A stretch of DNA of 33,749 bases. Source: a virus. The stretch spans positions 1-33,749 of the IMG/VR virus record IMGVR_UViG_3300030109_001830, one strand, 5' to 3'. Of the stretch, positions 1 through 33,749 are shown piece after piece (within the stretch, counting starts at the first letter, position 1; every line of letters begins with the position of its first letter). The notes beneath the pieces are model-generated. The model ran no database searches, had not been told where the DNA came from, and worked only from the letters and a program-made list of their open reading frames with translations. A program made the position numbers and the translations under genes.

Positions 1-173
1 AAATTATAGATGATGTAACACTACCGAATAAATATTTTGGCAATATGTTAACTTACGATGATGGCACTTGGGCTATACTTACTGAAGCAGTAGCAGAAGA
101 AAATGCTTCTAGGAAAGCATGGCGTGATAAAACTGGTGATACATCATTTTCAGATATAGAAGTAGAATTGTAA
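1..173 (+). CDS. C-terminal end of an unidentified protein (partial)
   Basis: An open frame enters from the left edge and stops at TAA 171-173, giving about 56 residues of a C-terminus (final residues SFSDIEVEL). It is rich in acidic and aromatic residues and shows no motif I recognise. A good ribosome-binding site for the next gene (AAGGAG, 173-178) follows immediately, which supports the stop being real. Its place just before small lysis-type genes fits the end of a fibre or other structural gene, but that is inference from position only. Confidence 0.6.
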   Translation, partial: IIDDVTLPNKYFGNMLTYDDGTWAILTEAVAEENASRKAWRDKTGDTSFSDIEVEL

Positions 174-183
174 AGGAGAGCCA

Positions 184-360
184 ATGTCAGACCTAGAATT
201 ACAAAATAATAATCTAAGGAAGATTGTAGAAGCAAAGGACAGGCAAATATTAGATTTGCAGTTGCAACTACTACAATTAACCACAGCAAATAGCGAGGTA
301 AATAATGAGCAGACTAAAAGTAATGAAGTATCTGCCAGCAATAGTAAGTCTGGTAAGTGA
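184..360 (+). CDS. Small coiled-coil-like protein, unknown function
   Basis: A 58-residue protein starting at ATG 184, five bases after a strong AAGGAGAG ribosome-binding site. The first 40 residues alternate Leu, Gln and charged residues (for example LDLQLQLLQL) as in a short amphipathic coiled coil; the tail is polar and Ser/Asn-rich. There is no signal peptide or membrane segment. It overlaps the next small gene by 56 bases in another frame. It sits upstream of a holin-like gene and could be a lysis or fibre accessory, but I recognise no family. Confidence 0.55.
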   Translation: MSDLELQNNNLRKIVEAKDRQILDLQLQLLQLTTANSEVNNEQTKSNEVSASNSKSGK

Positions 361-451
361 AGTTATAAAAGCCAAACAAGATGGCAAAATTAGTAATGAC
401 GAAAAATCTAGGATTATGAAAAAATTCTGGGTAATACTTAAAATAGACTAA
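305..451 (+). CDS. Small basic helical protein beside holin-like gene
   Basis: A 48-residue protein from ATG 305 to TAA 449-451. A hydrophobic N-terminal half (LPAIVSLVSEVI) is followed by a DGKIS-xDE turn and a basic C-terminal helix. Small proteins with a DGKIT/S-xxE turn are often found next to phage holin genes, which is the only functional hint. The start lies inside the preceding gene; the stop overlaps the next start in a TAATG junction, so it is probably translationally coupled to the holin-like gene. No clear Shine-Dalgarno site is visible, so the start is less certain. Confidence 0.5.
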   Translation: MSRLKVMKYLPAIVSLVSEVIKAKQDGKISNDEKSRIMKKFWVILKID

Positions 452-600
452 TGGGAAAACTAAGACCACAAATATTTCTAGCGATCATAGTGTTAGGTAT
501 ACTAGCAGGTATAGGTGCTTTCAAAGGCGTACCTGAACTAGCTACTGCTACTATCGGTGGTATCATAGCATTAGGTATGAAAGTATTGGAGAACGAGTAG
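451..600 (+). CDS. Holin-like two-helix membrane protein
   Basis: A 49-residue protein with a short basic N-terminus (GKLRPQ), a strongly hydrophobic segment at about residues 8-24 (IFLAIIVLGILAGIGAF), a short polar turn (KGVPE) and a second apolar segment at about 29-43. The size, the two-helix hairpin and the place in a cluster of tiny genes fit a small phage holin, which would permeabilise the inner membrane at lysis. The family assignment is structural, not motif-based. It starts in a TAATG overlap with the previous gene and its TAG stop overlaps the GTG start of the next gene. No endolysin is visible nearby, so the lysis role is provisional. Confidence 0.5.
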   Translation: MGKLRPQIFLAIIVLGILAGIGAFKGVPELATATIGGIIALGMKVLENE

Positions 601-1019
601 TGTATAGATATAGAGTTACAATAGTCAAAGTCATTGATGGAGATACTGTTGATGTTGACATTGACTTAGGTTTCAGCGTTGTACTAAAGAAACAGCGTGT
701 GAGGTTGTATGAAATAGATACACCTGAAAGCAGAACTAGAGACTTGGTAGAGAAAAAATTTGGATTGTTATCAAAAAGTTACCTACTAAATAAATTAGAT
801 AATGCAGACACGATAACTCTAGTTTCGCATGATAAAGGAAAGTTTGGTAGAATACTAGGTGAGTTGTTCATAGATGACGATTCTAAGAGTGTGAATATGC
901 AAATGGTTGACGATCATCACGCAGTTTATTACTACGGACAAAATAAAGATGATGTTGAGCAAGAGCATTTGATAAACAGAGAATGGTTGATAAAGAACAG
1001 CAAGGTGGAAATGACATAA
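600..1019 (+). CDS. Thermonuclease (staphylococcal nuclease-like)
   Basis: A 139-residue Ca2+-dependent nuclease of the SNase family, which hydrolyses DNA or RNA phosphodiester bonds. The family signatures are intact: VIDGDTVDV at residues 11-19 (acidic metal ligands D13 and D15), VRLYEIDTPE at 34-43 (R35, D40, E43), and GKFGRILGEL at 80-89, where R84 matches the second catalytic arginine. No signal peptide is visible, so it should act in the cytoplasm or be packaged. The start is GTG at 600, overlapping the preceding TAG. SNase genes are common in marine phages, where host DNA breakdown for nucleotide scavenging is a plausible role (inference). Confidence 0.85.
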   Translation: MYRYRVTIVKVIDGDTVDVDIDLGFSVVLKKQRVRLYEIDTPESRTRDLVEKKFGLLSKSYLLNKLDNADTITLVSHDKGKFGRILGELFIDDDSKSVNMQMVDDHHAVYYYGQNKDDVEQEHLINREWLIKNSKVEMT

Positions 1020-1162
1020 GCGATTATGTACAGAGCAGAGGTATTTTTATAGCAAAAAAAGAAAAACAAGAATGGCAAAACATACTGGGCAAAGTAGCGA
1101 TGAATCCCAAAATGAAAAAATGGGTGAAGCAAATAATAGCGAACAGGTACAGAGGAGTATAG
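983..1162 (+). CDS. Small basic protein, unknown
   Basis: A 59-residue frame from ATG 983 to TAG 1160-1162, overlapping the end of the nuclease gene by 37 bases. The protein begins with a polar stretch and ends strongly basic (NPKMKKWVKQ, NRYRGV). It covers what would otherwise be an unexplained gap after the nuclease, which is the main support. No good Shine-Dalgarno site precedes it and I recognise no family; it may be DNA-binding by charge, but that is a guess. Confidence 0.45.
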   Translation: MVDKEQQGGNDISDYVQSRGIFIAKKEKQEWQNILGKVAMNPKMKKWVKQIIANRYRGV

Positions 1163-1248
1163 CCAAGAAAAGATTGTTAGTCAGCAGTATCGTATTAGCG
1201 TCATGTCTGGCAGGAATGATCGTAATTGGAGAACTATACAGCAGATGA
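1120..1248 (+). CDS. Tiny single-span membrane protein
   Basis: A 42-residue frame from ATG 1120 to TGA 1246-1248. A polar, basic N-terminal part (residues 1-18, ending KKR) precedes one hydrophobic segment (about residues 19-37, LLVSSIVLASCLAGMIVIG), the pattern of a small N-in membrane protein. Its stop forms an ATGA overlap with an in-frame start of the next, larger gene at 1245, which argues that both are real and coupled. There is no clear ribosome-binding site at 1120. It could be a lysis accessory or membrane anchor; no family is recognised. Confidence 0.4.
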   Translation: MGEANNSEQVQRSIAKKRLLVSSIVLASCLAGMIVIGELYSR

Positions 1249-2567
1249 AAAAAATAAAGTTTAAAAGACCATCAATAAAAGTACATATCCCTCAAAGAGT
1301 TAAAACAGCGTTCAGTATGTTACTTATGCTTGTAACTTATATATTTGCCACATTTGGTGCAGTAGGTCTAGCAATAACGCTTATACACCCTACAGAATTA
1401 TGGTGGAGTATAGCTCCAATAGAAACTAGATATTTTCTTATTACATATAGTAGCGTATTATATTACTTGGACTGGTTACAGATTTATTATTGGGAATCCG
1501 TATCAACATTTTCTACGCTTCTTGTGTTAGCTTATGCCATACACATCAGAAGCATAAAGCAACTTTGGTCAATAATAAAAGCCAGTCCAAAAGCATTGTT
1601 ATACTCACCTATCAGTTTTTATAAAGAAGTAAAACTATTTAGAGATTGGCTATTTAACAAGATAGAATATCTAAATGCTGAATCTGCTAAATGGCATAAG
1701 TTCTTTATGGTTATGAAATCACCATACAGCTTACTTAGGTCTATGGGTGTAAATCCACAGATGGCAATCGCTATACTAGGTATAGGTTCAACTACTGCTG
1801 TTGGTGTTGGTGTAGCAGAAGTTATTGAGCAAAGAAGTTTTGCTAATGGTGATAGTGGTATATATCTTGCACCTGAAAATGTACCTAGTGAGGAACTAGA
1901 AAGAGAACTTGCATGGCGTAAAGATAATCCTAGTGATAATACATTAAGAGTTATACTAAACGAAACACCAGTAGAAAAACTAAGTATATCAAGTGTAAAC
2001 ATCGGAACTTCTTATGCTTCTAATGGTGAACCTTCTGCACTGCCACAAAATAAAACAGAAGCTATACTCATAGATGGTAATGGCACAAGAATAGAAGTAG
2101 GTAAACTTACTTTCAGTCGTAATAGTTGCAAGACATTAGCATTGTCAGATATAAATGCAAACAAGATTACTATAAAAGATAATCAAGCAGATGGTCTTTC
2201 TATTTATCAAAGTGCAACATCTACACAACCTAATCTTAGAGTATCAGGTGGTAACTATATGGCAGACTTATTGGAAACCAAAGGTGGCACATACGATAGA
2301 TTATGGATTGCACCTCTTGACACTATGACATCTAGCAAAACTAAAGTAAACGAAATTATACTAGACAATATCGTTTCTAGTGGTGGAACTTGTGATTTAA
2401 AGAAGCTAGATATTGGAGAGCTGATTATACAATTCAATAGAATCGGTGGTGATAGTAATCTAGTAACGAAAGCGTTCACAGTAACCACGACAGTCAAAAG
2501 TGCTAACTGGGATGTCCTCGGCAATATAGAAGTTGTTATGGCTGAAGTTGCTAGGCAACCTGACTAA
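1245..2567 (+). CDS. Large protein: N-terminal membrane domain, beta-rich C-terminus
   Basis: I place the start at ATG 1245 (ATGA overlap with the upstream small membrane gene, GGAG at 1228-1231) rather than at ATG 1203, which has no ribosome-binding site and adds 14 polar residues; this gives 440 residues. Residues about 24-105 hold three or four hydrophobic segments, followed by an amphipathic basic stretch and another apolar segment near residues 168-190. From about residue 200 to the end the sequence changes to short, repetitive beta-strand-like runs rich in Ser, Thr, Asn, Ile and Val, resembling a beta-solenoid. It lies directly upstream of a tail-type gene (TAATG overlap at 2567). I recognise no family. 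It could be a membrane-inserted tail or host-surface protein; function unknown. Confidence 0.75.
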   Translation: MKKIKFKRPSIKVHIPQRVKTAFSMLLMLVTYIFATFGAVGLAITLIHPTELWWSIAPIETRYFLITYSSVLYYLDWLQIYYWESVSTFSTLLVLAYAIHIRSIKQLWSIIKASPKALLYSPISFYKEVKLFRDWLFNKIEYLNAESAKWHKFFMVMKSPYSLLRSMGVNPQMAIAILGIGSTTAVGVGVAEVIEQRSFANGDSGIYLAPENVPSEELERELAWRKDNPSDNTLRVILNETPVEKLSISSVNIGTSYASNGEPSALPQNKTEAILIDGNGTRIEVGKLTFSRNSCKTLALSDINANKITIKDNQADGLSIYQSATSTQPNLRVSGGNYMADLLETKGGTYDRLWIAPLDTMTSSKTKVNEIILDNIVSSGGTCDLKKLDIGELIIQFNRIGGDSNLVTKAFTVTTTVKSANWDVLGNIEVVMAEVARQPD

Positions 2568-3781
2568 TGGTTACAAACTTTCCAAATCAACCTAGTGAGC
2601 TGACTATACAGATATTAGAAAGAAAGTCTAATAGACCAGTAGAAGATATAACTCCTCATGTACAAGCTACACAAATAACTGAAAGATTTAGAACATTCGG
2701 TACAGGTAGCATACAAATACGAAGTGAGGATATATCGGCAGCAAGTACAGCATTAATACTTTCTGGGAACGCAGCGATAAAGATTATTCGGGATTCTATT
2801 ATAGTTTTAAGCACAGGTGATACAACTTATACAGATACAATCACAGGTCCAATAACGAGAGCTACATTATCTGATGGTGATTATATACAACAAACACTAG
2901 ACTTTCATACAGTATCAAACGAAGTTATTGTATTAGGAAATAATTCAGGTGCTAGTCGTAATATCACAAGAGTTAGAGATACAAGTTCGCAGTCTAACAT
3001 TGGTTGCAGAGAATCTATTGTTGACGCTAGACAAACTACAACATCAGCCGAAAGGACTGCCAGAGGAAACAATACACTTGCAGATATGGGTGAGTTTGAA
3101 AGAGTTATTACTGCTGGTGGTACTTCACAGGGAAGCTTCACATGGCTACTAGAATTTAGTGACAATCTAGTTTATTTATCATATAGACATATCGGTTGTA
3201 CTGGTGTAGCAAAAGTAGATCCAGGGAATGTAGCAGCTGGCAATTATATAAGAAGCGTACTTAATGATAATTTGATAATACCTCAATCAGCTTCAAACGA
3301 TAATAATGCAGAAAGACAGATAGATGTACCTGCTGTTATCGGAGCATACGATAGTATAGGCAGCACAATAGATTTACCTGTTCGGTGGAATAATGTGGCT
3401 AATGTAGTAAGAGAAGCGTGTATAAGTGGTTCAGTAGGTATTAAAGCTAGTGTCAATGATTCTAACCAAATACAATATGATGTCGTTACTATAAACGATA
3501 GAACATCTGGTACAACTAACGCAGTAATCTACAATAGAGATAACGCTGACGCAAGTTTCAATATACAAGTTGGCGATAAAATTACAGTAGAAGAATATAT
3601 ATACAATGACAGCACGACACCAGAAATAGGTCCTGTTGACATGTTAGTTACTGGTAGGGTAATAAACCTTAGACGTGGTCAAACAGACAATATAAGATAC
3701 CAAATGGGTGGCGAGAATAGAACATTTACTGATATGATGAGGAGAAGTCAACAATCAACTAGACTAGCAGTTTATGCTTAG
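2567..3781 (+). CDS. Putative tail protein, Gp37-like
   Basis: A 404-residue soluble protein whose first 120 residues (strand-rich, with an IKIIRDSIIVLSTGD segment followed by an ITGPITRAT segment) look like the siphovirus ReqiPepy6 Gp37-like tail family. In that family an N-terminal hub-type domain is followed by a central region and a C-terminal beta domain. The C-terminal part (about residues 270-395) has a VGDKITVEEYIYN-type beta-barrel stretch and a basic end. It may form part of the tail tip or baseplate hub. The start is in a TAATG overlap with the membrane-anchored gene. It is separated from the main tail cluster, which ends at the other side of the window. The family call is from overall pattern, not a catalytic motif. 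Confidence 0.5.
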   Translation: MVTNFPNQPSELTIQILERKSNRPVEDITPHVQATQITERFRTFGTGSIQIRSEDISAASTALILSGNAAIKIIRDSIIVLSTGDTTYTDTITGPITRATLSDGDYIQQTLDFHTVSNEVIVLGNNSGASRNITRVRDTSSQSNIGCRESIVDARQTTTSAERTARGNNTLADMGEFERVITAGGTSQGSFTWLLEFSDNLVYLSYRHIGCTGVAKVDPGNVAAGNYIRSVLNDNLIIPQSASNDNNAERQIDVPAVIGAYDSIGSTIDLPVRWNNVANVVREACISGSVGIKASVNDSNQIQYDVVTINDRTSGTTNAVIYNRDNADASFNIQVGDKITVEEYIYNDSTTPEIGPVDMLVTGRVINLRRGQTDNIRYQMGGENRTFTDMMRRSQQSTRLAVYA

Positions 3782-3789
3782 GAGATAAA

Positions 3790-3957
3790 ATGGCGAAAGC
3801 AAAAAAAGTTACAATACAATATACAGGTCAAGGAAGTTTTGCTCATTCTGACTGGGAAGTTGGTTCAGGAGAATATATAGATATACCTGAAGCTGACTAT
3901 AAATTCCTGACAGATACGAATCAAGCTTCTGATATTGTCTTACAAGAAGATGACTAA
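3790..3957 (+). CDS. Small acidic/beta protein, unknown
   Basis: A 55-residue protein beginning at ATG 3790, preceded by GGAG at 3781-3784. It has a basic first ten residues (MAKAKKVTIQ), a beta-strand-like middle and an acidic end (QEDD). It resembles small accessory proteins that phages carry among tail or connector genes, but I cannot name it. The end overlaps the likely start of the next gene by eight bases. Confidence 0.55.
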   Translation: MAKAKKVTIQYTGQGSFAHSDWEVGSGEYIDIPEADYKFLTDTNQASDIVLQEDD

Positions 3958-4219
3958 TATGTTTCCAGTGCCTGAAGGTGGCTCTATACACAGAATGCTA
4001 CCTTGGGGAGAAAGAAAAGGACAGCATAGTATTTGTCAGATCATAGAGATAAGCGATACAAATCCAGACAATAACGAATTTAAAACATTATGCGGAGATT
4101 TTACATTTTCTGATTTCGTAGAAGTATTCCTAGCAGAAGAAGATGACTTGATAAATATAGATTTTTGTCCGACCTGCTCTTTGGTTAGAGACGCAGAGAG
4201 AATAATAAATAGTATTTAA
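3950..4219 (+). CDS. Small Cys-containing protein, unknown
   Basis: I take ATG 3950 as the start (89 residues); it overlaps the end of the previous gene and is preferred over an in-frame TTG at 3935. ATG 3959 is an equal alternative because neither has a clear ribosome-binding site. The sequence contains HSIC (residues about 31-34), LCGDF and FCPTC, a pattern that could bind a metal ion through Cys/His. The C-terminal half is acidic. It is the last gene before a promoter at 4229, so it probably ends this transcription unit. No family recognised. Confidence 0.55.
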   Translation: MTNMFPVPEGGSIHRMLPWGERKGQHSICQIIEISDTNPDNNEFKTLCGDFTFSDFVEVFLAEEDDLINIDFCPTCSLVRDAERIINSI

Positions 4220-4228
4220 AAAAAAAGC

Positions 4229-4257
4229 TTTACAAAACTAAAATAATATAGTATTAT
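4229..4257 (+). promoter_or_regulatory. Sigma70-like promoter P1 of the repeated phage promoter family
   Basis: TTTACA (4229-4234), a 17-base spacer and TATTAT (4252-4257), followed 36 bases later by the amidoligase start. The box and spacer (AAACTAAAATAATATAG) are closely matched by copies at 10721 and 21022, which supports function beyond simple AT-richness. It would drive the amidoligase/cyclotransferase operon. Confidence 0.7.
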
Positions 4258-4293
4258 TACTATATAACAATTATTTAGTCTTGGAGGGCTACA

Positions 4294-5199
4294 ATGAATA
4301 CTAAAGAAAAACTACAAAATAGTTTCGCAAATACTACACAACTTGCTGGTACATACGGAATAGAGGTTGAGTTCGTCAATCGTTCAGGTTTATCACACCA
4401 CGATATTGCTGACATGATGTCTGACTACTTACATGAGATTGGTTCTGACGAAAAAATTACTGCTTGTTCTTATGGTCGTGCAGGTTCTTACAATAATAAT
4501 GATCAATGGGCGATTCACCCTGATTCATCTTGTGGGTTAGAAATGCCTACACCGATTCTTACTGGTGAACATGGTTTACAGAGATTAGAACTAATGATAG
4601 AAGTTCTAAAAATTGTTACTAACGATCAGGTTTCAGTTAACAGTCGATGTGGCTTACATGTTCACTTAGGTAAAGCACAGTTCAACAATATGAACCACCT
4701 TACTAAGTTCGTTGCAAACTACATGTACTACGAACCAGCAATCGACAAGTTAGTTCCTGAATCTAGGAGAGGTAACCAGAATCGTTCTTACGCTTCTAGT
4801 ATTCACAGTCCTGTTGATCAGAAAGCTATCAAGTCAGGTGACTGGGAAACAGGAGTGAATGGCATTGACAAGTTGAGATACGTGAAAAATGCTCAACACA
4901 TTACTAGGCGAGGTGCAAAAATTAATATCACAGGTTACAAACCTACGATAGAAGTTAGACACCACTCAGGTTCTCTAAATATTGACAAGATTTCTACATG
5001 GGTTAGATTCCTAGACTTCATGGTTAGATGGTCAGGTCTTAAGGAAACAAGAGTTCCAAACATTAACATCTACGATTTCACAGATGACAGAGATGCTTAC
5101 ACTCATAAAGTTTGGTTGCAGTTACTTTCTAAAATGAATGTGACAGGTCAGCAAGAGTTGGCTAATGAATTAAAAAAACGAGCTAGACAGTTGTCATAA
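4294..5199 (+). CDS. Amidoligase (COOH-NH2 ligase, Amidoligase_2 family)
   Basis: A 301-residue ATP-dependent ligase of the glutamine-synthetase-like fold, predicted to join a carboxylate to an amine to form an amide. Conserved blocks are visible in order: YGIEVEF (21-27; acidic metal/ATP ligands E24 and E26), W72 with D77 and E83 (WAIHPDSSCGLE), CGLHVH (119-124), an Arg-rich PESRRGNQNR loop (155-164), and a TIEVRHHSGSLN block (218-229). All key positions seem present, so the enzyme is probably active. GGAGG at 4283-4287 precedes the ATG. It is the first gene after promoter P1 and lies 12 bases ahead of a gamma-glutamylcyclotransferase, a pairing described by comparative genomics of this family for peptide or metabolite modification. 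The substrate cannot be read from sequence. Confidence 0.85.
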   Translation: MNTKEKLQNSFANTTQLAGTYGIEVEFVNRSGLSHHDIADMMSDYLHEIGSDEKITACSYGRAGSYNNNDQWAIHPDSSCGLEMPTPILTGEHGLQRLELMIEVLKIVTNDQVSVNSRCGLHVHLGKAQFNNMNHLTKFVANYMYYEPAIDKLVPESRRGNQNRSYASSIHSPVDQKAIKSGDWETGVNGIDKLRYVKNAQHITRRGAKINITGYKPTIEVRHHSGSLNIDKISTWVRFLDFMVRWSGLKETRVPNINIYDFTDDRDAYTHKVWLQLLSKMNVTGQQELANELKKRARQLS

Positions 5200-5211
5200 G
5201 GGAGGTTCATA

Positions 5212-5883
5212 ATGACTGAAGAAAAAAACATAGGAAAAAACTTATACAAGAGTTACACATACCAACATGACTGGAATTCTAAATGGGAGTTCCAGTCACT
5301 AAAAAAAGCAGATGATAAGTTTCACACTACAGAATACTATCTAGCTTATGGTTCTAACCTTAACTTAGGACAATTAAAACACAGATGCCCTAATGCTAAG
5401 CATGTCGGTAATGTTACAGTTGACGACTGGCAATTAGTGTTCAGAGGTGTTGCAGATATTGAGCCAGCAGTTGGCAAAAAATTAGTTGCAGGTATATTCA
5501 AAATATCTAAGCAAGATGAGGTTGCACTTGACCGATACGAGGGCTACCCAAATCTATACTACAAAGATTTTATGGATATGCAACTTGATGGTCAGCCGAT
5601 CAAAGTTATGTACTACAAAATGCACAAGTCAGGTATCGCTAGACCTAGCGACTACTACTACAAAACTATACTGCAAGGTTTCATGGACTGTGGTCTTGAT
5701 ATTTCTGTACTAGCCGAAGCATACAATCACACTTTGGCTAATATTACTACAGACCCCTCAGGACATCACTTTCCTAAAAGAAAGGGTAAAGTTACCAAAA
5801 AGAATAAAAACGCTTCCAGAGGTATCATTAAACGCTTCAGGGATCAGTTAAATAAAAAACACAATACACACAAAGGAGGATAG
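5212..5883 (+). CDS. Gamma-glutamylcyclotransferase / AIG2-like protein
   Basis: A 223-residue protein whose core (about residues 41-165) is a GGCT/AIG2 fold. YLAYGSN at 43-49 is the diagnostic substrate loop, RCPNA follows at 58-62, and FRGVADIEPAVG (77-88) leads to LDRYEGYP (106-113), where E110 matches the family's catalytic glutamate. These enzymes release a gamma-glutamyl group as 5-oxoproline. The family domain is usually about 110-150 residues; here it has a 40-residue N-terminal extension and a very basic C-terminal tail (KRKGKVTKKNK and onward), which could bind nucleic acid. GGGAGG at 5200-5205 precedes the ATG. It probably edits or reverses the product of the neighbouring amidoligase (inference from pairing). 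Confidence 0.85.
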   Translation: MTEEKNIGKNLYKSYTYQHDWNSKWEFQSLKKADDKFHTTEYYLAYGSNLNLGQLKHRCPNAKHVGNVTVDDWQLVFRGVADIEPAVGKKLVAGIFKISKQDEVALDRYEGYPNLYYKDFMDMQLDGQPIKVMYYKMHKSGIARPSDYYYKTILQGFMDCGLDISVLAEAYNHTLANITTDPSGHHFPKRKGKVTKKNKNASRGIIKRFRDQLNKKHNTHKGG

Positions 5884-5884
5884 T

Positions 5885-6121
5885 GTGAAAAAAATAAAGA
5901 ATCAAAAGAAAGCGATAATCAAAGTCAATGGCGAAGATTATGTGAAAGTTTCATCAATAAGACAAGTTGAAATAATTGGCGAGGAAACTGTCATAAACCT
6001 AAAGAGTGGCAGAACTTATGTGAGGTTCGGTGATGGCAAATCCTACTGCGAGGAAATAGATGGGCAAGAATATAAAATCCATGTCGCTACAAAAATAAAG
6101 TATGTTGGGAATCGCTCCTAA
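5885..6121 (+). CDS. Small beta-rich protein, third gene of the amidoligase operon
   Basis: A 78-residue protein with GTG start at 5885, just after the cyclotransferase stop (TAG 5881-5883) and with AAAGGAGGA at 5874-5882 as ribosome-binding site. After a basic N-terminus it predicts a compact run of beta strands (IIKVNGEDYVKVSSIRQVEI, then VINLKSGRTYVRF), reminiscent of a small barrel. No catalytic motif is visible. The codons for its last residues form the 5' arm and loop of a 14-bp hairpin that ends the operon. Function unknown; the context suggests a partner of the two enzymes. Confidence 0.7.
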   Translation: MKKIKNQKKAIIKVNGEDYVKVSSIRQVEIIGEETVINLKSGRTYVRFGDGKSYCEEIDGQEYKIHVATKIKYVGNRS

Positions 6122-6129
6122 CATACTTT
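6097..6129 (+). terminator. Hairpin across the stop codon, likely terminator or processing site
   Basis: AAAGTATGTTGGGA (6097-6110), loop ATCGC, TCCTAACATACTTT (6116-6129): a 14-bp stem with a single G-T pair. There is no long U-tract afterwards, so it is not a textbook intrinsic terminator. It spans the TAA stop of the upstream gene, and the last three bases of its 3' arm are the first three bases of a -35 box (TTTACA, 6127-6132). Confidence 0.55.
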
Positions 6130-6154
6130 ACAAAATTAAAATATCATATAAAAT
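6127..6154 (+). promoter_or_regulatory. Promoter P2 of the repeated family
   Basis: TTTACA (6127-6132), a 16-base spacer and TAAAAT (6149-6154). The flanking ATACTTTACAAAA is shared with other copies, although the spacer is one base shorter than in P1, P3 and P5. It lies 35 bases before the glycosylase-like gene at 6190. Confidence 0.5.
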
Positions 6155-6189
6155 TATATTGTTCAAAACAATTAGTGAAAGGTTACAAA

Positions 6190-6618
6190 ATGCAGACATT
6201 CTTACCATATCCAGACATACTACAGAGCGTACAATGTCTTGATTACAAACGACTAGGTAAACAGAGGGTTGAAGCCATGCAGACTTACAACCAAATTACC
6301 ACAGGCAGAGGTGGTTATCCACATCACCCTGTCAATAATATGTGGCGTGAATATCCTAGTGCGTTAGCATACTATCACAACGCTTGTATCATGGAGTGGT
6401 GTGCTAGAGGTTACAAAAATACTATGCAATATTTACCGATAGATGATCTAGTTATGCCCTACTGGTTAGGTAATGACAAGTTACATCTATCACATAAATC
6501 TAACCTTATGAGGAAAGATCCCGAGTACTATGGTCAGTTTGACTGGCAAGTTCCTGACAATCTACCTTATATATGGATTAATAGAGGAGGAGGTGCAGAA
6601 CTATTAAAGACTACCTAA
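6190..6618 (+). CDS. Pyrimidine-dimer DNA glycosylase-like protein (Pyr_excise family)
   Basis: A 142-residue protein resembling the phage family annotated as pyrimidine dimer DNA glycosylase / endonuclease V. Recognisable blocks are MQTFLPYPD at the N-terminus, CLDYKRLGKQRVEAMQ (16-31), a HHPVNNMW block, CARGYKNT and a RKDPEYYG-type block near the end. ATG 6190 is chosen over GTG 6175 because GAAAGG (6177-6182) sits at correct spacing for it. In the T4 enzyme the N-terminal threonine amine is the nucleophile; here residue 2 is glutamine, so base-excision activity of the T4 type is doubtful. It may instead act on another DNA lesion or modified base. First gene after promoter P2. Confidence 0.6.
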   Translation: MQTFLPYPDILQSVQCLDYKRLGKQRVEAMQTYNQITTGRGGYPHHPVNNMWREYPSALAYYHNACIMEWCARGYKNTMQYLPIDDLVMPYWLGNDKLHLSHKSNLMRKDPEYYGQFDWQVPDNLPYIWINRGGGAELLKTT

Positions 6619-6644
6619 TAAAAAATTTTAGCCAAAGGAGAATC

Positions 6645-6848
6645 ATGGCAACTTACAAAGTAAACATAGAACAAATGAGTTATGCAACAGTAGAAGTTGA
6701 AGCAGACTCAAAAGAAGATGCAGAAGAATTAGTCAACGACATGTCGCAAAGCGAAGTTGATGATGACGCACAGGACAGGGATTACTCTGACTTCGTGAAT
6801 GTCTTATCAGTTGACGAAGTTTCACATGCAAATCAAAACCATAAATAA
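6645..6848 (+). CDS. Small acidic protein, DpnD/PcfM-like pattern
   Basis: A 67-residue protein starting at ATG 6645 after AAAGGAGAA (6634-6642). Its pattern, a strand YKVNIEQMSYATVEVEADS followed by a helix SKEDAEELVNDM and an acidic tail, resembles the small DpnD/PcfM-type domain found on plasmids and phages, whose biochemical role is not established. No catalytic residues are evident. It lies in the P2 cassette between the glycosylase-like and DUF932 genes. Confidence 0.55.
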   Translation: MATYKVNIEQMSYATVEVEADSKEDAEELVNDMSQSEVDDDAQDRDYSDFVNVLSVDEVSHANQNHK

Positions 6849-6870
6849 AAATCAAAACAGGAGGTACTCT

Positions 6871-7191
6871 ATGGAAAGAGTTACATTAGACTTAGAACAA
6901 TTAAGCATACTTGCTTCTAAGTACATTACAGTAGTAATGAATACAATATACCAAGATATTAGAAATGGCACATTGTATACACACTACAAAAATAATTTAC
7001 CTATAAGAAAAATATTTTATAGGGTATGCAAACCGAACATGTCAGAAAAGACATGGGATAAGTTCTTGCAATCACCAGAGTTTCAAATGATTGACAGAAA
7101 CGATACTGGTGCGACATTGTCAAACGATAATTTTGACGACGTTGTTTTTGCTCTTATAGAGCATAAAGCATTGGAGGGCAAATCATGGTAA
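6871..7191 (+). CDS. Hypothetical protein, 106 residues
   Basis: The start is ATG 6871, seven bases after a strong AGGAGG (6859-6864); an earlier in-frame start at 6799 would run into the upstream gene and lacks support. The protein is mainly helical with a basic centre (LPIRKIFYRVCKPNMSEKTWDKF) that could be nucleic-acid-binding by charge. No family recognised. Its stop overlaps the ATG of the DUF932 gene, so the two are probably coupled. Confidence 0.65.
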   Translation: MERVTLDLEQLSILASKYITVVMNTIYQDIRNGTLYTHYKNNLPIRKIFYRVCKPNMSEKTWDKFLQSPEFQMIDRNDTGATLSNDNFDDVVFALIEHKALEGKSW

Positions 7192-8234
7192 CAAGAAAAC
7201 GAGAGATGCCAATTTTAGGAGATAGGTATGCTAATAGATATCTACCATTCTACAAATTAGGCACAGTCTTTAGTGATGGCGTTGATAGTGTTGAAGCGTT
7301 AGAATATGCTGGTCTAGATTATGAATATCAGATTGACAAACCAACTGCTAGATACACGAAAATAATTGACGGCACAGAGTTCGTACAAAATGTAGAAGGA
7401 GATACTAGAGCAGTAATTAGACCTCCAGTCGCAGGAAGATATGATACTCCTGAATGGATTGGTAATGTTACTGACAGATATTCTCTGATACAAAATAGAG
7501 AAATAGCAGAGTTCATACAACCTTTAACTGAAACGTATCCTGTAAAGGTCGCAGGAGAGCTTGGTAGGGGTCGTACAGTATTTTATGTGTTATCGGGTAG
7601 TGAAATTAAAACAACTATCCCTACGGAACAAATAAATACGTTTATTCTTGTCAAAGATGGTAAGAATGGTGGCACTGGTTTATCAATTGGAATGTTTGCT
7701 GTCAGAGTTGCATGTTCAAATATGCAGATGTTCAGTAAGCAAGTTCTAAATAGTTGGACTATCAAACATACTGCTAGTATCAGAGATAATGCAGAAATTT
7801 TGATTGATGGTATGCACAAGTTAGAGCAGATAAAAAAAGATATCAGTCTAGTTATAAATAAGTATAGCCATACAAAGATGGGATATGACGATAGACAATC
7901 AATGTTTGCACATGCTTACCCACTACCAAAAAGATCAACAACTCTAGGTATTCTTAGTGATAGTACTGCACAAGCAGAAAGAACTGACTACCTACAAAGG
8001 TCTTATGACTTAGCAGTTGATAGGACAAAACAAATGAGGACTACTGCCGAAGAACTATATTCAAAGTTCAACGACGATAATCCTGATGTGGCTAATACTG
8101 TATGGGCTTCTATACAAGCTGTAACAGAACTTAGCACATGGCGTGAGGGTAACAAAGCAGATAGTTCTGTATTGTTTGGTGCAAGAGCAAACGAAATATA
8201 TAGAGCGTATGAATATGCTCAATACTTAAGATAA
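7185..8234 (+). CDS. DUF932 phage/plasmid-like protein
   Basis: A 349-residue protein with the hallmark DUF932 region at about residues 80-230: an NVTDRYSLIQNREI segment near the start, an AGELGRGRTVFYVL strand pair, then ILVKDGKNGGTGLSIG and VRVACSNM. Proteins of this family occur on plasmids and phages near recombination and replication genes; their activity is not established. GGAGGG at 7171-7176 precedes the ATG and the gene overlaps the preceding stop. It is followed at ten bases by another gene with a good ribosome-binding site, so the P2 cassette continues through it. Confidence 0.75.
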   Translation: MVTRKREMPILGDRYANRYLPFYKLGTVFSDGVDSVEALEYAGLDYEYQIDKPTARYTKIIDGTEFVQNVEGDTRAVIRPPVAGRYDTPEWIGNVTDRYSLIQNREIAEFIQPLTETYPVKVAGELGRGRTVFYVLSGSEIKTTIPTEQINTFILVKDGKNGGTGLSIGMFAVRVACSNMQMFSKQVLNSWTIKHTASIRDNAEILIDGMHKLEQIKKDISLVINKYSHTKMGYDDRQSMFAHAYPLPKRSTTLGILSDSTAQAERTDYLQRSYDLAVDRTKQMRTTAEELYSKFNDDNPDVANTVWASIQAVTELSTWREGNKADSSVLFGARANEIYRAYEYAQYLR

Positions 8235-8244
8235 GGAGACAATT

Positions 8245-8949
8245 ATGACTACAGAAAAATTAACTAAAATGAAACAGATGATGGCTAACAATCCACCACC
8301 AGAACCATTCTACTTAGAGGTAGAACAAAAAAGTGATGATGGCACTATTGTTTACAAACCTTTGATGGTTAGATTTGCATTTGAAAGTAAATTTGACGAT
8401 ATCAAGTGGACTCTGTATGGCGACTTTGACGAACAGGGTAACAGCAATAGATACTGGAAATTTGATGGTGTCAGTGGTGCTGAAAGAATTAAACAATGGG
8501 CAGAAGCAGAAGTACAATTAATGGAACAGACTGTCAAAGGCAAAACTTACTATGAGTGTATAAGTATCAAATGGGAAGATGACGAAGAAGTTGACAATGC
8601 TGTTGTAGGTATCGCTAAAAAAGTTGGTCAAGAAGTTGCACAGGAATACATTGACGAGCAAGAAGAAAAGAAAGCTACTGTCAAACCTGCTGGTGGAATT
8701 GGAAAAGATGATCAGGTTCCTGCTGTTTGGATGTTACCTAGAGAGTATCACGAACAAGCTAATGAGAAACAAAGGAAAAGTATAGAAATGCAAGTTGCTG
8801 TCAAAGCTTACACAGAGTTTTGCAGTACAGATTATGCAAGTGAAGAAGATAGAACTATACTAAAGAACATCTTAGAAAAAATGATAGGAAGTGAATTATG
8901 GCAACTGCCACAAGAAGATTCGGACGAGACGAAGAACGAAACAAAGTAA
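8245..8949 (+). CDS. Hypothetical protein after DUF932, possible nucleic-acid-binding
   Basis: A 234-residue acidic protein. Residues about 20-110 form a beta-rich domain with several Trp and Tyr residues; an acidic linker (about 111-150) and a helical C-terminal part (170-220) follow, ending in an acidic tail (EDSDETKNETK). The plan of a beta-barrel with an acidic C-terminus is reminiscent of phage single-strand-binding proteins, and the neighbourhood of recombination-type genes would fit, but I see no diagnostic motif. AAGGAG at 8233-8238 precedes the ATG. Its last 52 bases overlap the next gene. Confidence 0.6.
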   Translation: MTTEKLTKMKQMMANNPPPEPFYLEVEQKSDDGTIVYKPLMVRFAFESKFDDIKWTLYGDFDEQGNSNRYWKFDGVSGAERIKQWAEAEVQLMEQTVKGKTYYECISIKWEDDEEVDNAVVGIAKKVGQEVAQEYIDEQEEKKATVKPAGGIGKDDQVPAVWMLPREYHEQANEKQRKSIEMQVAVKAYTEFCSTDYASEEDRTILKNILEKMIGSELWQLPQEDSDETKNETK

Positions 8950-9206
8950 TCGTTCAGCAGTTTCTTGACAATCCTAACACTACCTTACAGGAAGTTGCAG
9001 AGGAATACTTTATAAGTAGAGCTAGAGTAGGTCAAATACTTAAGACTTACTTTGGCTCTGACTGGCAAAAACCAAAAAAGAAGTATGTCTGTTCAGCATG
9101 TCAAATTACTTTTAATACATGGCAAAGTAATCCGACTGCAAAATATTGTAAGTCATGTTACGGAAAGCATTGGAAAGGCAAAGCAAGACCGAGTTATAAA
9201 AAATAA
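8898..9206 (+). CDS. HTH plus zinc-ribbon small regulator
   Basis: A 102-residue basic protein. Residues about 14-50 (IVQQFLDNPNTTLQEVAEEY, then ISRARVGQILKTYFG) look like a sigma-factor region-4-type helix-turn-helix. Residues about 60-92 hold a CSAC and CKSC pair with a 17-residue gap, a zinc ribbon. The tail is Lys/Arg-rich. The start at ATG 8898 has AGGAAG just upstream (8886-8891) and overlaps the previous gene by 52 bases. A DNA-binding transcription factor is likely. It could act on the repeated TTTACA promoters of this phage, but that is inference. Last gene before an extremely A-rich stretch. Confidence 0.7.
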   Translation: MATATRRFGRDEERNKVIVQQFLDNPNTTLQEVAEEYFISRARVGQILKTYFGSDWQKPKKKYVCSACQITFNTWQSNPTAKYCKSCYGKHWKGKARPSYKK

Positions 9207-9319
9207 AAAAACGAAAAAAAAGTTTTTCATACTTTACAAAAAAAAGAAAAAAAACAAAAATAAAAAAATATATATATAAATATATATATCAAAAAAAGTT
9301 CAAAACATAAGGAGATAAG
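9207..9319 (+). other. Extremely AT-rich intergenic stretch
   Basis: About 113 bases that are almost entirely A and T. They include A-runs, a weak AAAAAC/GTTTTT hairpin (9215-9235 region) that could terminate the upstream unit, an ATACTTTACAAAA sequence matching the phage -35 surroundings, and an alternating TA block at about 9269-9288. A GGAG ribosome-binding site follows at 9311-9314. No -10 box stands at the usual distance from the TTTACA. DNA this easy to melt, directly before a helicase-loader gene, could be part of a replication origin; I see no iterons to prove it. Confidence 0.5.
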
Positions 9320-10036
9320 ATGACAATGGTCAATCAAAGATATGACTGCACTATCTGTGAAGATTCAGGATATGTGCCAGTCAAAGAAGAACCTACAAGA
9401 TTACAAACTTGTATATGTGAGCAAAAGAAGTATCAAGAAAAACGATACAATCTAAATTTTATCAGTTCAAATATTACAGAACTAGATAAACAGAGATTTA
9501 CTCTTGATAACTTTGATCCTAGAAAACAACTTACCAAGAAAGGTATAGCAGATGCAAAAATGCTTATAAAACTTCTTGATAGTTGGCAGAAAAAAGATAT
9601 AAAAATACTGACAATTATCGGTGGTGTAGGTATAGGCAAAACTCATTTAAGTATTGCTACACTATTAAACCTGCTACATGAAGATAGATGTTATTATGCA
9701 CCAGCTTCTGAGGTATCAGTCAAGTCAAGAGATTTTGAGTATAACGAAGCTGAACGATATAGAAGAAAATTACAAGATGTTGACTGGCTAGTTCTTGATG
9801 ATGTAGGTGTTGAGCATGATCCTAGAGGTTACATGCAGACTTTTTATCATAGCGTTATTGACCACAGGTATAGTCAGCACAAACAAACTTTGATCACTAC
9901 TAATTTAAGTATCAATGGCAAGAAAAAAGATAGTCTACTTAAAAGACTAGGAGAGCGTATTGTATCAAGACTAAACCACAAGGGAGTAAGTCTATGCTAC
10001 GAAGCAGAGGGTCAAGATATAAGGAAAGCTAAATGA
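9320..10036 (+). CDS. DnaC/IstB-like AAA+ helicase loader
   Basis: A 238-residue ATPase that would load the replicative helicase onto phage DNA. The N-terminus carries a small zinc-binding-type motif (C10, C13, C31, C33). The AAA+ core shows Walker A GGVGIGKT (101-108), Walker B WLVLDD (156-161), sensor-1 LITTN (191-195) and an arginine-finger-type RIVSRL segment near 214. ATG 9320 or 9326 can serve; GGAG at 9311-9314 fits both. No phage helicase, primase or polymerase lies in the window, so it either recruits the host helicase or partners with genes outside the window. Confidence 0.85.
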   Translation: MTMVNQRYDCTICEDSGYVPVKEEPTRLQTCICEQKKYQEKRYNLNFISSNITELDKQRFTLDNFDPRKQLTKKGIADAKMLIKLLDSWQKKDIKILTIIGGVGIGKTHLSIATLLNLLHEDRCYYAPASEVSVKSRDFEYNEAERYRRKLQDVDWLVLDDVGVEHDPRGYMQTFYHSVIDHRYSQHKQTLITTNLSINGKKKDSLLKRLGERIVSRLNHKGVSLCYEAEGQDIRKAK

Positions 10037-10557
10037 GTGTAAGCTTAAGAGGTCAGGTATTTTTATGCCAAAATGACATATCAATATACAAAGACAAAGA
10101 TGATAATAGTTTATTTATTGCTGGAAATATTAGACCTCACCCACAACCTAGAATTACTAGACGCAGTAGATTCGCAAATAAATACCATAAAGCGTATATA
10201 GATTGGCGTAACAATATGCGTGATCTAGTTAAAACTAAATTTCAGCAACTATATTTCCCTGATGAATTTTTAGAGTTGAGTGTTGTATTCGGTGCAAAAC
10301 CTAGTGAAGCTACAAGAAAAAACAAAGATGGCTCTGACGATAAAAGAACAATAAATGATATTTATAATTCTGACTTAGCAAACTATGTAAAAGCATGGGA
10401 AGATGTTATGAATGGCATTGTATACAAAGACGATAAGCAGATAAGAAAGTATGGTAATTGCGATGCTACTGATAATGTCAAAGATTACTATTTTATACAT
10501 TTGAAACCAGTGTATGTACATCATTCTTTTTTCACGGACACAAAGGTAAAAATTTAG
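10033..10557 (+). CDS. RusA-like Holliday junction resolvase
   Basis: A 174-residue endonuclease of the RusA family, which cuts four-way DNA junctions. The N-terminal NIRPHPQPRITRRSRF block (32-47) and the following YIDWRNNM match the family. The catalytic segment reads D114-L-A-N117, K120, D124, NG (127-128) and DD133-134 with Q136, the spacing of the family's acidic metal ligands. It is longer than typical RusA (about 120 residues), mainly through an N-terminal extension and an insert at 90-107. The start overlaps the loader stop (ATGA), so the two are coupled. It would resolve recombination or replication branches before packaging. Confidence 0.8.
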   Translation: MSVSLRGQVFLCQNDISIYKDKDDNSLFIAGNIRPHPQPRITRRSRFANKYHKAYIDWRNNMRDLVKTKFQQLYFPDEFLELSVVFGAKPSEATRKNKDGSDDKRTINDIYNSDLANYVKAWEDVMNGIVYKDDKQIRKYGNCDATDNVKDYYFIHLKPVYVHHSFFTDTKVKI

Positions 10558-10641
10558 GAATGTCTAAAATTATAGTGAGGACAGTTTTAAAAACTAAAAT
10601 TTAGAATGGACATAAAGCAGAATTTTTTTTAGAATGTATCG

Positions 10642-10665
10642 CAGAAGCATTGTGCCTTCTGTTTT
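10642..10665 (+). terminator. Hairpin plus TTTT after the resolvase gene
   Basis: CAGAA-GCA (10642-10649) pairs across a TTG loop with TGC-TTCTG (10653-10661, one bulged C), followed by TTTT. A modest intrinsic-terminator-like hairpin that could end the loader/resolvase unit. The short stem and short U-tract keep confidence moderate. Confidence 0.45.
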
Positions 10666-10670
10666 GAACA

Positions 10671-10723
10671 AAAGTGGTGGGTGTTTCTCTGGCGAGAAAT
10701 TAGACATTCACGCTCACCACTTT
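10671..10723 (+). ncRNA. Two-tier hairpin merging into promoter P3
   Basis: Outer stem AAAGTGGTG (10671-10679) with CACCACTTT (10715-10723), both perfect; inner stem TTTCTC (10684-10689) with GAGAAA (10694-10699) closed by TGGC. The final TTT is also the start of the -35 box of promoter P3. Such nested perfect complementarity in a non-coding gap is unlikely by chance. It may be a terminator, an operator-like cruciform or part of a small RNA. Confidence 0.5.
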
Positions 10724-10749
10724 ACAAACCTAAAATATTATAGTATAGT
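10721..10749 (+). promoter_or_regulatory. Promoter P3 of the repeated family
   Basis: TTTACA (10721-10726), a 17-base spacer containing CTAAAATATTATAG, and TATAGT (10744-10749). The spacer is nearly identical to those of P1 and P5. It lies 42 bases before the ParB-like gene, which has an AAGGAGG ribosome-binding site. Confidence 0.7.
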
Positions 10750-10791
10750 TATTATGTTCAATAAAAAACAGAAGATTCAAGGAGGTCTTAA

Positions 10792-11676
10792 ATGGTGAGG
10801 AATGTTTCTACTTCCACGCAAATCCGAAATGGAGTTAACACTCCAGAGGTCAATGGCGTAATTCACACAAAGGAAACGATTGTGAATCCCATTTATGCTA
10901 GAGCAGTAAGTCCACGACATGTTACTGCGATAGTAAACAACTTTGATCCACGCAAGATAGGTACTATCGTTGTATGCGATATCGGTGATGACAAATACGA
11001 AATCATTGATGGTCAGCACAGGGTTGAAGCTTGTAAACGTCTAAAACATGAATGGATAGAAGTTCATGTATTAGAGAATATGTCCTTAGAGGAAAGAGCA
11101 GAATTTTATCACTCTTTCAATACTTTGAGGAAGCCACTATCTAGTATCGAGAAGTTTAAAGCTAGACTGATTGAGGGTGATGGCGAAAGTGTAGCGATAC
11201 ACGAAATCTGTAAGAGAGTTGGTGTTCAAGTTATGGGCATAGATACAGGAATCAAACAGACTGTATTCCCTATAACAAGAAGCATTGACAAGCTTATAGG
11301 AATTTTTAGTATGGGATTGTTGCACAGGACAGTCAGCATATTATACAACGCTTATGACAATGAACCACAAGATTGGTCAAAAGAAGCATTTGGCAACTAC
11401 TTGCTAGATAACATAAGCAAAGTTCTGTATTCATACAGGAACGAGATAGATGATGACAGGTTGTGTCAAACTATCGCAAAAGCAAAGTCAAGCTACTGGA
11501 ACAGTAAACCTGATAGCACAGACTTGCAAATGAAAACTTATGGTGGTGCAACTAAAATTGTTGAAGCTTACAACAAAGGTTTATCAGAAGCTAAGAGATT
11601 AGACTTCTCTAAATTGTTTGCGAAAAAAGTTTCAGCACACATCATGAGGAAATCAGCAGGAATAAACAAAGGTTAA
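10792..11676 (+). CDS. ParB-like nuclease-domain protein
   Basis: A 294-residue protein with a ParB/sulfiredoxin-fold N-terminal domain. The diagnostic block is IIDGQHRVEA (71-80), preceded by strands including GTIVVCDIGDDKYE and followed by a ...EWIEVHVLENMSLEERAEFYHSFN-type segment (split around residue 100). Residues 110-290 are helical and basic, of unknown role. Phage ParB-like proteins include nucleases, CTPases and DNA-binding regulators, and the exact activity cannot be told here. It is the first gene after promoter P3 (AAGGAGG at 10780-10786, ATG 10792). Hairpins flank it on both sides, and a second ParB-like gene starts 460 bases downstream of its end. Confidence 0.75.
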   Translation: MVRNVSTSTQIRNGVNTPEVNGVIHTKETIVNPIYARAVSPRHVTAIVNNFDPRKIGTIVVCDIGDDKYEIIDGQHRVEACKRLKHEWIEVHVLENMSLEERAEFYHSFNTLRKPLSSIEKFKARLIEGDGESVAIHEICKRVGVQVMGIDTGIKQTVFPITRSIDKLIGIFSMGLLHRTVSILYNAYDNEPQDWSKEAFGNYLLDNISKVLYSYRNEIDDDRLCQTIAKAKSSYWNSKPDSTDLQMKTYGGATKIVEAYNKGLSEAKRLDFSKLFAKKVSAHIMRKSAGINKG

Positions 11677-11697
11677 TCCCTTTTAACTAAATAGCTT

Positions 11698-11738
11698 GGC
11701 TTGGTGGGAGTGTTCAGGGACGCTCACTCTCACTAGCC
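11698..11738 (+). ncRNA. Intergenic hairpin after the first ParB-like gene
   Basis: GTGGGAGTG (11704-11712) pairs with CACTCTCAC (11725-11733; one G-T pair) around a 12-base loop, extended by GGCT (11698-11701) with AGCC (11735-11738). No U-tract follows, so it is not a standard terminator. The sequence GGTGGG...GTGTT...ACGCTCAC is shared in outline with the element at 10671-10723, suggesting two related structured elements around this gene. Confidence 0.45.
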
Positions 11739-11760
11739 ACAAATCAAAACAGGAGAAACA

Positions 11761-11976
11761 ATGGGAAACTTATACGACGAACTAAAAGACTTTGAACATT
11801 TACAAAAGCAACTAGACGCTTATGTTGACAGGTTAGAGAAAGTACACTATCAAAAGATAGATGGTCAAGCTAGAAAAGAAGCTTTACAAAATATGGAGGA
11901 ACGAAACGATCATGTCAGCGATACACCTGACATAGATAGTATCGCAGAAAGAAACTATGAGAATAGAAAATCATAG
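11761..11976 (+). CDS. Small helical acidic protein, unknown
   Basis: A 71-residue, almost wholly helical protein (YDELKDFEHLQKQLDAYVDR and onward) with a coiled-coil-like heptad pattern in residues 4-45 and an acidic tail. AGGAG at 11751-11755 precedes ATG 11761. It is the last gene before the structured RNA and terminator that precede the modification operon. No family recognised. Confidence 0.65.
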   Translation: MGNLYDELKDFEHLQKQLDAYVDRLEKVHYQKIDGQARKEALQNMEERNDHVSDTPDIDSIAERNYENRKS

Positions 11977-11990
11977 TATACAATTTATTT

Positions 11991-12047
11991 GGGCAGTGAC
12001 CTCCAAGACTGTTAAAACCTACCTCGTGTAGTTTTTCACCACTGCCC
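11991..12047 (+). ncRNA. Structured RNA element upstream of the modification operon
   Basis: A perfect 8-bp outer helix, GGGCAGTG (11991-11998) with CACTGCCC (12040-12047), encloses an inner hairpin AAAA(C)CTAC (12014-12022) with GTAGTTTT (12028-12035) around a CTCGT loop. The whole 57-base unit is non-coding and is followed 9 bases later by an intrinsic terminator. It could be a riboswitch-like attenuator, a small RNA or a processing signal. No known RNA class is recognised by eye. Confidence 0.5.
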
Positions 12048-12056
12048 ATACAATAT

Positions 12057-12108
12057 ACTCCCTTGTGGCTAGACAATTCCTTTTTTTCTCGCAGGGGAGT
12101 TTTTATTT
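12057..12108 (+). terminator. Rho-independent terminator before the modification operon
   Basis: ACTCCCTTG (12057-12065) pairs with CAGGGGAGT (12092-12100; nine pairs, one G-T) across a 26-base loop, directly followed by TTTTATTTT. It would stop transcription from promoter P3 and make the operon starting at 12136 independent, unless it is regulated by the structured element just upstream. Confidence 0.65.
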
Positions 12109-12129
12109 TAGTTATGTATATGCTAGACT
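12102..12129 (+). promoter_or_regulatory. Candidate promoter giving a leaderless modification operon
   Basis: TTTATT (12102-12107), 16 bases, then TAGACT (12124-12129). The ATG of the operon's first gene is at 12136, six bases after the -10 box, which is where transcription would begin. No Shine-Dalgarno sequence precedes that ATG, so a leaderless mRNA is consistent. The -35 match is weak. Confidence 0.4.
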
Positions 12130-12135
12130 ACTGGC

Positions 12136-12840
12136 ATGGAACTAAAAAATCGTATCAAAGAACACATCACAGTAAAGAAATCAGAGATAAGACCTAATCC
12201 TAACAACTGGCGATTACACCCAACAGAACAAATAGAGGGATTGACTACTGTACTAAAAGACATTGGTTTCGTAGATGAATTGTTAGTTATAGAAGATCCA
12301 GAAAAGAAAGCTACATATATGCTAATTGATGGTGAAGCCAGATGGTCAGTTCACGAAGCTGATGATATTCTGCCATGTGCTGTGCTAGATTTGACAGAAG
12401 AAGAAGCTAAGATTGTACTTACTACTTTTGATCCTATATCTAGTTTCGCAGGTACAGACCCTAGAAAACTAGAAAGCTTGATGAAGAATACAGATATGCA
12501 AAAACTTGAGGAAGATGTATCTGATGAAATGAAAACTCTCATGGCAGATATTGATGAGAAATTTGCAACAGGATACAACGAACTGCCACCACAAGAAACT
12601 GACGCATACTTCGTAGAAAATGAAAGAGAAGCGTTACCACCAAGCGAATATATGAAAAATAAAGAAGCAGGTACAATACCAGAATCTGCTCAAAGCATAC
12701 AAATAAAAGTTAGTCCTGAAGAATATGAAGCTTGTATGCAACGACTGAAAGAGTTGGCACAAGTATACAGCACGAATACTTTGAGCGATACATTTGTCAA
12801 ACTAATACAGGAGAGCAAAAACTATTATGATGGAGATTAG
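12136..12840 (+). CDS. ParB-like domain protein of the DNA-modification operon
   Basis: A 234-residue protein. The N-terminal 100 residues are the ParB-like domain often seen in phage DNA-modification loci: IRPNPNNWRLHP (18-29), a GFVDELLVIED strand (44-54), LIDGEAR (63-69) and a LDLTEEEAKIVLTTFDPIS segment after that. The C-terminal half is acidic and helical without a recognised domain; in related phage proteins a methyltransferase can follow this domain, but none is fused here. It overlaps the TET-like gene by 14 bases. Comparative genomics has linked ParB-type domains with phage base-hypermodification operons, so a role in targeting or regulating modification is plausible. No ribosome-binding site is visible before ATG 12136. 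Confidence 0.75.
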   Translation: MELKNRIKEHITVKKSEIRPNPNNWRLHPTEQIEGLTTVLKDIGFVDELLVIEDPEKKATYMLIDGEARWSVHEADDILPCAVLDLTEEEAKIVLTTFDPISSFAGTDPRKLESLMKNTDMQKLEEDVSDEMKTLMADIDEKFATGYNELPPQETDAYFVENEREALPPSEYMKNKEAGTIPESAQSIQIKVSPEEYEACMQRLKELAQVYSTNTLSDTFVKLIQESKNYYDGD

Positions 12841-13729
12841 ACTTAGAAGTAAAATTTCTAAAGAAGAACTTGACGAAAAACTTGGCAGGATAATAACAGA
12901 AAAAGATGTTAATGTAGTCCTCACTAATCCTTGCAAGGTGTTGAAGCCGAATGGTGACCCTTTACTTATATATTTACCCAAAGCTATACCAGAAGATGTT
13001 GCTGAAAGGTCTTATGAGATATTGCACACAATACAAAGTGTCAGTGACAATAGAGGTATGGCAAGTGGCTCTAAAAGAGTTAAGCGTGGCAAGACATCAA
13101 GAGCCAACAATATAAAGAGTAGCGTAATAGGTCATTTTGATCCTTATAAAAACTGGCACCCATTCTGCAGAACGACAGCATGGACTGGTGCACACGCAGA
13201 AGAATTTAAAGAACTGATCCCAATGTTTCAAGCATGTGCTGATAATTTTGAGAAGCACGTTCCTAATAGATATGCCATACAAAAACGCAGATGTGAATCT
13301 ACTAAGCAGGAATGGGTTATAGGTAAGACACCATTTACAACGATTACTGTAAATAATACTTATCCTACTGGCGTACACAAAGACAAAGGTGATCTTGAAT
13401 CAGGATTCAGTAACTTGGCATGCCTAAGACGTGGCGATTATGATGGTGGCATATTAACCTTCCCAGAATTTAGAGTAGGCGTTGACATGCAAGATAGGGA
13501 TTTAATACTCATGGACGCACATGAATGGCATGGAAATACAGAGCTTGATTTAAAATCTGCTGACGCTGAAAGAATATCTCTTGTTTTATATTACAGGACA
13601 AACATGCTTCAATGTGGCACAGCTGAAGAAGAAATAGAGAAAGCAAAAAAACAGATACAATGGTATACAGAGGAAGAACTAGAAGCTCATGATTTAAAGG
13701 AGTCAGTAACTTTAGCAAAGGACAGGTAG
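12827..13729 (+). CDS. TET/JBP-family 2-oxoglutarate/Fe(II) dioxygenase
   Basis: A 300-residue DNA-base oxygenase. In characterised phage relatives the enzyme oxidises 5-methylcytosine in DNA to 5-hydroxymethylcytosine; JBP relatives oxidise thymine. The iron-binding triad is visible as H184 and D186 in TGVHKDKGD, and H235 in DAHEWHGN (230-237). R249 in AERISLVLYYR is the 2-oxoglutarate-binding arginine, and GGILTFPEFRVGVD (207-220) is the family's strand block. The upstream domain carries the typical CRTTAW (114-119) and VPNRYAIQ (145-152) blocks. All catalytic residues are present. GGAG at 12811-12814 precedes the ATG. Two glycosyltransferases follow, as expected for a glycosylated hydroxymethyl base. 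No DNA cytosine methyltransferase is visible in the window. Confidence 0.88.
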   Translation: MMEIRLRSKISKEELDEKLGRIITEKDVNVVLTNPCKVLKPNGDPLLIYLPKAIPEDVAERSYEILHTIQSVSDNRGMASGSKRVKRGKTSRANNIKSSVIGHFDPYKNWHPFCRTTAWTGAHAEEFKELIPMFQACADNFEKHVPNRYAIQKRRCESTKQEWVIGKTPFTTITVNNTYPTGVHKDKGDLESGFSNLACLRRGDYDGGILTFPEFRVGVDMQDRDLILMDAHEWHGNTELDLKSADAERISLVLYYRTNMLQCGTAEEEIEKAKKQIQWYTEEELEAHDLKESVTLAKDR

Positions 13730-13758
13730 TTTATCACCCTTGACATGCTAAAACGCTG

Positions 13759-13780
13759 TCTGAGGGCTTCTGAGGGCTTC
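13759..13780 (+). repeat. Short tandem repeat in the gap after the dioxygenase gene
   Basis: TCTGAGGGCT occurs twice in tandem (13759-13768 and 13769-13778) followed by another TC, within the 85-base gap between the dioxygenase and the first glycosyltransferase. It may be a binding site or a replication-slippage product. The rest of the gap is AT-rich with no clear ribosome-binding site for ATG 13815. Confidence 0.6.
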
Positions 13781-13814
13781 ATAAAATAAGAAATTTAAGT
13801 AGAAATAAACAAAT

Positions 13815-14525
13815 ATGACTGATTTCAAACAAAATGACAAATTTCGTGACAGTTATAATATTTATACTATTTCACTAAATACTGACGTTGGTAACCACAG
13901 AAAGTCGTTGCTAAATTTTGACACCGAAATATTTGAAGCATGTACTTATGAAAGTAGTCCGCAATTTATAAAAGACAAATTTAAGTTTTTCAAGATAGGC
14001 AAGAAAACAGCAAGACCAATATCAGGACAGCATGGTACTATCGGGTGCTTCAGTAGTCATTACCTTGTTATAAAAAAAATAGCAGATGAACAAATTGATA
14101 ATGCAATAATTACAGAAGATGACGCTATGCAAAAAGCAAACTTGCCTGATCCTAGCATATTTACAGAGCCGACATTGTTAGGTGCTTTTTTACATCACCC
14201 TACAAGTTTCAGAGATACTGAACGCTGGGCTAAAGAAGTAATGCCTGAAATTATATTTAGTTGGTCTACTAATGTGATAGAGATAGATTATAGTATATTT
14301 AGATGGCGTGGCTGCCATAGTTATTTATTTCCTAAGTGGCAACAAGCTAAAAAAATAGTAGAGCATATAGAAAACGCATCATTTTTGAAAGCAATAGACA
14401 CAGAACTACCGAATAATAAACTTCTTAACCACTTACACTACCCTGCCATTTTTGAGCAACGCAGAGATTTAAAAAGTCAGATTGAAACTAATTTATATGC
14501 AGGTGAAAGAAAGAGTATGATATGA
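13815..14525 (+). CDS. GT25-like glycosyltransferase of the modification operon
   Basis: A 236-residue protein resembling LPS glycosyltransferase family 25. An N-terminal YTISLNTD strand is followed by ISGQHGTIGCFSSH (69-82), matching the GxxGCxxSH signature, and by AIITEDDAM (97-105), whose EDD is the family's metal/nucleotide-sugar-binding acidic motif. It would transfer a sugar from a nucleotide-sugar donor. Because it is between the dioxygenase and another glycosyltransferase, the likely acceptor is the hydroxymethylated DNA base or a sugar already on it, rather than lipopolysaccharide (inference). ATG 13815 lacks a clear Shine-Dalgarno site. The stop overlaps the next start (ATGA at 14522). 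Confidence 0.72.
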   Translation: MTDFKQNDKFRDSYNIYTISLNTDVGNHRKSLLNFDTEIFEACTYESSPQFIKDKFKFFKIGKKTARPISGQHGTIGCFSSHYLVIKKIADEQIDNAIITEDDAMQKANLPDPSIFTEPTLLGAFLHHPTSFRDTERWAKEVMPEIIFSWSTNVIEIDYSIFRWRGCHSYLFPKWQQAKKIVEHIENASFLKAIDTELPNNKLLNHLHYPAIFEQRRDLKSQIETNLYAGERKSMI

Positions 14526-15322
14526 AAGCACAGATAGTGATACCTAGTTATAAAAGAGTAGACATCTTAAAAAATAAAACTTTAGCGATGCTGCGTAGTT
14601 ATAATGTGCCAGACAATAAATGCAAGATATATGTAGCTACTGACGAACAATTAACTGAATACCAAAATGAAATCAAAGGCGAATATGATTGGCAGGTGAT
14701 AGGGCGTCCAGGTATCGGTTACCTTAGAAACTACATATCGCAAAATAATAAAGCAAACGAATGGTTGTTATGGATTGATGATGACATAGAAGAAGTGCTG
14801 TACCTACAAGATAACAAACTAGAAAGAATACCTGACCTAAATGTTATGATAGACCAGATGATTGTTGATGCTGACGCACTAGGTAGTGGGCAAGTTGGCA
14901 TATACCCTGTCAATAATCATTTCTTTATGAAGCCAAAAATAACAATAGATCTTAGATTTATTATTGGTTGCTTCTGTCTTACTAAGAATGATCCAGAATG
15001 TGAGGAACGTACATTTGACTTAGTAGAAGATTTTGAAAGAACTTTAAAGTATTATTTAAAATACAATAAAAGTATGAGGTATGAAAACATTACAGTAAAG
15101 ACAAACTATATGCTACCAGTTGGTGGCATACATGAAACTGGTATAAGAACTAACTCATTAAAAGAAGCAGAGGTTGACAGGTTTATTGAATTATTCAGTG
15201 CATGGTGTACAAAAAAATATAAAGCAAACAATCAGGTAGATATAAAATTTTTAACAAAACCACAAGAAGTAGTATTCAACTATAAAGAATGGCTCGACCA
15301 ATTAAATATACAAAAGCATTAG
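14522..15322 (+). CDS. GT-A glycosyltransferase, TET-associated type
   Basis: A 266-residue GT-A-fold glycosyltransferase. The N-terminus AQIVIPSYKR (3-12) is the nucleotide-binding strand, GRPGIGYLRN (61-70) follows, and WLLWIDDDIEEV (81-92) carries the DDD at 86-88 that would bind the metal and sugar-nucleotide. Downstream are RFIIGCFCL and a VEDFERTL segment. The arrangement matches the TET-associated glycosyltransferases described next to phage TET/JBP enzymes, which act on 5-hydroxymethyl bases in DNA. It starts in an ATGA overlap with the GT25-like gene. Its C-terminus overlaps the terminase small subunit by 34 bases, physically linking modification to packaging. Confidence 0.78.
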   Translation: MKAQIVIPSYKRVDILKNKTLAMLRSYNVPDNKCKIYVATDEQLTEYQNEIKGEYDWQVIGRPGIGYLRNYISQNNKANEWLLWIDDDIEEVLYLQDNKLERIPDLNVMIDQMIVDADALGSGQVGIYPVNNHFFMKPKITIDLRFIIGCFCLTKNDPECEERTFDLVEDFERTLKYYLKYNKSMRYENITVKTNYMLPVGGIHETGIRTNSLKEAEVDRFIELFSAWCTKKYKANNQVDIKFLTKPQEVVFNYKEWLDQLNIQKH

Positions 15323-15762
15323 CTGAAGAAATAGCACAAGAGATACGTCAGGGTGTTACACCTGAAGTAGCATGTCAAGTGCATGGATTAGGTATATCTA
15401 CATACTATGAATGGTGTGCGAAAGGTAGAGATGGTGTCAAACCATTTACAGAGTTTCTGGAGGTGATTACGCACGCAAGAGTTATGCTAAGAAGATTAGT
15501 TGAACGCAGAATTTTATTATCAGATGCTAAGTTCTTTGCAAGTCGTAGTCCACTAATGCGTGAGAAAGATGGCGTTGATGGTTGGCATGGTTTTGAAAAG
15601 AATGATGTCAATGTGCAAGTTGTTACAGTAAGTAGCATAGTAGATAGCGTACTAGAAGAAGATGATGACTTTGACATACTAAGTAAACCACAGACTACAC
15701 ACAAGATTAAATACATTGGAGAAAATGGTTCTAAACCAAAAGCAAAAACAAAAGATAAGTAA
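15289..15762 (+). CDS. terS: Terminase small subunit
   Basis: A 157-residue protein. The N-terminal 60 residues form a helix-turn-helix of the small-terminase kind: a PIKYTKALAEEIAQEI segment, then GVTPEVACQVHGLGISTYYEWC. A helical oligomerisation region (about 60-100) and an acidic stretch (EEDDDFD, near 130) precede a basic tail. It would recognise the packaging site and recruit the large subunit. ATG 15289 lies inside the glycosyltransferase gene, and its end overlaps the large-subunit gene by 38 bases. The identity rests on this fold plus the adjacent large subunit. Confidence 0.8.
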   Translation: MARPIKYTKALAEEIAQEIRQGVTPEVACQVHGLGISTYYEWCAKGRDGVKPFTEFLEVITHARVMLRRLVERRILLSDAKFFASRSPLMREKDGVDGWHGFEKNDVNVQVVTVSSIVDSVLEEDDDFDILSKPQTTHKIKYIGENGSKPKAKTKDK

Positions 15763-17146
15763 TTGGCTTGACCCTGTATACTTCGTACAGAATGTTATAG
15801 GTGAAAACCTGTATAGAAAACAGGGCGATATATTGCATGCTATACAAGAGAATCCATTTGTCAGCGTAGTAGGTGCTAATGGTACTGGCAAAGATTGGAC
15901 TACTGGTAGATTAATCTGTTGGTGGTTGGCTATGCAAGAGGAAGCCGTAGTAGTTGTTCTTGGACCATCATATAGGCAAGTGGCTGACATTGTGTGGAAA
16001 GAGGTTAGAGTGGCGTATACAGAAGCTCAAAAGAAAGGTAATCCTCTAGGTGGCAAGATAGGAAAAACTCCTCGCTGGGAAATTAGCGATAGACGATATG
16101 CTGTTGGCTTCAGCACAAGTGATGAGTTCAACATACAGGGTTATCACAGCAAAAGATTATTATTAGTAATCACAGAAGCACACGCAGTAGATGATGCTCA
16201 CATTGACGCAGGTATGCGTTTAAATCCTACAAGAGTAGTGCTAACTGGCAACCCATTCACAACTTCAGGTAAGTTTTACGAATCACATCATAGCGAAAGA
16301 GATTTATGGAAAACAATAAATCTATCTGCATTTGATACACCTAATGTCATAAACAAAAAAGAAGTAGTAAACGGATTAGTCACTTATGACCAGATAGAAA
16401 GGCGTAAAGCAGAGTTAGGTGAAGATCACCCTATGTATGTCGGTGGTATACTTGGCAAGTTTCCTACTAATTTAGGTAGCAATCTTATATCACTAGAATC
16501 AGCTCAAAAGGCATTAACAAGAAAGCTAGAACCAACTGGACCTACTACTATCGGTGTTGATGTTGCAAGAGAAGGTGAAGATAAGACTGTCGTTGTTAGG
16601 CGTGATGGTTCAGTAGCAAGAATATTATGGTCAGTACAAGGTCAGAATACTGATCAAGTGGCAGGCTGGGTAGCAGAATATATATCAACGCATAAACCAT
16701 TCGGCGATAGACAGGGTTATGTAGTAGTTGATACAGTAGGTGTAGGTGGTGGTGTATATGATAGGTTACTTGCAAATGATATACCAGATTGGGAACTGCA
16801 AGAGTTCAAAGGTGGTGGCAGACCTATTGATAACGAAAGGTATAAAGACAAAAATGCTGAGGGGTGGTATAGTATCAGAGAAGCATTGTTGGCAGAGGAT
16901 TTAAGCTTTGTCAATGGTTGCGATTGTAATGGTGAACAATTAGTTTGCCAAGATTATATTGATGACGAAGCTCTTCAACGCATGGTCGCTCAACTTTCAA
17001 GTCGTGGATTCACGATTGAGGGAGATAGAAAAATTAAACTTCAGAGTAAAGACGAACTGCGAAAGAAAGGCAAAAGAAGTCCTGACGAAGCCGACGCACT
17101 AGCCATGACCTACTCTGTAAAAGAAAATGTATTAGAGGTATGGTAA
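15725..17146 (+). CDS. terL: Terminase large subunit
   Basis: The DNA-packaging motor. I prefer ATG 15725 to the in-frame TTG 15716 (473 residues); a GGAG at 15718-15721 is close to it. The ATPase domain has GANGTGKD (50-57) as Walker A and LLLVITEAHA (145-154) as Walker B. In both places a usual residue is replaced (GKD for GKT/S and TEA for DEA). The nuclease domain shows the expected acidic residues in IGVDVAREGED, VVVDTVGVGGG and PDEADALAM. The 3' end abuts the portal gene (TAA then ATG). Length and domain order are normal for the family. Confidence 0.9.
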   Translation: MVLNQKQKQKISNWLDPVYFVQNVIGENLYRKQGDILHAIQENPFVSVVGANGTGKDWTTGRLICWWLAMQEEAVVVVLGPSYRQVADIVWKEVRVAYTEAQKKGNPLGGKIGKTPRWEISDRRYAVGFSTSDEFNIQGYHSKRLLLVITEAHAVDDAHIDAGMRLNPTRVVLTGNPFTTSGKFYESHHSERDLWKTINLSAFDTPNVINKKEVVNGLVTYDQIERRKAELGEDHPMYVGGILGKFPTNLGSNLISLESAQKALTRKLEPTGPTTIGVDVAREGEDKTVVVRRDGSVARILWSVQGQNTDQVAGWVAEYISTHKPFGDRQGYVVVDTVGVGGGVYDRLLANDIPDWELQEFKGGGRPIDNERYKDKNAEGWYSIREALLAEDLSFVNGCDCNGEQLVCQDYIDDEALQRMVAQLSSRGFTIEGDRKIKLQSKDELRKKGKRSPDEADALAMTYSVKENVLEVW

Positions 17147-19411
17147 ATGGGAATTAGAGATAATTTTATAAAAGCATTTCAGGCATATCAAGGTAAGCCA
17201 GTAAATGTAGACGAAAAAGCATTGTATGAAATGTCATTCAACAGGGATTACAATGATGACTTAGGCAATATAATGATGCCTAGAAGTAACTATGATTATC
17301 AGCGTGATGTCAGTCCAATGCTTAATTCAGCAGTTACAGCATGTGTACAATGGTATATGAGAACATTCCCTGAAGCTCCTATATGTGTATATGCTAACTA
17401 CAACGAAACAACCGAAAAAGTAAAACCTCACCCAGCAACAGACCTACTTAGATTACCAAACGAATATTATTCAGGCTCAACTTTGATGATGGGAGTTATA
17501 GCAGATTACCTAGTAAATGGTAACGCATACATTATGAAAGTAAGGAATCAACAGAATCAGGTCATACAACTATGGTATACACCAGCTTCTTTGATAAAAC
17601 CTAAGTATAGCAGAAATGATGCTACTGCATTTATAACGCACTATGAATACAAACCACTAGGTAGCACAATAAAAATAGATAACGAAGATGTAGTTCACCT
17701 AAGATATGGTATTGACCCTATGAATGTACGAATGGGATTATCACCATTGAAAGCAGTGTTAAGAGAAATATTTACAGATGATGAAGCAGCAAACTACTCT
17801 GCAAGTCTACTTAGAAACATGGGTGTCGCAGGATTATTCATTGTTCCTAGAGATGGCTCTGCTAATTTAAGTAGAGAAGCAGCAGAGGTTATGAAAGATA
17901 AATTTAAAGAAAGGTTCACAGGAGATAGGAGAGGTGAGCCATTCGTATCAAACATGCCATTAGATATACAGAACATATCGTTTAGTCCTGCTGAAATGAA
18001 TCTTAGAGATGTGCGTACTATACCTGAAGAAAGAGTATGTGCAGTTCTTGGAGTTCCAGCGATTGTCGCTGGATTAGGTGCAGGTCTAAGCAGAAGTACA
18101 TTTAGTAACATGGCAGAAGCTAGAGAGATGGCTTATGAGAATGGTATTATTCCTGTACAAAGACTAATCGCTACTGATTTGACCACACAACTTATGACAG
18201 AGTTTGAAACTGCTAATAACTTTGAGTTCGGTTTTGAAAACGACAATATAAGAATACTACAAGAAGATAGGACAATAGAAGCCAATAGAGCAAGTACATT
18301 GTTTCAAGGTGGGATTATAACTAGATCAGAAGCTAGGTTAATGTCAGGAATGGATGCTGAAGAAGTTGATAATATATTTAGAGCTCCTACAAATATAAAT
18401 GAAGTACCAAGAAATGAAAGGGCACCACAAGCTGTAGCAGGTGGTCAGCCAATGCTTATGAGTAGCTCTGAAGAAGCTACAACGAAGTCTAGCGAGGTTG
18501 AATATAAAGAACCTGAGATAACTAGACGTCAATTTGAAAAAGAGATTGTAGAAGCCGAACTAGAACTTAGTAGTATATTTGCTACTAATTTAGTTAAAGA
18601 GTTTGAGCAACAATCAAGAGACATATCAGAACAATTTATTAAGTATAGTGAAAGACAACCACAGGTAGAGGAACGCAGTCTTAGTAAAGATACATTCCAA
18701 GCAGAAGATATTGACACGATAGTCAATACAATATTGCCTAGCAGTGGTGCGACAGAAGCTATGAATCAAAGATTAGAATTATTATATATAAACCACTATA
18801 AGAGAGTAGCCGACACCACATTCGGTTCAGTAGCGAAACGAATAGGTGTATCGGTTGTATTTAACGAACAAGACCCGATAGGTCAGAATATTTTAGCAAC
18901 AGGTGGCAGGAGAGCAGGTCTAATTGACTTTACTGCACAAGCGAAAAGAGCTACAAGAGAAGTAATACGTAGAGGTAGAGAAGAAGGTCAGAACCCTAGA
19001 CAGATTGCAAGAAATATCAGGCAGTATGTGCCAGTAGGCAGATTCACAAGATTAGCAGATGATAGAGGTGTAGAAGCAGCAATCAATTACAGATCAATGA
19101 TGATAGCACGAACAGAAACACACAATGCACAAAGAGTAAGTACAGTATCAGGTTATGAAACATCTGGTGTTGTAGATACTGTAAGGGCAATAGATGCCAA
19201 GTATGGTGATACTGATGAAGTATGCATGGAACGAAATGGCAAAGAGTTTACGCTAGAAGAAGCTAGAGTAGAAACTGAACTAGAGCATCCAAATGGAACG
19301 CTTGACTGGGAACCAATCATAAGGACACCAAATGAAACTAATGAAAATATTTTACGAAGCTATACACGAGGAGATCATGCAGAGGTGGTCAACAATAAAA
19401 CGCAGGAGTAA
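17147..19411 (+). CDS. Portal protein fused to a MuF-like head domain
   Basis: A 754-residue protein. Residues about 25-410 are an HK97-type portal: DYQRDVSPMLNSAVTACVQW, then YLVNGNAY, VVHLRYG, SPLKAV, RTIPEERVCAVLGVPAIVAG and REMAYENGIIPVQRL. Residues about 415-520 form a charged, coiled-coil-like linker. The C-terminal part (about 610-735) is a MuF-like minor head domain with ARTETHNAQRV, DTDEVCMERNGKEFTLEEA and EHPNGTLDWEPI. The portal forms the dodecameric DNA gate; MuF-type proteins sit at the head vertex and can be injected with DNA. Two separate genes in many phages are one here. GGAG (19405-19408) at the 3' end may serve the next gene. Confidence 0.85.
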   Translation: MGIRDNFIKAFQAYQGKPVNVDEKALYEMSFNRDYNDDLGNIMMPRSNYDYQRDVSPMLNSAVTACVQWYMRTFPEAPICVYANYNETTEKVKPHPATDLLRLPNEYYSGSTLMMGVIADYLVNGNAYIMKVRNQQNQVIQLWYTPASLIKPKYSRNDATAFITHYEYKPLGSTIKIDNEDVVHLRYGIDPMNVRMGLSPLKAVLREIFTDDEAANYSASLLRNMGVAGLFIVPRDGSANLSREAAEVMKDKFKERFTGDRRGEPFVSNMPLDIQNISFSPAEMNLRDVRTIPEERVCAVLGVPAIVAGLGAGLSRSTFSNMAEAREMAYENGIIPVQRLIATDLTTQLMTEFETANNFEFGFENDNIRILQEDRTIEANRASTLFQGGIITRSEARLMSGMDAEEVDNIFRAPTNINEVPRNERAPQAVAGGQPMLMSSSEEATTKSSEVEYKEPEITRRQFEKEIVEAELELSSIFATNLVKEFEQQSRDISEQFIKYSERQPQVEERSLSKDTFQAEDIDTIVNTILPSSGATEAMNQRLELLYINHYKRVADTTFGSVAKRIGVSVVFNEQDPIGQNILATGGRRAGLIDFTAQAKRATREVIRRGREEGQNPRQIARNIRQYVPVGRFTRLADDRGVEAAINYRSMMIARTETHNAQRVSTVSGYETSGVVDTVRAIDAKYGDTDEVCMERNGKEFTLEEARVETELEHPNGTLDWEPIIRTPNETNENILRSYTRGDHAEVVNNKTQE

Positions 19412-19426
19412 GCAGTTCTACAATAT

Positions 19427-20053
19427 ATGGAAAGAAACAAAAGAGAAATACGACAAGCTGAAATGGTAACTAAAACTCCAATACTTACTTGGAATTATGG
19501 GAACTTACCAGAAGCTTATGTACCAGCAAGTGAATCAGGTCAAATAGGACAGCAGTGTTCTAATTGTATGTTTCACGATGCAAGTTATTGTACTAAGTGG
19601 GAAGAAATGATACATCTAAAATTCTACTGTAAGTCTTGGCAGTCTATAGATATATTTGATGACAGCATGTATTTATCAGAAGGTGATAAATCTTTTTTGA
19701 CTGAACTAAAAAAGTATGAGGACATTAACTTTAGACCACCTCAATCCGTAGCAAACGCAGCACGGCGTGGTTTAGAGTTAAGGGCTGAATACAATAGAGG
19801 TGGCACAGCAGTAGGTGTAGCAAGGGCTAGGACACTTGCAAACAGAACTAAAGTAACTCCACGAACTATTGCTAGAATGGTAAGTTACTTTGCTAGACAC
19901 GAAGTTGACTTAGACGCACCAGCAGCTAAACGAGGTAATGATGGATTTCCAAGTGCAGGATATATTGCATGGCAGTTATGGGGTGGATTTGCTGGTAGGT
20001 CATGGGCTAATAAAATCAGACGACAGATTGTAAGGGAAGATGAACGAGATTAA
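19427..20053 (+). CDS. Cys-rich head-region protein of unknown role
   Basis: A 208-residue protein. Residues 40-72 contain QCSNCMFH, then CTKW and FYCKSW, four Cys and a His that could hold a metal or an Fe-S cluster. The C-terminal region (102-205) has RPPQSVANAARRGLELRAEY, RMVSYFARHEVD and SAGYIAWQLWGG. This is a domain I have seen repeatedly in phage head-gene neighbourhoods without an assigned function. The gene begins 15 bases after the portal stop and in the same reading frame. The nearest GGAG (19405-19408) is 18 bases before ATG 19427, so the start is uncertain. Confidence 0.65.
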   Translation: MERNKREIRQAEMVTKTPILTWNYGNLPEAYVPASESGQIGQQCSNCMFHDASYCTKWEEMIHLKFYCKSWQSIDIFDDSMYLSEGDKSFLTELKKYEDINFRPPQSVANAARRGLELRAEYNRGGTAVGVARARTLANRTKVTPRTIARMVSYFARHEVDLDAPAAKRGNDGFPSAGYIAWQLWGGFAGRSWANKIRRQIVREDERD

Positions 20054-20183
20054 GATAGAACCTAAGACTGATGTAGCACCTAGATGTCAAATGTGTAACA
20101 AGATGTTAGCGTATGAGGTCACTAGACCATATTCTATAAAGTGTAATAGATGTGGTCATGTAACTTCTGTGATGTACAAATAG
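20040..20183 (+). CDS. Com-like zinc-ribbon small protein
   Basis: A 47-residue protein with two CxxC pairs: C16-QM-C19 with NKMLAYE following, and IKC35-NR-C38-GHV. This is the layout of the Mu Com zinc-ribbon family (RCxxCxKxL ... IKCxRCxxx). Mu Com activates translation of the mom DNA-modification gene, but Com-like ribbons are also common near portal and terminase genes of unrelated phages, with unknown roles. ATG 20040 overlaps the previous stop. Its TAG is directly followed by promoter P4. Confidence 0.7.
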   Translation: MNEIKIEPKTDVAPRCQMCNKMLAYEVTRPYSIKCNRCGHVTSVMYK

Positions 20184-20212
20184 TTTACAAAAATATAATA
20201 TTTTTATAGACT
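20184..20212 (+). promoter_or_regulatory. Promoter P4 of the repeated family
   Basis: TTTACA (20184-20189) begins right after the Com-like stop codon; a 17-base AT-only spacer leads to TAGACT (20207-20212), with TATAGA two bases earlier as an alternative. The spacer is more diverged than in P1, P3 and P5. The nuclease start lies 30 bases downstream. Confidence 0.5.
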
Positions 20213-20241
20213 TATACTAAACATCACAGTCTGGAGGACAC

Positions 20242-21012
20242 TTGGACAATATTACTAATCGTGAACATTTCAGTATCTCGCAAGTTAATGAATATCTTAA
20301 ATGTGGTATGAGTTACTACTATAAATATGTAGAGGGATTACCATTGAAACCAATGGGTCATAAAGCATTACAAGGCAGTGCTATTGACGATTCATCAAAT
20401 AAACACTTTACCAAAAAGATTATGCTTGATGATCAAGGCATGAATGAACAAGACTTCATTGATAATGCAGTTTACTATCACGACACTAATAAAGAGGAAC
20501 ATAGCTTTGACGAGCCGATTCCTAACAGCAGAGATAAGGTAGCAAGACTAGGTAAGTTATATCACGAAACTCATGCACAAACTATTGACGCATTTAGTGT
20601 TCAGTCTAAGCTAGAAACTACTATGGAAGATACTAAGAAGTTTTTAGGATATGCAGACCTTGTAACGACTGATGGCACAGTCATTGATAATAAAGTTACA
20701 GGTAAGCTTATGGCAACTGAAAACAACGTGTATGACAAGCTATCACGACATATACAGATTGTTAAATACGCTGACATACTTAACTTAGATAGCGTAGGTC
20801 TAGCAGTACTACATAATTTAAAGACACCAGTGGCATACTTTTTTAAAACTAAGATAACTACAACTGATAAAGCGATTGTCAATAAAAGAATAGAAATGGT
20901 TTGGAATTCTATCAAGGCAAGACATTTCCTACCGACAGCAAGTGATTCTTGGGCATGTAGTGAGAAATGGTGTAGCTTCTATGATATATGTGAGTTCGGT
21001 AGAAAAAGATAA
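20242..21012 (+). CDS. PD-(D/E)XK nuclease with Fe-S cysteines (Cas4/AddB-like)
   Basis: A 256-residue RecB-type nuclease. The N-terminal FSISQVNEYLKCGMSYYYKY (10-29) is the family's opening helix with C21. Catalytic residues are D139 in GYADL and D149 with K151 in VIDNK. Three further cysteines, C239, C244 and C250, at the C-terminus complete the one-plus-three pattern that holds a 4Fe-4S cluster in AddB and Cas4-like nucleases. The start is TTG 20242 with GGAGG at 20233-20237; a later ATG would delete the conserved opening motif. Likely a DNA exonuclease for recombination or replication. It lies between head genes, preceded by promoter P4 and followed by P5. Confidence 0.8.
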   Translation: MDNITNREHFSISQVNEYLKCGMSYYYKYVEGLPLKPMGHKALQGSAIDDSSNKHFTKKIMLDDQGMNEQDFIDNAVYYHDTNKEEHSFDEPIPNSRDKVARLGKLYHETHAQTIDAFSVQSKLETTMEDTKKFLGYADLVTTDGTVIDNKVTGKLMATENNVYDKLSRHIQIVKYADILNLDSVGLAVLHNLKTPVAYFFKTKITTTDKAIVNKRIEMVWNSIKARHFLPTASDSWACSEKWCSFYDICEFGRKR

Positions 21013-21021
21013 TAAAAAGAC

Positions 21022-21050
21022 TTTACAAAACTAAAAAAGTATAGTATACT
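21022..21050 (+). promoter_or_regulatory. Promoter P5 of the repeated family
   Basis: TTTACA (21022-21027), a 17-base spacer (AAACTAAAAAAGTATAG) and TATACT (21045-21050). With P1 and P3 it forms the tightest group of the repeated promoter. GTG 21089 follows at 38 bases with GGAGG between. Confidence 0.7.
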
Positions 21051-21088
21051 TACTTTATAAATTAAATAAAGTACTTGGAGGTACAAAA

Positions 21089-21427
21089 GTGAAAAACATA
21101 AGATACAATACACTACTTACTACAGAACCATACAGTGATGGTACATACTGGCACATTTCTTACAGATATATTAAAAATATATCCAGATTTGACCTAGAGG
21201 TTGTTCCCTCTACTAAAATTACAGAGGACAATATTAATACTGTACTTAAAGCGTTTGACATACCAAGTTATGATATAGCAGAGTTACATACTGCAACACA
21301 TGACGAGTTTATGGAAGTTCTTAGCCACTACGCTAGTTACAAAGGTTTTGAAATTAACTACACAATGGTTGACCCAGATACAGAAGCAAGAGAAGCTTAC
21401 TTAGAAAGCTTAGGATTAGGAGAATAA
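21089..21427 (+). CDS. Hypothetical protein, 112 residues
   Basis: GTG start at 21089 with TTGGAGG at 21075-21081. The protein mixes beta strands in the first half (DGTYWHISYRYIKN) with helices in the second (FMEVLSHYASYKGF) and ends acidic. No motif recognised. First gene of the P5 unit; its TAA overlaps the ATG of the following small gene. Confidence 0.65.
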   Translation: MKNIRYNTLLTTEPYSDGTYWHISYRYIKNISRFDLEVVPSTKITEDNINTVLKAFDIPSYDIAELHTATHDEFMEVLSHYASYKGFEINYTMVDPDTEAREAYLESLGLGE

Positions 21428-21567
21428 TGACAGTCGTAAGAGAAACAATACTACTACTAAAAAAACGAGGTATGTGGTCAGACAAAGTCTTAATAGGAAA
21501 AGACTACAAACCATTACCAAAAATAAAAAAACAATCTAAGGTTGCTAGACAGCACCTACCCATATAA
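21427..21567 (+). CDS. Small basic protein, 46 residues
   Basis: Starts in a TAATG overlap at 21427 and ends at TAA 21565-21567. It is strongly basic (LLLKKRGMW, LPKIKKQSKVARQ), which suggests nucleic-acid contact by charge only. The overlap on the 5' side and the AAGGAGGA site over its stop for the next gene support it as a real coupled gene. No family recognised. Confidence 0.55.
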   Translation: MTVVRETILLLKKRGMWSDKVLIGKDYKPLPKIKKQSKVARQHLPI

Positions 21568-21577
21568 GGAGGATAAT

Positions 21578-22087
21578 ATGGTACAACGAAATACAAACAT
21601 AGAAACATCAACAACAGGAATCACAATTCAACCATACGAATACGAAATGGTTCTACTACAAAAAGTTAAAGATGAGTACTACTCAGTACTCTATGGCAAA
21701 AATAACTTACGAGCAAAAGAGTTAATGGAAGAAGAATACCAAAAAGATATTCATAATATACAGAAAGTATTGGATAAATTTCCTCATCTCTTTAAGAAAG
21801 GTAAAGCAGTAAAACAACAATCAGAATTGGTTGATAAAATACATCAAACACGAAACATGAAGGATACTATCAAATCTGTATTAGAAAGGCATGTCAAACA
21901 ATATCATCACGCAAAGGCAAACTACTTGCTTGGTGGTAATGTCGACAATAGAGGGTCATTTTCACCATCTAAGACTAGGTTGATCCACTCGTTGAATCAG
22001 ACAATAGCTTCATTCAAATTAAGAGGTCGCTTAAATATAGAAATTGAAATGCTTGATCCATATGGAAACTTACCTGATATAGACTAA
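21578..22087 (+). CDS. Hypothetical helical protein, 169 residues
   Basis: ATG 21578 is chosen because AAGGAGGA (21566-21573) is correctly spaced; an earlier in-frame start would overlap the preceding gene without support. The protein is mainly long helices with charged faces (residues about 20-125), then a short C-terminal domain with an RGRLNIEIEMLDPYGNLP strand. No family recognised. Last gene of the inserted cassette; a strong terminator follows 18 bases later. Confidence 0.65.
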   Translation: MVQRNTNIETSTTGITIQPYEYEMVLLQKVKDEYYSVLYGKNNLRAKELMEEEYQKDIHNIQKVLDKFPHLFKKGKAVKQQSELVDKIHQTRNMKDTIKSVLERHVKQYHHAKANYLLGGNVDNRGSFSPSKTRLIHSLNQTIASFKLRGRLNIEIEMLDPYGNLPDID

Positions 22088-22104
22088 CTTCCCTCCAAGT
22101 TGAT

Positions 22105-22147
22105 AGAGGGGGCAATCGTTGTGAAGTTCGGTTGCCCTCTTTTTTTT
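22105..22147 (+). terminator. Strong rho-independent terminator
   Basis: GGGCAATCG (22110-22118) pairs with CGGTTGCCC (22129-22137; one G-T), extended outward by AGAGG and CTCT, followed by seven Ts. It closes the cassette begun at P4/P5 and insulates the head operon. CCCTC at 22091-22095 could alternatively pair with GAGGG (22106-22110), giving a competing hairpin. Confidence 0.8.
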
Positions 22148-22148
22148 A

Positions 22149-22177
22149 TTGCAATCTAAATTAAAATGCTGTATATA
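22149..22177 (+). promoter_or_regulatory. Head-operon promoter
   Basis: TTGCAA (22149-22154), 17 bases, TATATA (22172-22177), directly after the terminator and 63 bases before the protease GTG start. It differs from the TTTACA family, consistent with separate (late) control of structural genes. Confidence 0.6.
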
Positions 22178-22180
22178 TAT

Positions 22181-22194
22181 ATGTAAGTTTACAT
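22181..22194 (+). promoter_or_regulatory. Inverted repeat at the head-operon transcription start
   Basis: ATGTAA-GT-TTACAT, a 6-bp inverted repeat with a 2-base centre, just downstream of the -10 box and over the expected transcription start. Its place is that of an operator. Confidence 0.4.
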
Positions 22195-22240
22195 AGAGTG
22201 CTCCAGACCCAGTGAGCCGAATGGGTATAAGGAGTATGTC

Positions 22241-23005
22241 GTGACAGAACAACTTGGTGAAACAAAAAGTTTCAAAACAACAGAGTTTAAAACTCACTCA
22301 GATGACCTAGGAAGCGTTGAAGCAGTATTTAGCGTATTTGGTGTTAGGGATCATGATGGAGATGTCGTTAAAGCTGGTGCAATCCCAAATGAAAGCAAAG
22401 TAACAATGGCTTGGGCACATGACTGGACTAAACCAGTTGGCAAAGGCACAGTAATAGTTGATGACAACAAAGCAGTATTTAAAGGAAGATTCTTTACAGA
22501 TACCGATTCAGGTAACGAAGCTTACAAAATAGTAAAGAACATGGGAACTGACCAAGAATGGTCATGGGGATTCATAGCAAAAGAAACTATGGATGCTGAC
22601 CCAAAAGATTACGATGGTCTAAAGACTAGGGAGATTACTAAAGCAGAGATCTTTGAAGTATCCCCTGTACTTAGAGGTGCTAATGCTCATACAGAGACAT
22701 TGGCAATAAAATCTAGGCAACAATCTTTTGCCGACCAATGCGATTCCACTCTTGATGTGGTCAATTCTATGGTTGAGCGTGCGAAATCTCTTGCAGATTT
22801 ACGAGCAAAAGACAATCGTACTATCGGTTCTAACACTTCAGAGCAATTAGCAGACTTGGCTGACGCATTAGAAAAATGTGCAACTGAACTACTAAATGTA
22901 ATCAAGGTGAAAGACCAAGATGAGTACGGACACATTAAAAAGCAGGTTCAACAAGAATCTGCTAAGTTTTACAATCAACAAGTTCTAAACAAGGAGAACG
23001 CATGA
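22241..23005 (+). CDS. HK97-type prohead protease
   Basis: A 254-residue capsid-maturation serine protease of the S78 (HK97 gp4) family. The catalytic His is H60 in MAWAHDWTKPVGKG, and the catalytic Ser is S141 in FEVSPVLRGAN. The C-terminal 90 residues are helical and charged and may act as scaffold. Start is GTG 22241 with AAGGAG at 22229-22234. It overlaps the capsid gene by four bases (ATGA), and would cleave the N-terminal delta domain of that capsid protein inside the prohead. Confidence 0.88.
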   Translation: MTEQLGETKSFKTTEFKTHSDDLGSVEAVFSVFGVRDHDGDVVKAGAIPNESKVTMAWAHDWTKPVGKGTVIVDDNKAVFKGRFFTDTDSGNEAYKIVKNMGTDQEWSWGFIAKETMDADPKDYDGLKTREITKAEIFEVSPVLRGANAHTETLAIKSRQQSFADQCDSTLDVVNSMVERAKSLADLRAKDNRTIGSNTSEQLADLADALEKCATELLNVIKVKDQDEYGHIKKQVQQESAKFYNQQVLNKENA

Positions 23006-24237
23006 GTAACCCACAAGACCTGAAAGGTCGAATGACATACTTAAGAGGTGAAATCAAGACAGTACTTGATGAAGCTGGTGCAGACTTTGACATGAGCAAA
23101 GTTAAGCACATAGATGGTTCTTCTCAAGATAAAGTAGATTGGATTAGAACGCAGAACGAAGAATTAGACACTATTTCAAAACAATACGAAGAAATGGAAG
23201 AAGTTCAGAAATCTGCAGAGAAAAATCTACTCTATGAAGCAGAGAAGAAAGGCATCATCGCAGACCCGATTGTTCAGCCAGATACAGAAATCGTAGAAGC
23301 AAAAACATTCGGACAGAAGTTGGTAGAATCCAACGCATTTAAAACATATCAGGGAGGAAACTCTCAAGAAGCTACTATTGATGTAGACCCAGCTCTTTTA
23401 TTTAAGACTGACATGACTACATCAGCAGGTTGGGCACCAGAGACTACAAGAACTGGTCTAGTCGTTGAATCGGCTCAGTTCCCATTGAAAGTCGCTGACG
23501 TTATTCCGTCTGGAACAACTAACCAATCGGCAGTTGTATACATGGTGGAATCTACACTTACTAACAACGCAGCAGAAGCAGCGGAAGCAGCACAATACGG
23601 AGAAGGAGCTTTGGCACTAACTGAAACTACTTCTACTGTAAGAAAAATTGCAGTATTCTTGCCTGTAACTGATGAACAATTAGCAGATGTAGGTCAAGTA
23701 GCATCTTACGTAGATAACAGACTATCTTTCATGTTACAACAAAGATTAGATGGTCAATTATTGACAGGTGATGGTTCAGCTCCGAACCTAAGAGGAGTAT
23801 TAAATACATCAGGTATCTCTACACAAGCTAAGGGTAGTGATTCAACACCAGATGCTATTTACAAAGCAATAGACAAAGTAAGAGTTACAGGAGCAGCTGA
23901 CCCTGATACAGTAATTCTTCACCCTAACGACTTCCAAGCAATTAGATTGCTACAAACAGCAGATGGTGTATACATTTGGGGAAGTCCAGCAGACGCAGGT
24001 CCAGAAAGGATCTGGGGATTGCCAGTAATACAAACTACTGCAGAAACTGAAAACACTGGTTTAGTAGGTGCCTTCAGAACTTTCAGTCAGTTGTTTACTA
24101 GACAGGGTATTCAAGTACAAATCAGTAACTCTCACAGCGACTACTTTATTAAAGGTAAAGTTGCAGTTAGAGCAGACATGAGAGCAGCATTAGCAGTATA
24201 CAGAGCAACAGCATTCTGTACTGTGACAGGCATATAA
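23002..24237 (+). CDS. Major capsid protein, HK97 fold
   Basis: A 411-residue protein. Residues 1-85 are helical and charged, the delta/scaffold domain to be removed by the protease. The mature part begins around residue 105-125 and carries typical HK97 blocks: DMTTSAGWAPETTRTGLVVE, AVFLPVTDEQLADVG, LQQRLDGQLLTGDG, TVILHPNDFQAI, IWGLPVIQT and VAVRADMRAALAVYR near the end. GGAG (22991-22994) precedes the ATG. Forms the icosahedral shell. Confidence 0.92.
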   Translation: MSNPQDLKGRMTYLRGEIKTVLDEAGADFDMSKVKHIDGSSQDKVDWIRTQNEELDTISKQYEEMEEVQKSAEKNLLYEAEKKGIIADPIVQPDTEIVEAKTFGQKLVESNAFKTYQGGNSQEATIDVDPALLFKTDMTTSAGWAPETTRTGLVVESAQFPLKVADVIPSGTTNQSAVVYMVESTLTNNAAEAAEAAQYGEGALALTETTSTVRKIAVFLPVTDEQLADVGQVASYVDNRLSFMLQQRLDGQLLTGDGSAPNLRGVLNTSGISTQAKGSDSTPDAIYKAIDKVRVTGAADPDTVILHPNDFQAIRLLQTADGVYIWGSPADAGPERIWGLPVIQTTAETENTGLVGAFRTFSQLFTRQGIQVQISNSHSDYFIKGKVAVRADMRAALAVYRATAFCTVTGI

Positions 24238-24255
24238 TCTAAGGAGGATTAAATT

Positions 24256-25062
24256 ATGGCAGTAATTAAAACTGGCGAAATCAATTCTATCTTAGGTGCT
24301 GGAGCTGGTTTCATACAGAACCTTAATTTTGGTGATGAAAAAATTGAATCATCAGCTCAGAAGTTTTCTTTGGGAACTCTAGGTATGACACCAGATGGTA
24401 GAAGATTTAGATACGCAAAGAACTCATCAGCAGCAATAACAACTGGTGGTCAAATCGTAGAAGGTGAAGCATTGCAAGCCAACCACGATATGGATGTGCC
24501 AGTAACAGGAACAACTGCAGTAGGAAGTACTACACTAAGTTTAGAAGTACCGACTACTGACTTAACGCTCAACGAATATGCAGATGGATACATCTACATA
24601 AACGATGGTCCAGGACAAGGTGAGATTTACAGAATATTATCTCACCCAGCACATGATGCGTCTGACGATGCAACTTGTGTATTCACATTAGATGAATCAC
24701 AGGGAATCAAAGTACAGGCAACTACATCAACGCTTGTAGGTCTTGTATACAATCCATACTATAATGTCGCAATTATTGATGGAGATGGTACAAGAGTTGG
24801 CAGACCACTAGGTGTTTCAACAGCACCAGTAACTGCTAATTACTACATGTGGATTCAAACGTCTGGTCATGCAGGAGTTCTTGCAGGAGCAGCAGTTGGA
24901 GTTGTAGGTGATGGAATGAAAGTGAGCCAAGCTTCTGGTGAATCAGGAGCAGCCGATCTGTTTGATACTTCAGCAAACCAAGACACTGAACCAATAGGAA
25001 CAGCAGTCGGTATACCTGCAGTAGCAACAGATTACCAATTAGTATACTTATCCATAGACTAG
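24256..25062 (+). CDS. Putative capsid decoration or head protein
   Basis: A 268-residue, Gly/Ala/Thr-rich beta protein with an FSLGTLGMTPDGRRFRYAK block near the N-terminus and a barrel-like middle (VPVTGTTAVGSTTLSLEVP). It directly follows the capsid gene with its own AAGGAGGA site (24241-24248). Proteins of this pattern after the capsid gene in uncultured phages are usually virion components such as decoration proteins. The role is inferred from position and composition, with no catalytic motif. Confidence 0.65.
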   Translation: MAVIKTGEINSILGAGAGFIQNLNFGDEKIESSAQKFSLGTLGMTPDGRRFRYAKNSSAAITTGGQIVEGEALQANHDMDVPVTGTTAVGSTTLSLEVPTTDLTLNEYADGYIYINDGPGQGEIYRILSHPAHDASDDATCVFTLDESQGIKVQATTSTLVGLVYNPYYNVAIIDGDGTRVGRPLGVSTAPVTANYYMWIQTSGHAGVLAGAAVGVVGDGMKVSQASGESGAADLFDTSANQDTEPIGTAVGIPAVATDYQLVYLSID

Positions 25063-25070
25063 GAGAGAAA

Positions 25071-25361
25071 ATGTCAGATTACATAAGTAAAAAAAGATTG
25101 TACTTAGATGCAGATGGGAAACCAACTGAAGATGATACTAAGGCAGTAACACTACTTGTAGGCGAGAATGGTAGTCTACCCCTTGCGGAAGCTGAAAGGC
25201 TTGGTCTGACAAGTTCTGACACGTCTACGGACACTTCTGAAACTACAGAAGAACCCATTGTTAACGAGGGTAGTGGTCTAACGATCAATAAAGCTACACC
25301 TGAAACTGAAGATAAAGCAGTTTCACCTCCGAAAGCTAGAAAGCAGAGGAGAAAGAAATAA
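25071..25361 (+). CDS. Small head-operon protein with basic tail
   Basis: A 96-residue protein: a compact N-terminal domain (about 1-48), a disordered Ser/Thr/Glu-rich linker (49-80) and a strongly basic end (PKARKQRRKK). GGAGAG at 25062-25067 precedes the ATG. Its TAA overlaps the ATG of the arginine-rich gene. No family recognised. The basic tail is notable next to another highly basic protein. Confidence 0.65.
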   Translation: MSDYISKKRLYLDADGKPTEDDTKAVTLLVGENGSLPLAEAERLGLTSSDTSTDTSETTEEPIVNEGSGLTINKATPETEDKAVSPPKARKQRRKK

Positions 25362-25483
25362 TGGGCAAAGGATCAGGATACGGAAATAGAGCATCAGGAG
25401 GGAGTTCAAGACGAACTTCCTCTGGCTCTAGAAGAAGAACTGGCAGTAGGAGAACTACAAGTACAAGACGCAGGAGGAGATAA
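25361..25483 (+). CDS. 40-residue Arg/Ser-rich protamine-like protein
   Basis: A 40-residue peptide from ATG 25361 to TAA 25481-25483, flanked by TAATG overlaps on both sides. It contains 13 Arg and 1 Lys with many Ser, Thr and Gly residues, has almost no hydrophobic residues and ends in five arginines. This resembles protamines or RS peptides rather than a folded domain. It is encoded between capsid and connector genes, so DNA contact inside the head is conceivable; that is inference. GGAG at 25349-25352 can serve as ribosome-binding site. Confidence 0.6.
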   Translation: MGKGSGYGNRASGGSSRRTSSGSRRRTGSRRTTSTRRRRR

Positions 25484-26058
25484 TGCCAACAGAATATAGT
25501 GCTACTTTGCTTACACCAGCAGAGATACTAACTCATGTTGAATCAGACTTAGCCACTGCTACACTACAAAGAATTCTTGATGGTGAAGAAGAAGAAATCG
25601 TTAAGAGGTTCGGTAGCCACGCACCTGATGATAGTACAAATCCAAGCCAGACTGAAAAGTTTTATTCAGTACATGGTCAAAAATTTATATATCTAGGCAG
25701 AGAAGTTGCTAGTATAACAAGTGTCACAGAAACTGAATCAAATAAATATGGTGAAACTAGCACAACTCTATCAGCAAACGATTATGAAGTTTATGATTCA
25801 AAAAGATTATTAAGAAAGGCTACAGGCGATAACTCTAGTAGTCATTGGCAAGATATTGTTACAGTAGTTTATGTACCCTATGACGACAGAGCTAGACGCA
25901 GAGTTCTACTTATAAACTTGTGCAAACTTGCACTACAATATGACGCTACCAACTCAACATCAGTTGGTGAAGTATCAGTTAGCACACCAGAGTACAATAC
26001 TGAAAGAGAAAATTTATTTAATGCTTTCATAGGTACTGGAGGTTTTGACTTCGCATAA
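25483..26058 (+). CDS. Head-tail connector (adaptor) protein
   Basis: A 191-residue protein in the adaptor position of HK97-like head-tail modules. The N-terminal LTPAEILTHVESDLATATLQ helix and the following EEEEIVKRFG helix, the strand pair with REVASITSVTE and the C-terminal DRARRRVLLINLCKLALQYD helix match the gp6-like connector fold, which rings the portal. Starts in a TAATG overlap with the arginine-rich gene and ends in one with the next gene. Confidence 0.7.
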   Translation: MPTEYSATLLTPAEILTHVESDLATATLQRILDGEEEEIVKRFGSHAPDDSTNPSQTEKFYSVHGQKFIYLGREVASITSVTETESNKYGETSTTLSANDYEVYDSKRLLRKATGDNSSSHWQDIVTVVYVPYDDRARRRVLLINLCKLALQYDATNSTSVGEVSVSTPEYNTERENLFNAFIGTGGFDFA

Positions 26059-26423
26059 TGGCAGTACGACAAGTAGCAGTAAATCAAATGATACACGAAT
26101 GTAGAATCTTAGAAGATGATACAACTGGAGCTGACGCTTATGGTCATAACACATCATTCAGTTCTGCTGTCAGGGCAACTGGCGTAGCTTGTAGATATTA
26201 CGAGGATTCTAATACAGAAAACTTAGGCGACATACAGGGCGTTATTACTATCGCTAAATTATTATTCCCAGTAGCACAAAATTTTAACGCAGAGGATAGG
26301 ATAGATAGCATTGTACACAAAGGTACAGGCACATCAGTAACAACTGGTGTATTTGAAATTATAAGCGTATTGACAAGACCTACGCATAAAGTATTAACCA
26401 TCAGGAAAGTCAGGCAGAACTAA
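26058..26423 (+). CDS. Head closure (stopper) protein
   Basis: A 121-residue beta-rich protein in the stopper position. Blocks such as HECRILEDDTTGADAYGHNT, VRATGVACRYYED and a C-terminal GVFEIISVLTRPTHKVLTIR strand fit head-tail joining proteins that plug the portal channel after packaging. Both ends overlap neighbours (TAATG). Assignment mainly by order and beta pattern. Confidence 0.65.
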   Translation: MAVRQVAVNQMIHECRILEDDTTGADAYGHNTSFSSAVRATGVACRYYEDSNTENLGDIQGVITIAKLLFPVAQNFNAEDRIDSIVHKGTGTSVTTGVFEIISVLTRPTHKVLTIRKVRQN

Positions 26424-26770
26424 TGTTTGAAGCAAACATGGATAACAATATGAATACTGATGCTGTACTAGAACAACTTAGAGAAGCTACTAAGATGGGA
26501 ATAAATAAAACAATGGCAGACTGCGTTGTGACATCTAAGGACATGGTTCCCTATGATACTGGTACGCTACACAATAGCATACAGATACAGGAGTTTGCAG
26601 AACACGAGAACAATGAAATCATAGGAAGATGGGGTAGTCGTGCAGTGAACTACGCAATCTTCGTTGAGTTTGGCACAATAAAAATGTCAGCTCAACCATA
26701 TTTAAGACCTAGTGCCGATAGACATTACAGGCAACTAGAAACTAACATTAAGGAGTTCATAGATGGCTAG
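26423..26770 (+). CDS. HK97 gp10-like tail-completion protein
   Basis: A 115-residue protein with the gp10-like signature: DMVPYDTGTLHNSIQI (39-54) and NYAIFVEFGTIKMSAQPYLRP (76-96). An ALxxAlkxG-type helix (REATKMGINKTMADC) precedes them. It acts at the head-tail junction during tail completion. TAATG overlap with the preceding gene; its end overlaps the tail-terminator start. Confidence 0.8.
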   Translation: MFEANMDNNMNTDAVLEQLREATKMGINKTMADCVVTSKDMVPYDTGTLHNSIQIQEFAEHENNEIIGRWGSRAVNYAIFVEFGTIKMSAQPYLRPSADRHYRQLETNIKEFIDG

Positions 26771-27191
26771 AGATCAAGACCCGATAGGTGCTGTGATAGC
26801 ATACTTGAAAACTCAATCTAATGTTACAGATCACACATCAACTAGAATATTTGGACAGGAACTACCACGAAGTGAAGTAAGCAACATGCCTAGAAAGTGC
26901 TTAGTAATATCTTCAGCAGGTGGTGTTCGTGGTCATATAGGAGCTACAACTTACAGAGAAGTACGAATAGATGTTAGATGTTATGGCGAATCACCTAAAC
27001 AGGCGATGGACTTACATATAGCGACTGATACTACTTTGGTCGACATAGTTGGTAAAGCTCAGGGTAATACTTATATATACGACGCAGTTCTTGAAACTGG
27101 AGCTTTGTCTTTGCGTGACCCAGACTTAGACTTTGCGTATGTAACAGCACCTTACCTACTAAACTACAATACAGTAAACCTAAGTTCATAA
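26763..27191 (+). CDS. Tail terminator protein
   Basis: A 142-residue protein in the position of the tail terminator, between the gp10-like gene and the tail tube. The N-terminal DPIGAVIAYLKTQ helix, a central VRIDVRCYGESPKQAMDLH strand-helix unit and the C-terminal AYVTAPYLLNYN strand fit the terminator fold, which caps the finished tail tube. GGAG at 26753-26756 precedes the ATG. Confidence 0.7.
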   Translation: MARDQDPIGAVIAYLKTQSNVTDHTSTRIFGQELPRSEVSNMPRKCLVISSAGGVRGHIGATTYREVRIDVRCYGESPKQAMDLHIATDTTLVDIVGKAQGNTYIYDAVLETGALSLRDPDLDFAYVTAPYLLNYNTVNLSS

Positions 27192-27201
27192 GGAGAAAAT
27201 T

Positions 27202-27843
27202 ATGGCAAATGCACCAATCACATTTCTGACAGGTCCATGTTCTGTTTACCTAGCACCTTTCGGTAGTGGTTCAACATTACCAGAAATTGATGGCGACCCA
27301 GACGCTTACAGCTGGTCAGGTGGCTTCAAATTAGGTCAAGCAGGTAAAGAAGATATTGGAACTGGTGGTGTAGAAATACGAAAGTTGACTACATACAATG
27401 AAATCAGAACTGATGGAACGACAGGTCCAGTAAAAGCACTTATAGATACAGAAACTTTTGAAGTTGAATTTACAATTCACGATTTGAGTTTCACAGGTAA
27501 CTCTGGTGCAATATGGTTCGGAGCAAACAAATACGGAACTACAACTAACGTATCTGCTGGTTCAAGCACGGGTGGGTATAAAAAATACTTTATCGGTGAC
27601 GAAGCAGGAGAACCTAAGTTATGGAATCTATTAGTAGGATTCCCATCTTCACCAGAACTAGCGACTGGTCATTCTCAACTTAACATCAAAAAATGTTATA
27701 TGAGTAACGACCCTTCAGTTGTTTTGCAAAGAGGTGATGTAGCAGGTGTACAGTTCACATTCAGAGCTCTACAAGATACAGCAGCAACAGCAAATCAACA
27801 ATTCGGTGAGTTCAGGTTCCAATCAGCAGAACCAACTGGATAA
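27202..27843 (+). CDS. Major tail tube protein
   Basis: A 213-residue beta-rich protein after the tail terminator and before the chaperone/tape-measure genes, the standard position of the tube subunit. It starts PITFLTGPCSVYLAPFG, with an IRTDGTTGPVKALIDTETFEVEFTI-type strand pair (split at residue ~78) and a C-terminal VQFTFRALQD strand. AAGGAGAAA at 27190-27198 is a strong ribosome-binding site, expected for an abundant subunit. Confidence 0.75.
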   Translation: MANAPITFLTGPCSVYLAPFGSGSTLPEIDGDPDAYSWSGGFKLGQAGKEDIGTGGVEIRKLTTYNEIRTDGTTGPVKALIDTETFEVEFTIHDLSFTGNSGAIWFGANKYGTTTNVSAGSSTGGYKKYFIGDEAGEPKLWNLLVGFPSSPELATGHSQLNIKKCYMSNDPSVVLQRGDVAGVQFTFRALQDTAATANQQFGEFRFQSAEPTG

Positions 27844-27848
27844 TAAAA

Positions 27849-28043
27849 ATGACAGATTCGGATTTGATAGAACTTATAACGCAAGAAGCTAAAGAGCATA
27901 AGCGTCAAGAAAGATATCATAGGCGTAGAGCCAGAACACTGATGGAACAAGCAGAGGTTCTACGCACCGAATTTAACATACAAACAAAAATAATAGGCAA
28001 AACCACAGGAGGTACAGCCAATGTTAGAAATAAAAACAAATGA
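27849..28043 (+). CDS. Small basic helical protein before the tail chaperone
   Basis: A 64-residue, helical, highly charged protein (KEHKRQERYHRRRARTLMEQ) with a short polar tail. It starts five bases after the tail-tube stop, with no strong ribosome-binding site, and overlaps the chaperone gene by 23 bases. No family recognised. The coiled-coil-like pattern suggests an assembly helper, by position only. Confidence 0.55.
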   Translation: MTDSDLIELITQEAKEHKRQERYHRRRARTLMEQAEVLRTEFNIQTKIIGKTTGGTANVRNKNK

Positions 28044-28404
28044 AGTAAGTCATCTTCCAATAAAGATAGATGACAAAGAGTATAAGATGAAAACATACTC
28101 TGCTATGCCATTTAAAGATTATGTGAAGTTGCAGAGCTTCGGTGAAGCATACAGTAACCTAATCAAAAAAGACATATCAAAACTCACAGATAAGGAAATA
28201 GACACGCTTTCTTCAGGAATGGAGGGAATGGTTAACCTAGTAATGGAAGACTGTCCTACAAGCGTTTTAGACGCTCTCAGCGTAACAAATAAGTTGGCGT
28301 TGATACAACATTTTACAGAATCGGTGCCGAAAGAGGAGGAAGTCAGTACCGAAAAATCTGGTCAATCCTCCCAAGAATTACAAGGTTCTATGGAGGGCAT
28401 GTAA
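28021..28404 (+). CDS. Tail assembly chaperone (gpG-like)
   Basis: A 127-residue protein between tail tube and tape measure. The strand start (LPIKIDDKEYKMKTYSAMPFKDYVKL in two halves) and following helices fit tail chaperones that coat the tape measure. AGGAGG (28008-28013) precedes ATG 28021. A minus-one frameshift near 28352-28356 would replace the last 16 residues by a long extension (see the next entries). Confidence 0.7.
   Translation: MLEIKTNEVSHLPIKIDDKEYKMKTYSAMPFKDYVKLQSFGEAYSNLIKKDISKLTDKEIDTLSSGMEGMVNLVMEDCPTSVLDALSVTNKLALIQHFTESVPKEEEVSTEKSGQSSQELQGSMEGM
28351..28357 (+). other. Probable programmed -1 frameshift site
   Basis: GAAAAAT: in the gpG-like frame the codons are GAA AAA TCT, and the five-A run (28352-28356) lets the Lys tRNA slip one base back onto AAA. 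The -1 frame is closed by a stop at 28290-28292 and open from 28293 to 28655, so the shift must occur between 28293 and 28404. It is not a classical X-XXY-YYZ heptamer. Confidence 0.5.
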
Positions 28405-28655
28405 ACGAATGGCTAGAAACAGATTACAATCTAGTAGAATTTTATGCAGAACAAATGAATGTGCTACAAGCAGAGGAAAGGCTATCACGATTTGAGGATA
28501 CACTTATGGCACAACCAGAAGTAAAAGATTCTGAAAGACAAAAATATATGAACAAGTTACAAAAATTTATAGAGAAACAAGAAAGAGTTTCTAAACGAGC
28601 TCAACATTTGCAGTTACAAATGATGGGAATAGGAGTTACACAGATAGATGGCTAA
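28356..28655 (+). CDS. Frameshift extension of the tail chaperone (gpGT-type)
   Basis: The -1 frame continues as IWSILPRITRFYGGHVNEWL, then DYNLVEFYAEQM, and a charged helical C-terminal part to TAG at 28653-28655. Translated continuously from ATG 28021 with a shift at the A-run, the product is about 211 residues, like the gpGT fusion of lambda-type phages that links tape measure and tail tube during assembly. An internal ATG at 28455 has no ribosome-binding site, and the conserved-looking YGGHVNEWL lies upstream of it, so independent initiation is less likely. Confidence 0.65.
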   Translation: MWSILPRITRFYGGHVNEWLETDYNLVEFYAEQMNVLQAEERLSRFEDTLMAQPEVKDSERQKYMNKLQKFIEKQERVSKRAQHLQLQMMGIGVTQIDG

Positions 28656-30423
28656 TTTAGGAGATGCTACTCTAGAACTAAAGACCGATAATTCTGACTT
28701 AGAATCAGGTATGCAAGATGCCGAAAACTCTGTTGAATCCTTTGGGGCAGCAGCTGGTGCTGTAATGGCAGGCTTCGGAGCAGCTATAGGAATGGCAATA
28801 GATGACGCAGTAGATACATTCACTGATCTAGGTGACAGTATACACAAGATGTCGTTGCGTACTGATTTAAGTACAGAGTTTCTTGGAACTTTTAATCATG
28901 TCTTAGAGCAGAATGGTTCTTCTATATCAGAGTTTGAAGCTGGTCTTAGAAAGTTCACTATGCTAGTTGGTATAGAAATGCCAGAACAATCAGCGAAAGC
29001 TATTGAAGTAGCAGAACTTCTTAATCTTACATTACAAGAACAAGAAGAAATAATGAAAATGGATATGGAAGAAGCTGTCATGTTCTTCATAAAAAGATTG
29101 ATGGGCATAGAGAATCACTTTGAACAAGCGAGTACTGCTATGATGGTGTTCGGTGGTGCAGGTCTTAGATTACTACCTACACTAAAGTCAGACGAAGAAG
29201 CATTGCATGCTCTTATAGAAGAAGCGATTAGATTTCATCAAGATCATGGTAAAGAAATGATACAAACCGCAGCAGACTTAAATGATGCTTTTCACGAAAC
29301 TGATCAGGCTACAAACGCACTGAAGATGGCATTCGGTGAAGCTCTAGCACCAACTTTGCAAAGAACATCAGAAGCCATTAATCGTGTAATAAACGCATTC
29401 ACAGCATTTGTAAGAGAGAATCCAAAATTTGCAGAAGTCATATCACTTTCTGCTATTTTAATTTCAGCGTTGACTGTCGCAGTAGGTGCATTGACTATCG
29501 CACTAAAATTGCTAGGTGGTACATTGATGGTAGTATTACCTCCATTAGCATTAGCAGCAGCAGCAATAGTTGGACTGGTAGCATTGTACGTGTATTGGGA
29601 AGAAGTTGTTTTAGCTTTCAAAAAGACTTTCAATGCAGTGATTGAATCAGTAGGTCTAGTGTTACAGGCATTCACAAACAAGGCAATAGGATATCTGAAC
29701 TTAATCATAGATGGTATAAATTTACTTGCAGGAGTGTTTGGGAAAGAGATACCTAGGATTCAAAAGGTAACAATAGACTGGTCAAATACATTTGATTTAG
29801 AAACTGAAAAGATTGTGGAAAATACAGAGAAGCAGAGTGAAGCCATAGAAGAAACTGCACATAAAGTAGAGGAATCATTTAGGCGTGAAGAACTTGCACT
29901 TGACAAAAAAGCAGAAGCTTATGATTTCCACTATGACGAACTGAGCCAACTACAACAGCAGTTTGATCACAGAACTATAAAACAAACAAAACAAACTAAT
30001 GAAGAAATAAAAAAGATTTTTGCTACACCAGATCAAATTAGAAAGAGCATGCAAGATAGAGGTTTGACTACTGGTATAGATACGACACCACACATGGCTG
30101 GCAGAGCTCAATTTATGGAATCTGCGAGAAGTGGTGTACTACAAGTAGCAGCAACAGATGCTATGGGTAACGCATTATTAAATGAGCATGGTGGCGTTAT
30201 ATTTAGAGATGCTACAAGAGAAGATATGGCAACACATCAAACTGCTAGAGACTTCTTTGGTGTGCAAGATCATGCAGTCAATACTTTGACGGGTGCTGAT
30301 AGCGTCAATGCACCAATCATGAACTCACCTGTAACAAACGAACAATCAATCACAGTAAACCTAGATAGCAAAGTGATTGATGTAGCACTTATGAATAGAT
30401 TAGCGAATGAGAGGATAGAATGA
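28648..30423 (+). CDS. Tail tape measure protein
   Basis: A 591-residue protein, the tail-length ruler. The N-terminus (ATLELKTDNSDLESGMQDAE) and the Ala/Gly-rich GAAAGAVMAGFGAAIGMAID segment match tape measures. A central MKMAFGEALAPTLQRTSEAI is typical, and two strongly hydrophobic stretches (about residues 265-315) would form the membrane-spanning part released at DNA entry. The C-terminus is coiled-coil and polar. At about 1.5 Angstrom per residue the tail would be on the order of 90 nm. GGGAATAGGAG precedes the ATG; eight-base overlap with the chaperone. Confidence 0.88.
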   Translation: MANLGDATLELKTDNSDLESGMQDAENSVESFGAAAGAVMAGFGAAIGMAIDDAVDTFTDLGDSIHKMSLRTDLSTEFLGTFNHVLEQNGSSISEFEAGLRKFTMLVGIEMPEQSAKAIEVAELLNLTLQEQEEIMKMDMEEAVMFFIKRLMGIENHFEQASTAMMVFGGAGLRLLPTLKSDEEALHALIEEAIRFHQDHGKEMIQTAADLNDAFHETDQATNALKMAFGEALAPTLQRTSEAINRVINAFTAFVRENPKFAEVISLSAILISALTVAVGALTIALKLLGGTLMVVLPPLALAAAAIVGLVALYVYWEEVVLAFKKTFNAVIESVGLVLQAFTNKAIGYLNLIIDGINLLAGVFGKEIPRIQKVTIDWSNTFDLETEKIVENTEKQSEAIEETAHKVEESFRREELALDKKAEAYDFHYDELSQLQQQFDHRTIKQTKQTNEEIKKIFATPDQIRKSMQDRGLTTGIDTTPHMAGRAQFMESARSGVLQVAATDAMGNALLNEHGGVIFRDATREDMATHQTARDFFGVQDHAVNTLTGADSVNAPIMNSPVTNEQSITVNLDSKVIDVALMNRLANERIE

Positions 30424-31325
30424 GCCAGTGGACTTTCGTAAATAGTGGTAATGTAAGTACCGACTTAGATGATGGTACTATTTATACTGTAACTGCTGTC
30501 AATGGTAAAGGTATGCCACAACTTAGTGTCAGGTCAGAAAGAAGATTCGGTAGGTCAGGCTCAACAATAAGAGCAGCAAGTATACCTGAAAGAGTTTTGA
30601 CATTGACAATACTTATACAAGGAACTTCAGTTTCTAACTTAGAAACAAGAGCTACAACGCTCATAAGTAGGTTGGCAGGTAGTTTTGGTAGGGAAACTCA
30701 AAGAGAGGGCGTACTACAATATACTAACGACGCAGGTGATTATAGATATTTACGAGCCATTGTAACAAGTGGTATGCAAGAAAATAATATAAGTCGTATC
30801 AGTTCTACAAGTATGCTGTTACCTGTACAATTTTTTGCATCACATGGTAACTTCTACGATCCAAGTCAACAAAGCACATCAGGTGCAATCGGAGCAGCAG
30901 GTAACCTAAGTTTTCCATATAGCTACCCTATTGACTTTGGAATTGGTAGTCCATCTATATCGTTCACATTAACAAATGCAGGTAGTGCAGAAACAGAAAG
31001 TTTAGAATGGCAAGTGCCAGGTCCATCAACTGCACCACAACTACATAACAGCACAGTCAATAGAGCTCTTAGATTTGACAATCTTATAGTTCCGACTGGC
31101 TTGACACTTAAAGTAAGAATGGGTTGGCAACCTGATGGGGTTGAGACCTTTCAAGCGTTCTTAGATGATGAAGCTGGTGGTGAAACAAATGTACTAGGAG
31201 AACTGACTAGCAATAGCAGAAGGTTCTGGCTTGAACCTAGCACAAACAATATATTTGCAGTACAATCAAACACTGATGCTACTGTACATACAATAAAATG
31301 GTATAACGAGTTTATAGGAGTATAA
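30420..31325 (+). CDS. Distal tail protein (Dit-like)
   Basis: A 301-residue protein immediately after the tape measure (ATGA overlap). The N-terminal half resembles the Dit/sipho-tail domain: NGKGMPQLSVRSERRFGRSGSTIRAAS (in two halves) and PERVLTLTILIQGTSVSNLE, which would ring the tail tube end. The C-terminal half (about 165-300) is a beta-sandwich of carbohydrate-binding or adaptor style. It attaches the baseplate or fibres. Confidence 0.75.
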   Translation: MSQWTFVNSGNVSTDLDDGTIYTVTAVNGKGMPQLSVRSERRFGRSGSTIRAASIPERVLTLTILIQGTSVSNLETRATTLISRLAGSFGRETQREGVLQYTNDAGDYRYLRAIVTSGMQENNISRISSTSMLLPVQFFASHGNFYDPSQQSTSGAIGAAGNLSFPYSYPIDFGIGSPSISFTLTNAGSAETESLEWQVPGPSTAPQLHNSTVNRALRFDNLIVPTGLTLKVRMGWQPDGVETFQAFLDDEAGGETNVLGELTSNSRRFWLEPSTNNIFAVQSNTDATVHTIKWYNEFIGV

Positions 31326-31329
31326 AGTT

Positions 31330-31632
31330 ATGGCAATAAAGAAACAAGTAAACCTGACTGTCGCAGATACAGCATTAGGTTTCACAGTACCTAGTGGCAT
31401 AAGTCCAACGAAAGCAGTATTCAGCTTAGAAACAGCAGCAATAAGAATACAAACAGATGGAACAGCAGCAACTGCTACAAATGGCACAAGACTAATTCAC
31501 GATAATATCTATGTCGTTAAAGGCAGAGAAGCTATCGCAAATACAAGTATGATTAGAGATACAAGCACAAGTGGTGTAATCAACATTATGTTTTTTGATG
31601 ACAGCAATGGTCTTGAACAATTAGGAGCGTAA
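31330..31632 (+). CDS. Small virion-type beta protein
   Basis: A 100-residue protein with repeated short strands (VNLTVADTALGFTVPSG, then AAIRIQTDGTAATATNGTRL) and no catalytic motif. It lies between the distal tail gene and a large fibre gene, so it is probably a tail-tip or fibre component. Start ATG 31330 is weakly supported by GGAG at 31317-31320. Confidence 0.6.
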   Translation: MAIKKQVNLTVADTALGFTVPSGISPTKAVFSLETAAIRIQTDGTAATATNGTRLIHDNIYVVKGREAIANTSMIRDTSTSGVINIMFFDDSNGLEQLGA

Positions 31633-31633
31633 G

Positions 31634-33388
31634 ATGGCAGAGTTTAGTTTCCCTTTTGATGTAAGCGTTGCTGGTGATAGGACTGTAACAGCAGATACAT
31701 TTGGTACTATGCTTAACGCTATGGTTACCAATGGTGTTGTAAAAGATGCTGATGATGCTTTAGCAGTGTCACAATCAGGTACTCCTGCGATGTCAGTTTC
31801 AGTTGCAACTGGTAGAGCATTCGTAGGACATACAAGCAAAAGAAGATATTATAGAAATACATCTGCGTTAACTTTGACAATAGAAGCAGCTGATGGCTCT
31901 AATCCTAGAGATGACCTCATAGTTTTAGAAATGGCAGAAGCCACAGGAACAAGATCAGTCGCACTTAAAGTAGTCAAAGGTACAGCAGCAGGCAGTCCGA
32001 GTGATCCCTCACTAACTACAACAGAAGCTACCTTTCAGTTTGCAATCGCAAGAGTTAGAGTAGGAACTGGCGTAAGCACGATAGTAAACGCAAACATTAC
32101 TGATCTTAGGTCAACTAATGGTTTTGCAGGTATGGCTCTAGGTGCAGGGGAAATTTCCCAATTAACAACCGACACAATATCGTCAGGTGATTTTATTGGC
32201 TTCTCTGACGAAAGCGAAACTGGAGACCCTAGCAACAAAATTACAGTAGATAATCTTATGGAGACAGCACTTAACTTTGTAACAGAAGATACAGTAGCAG
32301 TAGCATCTGACTACATGGTTTTCTTAGATGGTGGTGCGTCTGGTAACGCTAACAAAGAAAGTATTGCAGACTTTATATCAGGCGTAGCAAGTACAGGATT
32401 AGGTGCAAGTTCTGGTCAACTGTCAGTAGATATAAGTAATTTATCGTCTAGCATAACAACTATTGCAGATGATGATGTACTTATGGCAGTAGATACATCT
32501 GGTGGTGGACTTAAAAAAGTTGCTAAGTCAGTATTAGTTGCTGGTCTTGTTACTGGCAACGAAATTAGTAATGTAGTAGAAGATACATCACCTGAACTTG
32601 GTGGTGATTTAGATGTATTAGAAAGAGCAATAGTAACAGGTGCAAGCAATAGAAACATAGCATTAACACCACATGGCACAGGTGTAGTAAGAATTGATGG
32701 TAGTACTGGTGTAGACATAGAATCAGGTGCTATATCAATAAAAAATGCAGGTGCAGAATCGTATGTAAGATTTTACTGTGAATCGTCAAACGCACACTAC
32801 ACACAATTACAGGCAGCACCTCATGCACAATATTCTGGTAATGTAACAGTTGTATTACCTGCAAGTGCAGATACATTAGTAGGTAGAGCAACAACTGACA
32901 CACTAACAAATAAGACACTTACATCACCTACAATGACAGGTGTTACTGTAGATGAAACAATACATACAGGCGTTGGTGCATTATCTAACGATACACACAA
33001 AGGCGTAGTATTAGAATTTTTAGCAGGTGAATCTTTAGCAGTTGGCGACTGGGTTTATATGAGTACAGTTGACGGTAGAGTAAGCAAAGCAGATGCCAAT
33101 GATACAGCAGATGATGGTCATTATCCAGCAATCGGTGTAGCAGTTTCAGCACAAGGTTCAGCAGGTAGTGCTGTTAGAGTTTTAACACATGGTGTGTATA
33201 ACGATTCTGATGGTTTTGGTGGAAGTGATTTAACAGAAGGAAAACAACTATTTTTATCAGAAACAGCAGGAACAGTTACAGCAACAGCACCTAGTGATGA
33301 TGGCGATATTGTACAAGTATGTGGTATTGCAGTAGGTCCTAGAGATGTACTTGTTAATCCTAGCTTAGATATTATAGAACACGATTAA
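31634..33388 (+). CDS. Tail fibre / receptor-binding protein
   Basis: A 584-residue protein of fibre type. The N-terminal 150 residues (FPFDVSVAGDRTVTADTFGT, then ATGRAFVGHTSKRRYYRNTS and NPRDDLIVLEMAE) form the attachment domain common in phage fibres. The middle is repetitive, with DDVLMAVDTSGGGLKK and TDTLTNKTLTSPTMTG-type repeats. The C-terminal 150 residues hold a barrel domain (LEFLAGESLAVGDWVYMST, AIGVAVSAQGSAGSAVRVL). GGAG at 31623-31626 precedes the ATG. Ends in a TAATG overlap with another fibre gene. Confidence 0.78.
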   Translation: MAEFSFPFDVSVAGDRTVTADTFGTMLNAMVTNGVVKDADDALAVSQSGTPAMSVSVATGRAFVGHTSKRRYYRNTSALTLTIEAADGSNPRDDLIVLEMAEATGTRSVALKVVKGTAAGSPSDPSLTTTEATFQFAIARVRVGTGVSTIVNANITDLRSTNGFAGMALGAGEISQLTTDTISSGDFIGFSDESETGDPSNKITVDNLMETALNFVTEDTVAVASDYMVFLDGGASGNANKESIADFISGVASTGLGASSGQLSVDISNLSSSITTIADDDVLMAVDTSGGGLKKVAKSVLVAGLVTGNEISNVVEDTSPELGGDLDVLERAIVTGASNRNIALTPHGTGVVRIDGSTGVDIESGAISIKNAGAESYVRFYCESSNAHYTQLQAAPHAQYSGNVTVVLPASADTLVGRATTDTLTNKTLTSPTMTGVTVDETIHTGVGALSNDTHKGVVLEFLAGESLAVGDWVYMSTVDGRVSKADANDTADDGHYPAIGVAVSAQGSAGSAVRVLTHGVYNDSDGFGGSDLTEGKQLFLSETAGTVTATAPSDDGDIVQVCGIAVGPRDVLVNPSLDIIEHD

Positions 33389-33749
33389 TGGCTAACAATG
33401 TAAAAAAAGTTAATGGTATAGCAATAGGAGATATTAAAAATCTTAATGGTATTACCGATACAAATCTAAAAAACTTAAATGGTCAAGATTTTACTGGTAT
33501 AGTGTTAGTAGATCAACAACAAAGGTCTTTTACTACTGTGGATTCTGGTGGTAGTGCTATTGGTGATGCAGGAGAATTTGAAACTAATAGAGCTTTTGGT
33601 AATTCAGTTGCTTATGACCCAGACACAAGCACAATAATTGTAGTCTATGGAGATACAGGTAATAGTAATAGGTGTACAGGAAGGGTTGCTACAGTATCTG
33701 GAAATGAAACTGATGGATTTACCCTTACCTTTGGAAGTGAGGTAGAGAT
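33388..33749 (+). CDS. Second tail fibre protein (partial, runs off the window)
   Basis: About 120 residues from ATG 33388 with no stop before the edge. It begins with a repeat unit NGIAIGDIKNLNGITDTNLKNLNGQDFTG (in two halves), where -NLNG- recurs as in thin-fibre attachment segments. It then enters a beta-propeller-like stretch (FGNSVAYDPDTSTIIVVYGD). The start overlaps the previous stop. Probably a long distal fibre. Confidence 0.65.
   Translation, partial: MANNVKKVNGIAIGDIKNLNGITDTNLKNLNGQDFTGIVLVDQQQRSFTTVDSGGSAIGDAGEFETNRAFGNSVAYDPDTSTIIVVYGDTGNSNRCTGRVATVSGNETDGFTLTFGSEVE

Follow-up and report, generated by a model that had tools for sequence, protein, structure and literature searches.

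The window, by which we mean the whole 33.7-kb stretch of DNA analysed (out of a 35,040-base IMG/VR virus record), carries three co-directional open reading frames (ORFs) between positions 4294 and 6121 (Table 1). Spacers of 12 and 1 bases separate them, and GGAGG-type ribosome-binding sites precede them. The 17-mer TTTACAAAANTNAAATA, part of the promoter-like element before the first gene, has six matches in the window at ≤2 mismatches, against 0.6 expected. Five copies with ≤1 mismatch, all on the + strand (positions 4229, 6127, 10721, 20184 and 21022), lie 48–71 nt before the gene starts at 4294, 6175, 10792, 20242 and 21089, and a TATAGTAT-like -10 region is present at three of the five; this putative element is likely to be a phage-specific promoter motif. 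The unit begins behind one motif copy, and another follows directly on the hairpin, so that 4294–6121 looks like a discrete transcription unit, in line with the single unit of three genes predicted in the initial annotation. The same annotation had the unit ending at a hairpin, and a strong hairpin is indeed there; however, it is followed by UACAAAAUU without a U-tract and thus does not have the textbook form of a terminator on the + strand, and terminator prediction did not call it as one. Directly after the unit lies a gene for a pyrimidine dimer DNA glycosylase (PF03013, E 6e-22) with its own copy of the motif.

Table 1 Coordinates of features in the window and at other loci named in the text.
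Feature	Sequence	Position	Strand	Description
Promoter-like element	Window	4229–4257	+	TTTACA-N17-TATTAT; includes the 17-mer TTTACAAAANTNAAATA, recurrent before genes
Amidoligase	Window	4294–5199	+	301 aa; Amidoligase_2, glutamine-synthetase/YbdK-like fold; PF12224, phrog_2443, AlphaFold2 model, tree
Gamma-glutamylcyclotransferase (GGCT)	Window	5212–5883	+	223 aa; ~40-aa N-terminal extension, basic C-terminal tail; PF06094, phrog_2520
Orphan protein	Window	5885–6121	+	78 aa; GTG start, one base after the GGCT stop codon; family searches empty; low-confidence all-beta model
Hairpin	Window	6096–6130	+	15 bp; −18.7 kcal/mol, z −7.7; overlaps the stop of the 78-aa gene
Second promoter-motif copy	Window	6127–6154	+	Opens the next unit (Pyr_excise gene)
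Pyrimidine dimer DNA glycosylase (Pyr_excise)	Window	6175–6618		PF03013
TET operon	Window	12136–15322		ParB-like, Tet_JBP, GT25 and TAGT genes
TET operon with amidoligase	L352	8918–13337	+
TET operon with amidoligase	L353	2–3283	+
TET operon with amidoligase	L354	5802–9764	-
c4 example	L166	9338–9574		After phage amidoligase
c4 example	L139	10811–11089		After phage amidoligase
c4 example	L005	4806–5045		After phage amidoligase
Tandem two-domain GGCT	L008	1371–2609		412 aa; after amidoligase
Second amidoligase-like protein	L003	6869–7597		~240 aa

The product of the first gene is an Amidoligase_2 protein in a Pfam search (PF12224, E 1e-19; 71.9 bits against a cut-off of 22) and matches phrog_2443 in a PHROG search (E 1e-19). 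Its AlphaFold2 model, built from an alignment of 71 sequences (pLDDT 83, pTM 0.85), has a glutamine-synthetase-type fold. Structure comparison placed the gamma-glutamylcysteine-ligase-like YbdK first among PDB entries as the nearest solved relative (1tt4; Z 14.0, 231 residues, rmsd 3.7), followed by Dop (Z 13.5) and glutamine synthetases (about 13); PafA and viral amidoligases in BFVD were also matched. Proteins of the YbdK, Dop and glutamine synthetase types share one fold and comprise ATP-dependent carboxylate-amine ligases and a depupylase. All residues that are invariant among the closer phage relatives in our alignment are kept in the window protein (G22, E24, E26, D77, S79, E83, H122, H124, R206, N211, E220 and R222), among them the conserved acidic/His/Arg active-site set (all of these except G22 and S79). 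In the amidoligase tree, the window sequence is ≤32% identical to any other row and forms a very long, isolated and divergent branch of unsure placement; given this divergence, the enzyme may use an acyl donor other than glutamate. Amidoligases with a GGCT alongside occur in both of the tree's deep parts.

The second gene encodes a protein of the GGACT/GGCT family (PF06094, E 3e-8, 34.6 bits against a curated cut-off of 22.8; phrog_2520 in a PHROG search, E 1e-29), and both enzyme assignments made initially are thereby upheld. The top match of a family profile was human GGCT (2pn7; E 7e-16), which outranked the GGACT branch; in this match the YGSN motif and the catalytic-type Glu are in register. 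These family-invariant residues are kept in the window protein (Y46 G47 S48 N49 and E110), which by family is a true gamma-glutamylcyclotransferase of predicted activity. No substitution of catalytic residues, which had been named as a reason to abandon the proposal, was found in either enzyme; because the residues invariant in the phage-relative alignments are all kept, both enzymes look active.

Both features that had been described for the window GGCT are there: an extension of about 40 aa at the N-terminus and a tail rich in Lys and Arg (net charge about +12). Among 101 non-redundant GGCTs, a long tail with a net charge of at least +6 occurs in only 3 and the long extension is missing from nearly all; both are local additions. 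The earlier idea that the tail directs the enzyme to nucleic acid is thus ruled out as a family trait.

Scanning IMG/VR with single protein sequences from the window returned no relatives, and alignment-based scans were needed. Two of these yielded 80 GGCT-seeded and 80 amidoligase-seeded loci; since only top-scoring loci are included, some of them near-copies of one another, the fractions that follow are only indicative. An amidoligase was found within 1.5 kb on the same strand in 68 of the 80 best-scoring GGCT-seeded loci, and directly upstream in 63. Among the 80 best-scoring amidoligase-seeded loci, a GGCT lay downstream in 32 and upstream in none, and many amidoligases had no GGCT at all. 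No amidoligase was detected in 50 random viral records. The linkage on which the initial proposal had been staked is therefore conserved, and the window follows the known arrangement, with the ligase first, a 12-bp gap and the GGCT next on the same strand. The same order recurs in annotated Heliusvirales gut phages, Terrisporobacter phage TPDSL_ph1, Geobacillus phage GR1, Bacillus phages and a contig resembling an integrative conjugative element (ICE), and the pair may also ride on such elements. At some amidoligase loci a class-II glutamine amidotransferase (GATase_6), an amide-bond hydrolase fold unrelated to GGCT, replaces or accompanies the GGCT. In L008, the amidoligase is followed by a tandem two-domain GGCT, and a short hydrophobic protein resembling VirB2 is encoded downstream.

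The initial annotation had attributed the pairing to comparative genomics, and passages in two papers bear this out: they quote Iyer et al. 2009 as predicting cell-wall peptide modification by the pair in phiEco32 (PMC11253131, PMC11318856). The arrangement has been annotated in many phages and is credited in the literature to Iyer et al. 2009. The pairing is real and already known from the literature, and the window unit is a divergent further example.

In contrast to the pair, the three-gene unit that the initial annotation proposed to look for in other genomes is not common to them, as the third gene is not conserved across loci. The 78-aa protein has no Pfam, PHROG or NCBIfam family and no tblastn match among 50,697 phage records; it is a lineage-specific accessory. 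Its description as a small beta protein is compatible with an all-beta model, albeit one of low confidence (pLDDT 58). By eye it weakly resembles FlbD-like third genes in L085 and L148, a likeness too thin to retain. Clustering of neighbours revealed that the third gene varies by lineage, being DUF5049, a zinc ribbon (phrog_2945), GATase_6 or the family we call c4. A single conserved third component among the small downstream proteins is ruled out, the zinc ribbon, DUF5049 and c4 being different families. The DUF5049 lineage also carries a second amidoligase-like paralogue and another gene, which we take to be DUF4314-like. The window unit has none of these partners and is among the 26 loci that carry the bare pair; a c4 profile run at full sensitivity against all window ORFs found no match.

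Two observations concern partners at other loci. The c4 family, of ~80 aa and over 60 members, is in most cases encoded immediately downstream of a phage amidoligase, whether or not a GGCT is present; it has no Pfam or NCBIfam name and its best PHROG match has E 0.01. In Firmicutes phages, a second amidoligase-like protein lies upstream of the main one, as in L003 and similarly in L025, L030 and L036. In the alignment, the L003 copy is missing both the GxExE and the HxH motif, and it gave no match in Pfam; it may therefore be a non-catalytic partner.

On balance, we lean towards the view that the two enzymes form a self-contained phage module that adds and removes a gamma-glutamyl-type group on an amine-bearing substrate. 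The amidoligase would use ATP to activate a carboxylate, in the simplest case the gamma-carboxyl of free glutamate, and would join it to an amine to give an amide. The GGCT would act on a gamma-glutamyl amide with a free alpha-amino group, releasing 5-oxoproline and freeing the amine, and the two enzymes together would constitute a protect/deprotect or proof-reading pair. The fold, the kept residues, the gene order and the signals for co-transcription are the basis from which we infer both amide formation, for which the fold and residues of the amidoligase speak, and 5-oxoproline removal, suggested by the residues of the GGCT. Against such a module, a ligase and a cyclotransferase acting on one amide would undo each other's work to no purpose unless timing, location or substrate kept them apart, and many amidoligases occur without a GGCT. 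No amidoligase or GGCT of this type from a phage is known to us to have been assayed. As the substrate, a peptide of the envelope or a small metabolite with an amine is favoured by the breadth of hosts and by the published 2009 prediction, ahead of a protein tag and with DNA last.

A narrower explanation, possible but clearly less probable than the general module, is that the pair modifies host peptidoglycan or envelope peptides and so blocks adsorption of rival phages, as proposed in 2009 for phiEco32 in the wording quoted by PMC11253131 and PMC11318856. The presence of the pair in prophages and an ICE-like element besides phages fits superinfection exclusion, and relatives of the amidoligase, some of them from a genome scan with an 8-sequence profile, are found in both Gram-negative and Gram-positive hosts; yet no evident envelope gene recurs among the listed neighbours. 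The chemistry also speaks against it: a GGCT requires a free alpha-amine on the gamma-glutamyl group, and the internal D-Glu of a stem peptide is without one.

Somewhat less probable again is a role in auxiliary metabolism, in which the pair would feed phage replication by moving gamma-glutamyl compounds of the glutathione type or the nitrogen of glutamate. In cells, GGCT breaks down gamma-glutamyl amino acids, which would suit such a role. For another bacterium, phage addition raised growth with ammonium and the authors credit these genes, although the effect as described in that part of their paper is a correlation not linked to the genes by deletion (PMC10945688). Neither a glutathione synthase nor an amidotransferase gene neighbours the window pair, and the close coupling of the GGCT to a dedicated ligase points to a specific product rather than bulk turnover.

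We consider it improbable that the amidoligase tags a protein, either of the host or a small partner, with glutamate and that the GGCT removes the tag. The structural match to the pupylation enzymes Dop and PafA and the small proteins of about 60–95 aa found beside the amidoligase in most lineages would be in keeping with tagging, but the match is expected for any glutamine-synthetase-fold enzyme, and small proteins from different lineages bear no relation to one another and have no C-terminal motif in common.

Finally, the initial annotation had coupled the pair to base hypermodification, with an amino-acid group added to phage DNA within the TET pathway of the same genome. The window does contain a TET operon (Tet_JBP, E 1.9e-19), but the amidoligase–GGCT unit lies outside it; the operon begins about 6 kb further on, has its own upstream region and shows no copy of TTTACAAAANTNAAATA, the motif that stands before the amidoligase unit. 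Nor did the pair and TET travel together across phages: TET was found in 0/48 GGCT-seeded records and in 1/50 amidoligase-seeded records, where the amidoligase had no GGCT, and a GGCT was found in 0/50 TET records. The TET search recovered the window's own genome as a positive control; because TET is rare (0/50 random records) and many records are fragments, these low counts would be compatible with a weak association. Together with the lack of conservation of the basic tail of the GGCT, these findings make the DNA reading very unlikely.

The association of TET with amidoligases as such fared better, as an amidoligase-superfamily gene occurs in 7/50 TET records (4 over the cut-off) versus 0/50 random records (about p = 0.006, one-sided). 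Among the records inspected, L355 has its amidoligase next to an amidotransferase, at a distance of about 9 kb from TET. In L352, L353 and L354, a remote amidoligase without a GGCT sits inside the TET operon; those of L352 and L354 are 17–18% identical to the window amidoligase, so that this association involves a distant branch rather than the GGCT-paired enzymes. These three operons also contain an LMW-phosphatase-like gene, a P-loop kinase (PF18751 in L352) and an oxidoreductase-like gene, the product of which has an N-terminus like that of an FAD/NAD-binding protein and no Pfam match in L352. The L352 operon further carries an amino acid:DNA transferase (PF18724, E 1e-19). Operons of this type are a candidate pathway for amino-acid-bearing DNA bases. 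Amidoligases can thus belong to DNA hypermodification, whereas the GGCT-paired kind, to which the window unit is assigned by its gene content, shows no such link. That the window phage, unlike its relatives, recruited the pair to put a glutamyl group on TET-derived bases, with the basic tail of the GGCT keeping that enzyme on DNA and the in-operon amidoligases of other TET phages representing a separate version, seems to us the least credible account of all.

The pair is widespread in phages and proviruses and has been predicted since 2009. The absence of co-travel with TET, together with the kept gene order and the intact active sites, removes one attractive lead. The window offers a compact two-gene pair without extra partners, convenient for biochemical assay, while the distant amidoligases inside TET operons, one of them with an amino acid:DNA transferase, point to where an amidoligase may act on DNA.

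Compared with known systems, the window genome resembles those with TET-associated hypermodification in carrying a TET–ParB–GT25–TAGT operon of its own, and differs in having the amidoligase–GGCT unit outside it. Its GGCT aligns with human GGCT (C7orf24) at the YGSN motif and the catalytic-type Glu, while the extension and the basic tail belong to the window protein. Along most of its length, the amidoligase is folded like YbdK (glutamate-cysteine ligase family 2), with which it also shares the GxExE metal-type motif; its identity to YbdK is 17%, however, and the Pfam model of that ligase family gave no match at E up to 1. In butirosin biosynthesis, the ATP-grasp ligase BtrJ adds gamma-glutamate to an amine and the GGCT-fold enzyme BtrG removes it as 5-oxoproline. 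The window ligase has instead a glutamine-synthetase fold, and the window is without an antibiotic pathway or carrier protein, but the add-then-remove logic for gamma-glutamate would be alike. The phage systems of Iyer et al. 2009 (phiEco32, LUZ24-like, Heliusvirales, TPDSL_ph1 and Arthrobacter cluster AL) differ in that the window ligase is a long isolated branch and its pair has no second amidoligase, ATP-grasp ligase, amidotransferase, DUF5049, zinc ribbon or c4. They share with it a PF12224-type ligase beside or near a same-strand PF06094/GGCT gene, the ligase being usually upstream in the loci seeded here, as it is in the window.

Follow-up and report, generated by a model that had tools for sequence, protein, structure and literature searches.

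A phage operon for a TET/JBP dioxygenase and two glycosyltransferases next to terminase, with thymine as the most likely target base

The stretch of DNA analysed here (the window, 33,749 nucleotides) is part of a virus record of IMG/VR (IMGVR_UViG_3300030109_001830) of 35,040 bp, which is classed as linear. It carries four genes, all of them on the plus strand: a ParB_N-like gene (12136..12840; 234 aa), which is the first of the operon; the gene of a TET/JBP 2OG-Fe(II) dioxygenase (12827..13729; 300 aa); that of a glycosyltransferase of the GT25 family (13815..14525; 236 aa); and that of a TET-associated glycosyltransferase (TAGT) with the GT-A fold (14522..15322; 266 aa). According to the ORF coordinates, the ParB and TET genes overlap by 14 nt and the GT25 and TAGT genes by 4 nt, the sole gap across the four-gene run being the 85 nt between TET and GT25 (13730..13814). 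The TAGT gene overlaps by 34 nt that of the small terminase subunit (TerS, 15289-15762), which is followed by that of the large subunit (TerL, 15716-17146). The operon does, therefore, adjoin terminase, as the first-pass annotation of this DNA had stated, and the four genes it had placed at 12136-15322 were found as ORFs at exactly these coordinates, with Pfam and PHROG matches to the families it had named. The ends of the record overlap by 124 bp (120 of them identical, the first 72 exactly so); it is therefore likely that the contig can be closed and represents a complete genome of about 34.9 kb, which gives meaning to the absence of a gene from the record.

The dioxygenase matches Tet_JBP (PF12851) in Pfam at E=1.9e-19, and when the PDB is searched with a profile of 55 TETs, human TET2 comes up at E=9e-9 and Naegleria NgTet1 as a weak match, which places the protein inside TET/JBP as had been proposed. 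Its iron and 2OG residues, noted earlier as kept, are indeed intact and invariant among relatives, H184, D186 and H235 being identical in 78 of 78 non-redundant sequences and R249 in each of the 76 sequences extending over its position; at the level of sequence, the HxD...H iron triad and the 2OG arginine of a predicted double-stranded beta-helix are present. When the family profile is aligned with the PDB entries, R249 corresponds to TET2 R1896, Y255 to Y1902, R257 to H1904 (H297 in NgTet1) and D189 to N1387 (D234 in NgTet1). TET2 H1904 and NgTet1 H297 are the histidine in contact with the base, and NgTet1 D234 contacts the amino group of cytosine. The predicted activity is the oxidation of a 5-methylpyrimidine in DNA.

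The TAGT matches PF20691 in Pfam (E=2.5e-6; 28.0 bits against a cut-off of 27.5) and phrog_842 (E=3e-11), and contains a D86-D87-D88 motif, of which D87, along with D170, is invariant in 22 homologues. Its AlphaFold2 model, calculated from an alignment that left out rows from annotated phage records, has a pLDDT of 89.3; the viral proteins that it resembles most in Foldseek are the TET-linked glycosyltransferase of S-CBWM1, several TAGT proteins and, at E=1.6e-10, the beta-glucosyl-HMC-alpha-glucosyltransferase of Klebsiella phage PKO111, which is of the T-even type; its PDB matches are general GT-A enzymes. The protein thus combines the DDD motif, the GT-A fold, a score above the Pfam cut-off and a place in the same operon as TET. 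The GT25 protein matches Glyco_transf_25 (PF01755; E=9.6e-14, 52.1 bits against a cut-off of 24, residues 15-109) and has the conserved acidic EDD motif of family 25 (E101-D102-D103); its AlphaFold2 model, obtained from two sequences only, is poor, with a pLDDT of 37.5. The presence of two glycosyltransferases in a DNA oxidise-then-glycosylate operon, as first suggested, is therefore borne out by families, motifs and shared operon. On gene families and motifs, the operon is confirmed as real and intact and predicted to serve hypermodification, the gene-family signal being far beyond chance.

The ParB-like protein scores below the Pfam cut-off for ParB_N (PF02195; E=0.0047, 17.4 bits against 26.3), but matches ParB-like PHROGs (phrog_620, E=7e-11; phrog_498, ParB-DNA methyltransferase, E=3e-11), and its homologue in HTVC112P is above the Pfam cut-off, with 40.5 bits.

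Scans of viral contigs gave more than 400 stretches encoding relatives of the window TET, and a second class made up of relatives of the TET of Methylophilales phage Melnitz. After TETs at least 85% identical had been collapsed (58 loci in the window clade, 14 in the Melnitz class), the genes lying no more than 6 kb from TET were screened for partners, using profiles made for this survey. The window clade has ParB in 53 loci, a PF18751-like kinase in 36, the amino acid:DNA transferase ADDT (PF18724) in 35, TAGT in 19 and GT25 in two; the profile search found a C5-methyltransferase within 6 kb of TET in none of the 58. The Melnitz class has a C5-methyltransferase in 13 of its 14 loci, the kinase in six, TAGT in four, and neither ADDT nor ParB within the same distance. 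ParB at the head of the operon, which had been thought to make this gene combination unusual, is then ordinary for the clade, and mycobacteriophage Indlovu has a ParB-TET-TAGT-...-terminase arrangement; it is a constant partner of this TET clade that may, as a guess, target or regulate the complex.

Across the 58 loci, TAGT and ADDT/kinase are mutually exclusive. Fisher tests on such counts ignore relatedness and, therefore, the minimum number of independent changes on a tree was used instead. On it, the TETs of ADDT-type and TAGT-type loci interleave, with at least six forced label changes at well-supported branches, the count being a minimum for a tree made by a quick method and with some long branches. 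Since the pocket residues are also the same at both types of loci, their TETs probably have one common substrate, with interchangeable decoration. The nearest relative of the window TET (about 60% identical) is itself that of an ADDT-type locus (L001), composed of ParB-TET-ADDT-phosphatase-like-kinase.

Which substrate this would be is indicated by the partner genes. All four thymidine-hypermodified phages considered (phiW-14, ViI, M6 and YuA) carry ADDT; the 14 control genomes do not. The same four phages have a divergent homologue of the thymidylate-synthase family (PF00303), in line with the dUMP hydroxymethylases known from them, and no Tet_JBP. The TET clade is their mirror image in that it has Tet_JBP, with ADDT in roughly half of the records, and lacks a PF00303 homologue in all 44 (the window's record and 43 others), so that no candidate dUMP hydroxymethylase is found by this search. 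The simplest reading of this mirror-image gene content is that TET replaces the hydroxymethylase, and seems to supply 5hmdU at the DNA level. As ADDT, the mark of the phiW-14/ViI/M6 type, is absent from the record of the window, although present in 35 of the 58 clade relatives, thymine is here inferred from relatives.

Two other possible markers were rejected. The PF18751 kinase taken by itself is absent from ViI, M6, YuA and phiW-14, and a relative of it also accompanies TETs linked to C5-methyltransferases (6/14); thus, only ADDT points to thymine. D189 is kept in both TET classes and does not serve as a specificity marker. Position 257 does differ between the classes, being Arg in all 57 window-clade TETs that cover it and Asp in all 12 covered of the C5-methyltransferase-linked class; this split, a single event on the tree, is a lead, short of proof.

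The alternative is that TET oxidises 5mC to 5hmC, which TAGT and GT25 then glycosylate, the 5mC having to be made by the host since the phage has no C5-methyltransferase. It draws on the phage TETs characterised so far, those linked to C5-methyltransferases, which act on 5mC (Burke 2021, as cited in PMC11404850 and PMC12730594), on the correspondence of D189 with NgTet1 D234, and on the TAGT of T6, which acts on glucosylated hmC (PMC13216743). The co-encoded C5-methyltransferase that marks cytosine hypermodification of the Burke 2021 type is, however, not found here: PF00145 is absent from the whole record of the window, which is probably a complete genome, and occurs in four of 48 whole records of the window clade, the nearest being about 10 kb from TET, versus 43 of 44 in the Melnitz class. 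Nor was a C5-methyltransferase found in the complete genomes of seven isolates whose TETs are related (HTVC112P, P12024L, Cr30, DLP6, S-CBWM1, C48C1 and Indlovu), and the usual partner in the clade is ADDT. With this gene content, 5mC, the substrate known for phage TETs that the earlier annotation had in mind, fits poorly, and the route through it is rather unlikely; thymine is most likely the base oxidised. This reading has antecedents, as a prediction of 2013 (cited in PMC4111573) already had TAGTs associated with JBP-like enzymes of phages acting on 5hmU, and a ParB/TET/aGPT-PPlase2/kinase set was annotated in 2025 as a thymidine hypermodification system (PMC11955845).

The GT25 gene is an uncommon component of such operons. 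No homologues were found in annotated phages, nor by a single-sequence scan of viral contigs, and a two-sequence profile recovered one lineage only, that of L068 and L069, in which the order is GT25-ParB-ParB-TAGT-TET, different from that of the window. The L068 protein (L068:863-1606) is 31% identical to that of the window (E=1e-14), has its own PF01755 match (E=2.8e-8) and keeps the EDD motif, and a third record (L189) has the same GT25 gene. The partner described at first as unusual is thus rare, in 2 of 58 non-redundant loci, yet it recurs in one other TET/TAGT lineage. The GT25 slot is taken by a glycosyltransferase of PF04488 in two records (L071 and L078) with TETs belonging to the same 85%-identity group as that of L068, and L109 and L111 carry three TAGT-like genes. 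A variable second transferase beside a fixed TET/TAGT core is what would be expected for a sugar-on-sugar or alternative-sugar step. The recurrence of GT25 beside TET and TAGT, in a slot where the transferase varies, makes a two-sugar or two-site decoration of the base plausible, with GT25 as the candidate enzyme for the second or alternative sugar; the doubly decorated base predicted earlier gains support from the second lineage, although recurrence alone falls short of proof.

Members of the GT25 family typically glycosylate lipopolysaccharide or proteins. Accordingly, DNA may be modified by TET and TAGT only, with GT25 carried along as a passenger whose target is a glycan of the host surface or something else, and the 85-nt gap after TET, the rarity of the gene (two clade representatives) and its absence from P12024L and Indlovu would suit such a role. 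Against it, the gene lies within the operon and overlaps TAGT by 4 nt, and it recurs by ParB-TAGT-TET in the other lineage, in a different order and in a slot held by another glycosyltransferase in near relatives, which makes a passenger quite improbable.

The best explanation, to which we assign a probability of about 0.6, is a phage DNA-hypermodification operon in which a thymine-hydroxylating TET is followed by glycosylation by TAGT and GT25. TET/JBP would hydroxylate the methyl group of thymine in newly made phage DNA to 5-hydroxymethyl-dU, in a JBP-like manner; TAGT would be the first to glycosylate the hydroxymethyl group; GT25 would add a second sugar, or put another sugar on a share of the sites; the ParB-like protein may target or regulate the complex; and the modification would make the DNA resistant to nucleases of the host. 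The general oxidise-then-glycosylate reading of the first-pass annotation holds in view of the gene families, the intact motifs and the two glycosyltransferases beside terminase, while the thymine base, the order and identities of the sugars, the role of ParB and the protective purpose are what we infer. Partner genes, residue 257 and the missing C5-methyltransferase would all be consistent with a base-J-like product, i.e. glycosylated 5hmU.

As a variant of this explanation, the order of the two transferases could also be reversed, with GT25 as the first, base-specific enzyme and TAGT as the sugar-on-sugar one, or both could compete for one hydroxyl, leading to a mixture. In T6 the beta-glucosyl-HMC-alpha-glucosyltransferase is a TAGT that adds the second glucose, on an already glucosylated base (PMC13216743, PMC13390438), and the model of the window TAGT resembles such an enzyme. 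However, in P12024L and most TAGT-type loci TET is paired with TAGT and no second transferase, so that TAGT must be able to act first there; therefore, it can presumably act first, and the reversed or competing order, though possible, is on the doubtful side. Extending thymine hydroxylation by TET to the whole clade is tentative, and we would give it somewhat less than even odds: a large clade of phage TET/JBP enzymes would be thymine hydroxylases that make 5hmdU in DNA and replace the nucleotide-level hydroxymethylase, combined with interchangeable modules that would either transfer amino acids or comprise one to three glycosyltransferases, with the window member making a base-J-like nucleotide with a disaccharide, or two alternative sugars, via a DNA-acting GT25.

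Phage TETs are mostly presented as acting on 5mC. A simple rule for the base they oxidise, with C5-methyltransferase and D257 on one side versus ADDT/TAGT, ParB and R257 on the other, is testable, and could be checked with the cultured phages HTVC112P and P12024L. If GT25 does act on DNA, it would be one more glycosyltransferase family with this kind of substrate, of use in 5hmU labelling. As far as the literature was searched, the clade-wide mirror-image test, the split at residue 257 and the recurrence of a second transferase, GT25 or another, are new; already known are the sugar decoration of DNA as a protection against host defences and the ParB-TET-TAGT-terminase order in mycobacteriophages such as Indlovu.

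Among known systems, genes 1-6 of Mycobacterium phage Indlovu (as well as Acadian, Rich and relatives) resemble the window in the order and strand of ParB, Tet_JBP-like, TAGT and, further on, terminase, but they include a PIG-L deacetylase and a PF18751 kinase and no GT25, and the Indlovu TET is 23% identical to that of the window, with L/I at the R257 position. Rhodococcus phage Tonitrus (ParB, TET-like JBP, aGPT-PPlase2, 5hmU kinase; PMC11955845), whose composition is of the same kind as that of the nearest relative L001, likewise begins with ParB and TET, but has downstream an amino acid transferase/kinase module in place of the two glycosyltransferases. The cytosine hypermodification of Burke 2021 also joins a TET/JBP dioxygenase to glycosyltransferases in phage operons, but with a C5-methyltransferase, which the window lacks, another base-contact residue and another partner set. 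The synthesis of base J (JBP1/2 and the J glucosyltransferase) is alike in the proposed oxidation at the DNA level and subsequent glycosylation, but is eukaryotic, acts on thymine, which is the probable substrate here, and involves a J-binding domain, of which the window has none, whereas the window has two glycosyltransferases. Finally, the gentiobiosyl-hmC of T6 provides the parallel of two glycosyltransferases, one of them a TAGT, and of the disaccharide proposed on a hydroxymethyl base; in T-even phages, however, hmC is made as a nucleotide and a GT-B alpha-glucosyltransferase acts first, whereas the window combines a TET that would act on DNA with a GT25 partner.

In three related viral loci (L068, L071 and L078), the TET dioxygenases of which fall in one 85%-identity group, the order ParB-ParB-TAGT-TET, where TAGT is the TET-associated glycosyltransferase, is preceded at its 5' side by a slot for a second glycosyltransferase. 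The content of this slot differs while the TETs are close relatives, namely a PF04488 (DXD) glycosyltransferase in L071 (2953-3612) and L078 (2918-3583), and a GT25 enzyme in L068 (863-1606), indicating that the second glycosyltransferase is exchanged fast.

In the window, a second ParB-superfamily gene (DUF6551; 10792-11676), with weak matches to DndB and GmrSD_N, lies 5' of the operon and is possibly tied to DNA modification or to the recognition of modified DNA. Further upstream, a pyrimidine dimer DNA glycosylase of the T4 endonuclease V type is encoded (6175-6618; PF03013, E=6e-22), as are an Amidoligase_2 (PF12224, E=1e-19) and, following it, a gamma-glutamyl cyclotransferase/AIG2-like protein (PF06094, E=3e-8), together spanning 4294-5883, a predicted amide-bond-forming pair in a small phage.

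The window's phage probably has a complete genome, either circular or circularly permuted: the IMG/VR record, which is classed as linear, overlaps itself at its termini over 124 bp with 120 identities (window 1-124 versus 34917-35040 of the whole record). A run of ten Ns is found in the record immediately beyond the window's end.

Public records label the TET/JBP homologues of Indlovu (gp2), Cr30, DLP6, S-CBWM1 and HTVC112P (gp18) as 'queuine tRNA-ribosyltransferase', the label also carried by phrog_6059, 'SNF2 DNA repair protein' or 'DnaJ chaperone'; in Arthrobacter phage Bumble, TET-like, TAGT and PIG-L genes are encoded past record position 38798, across a stretch with zero annotated genes.

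Other partners are found beside TET in relatives. An aspartyl/asparaginyl beta-hydroxylase-like gene adjoins it in an ADDT (amino acid:DNA transferase)/kinase locus (L020 8317-9423). In Pelagibacter phage HTVC112P (L025), the place of the glycosyltransferase or ADDT, immediately 3' of ParB-TET, is occupied by an FkbM-type methyltransferase (8497-9195), for which O-methylation of the hydroxymethyl base or of a sugar is a possible role.
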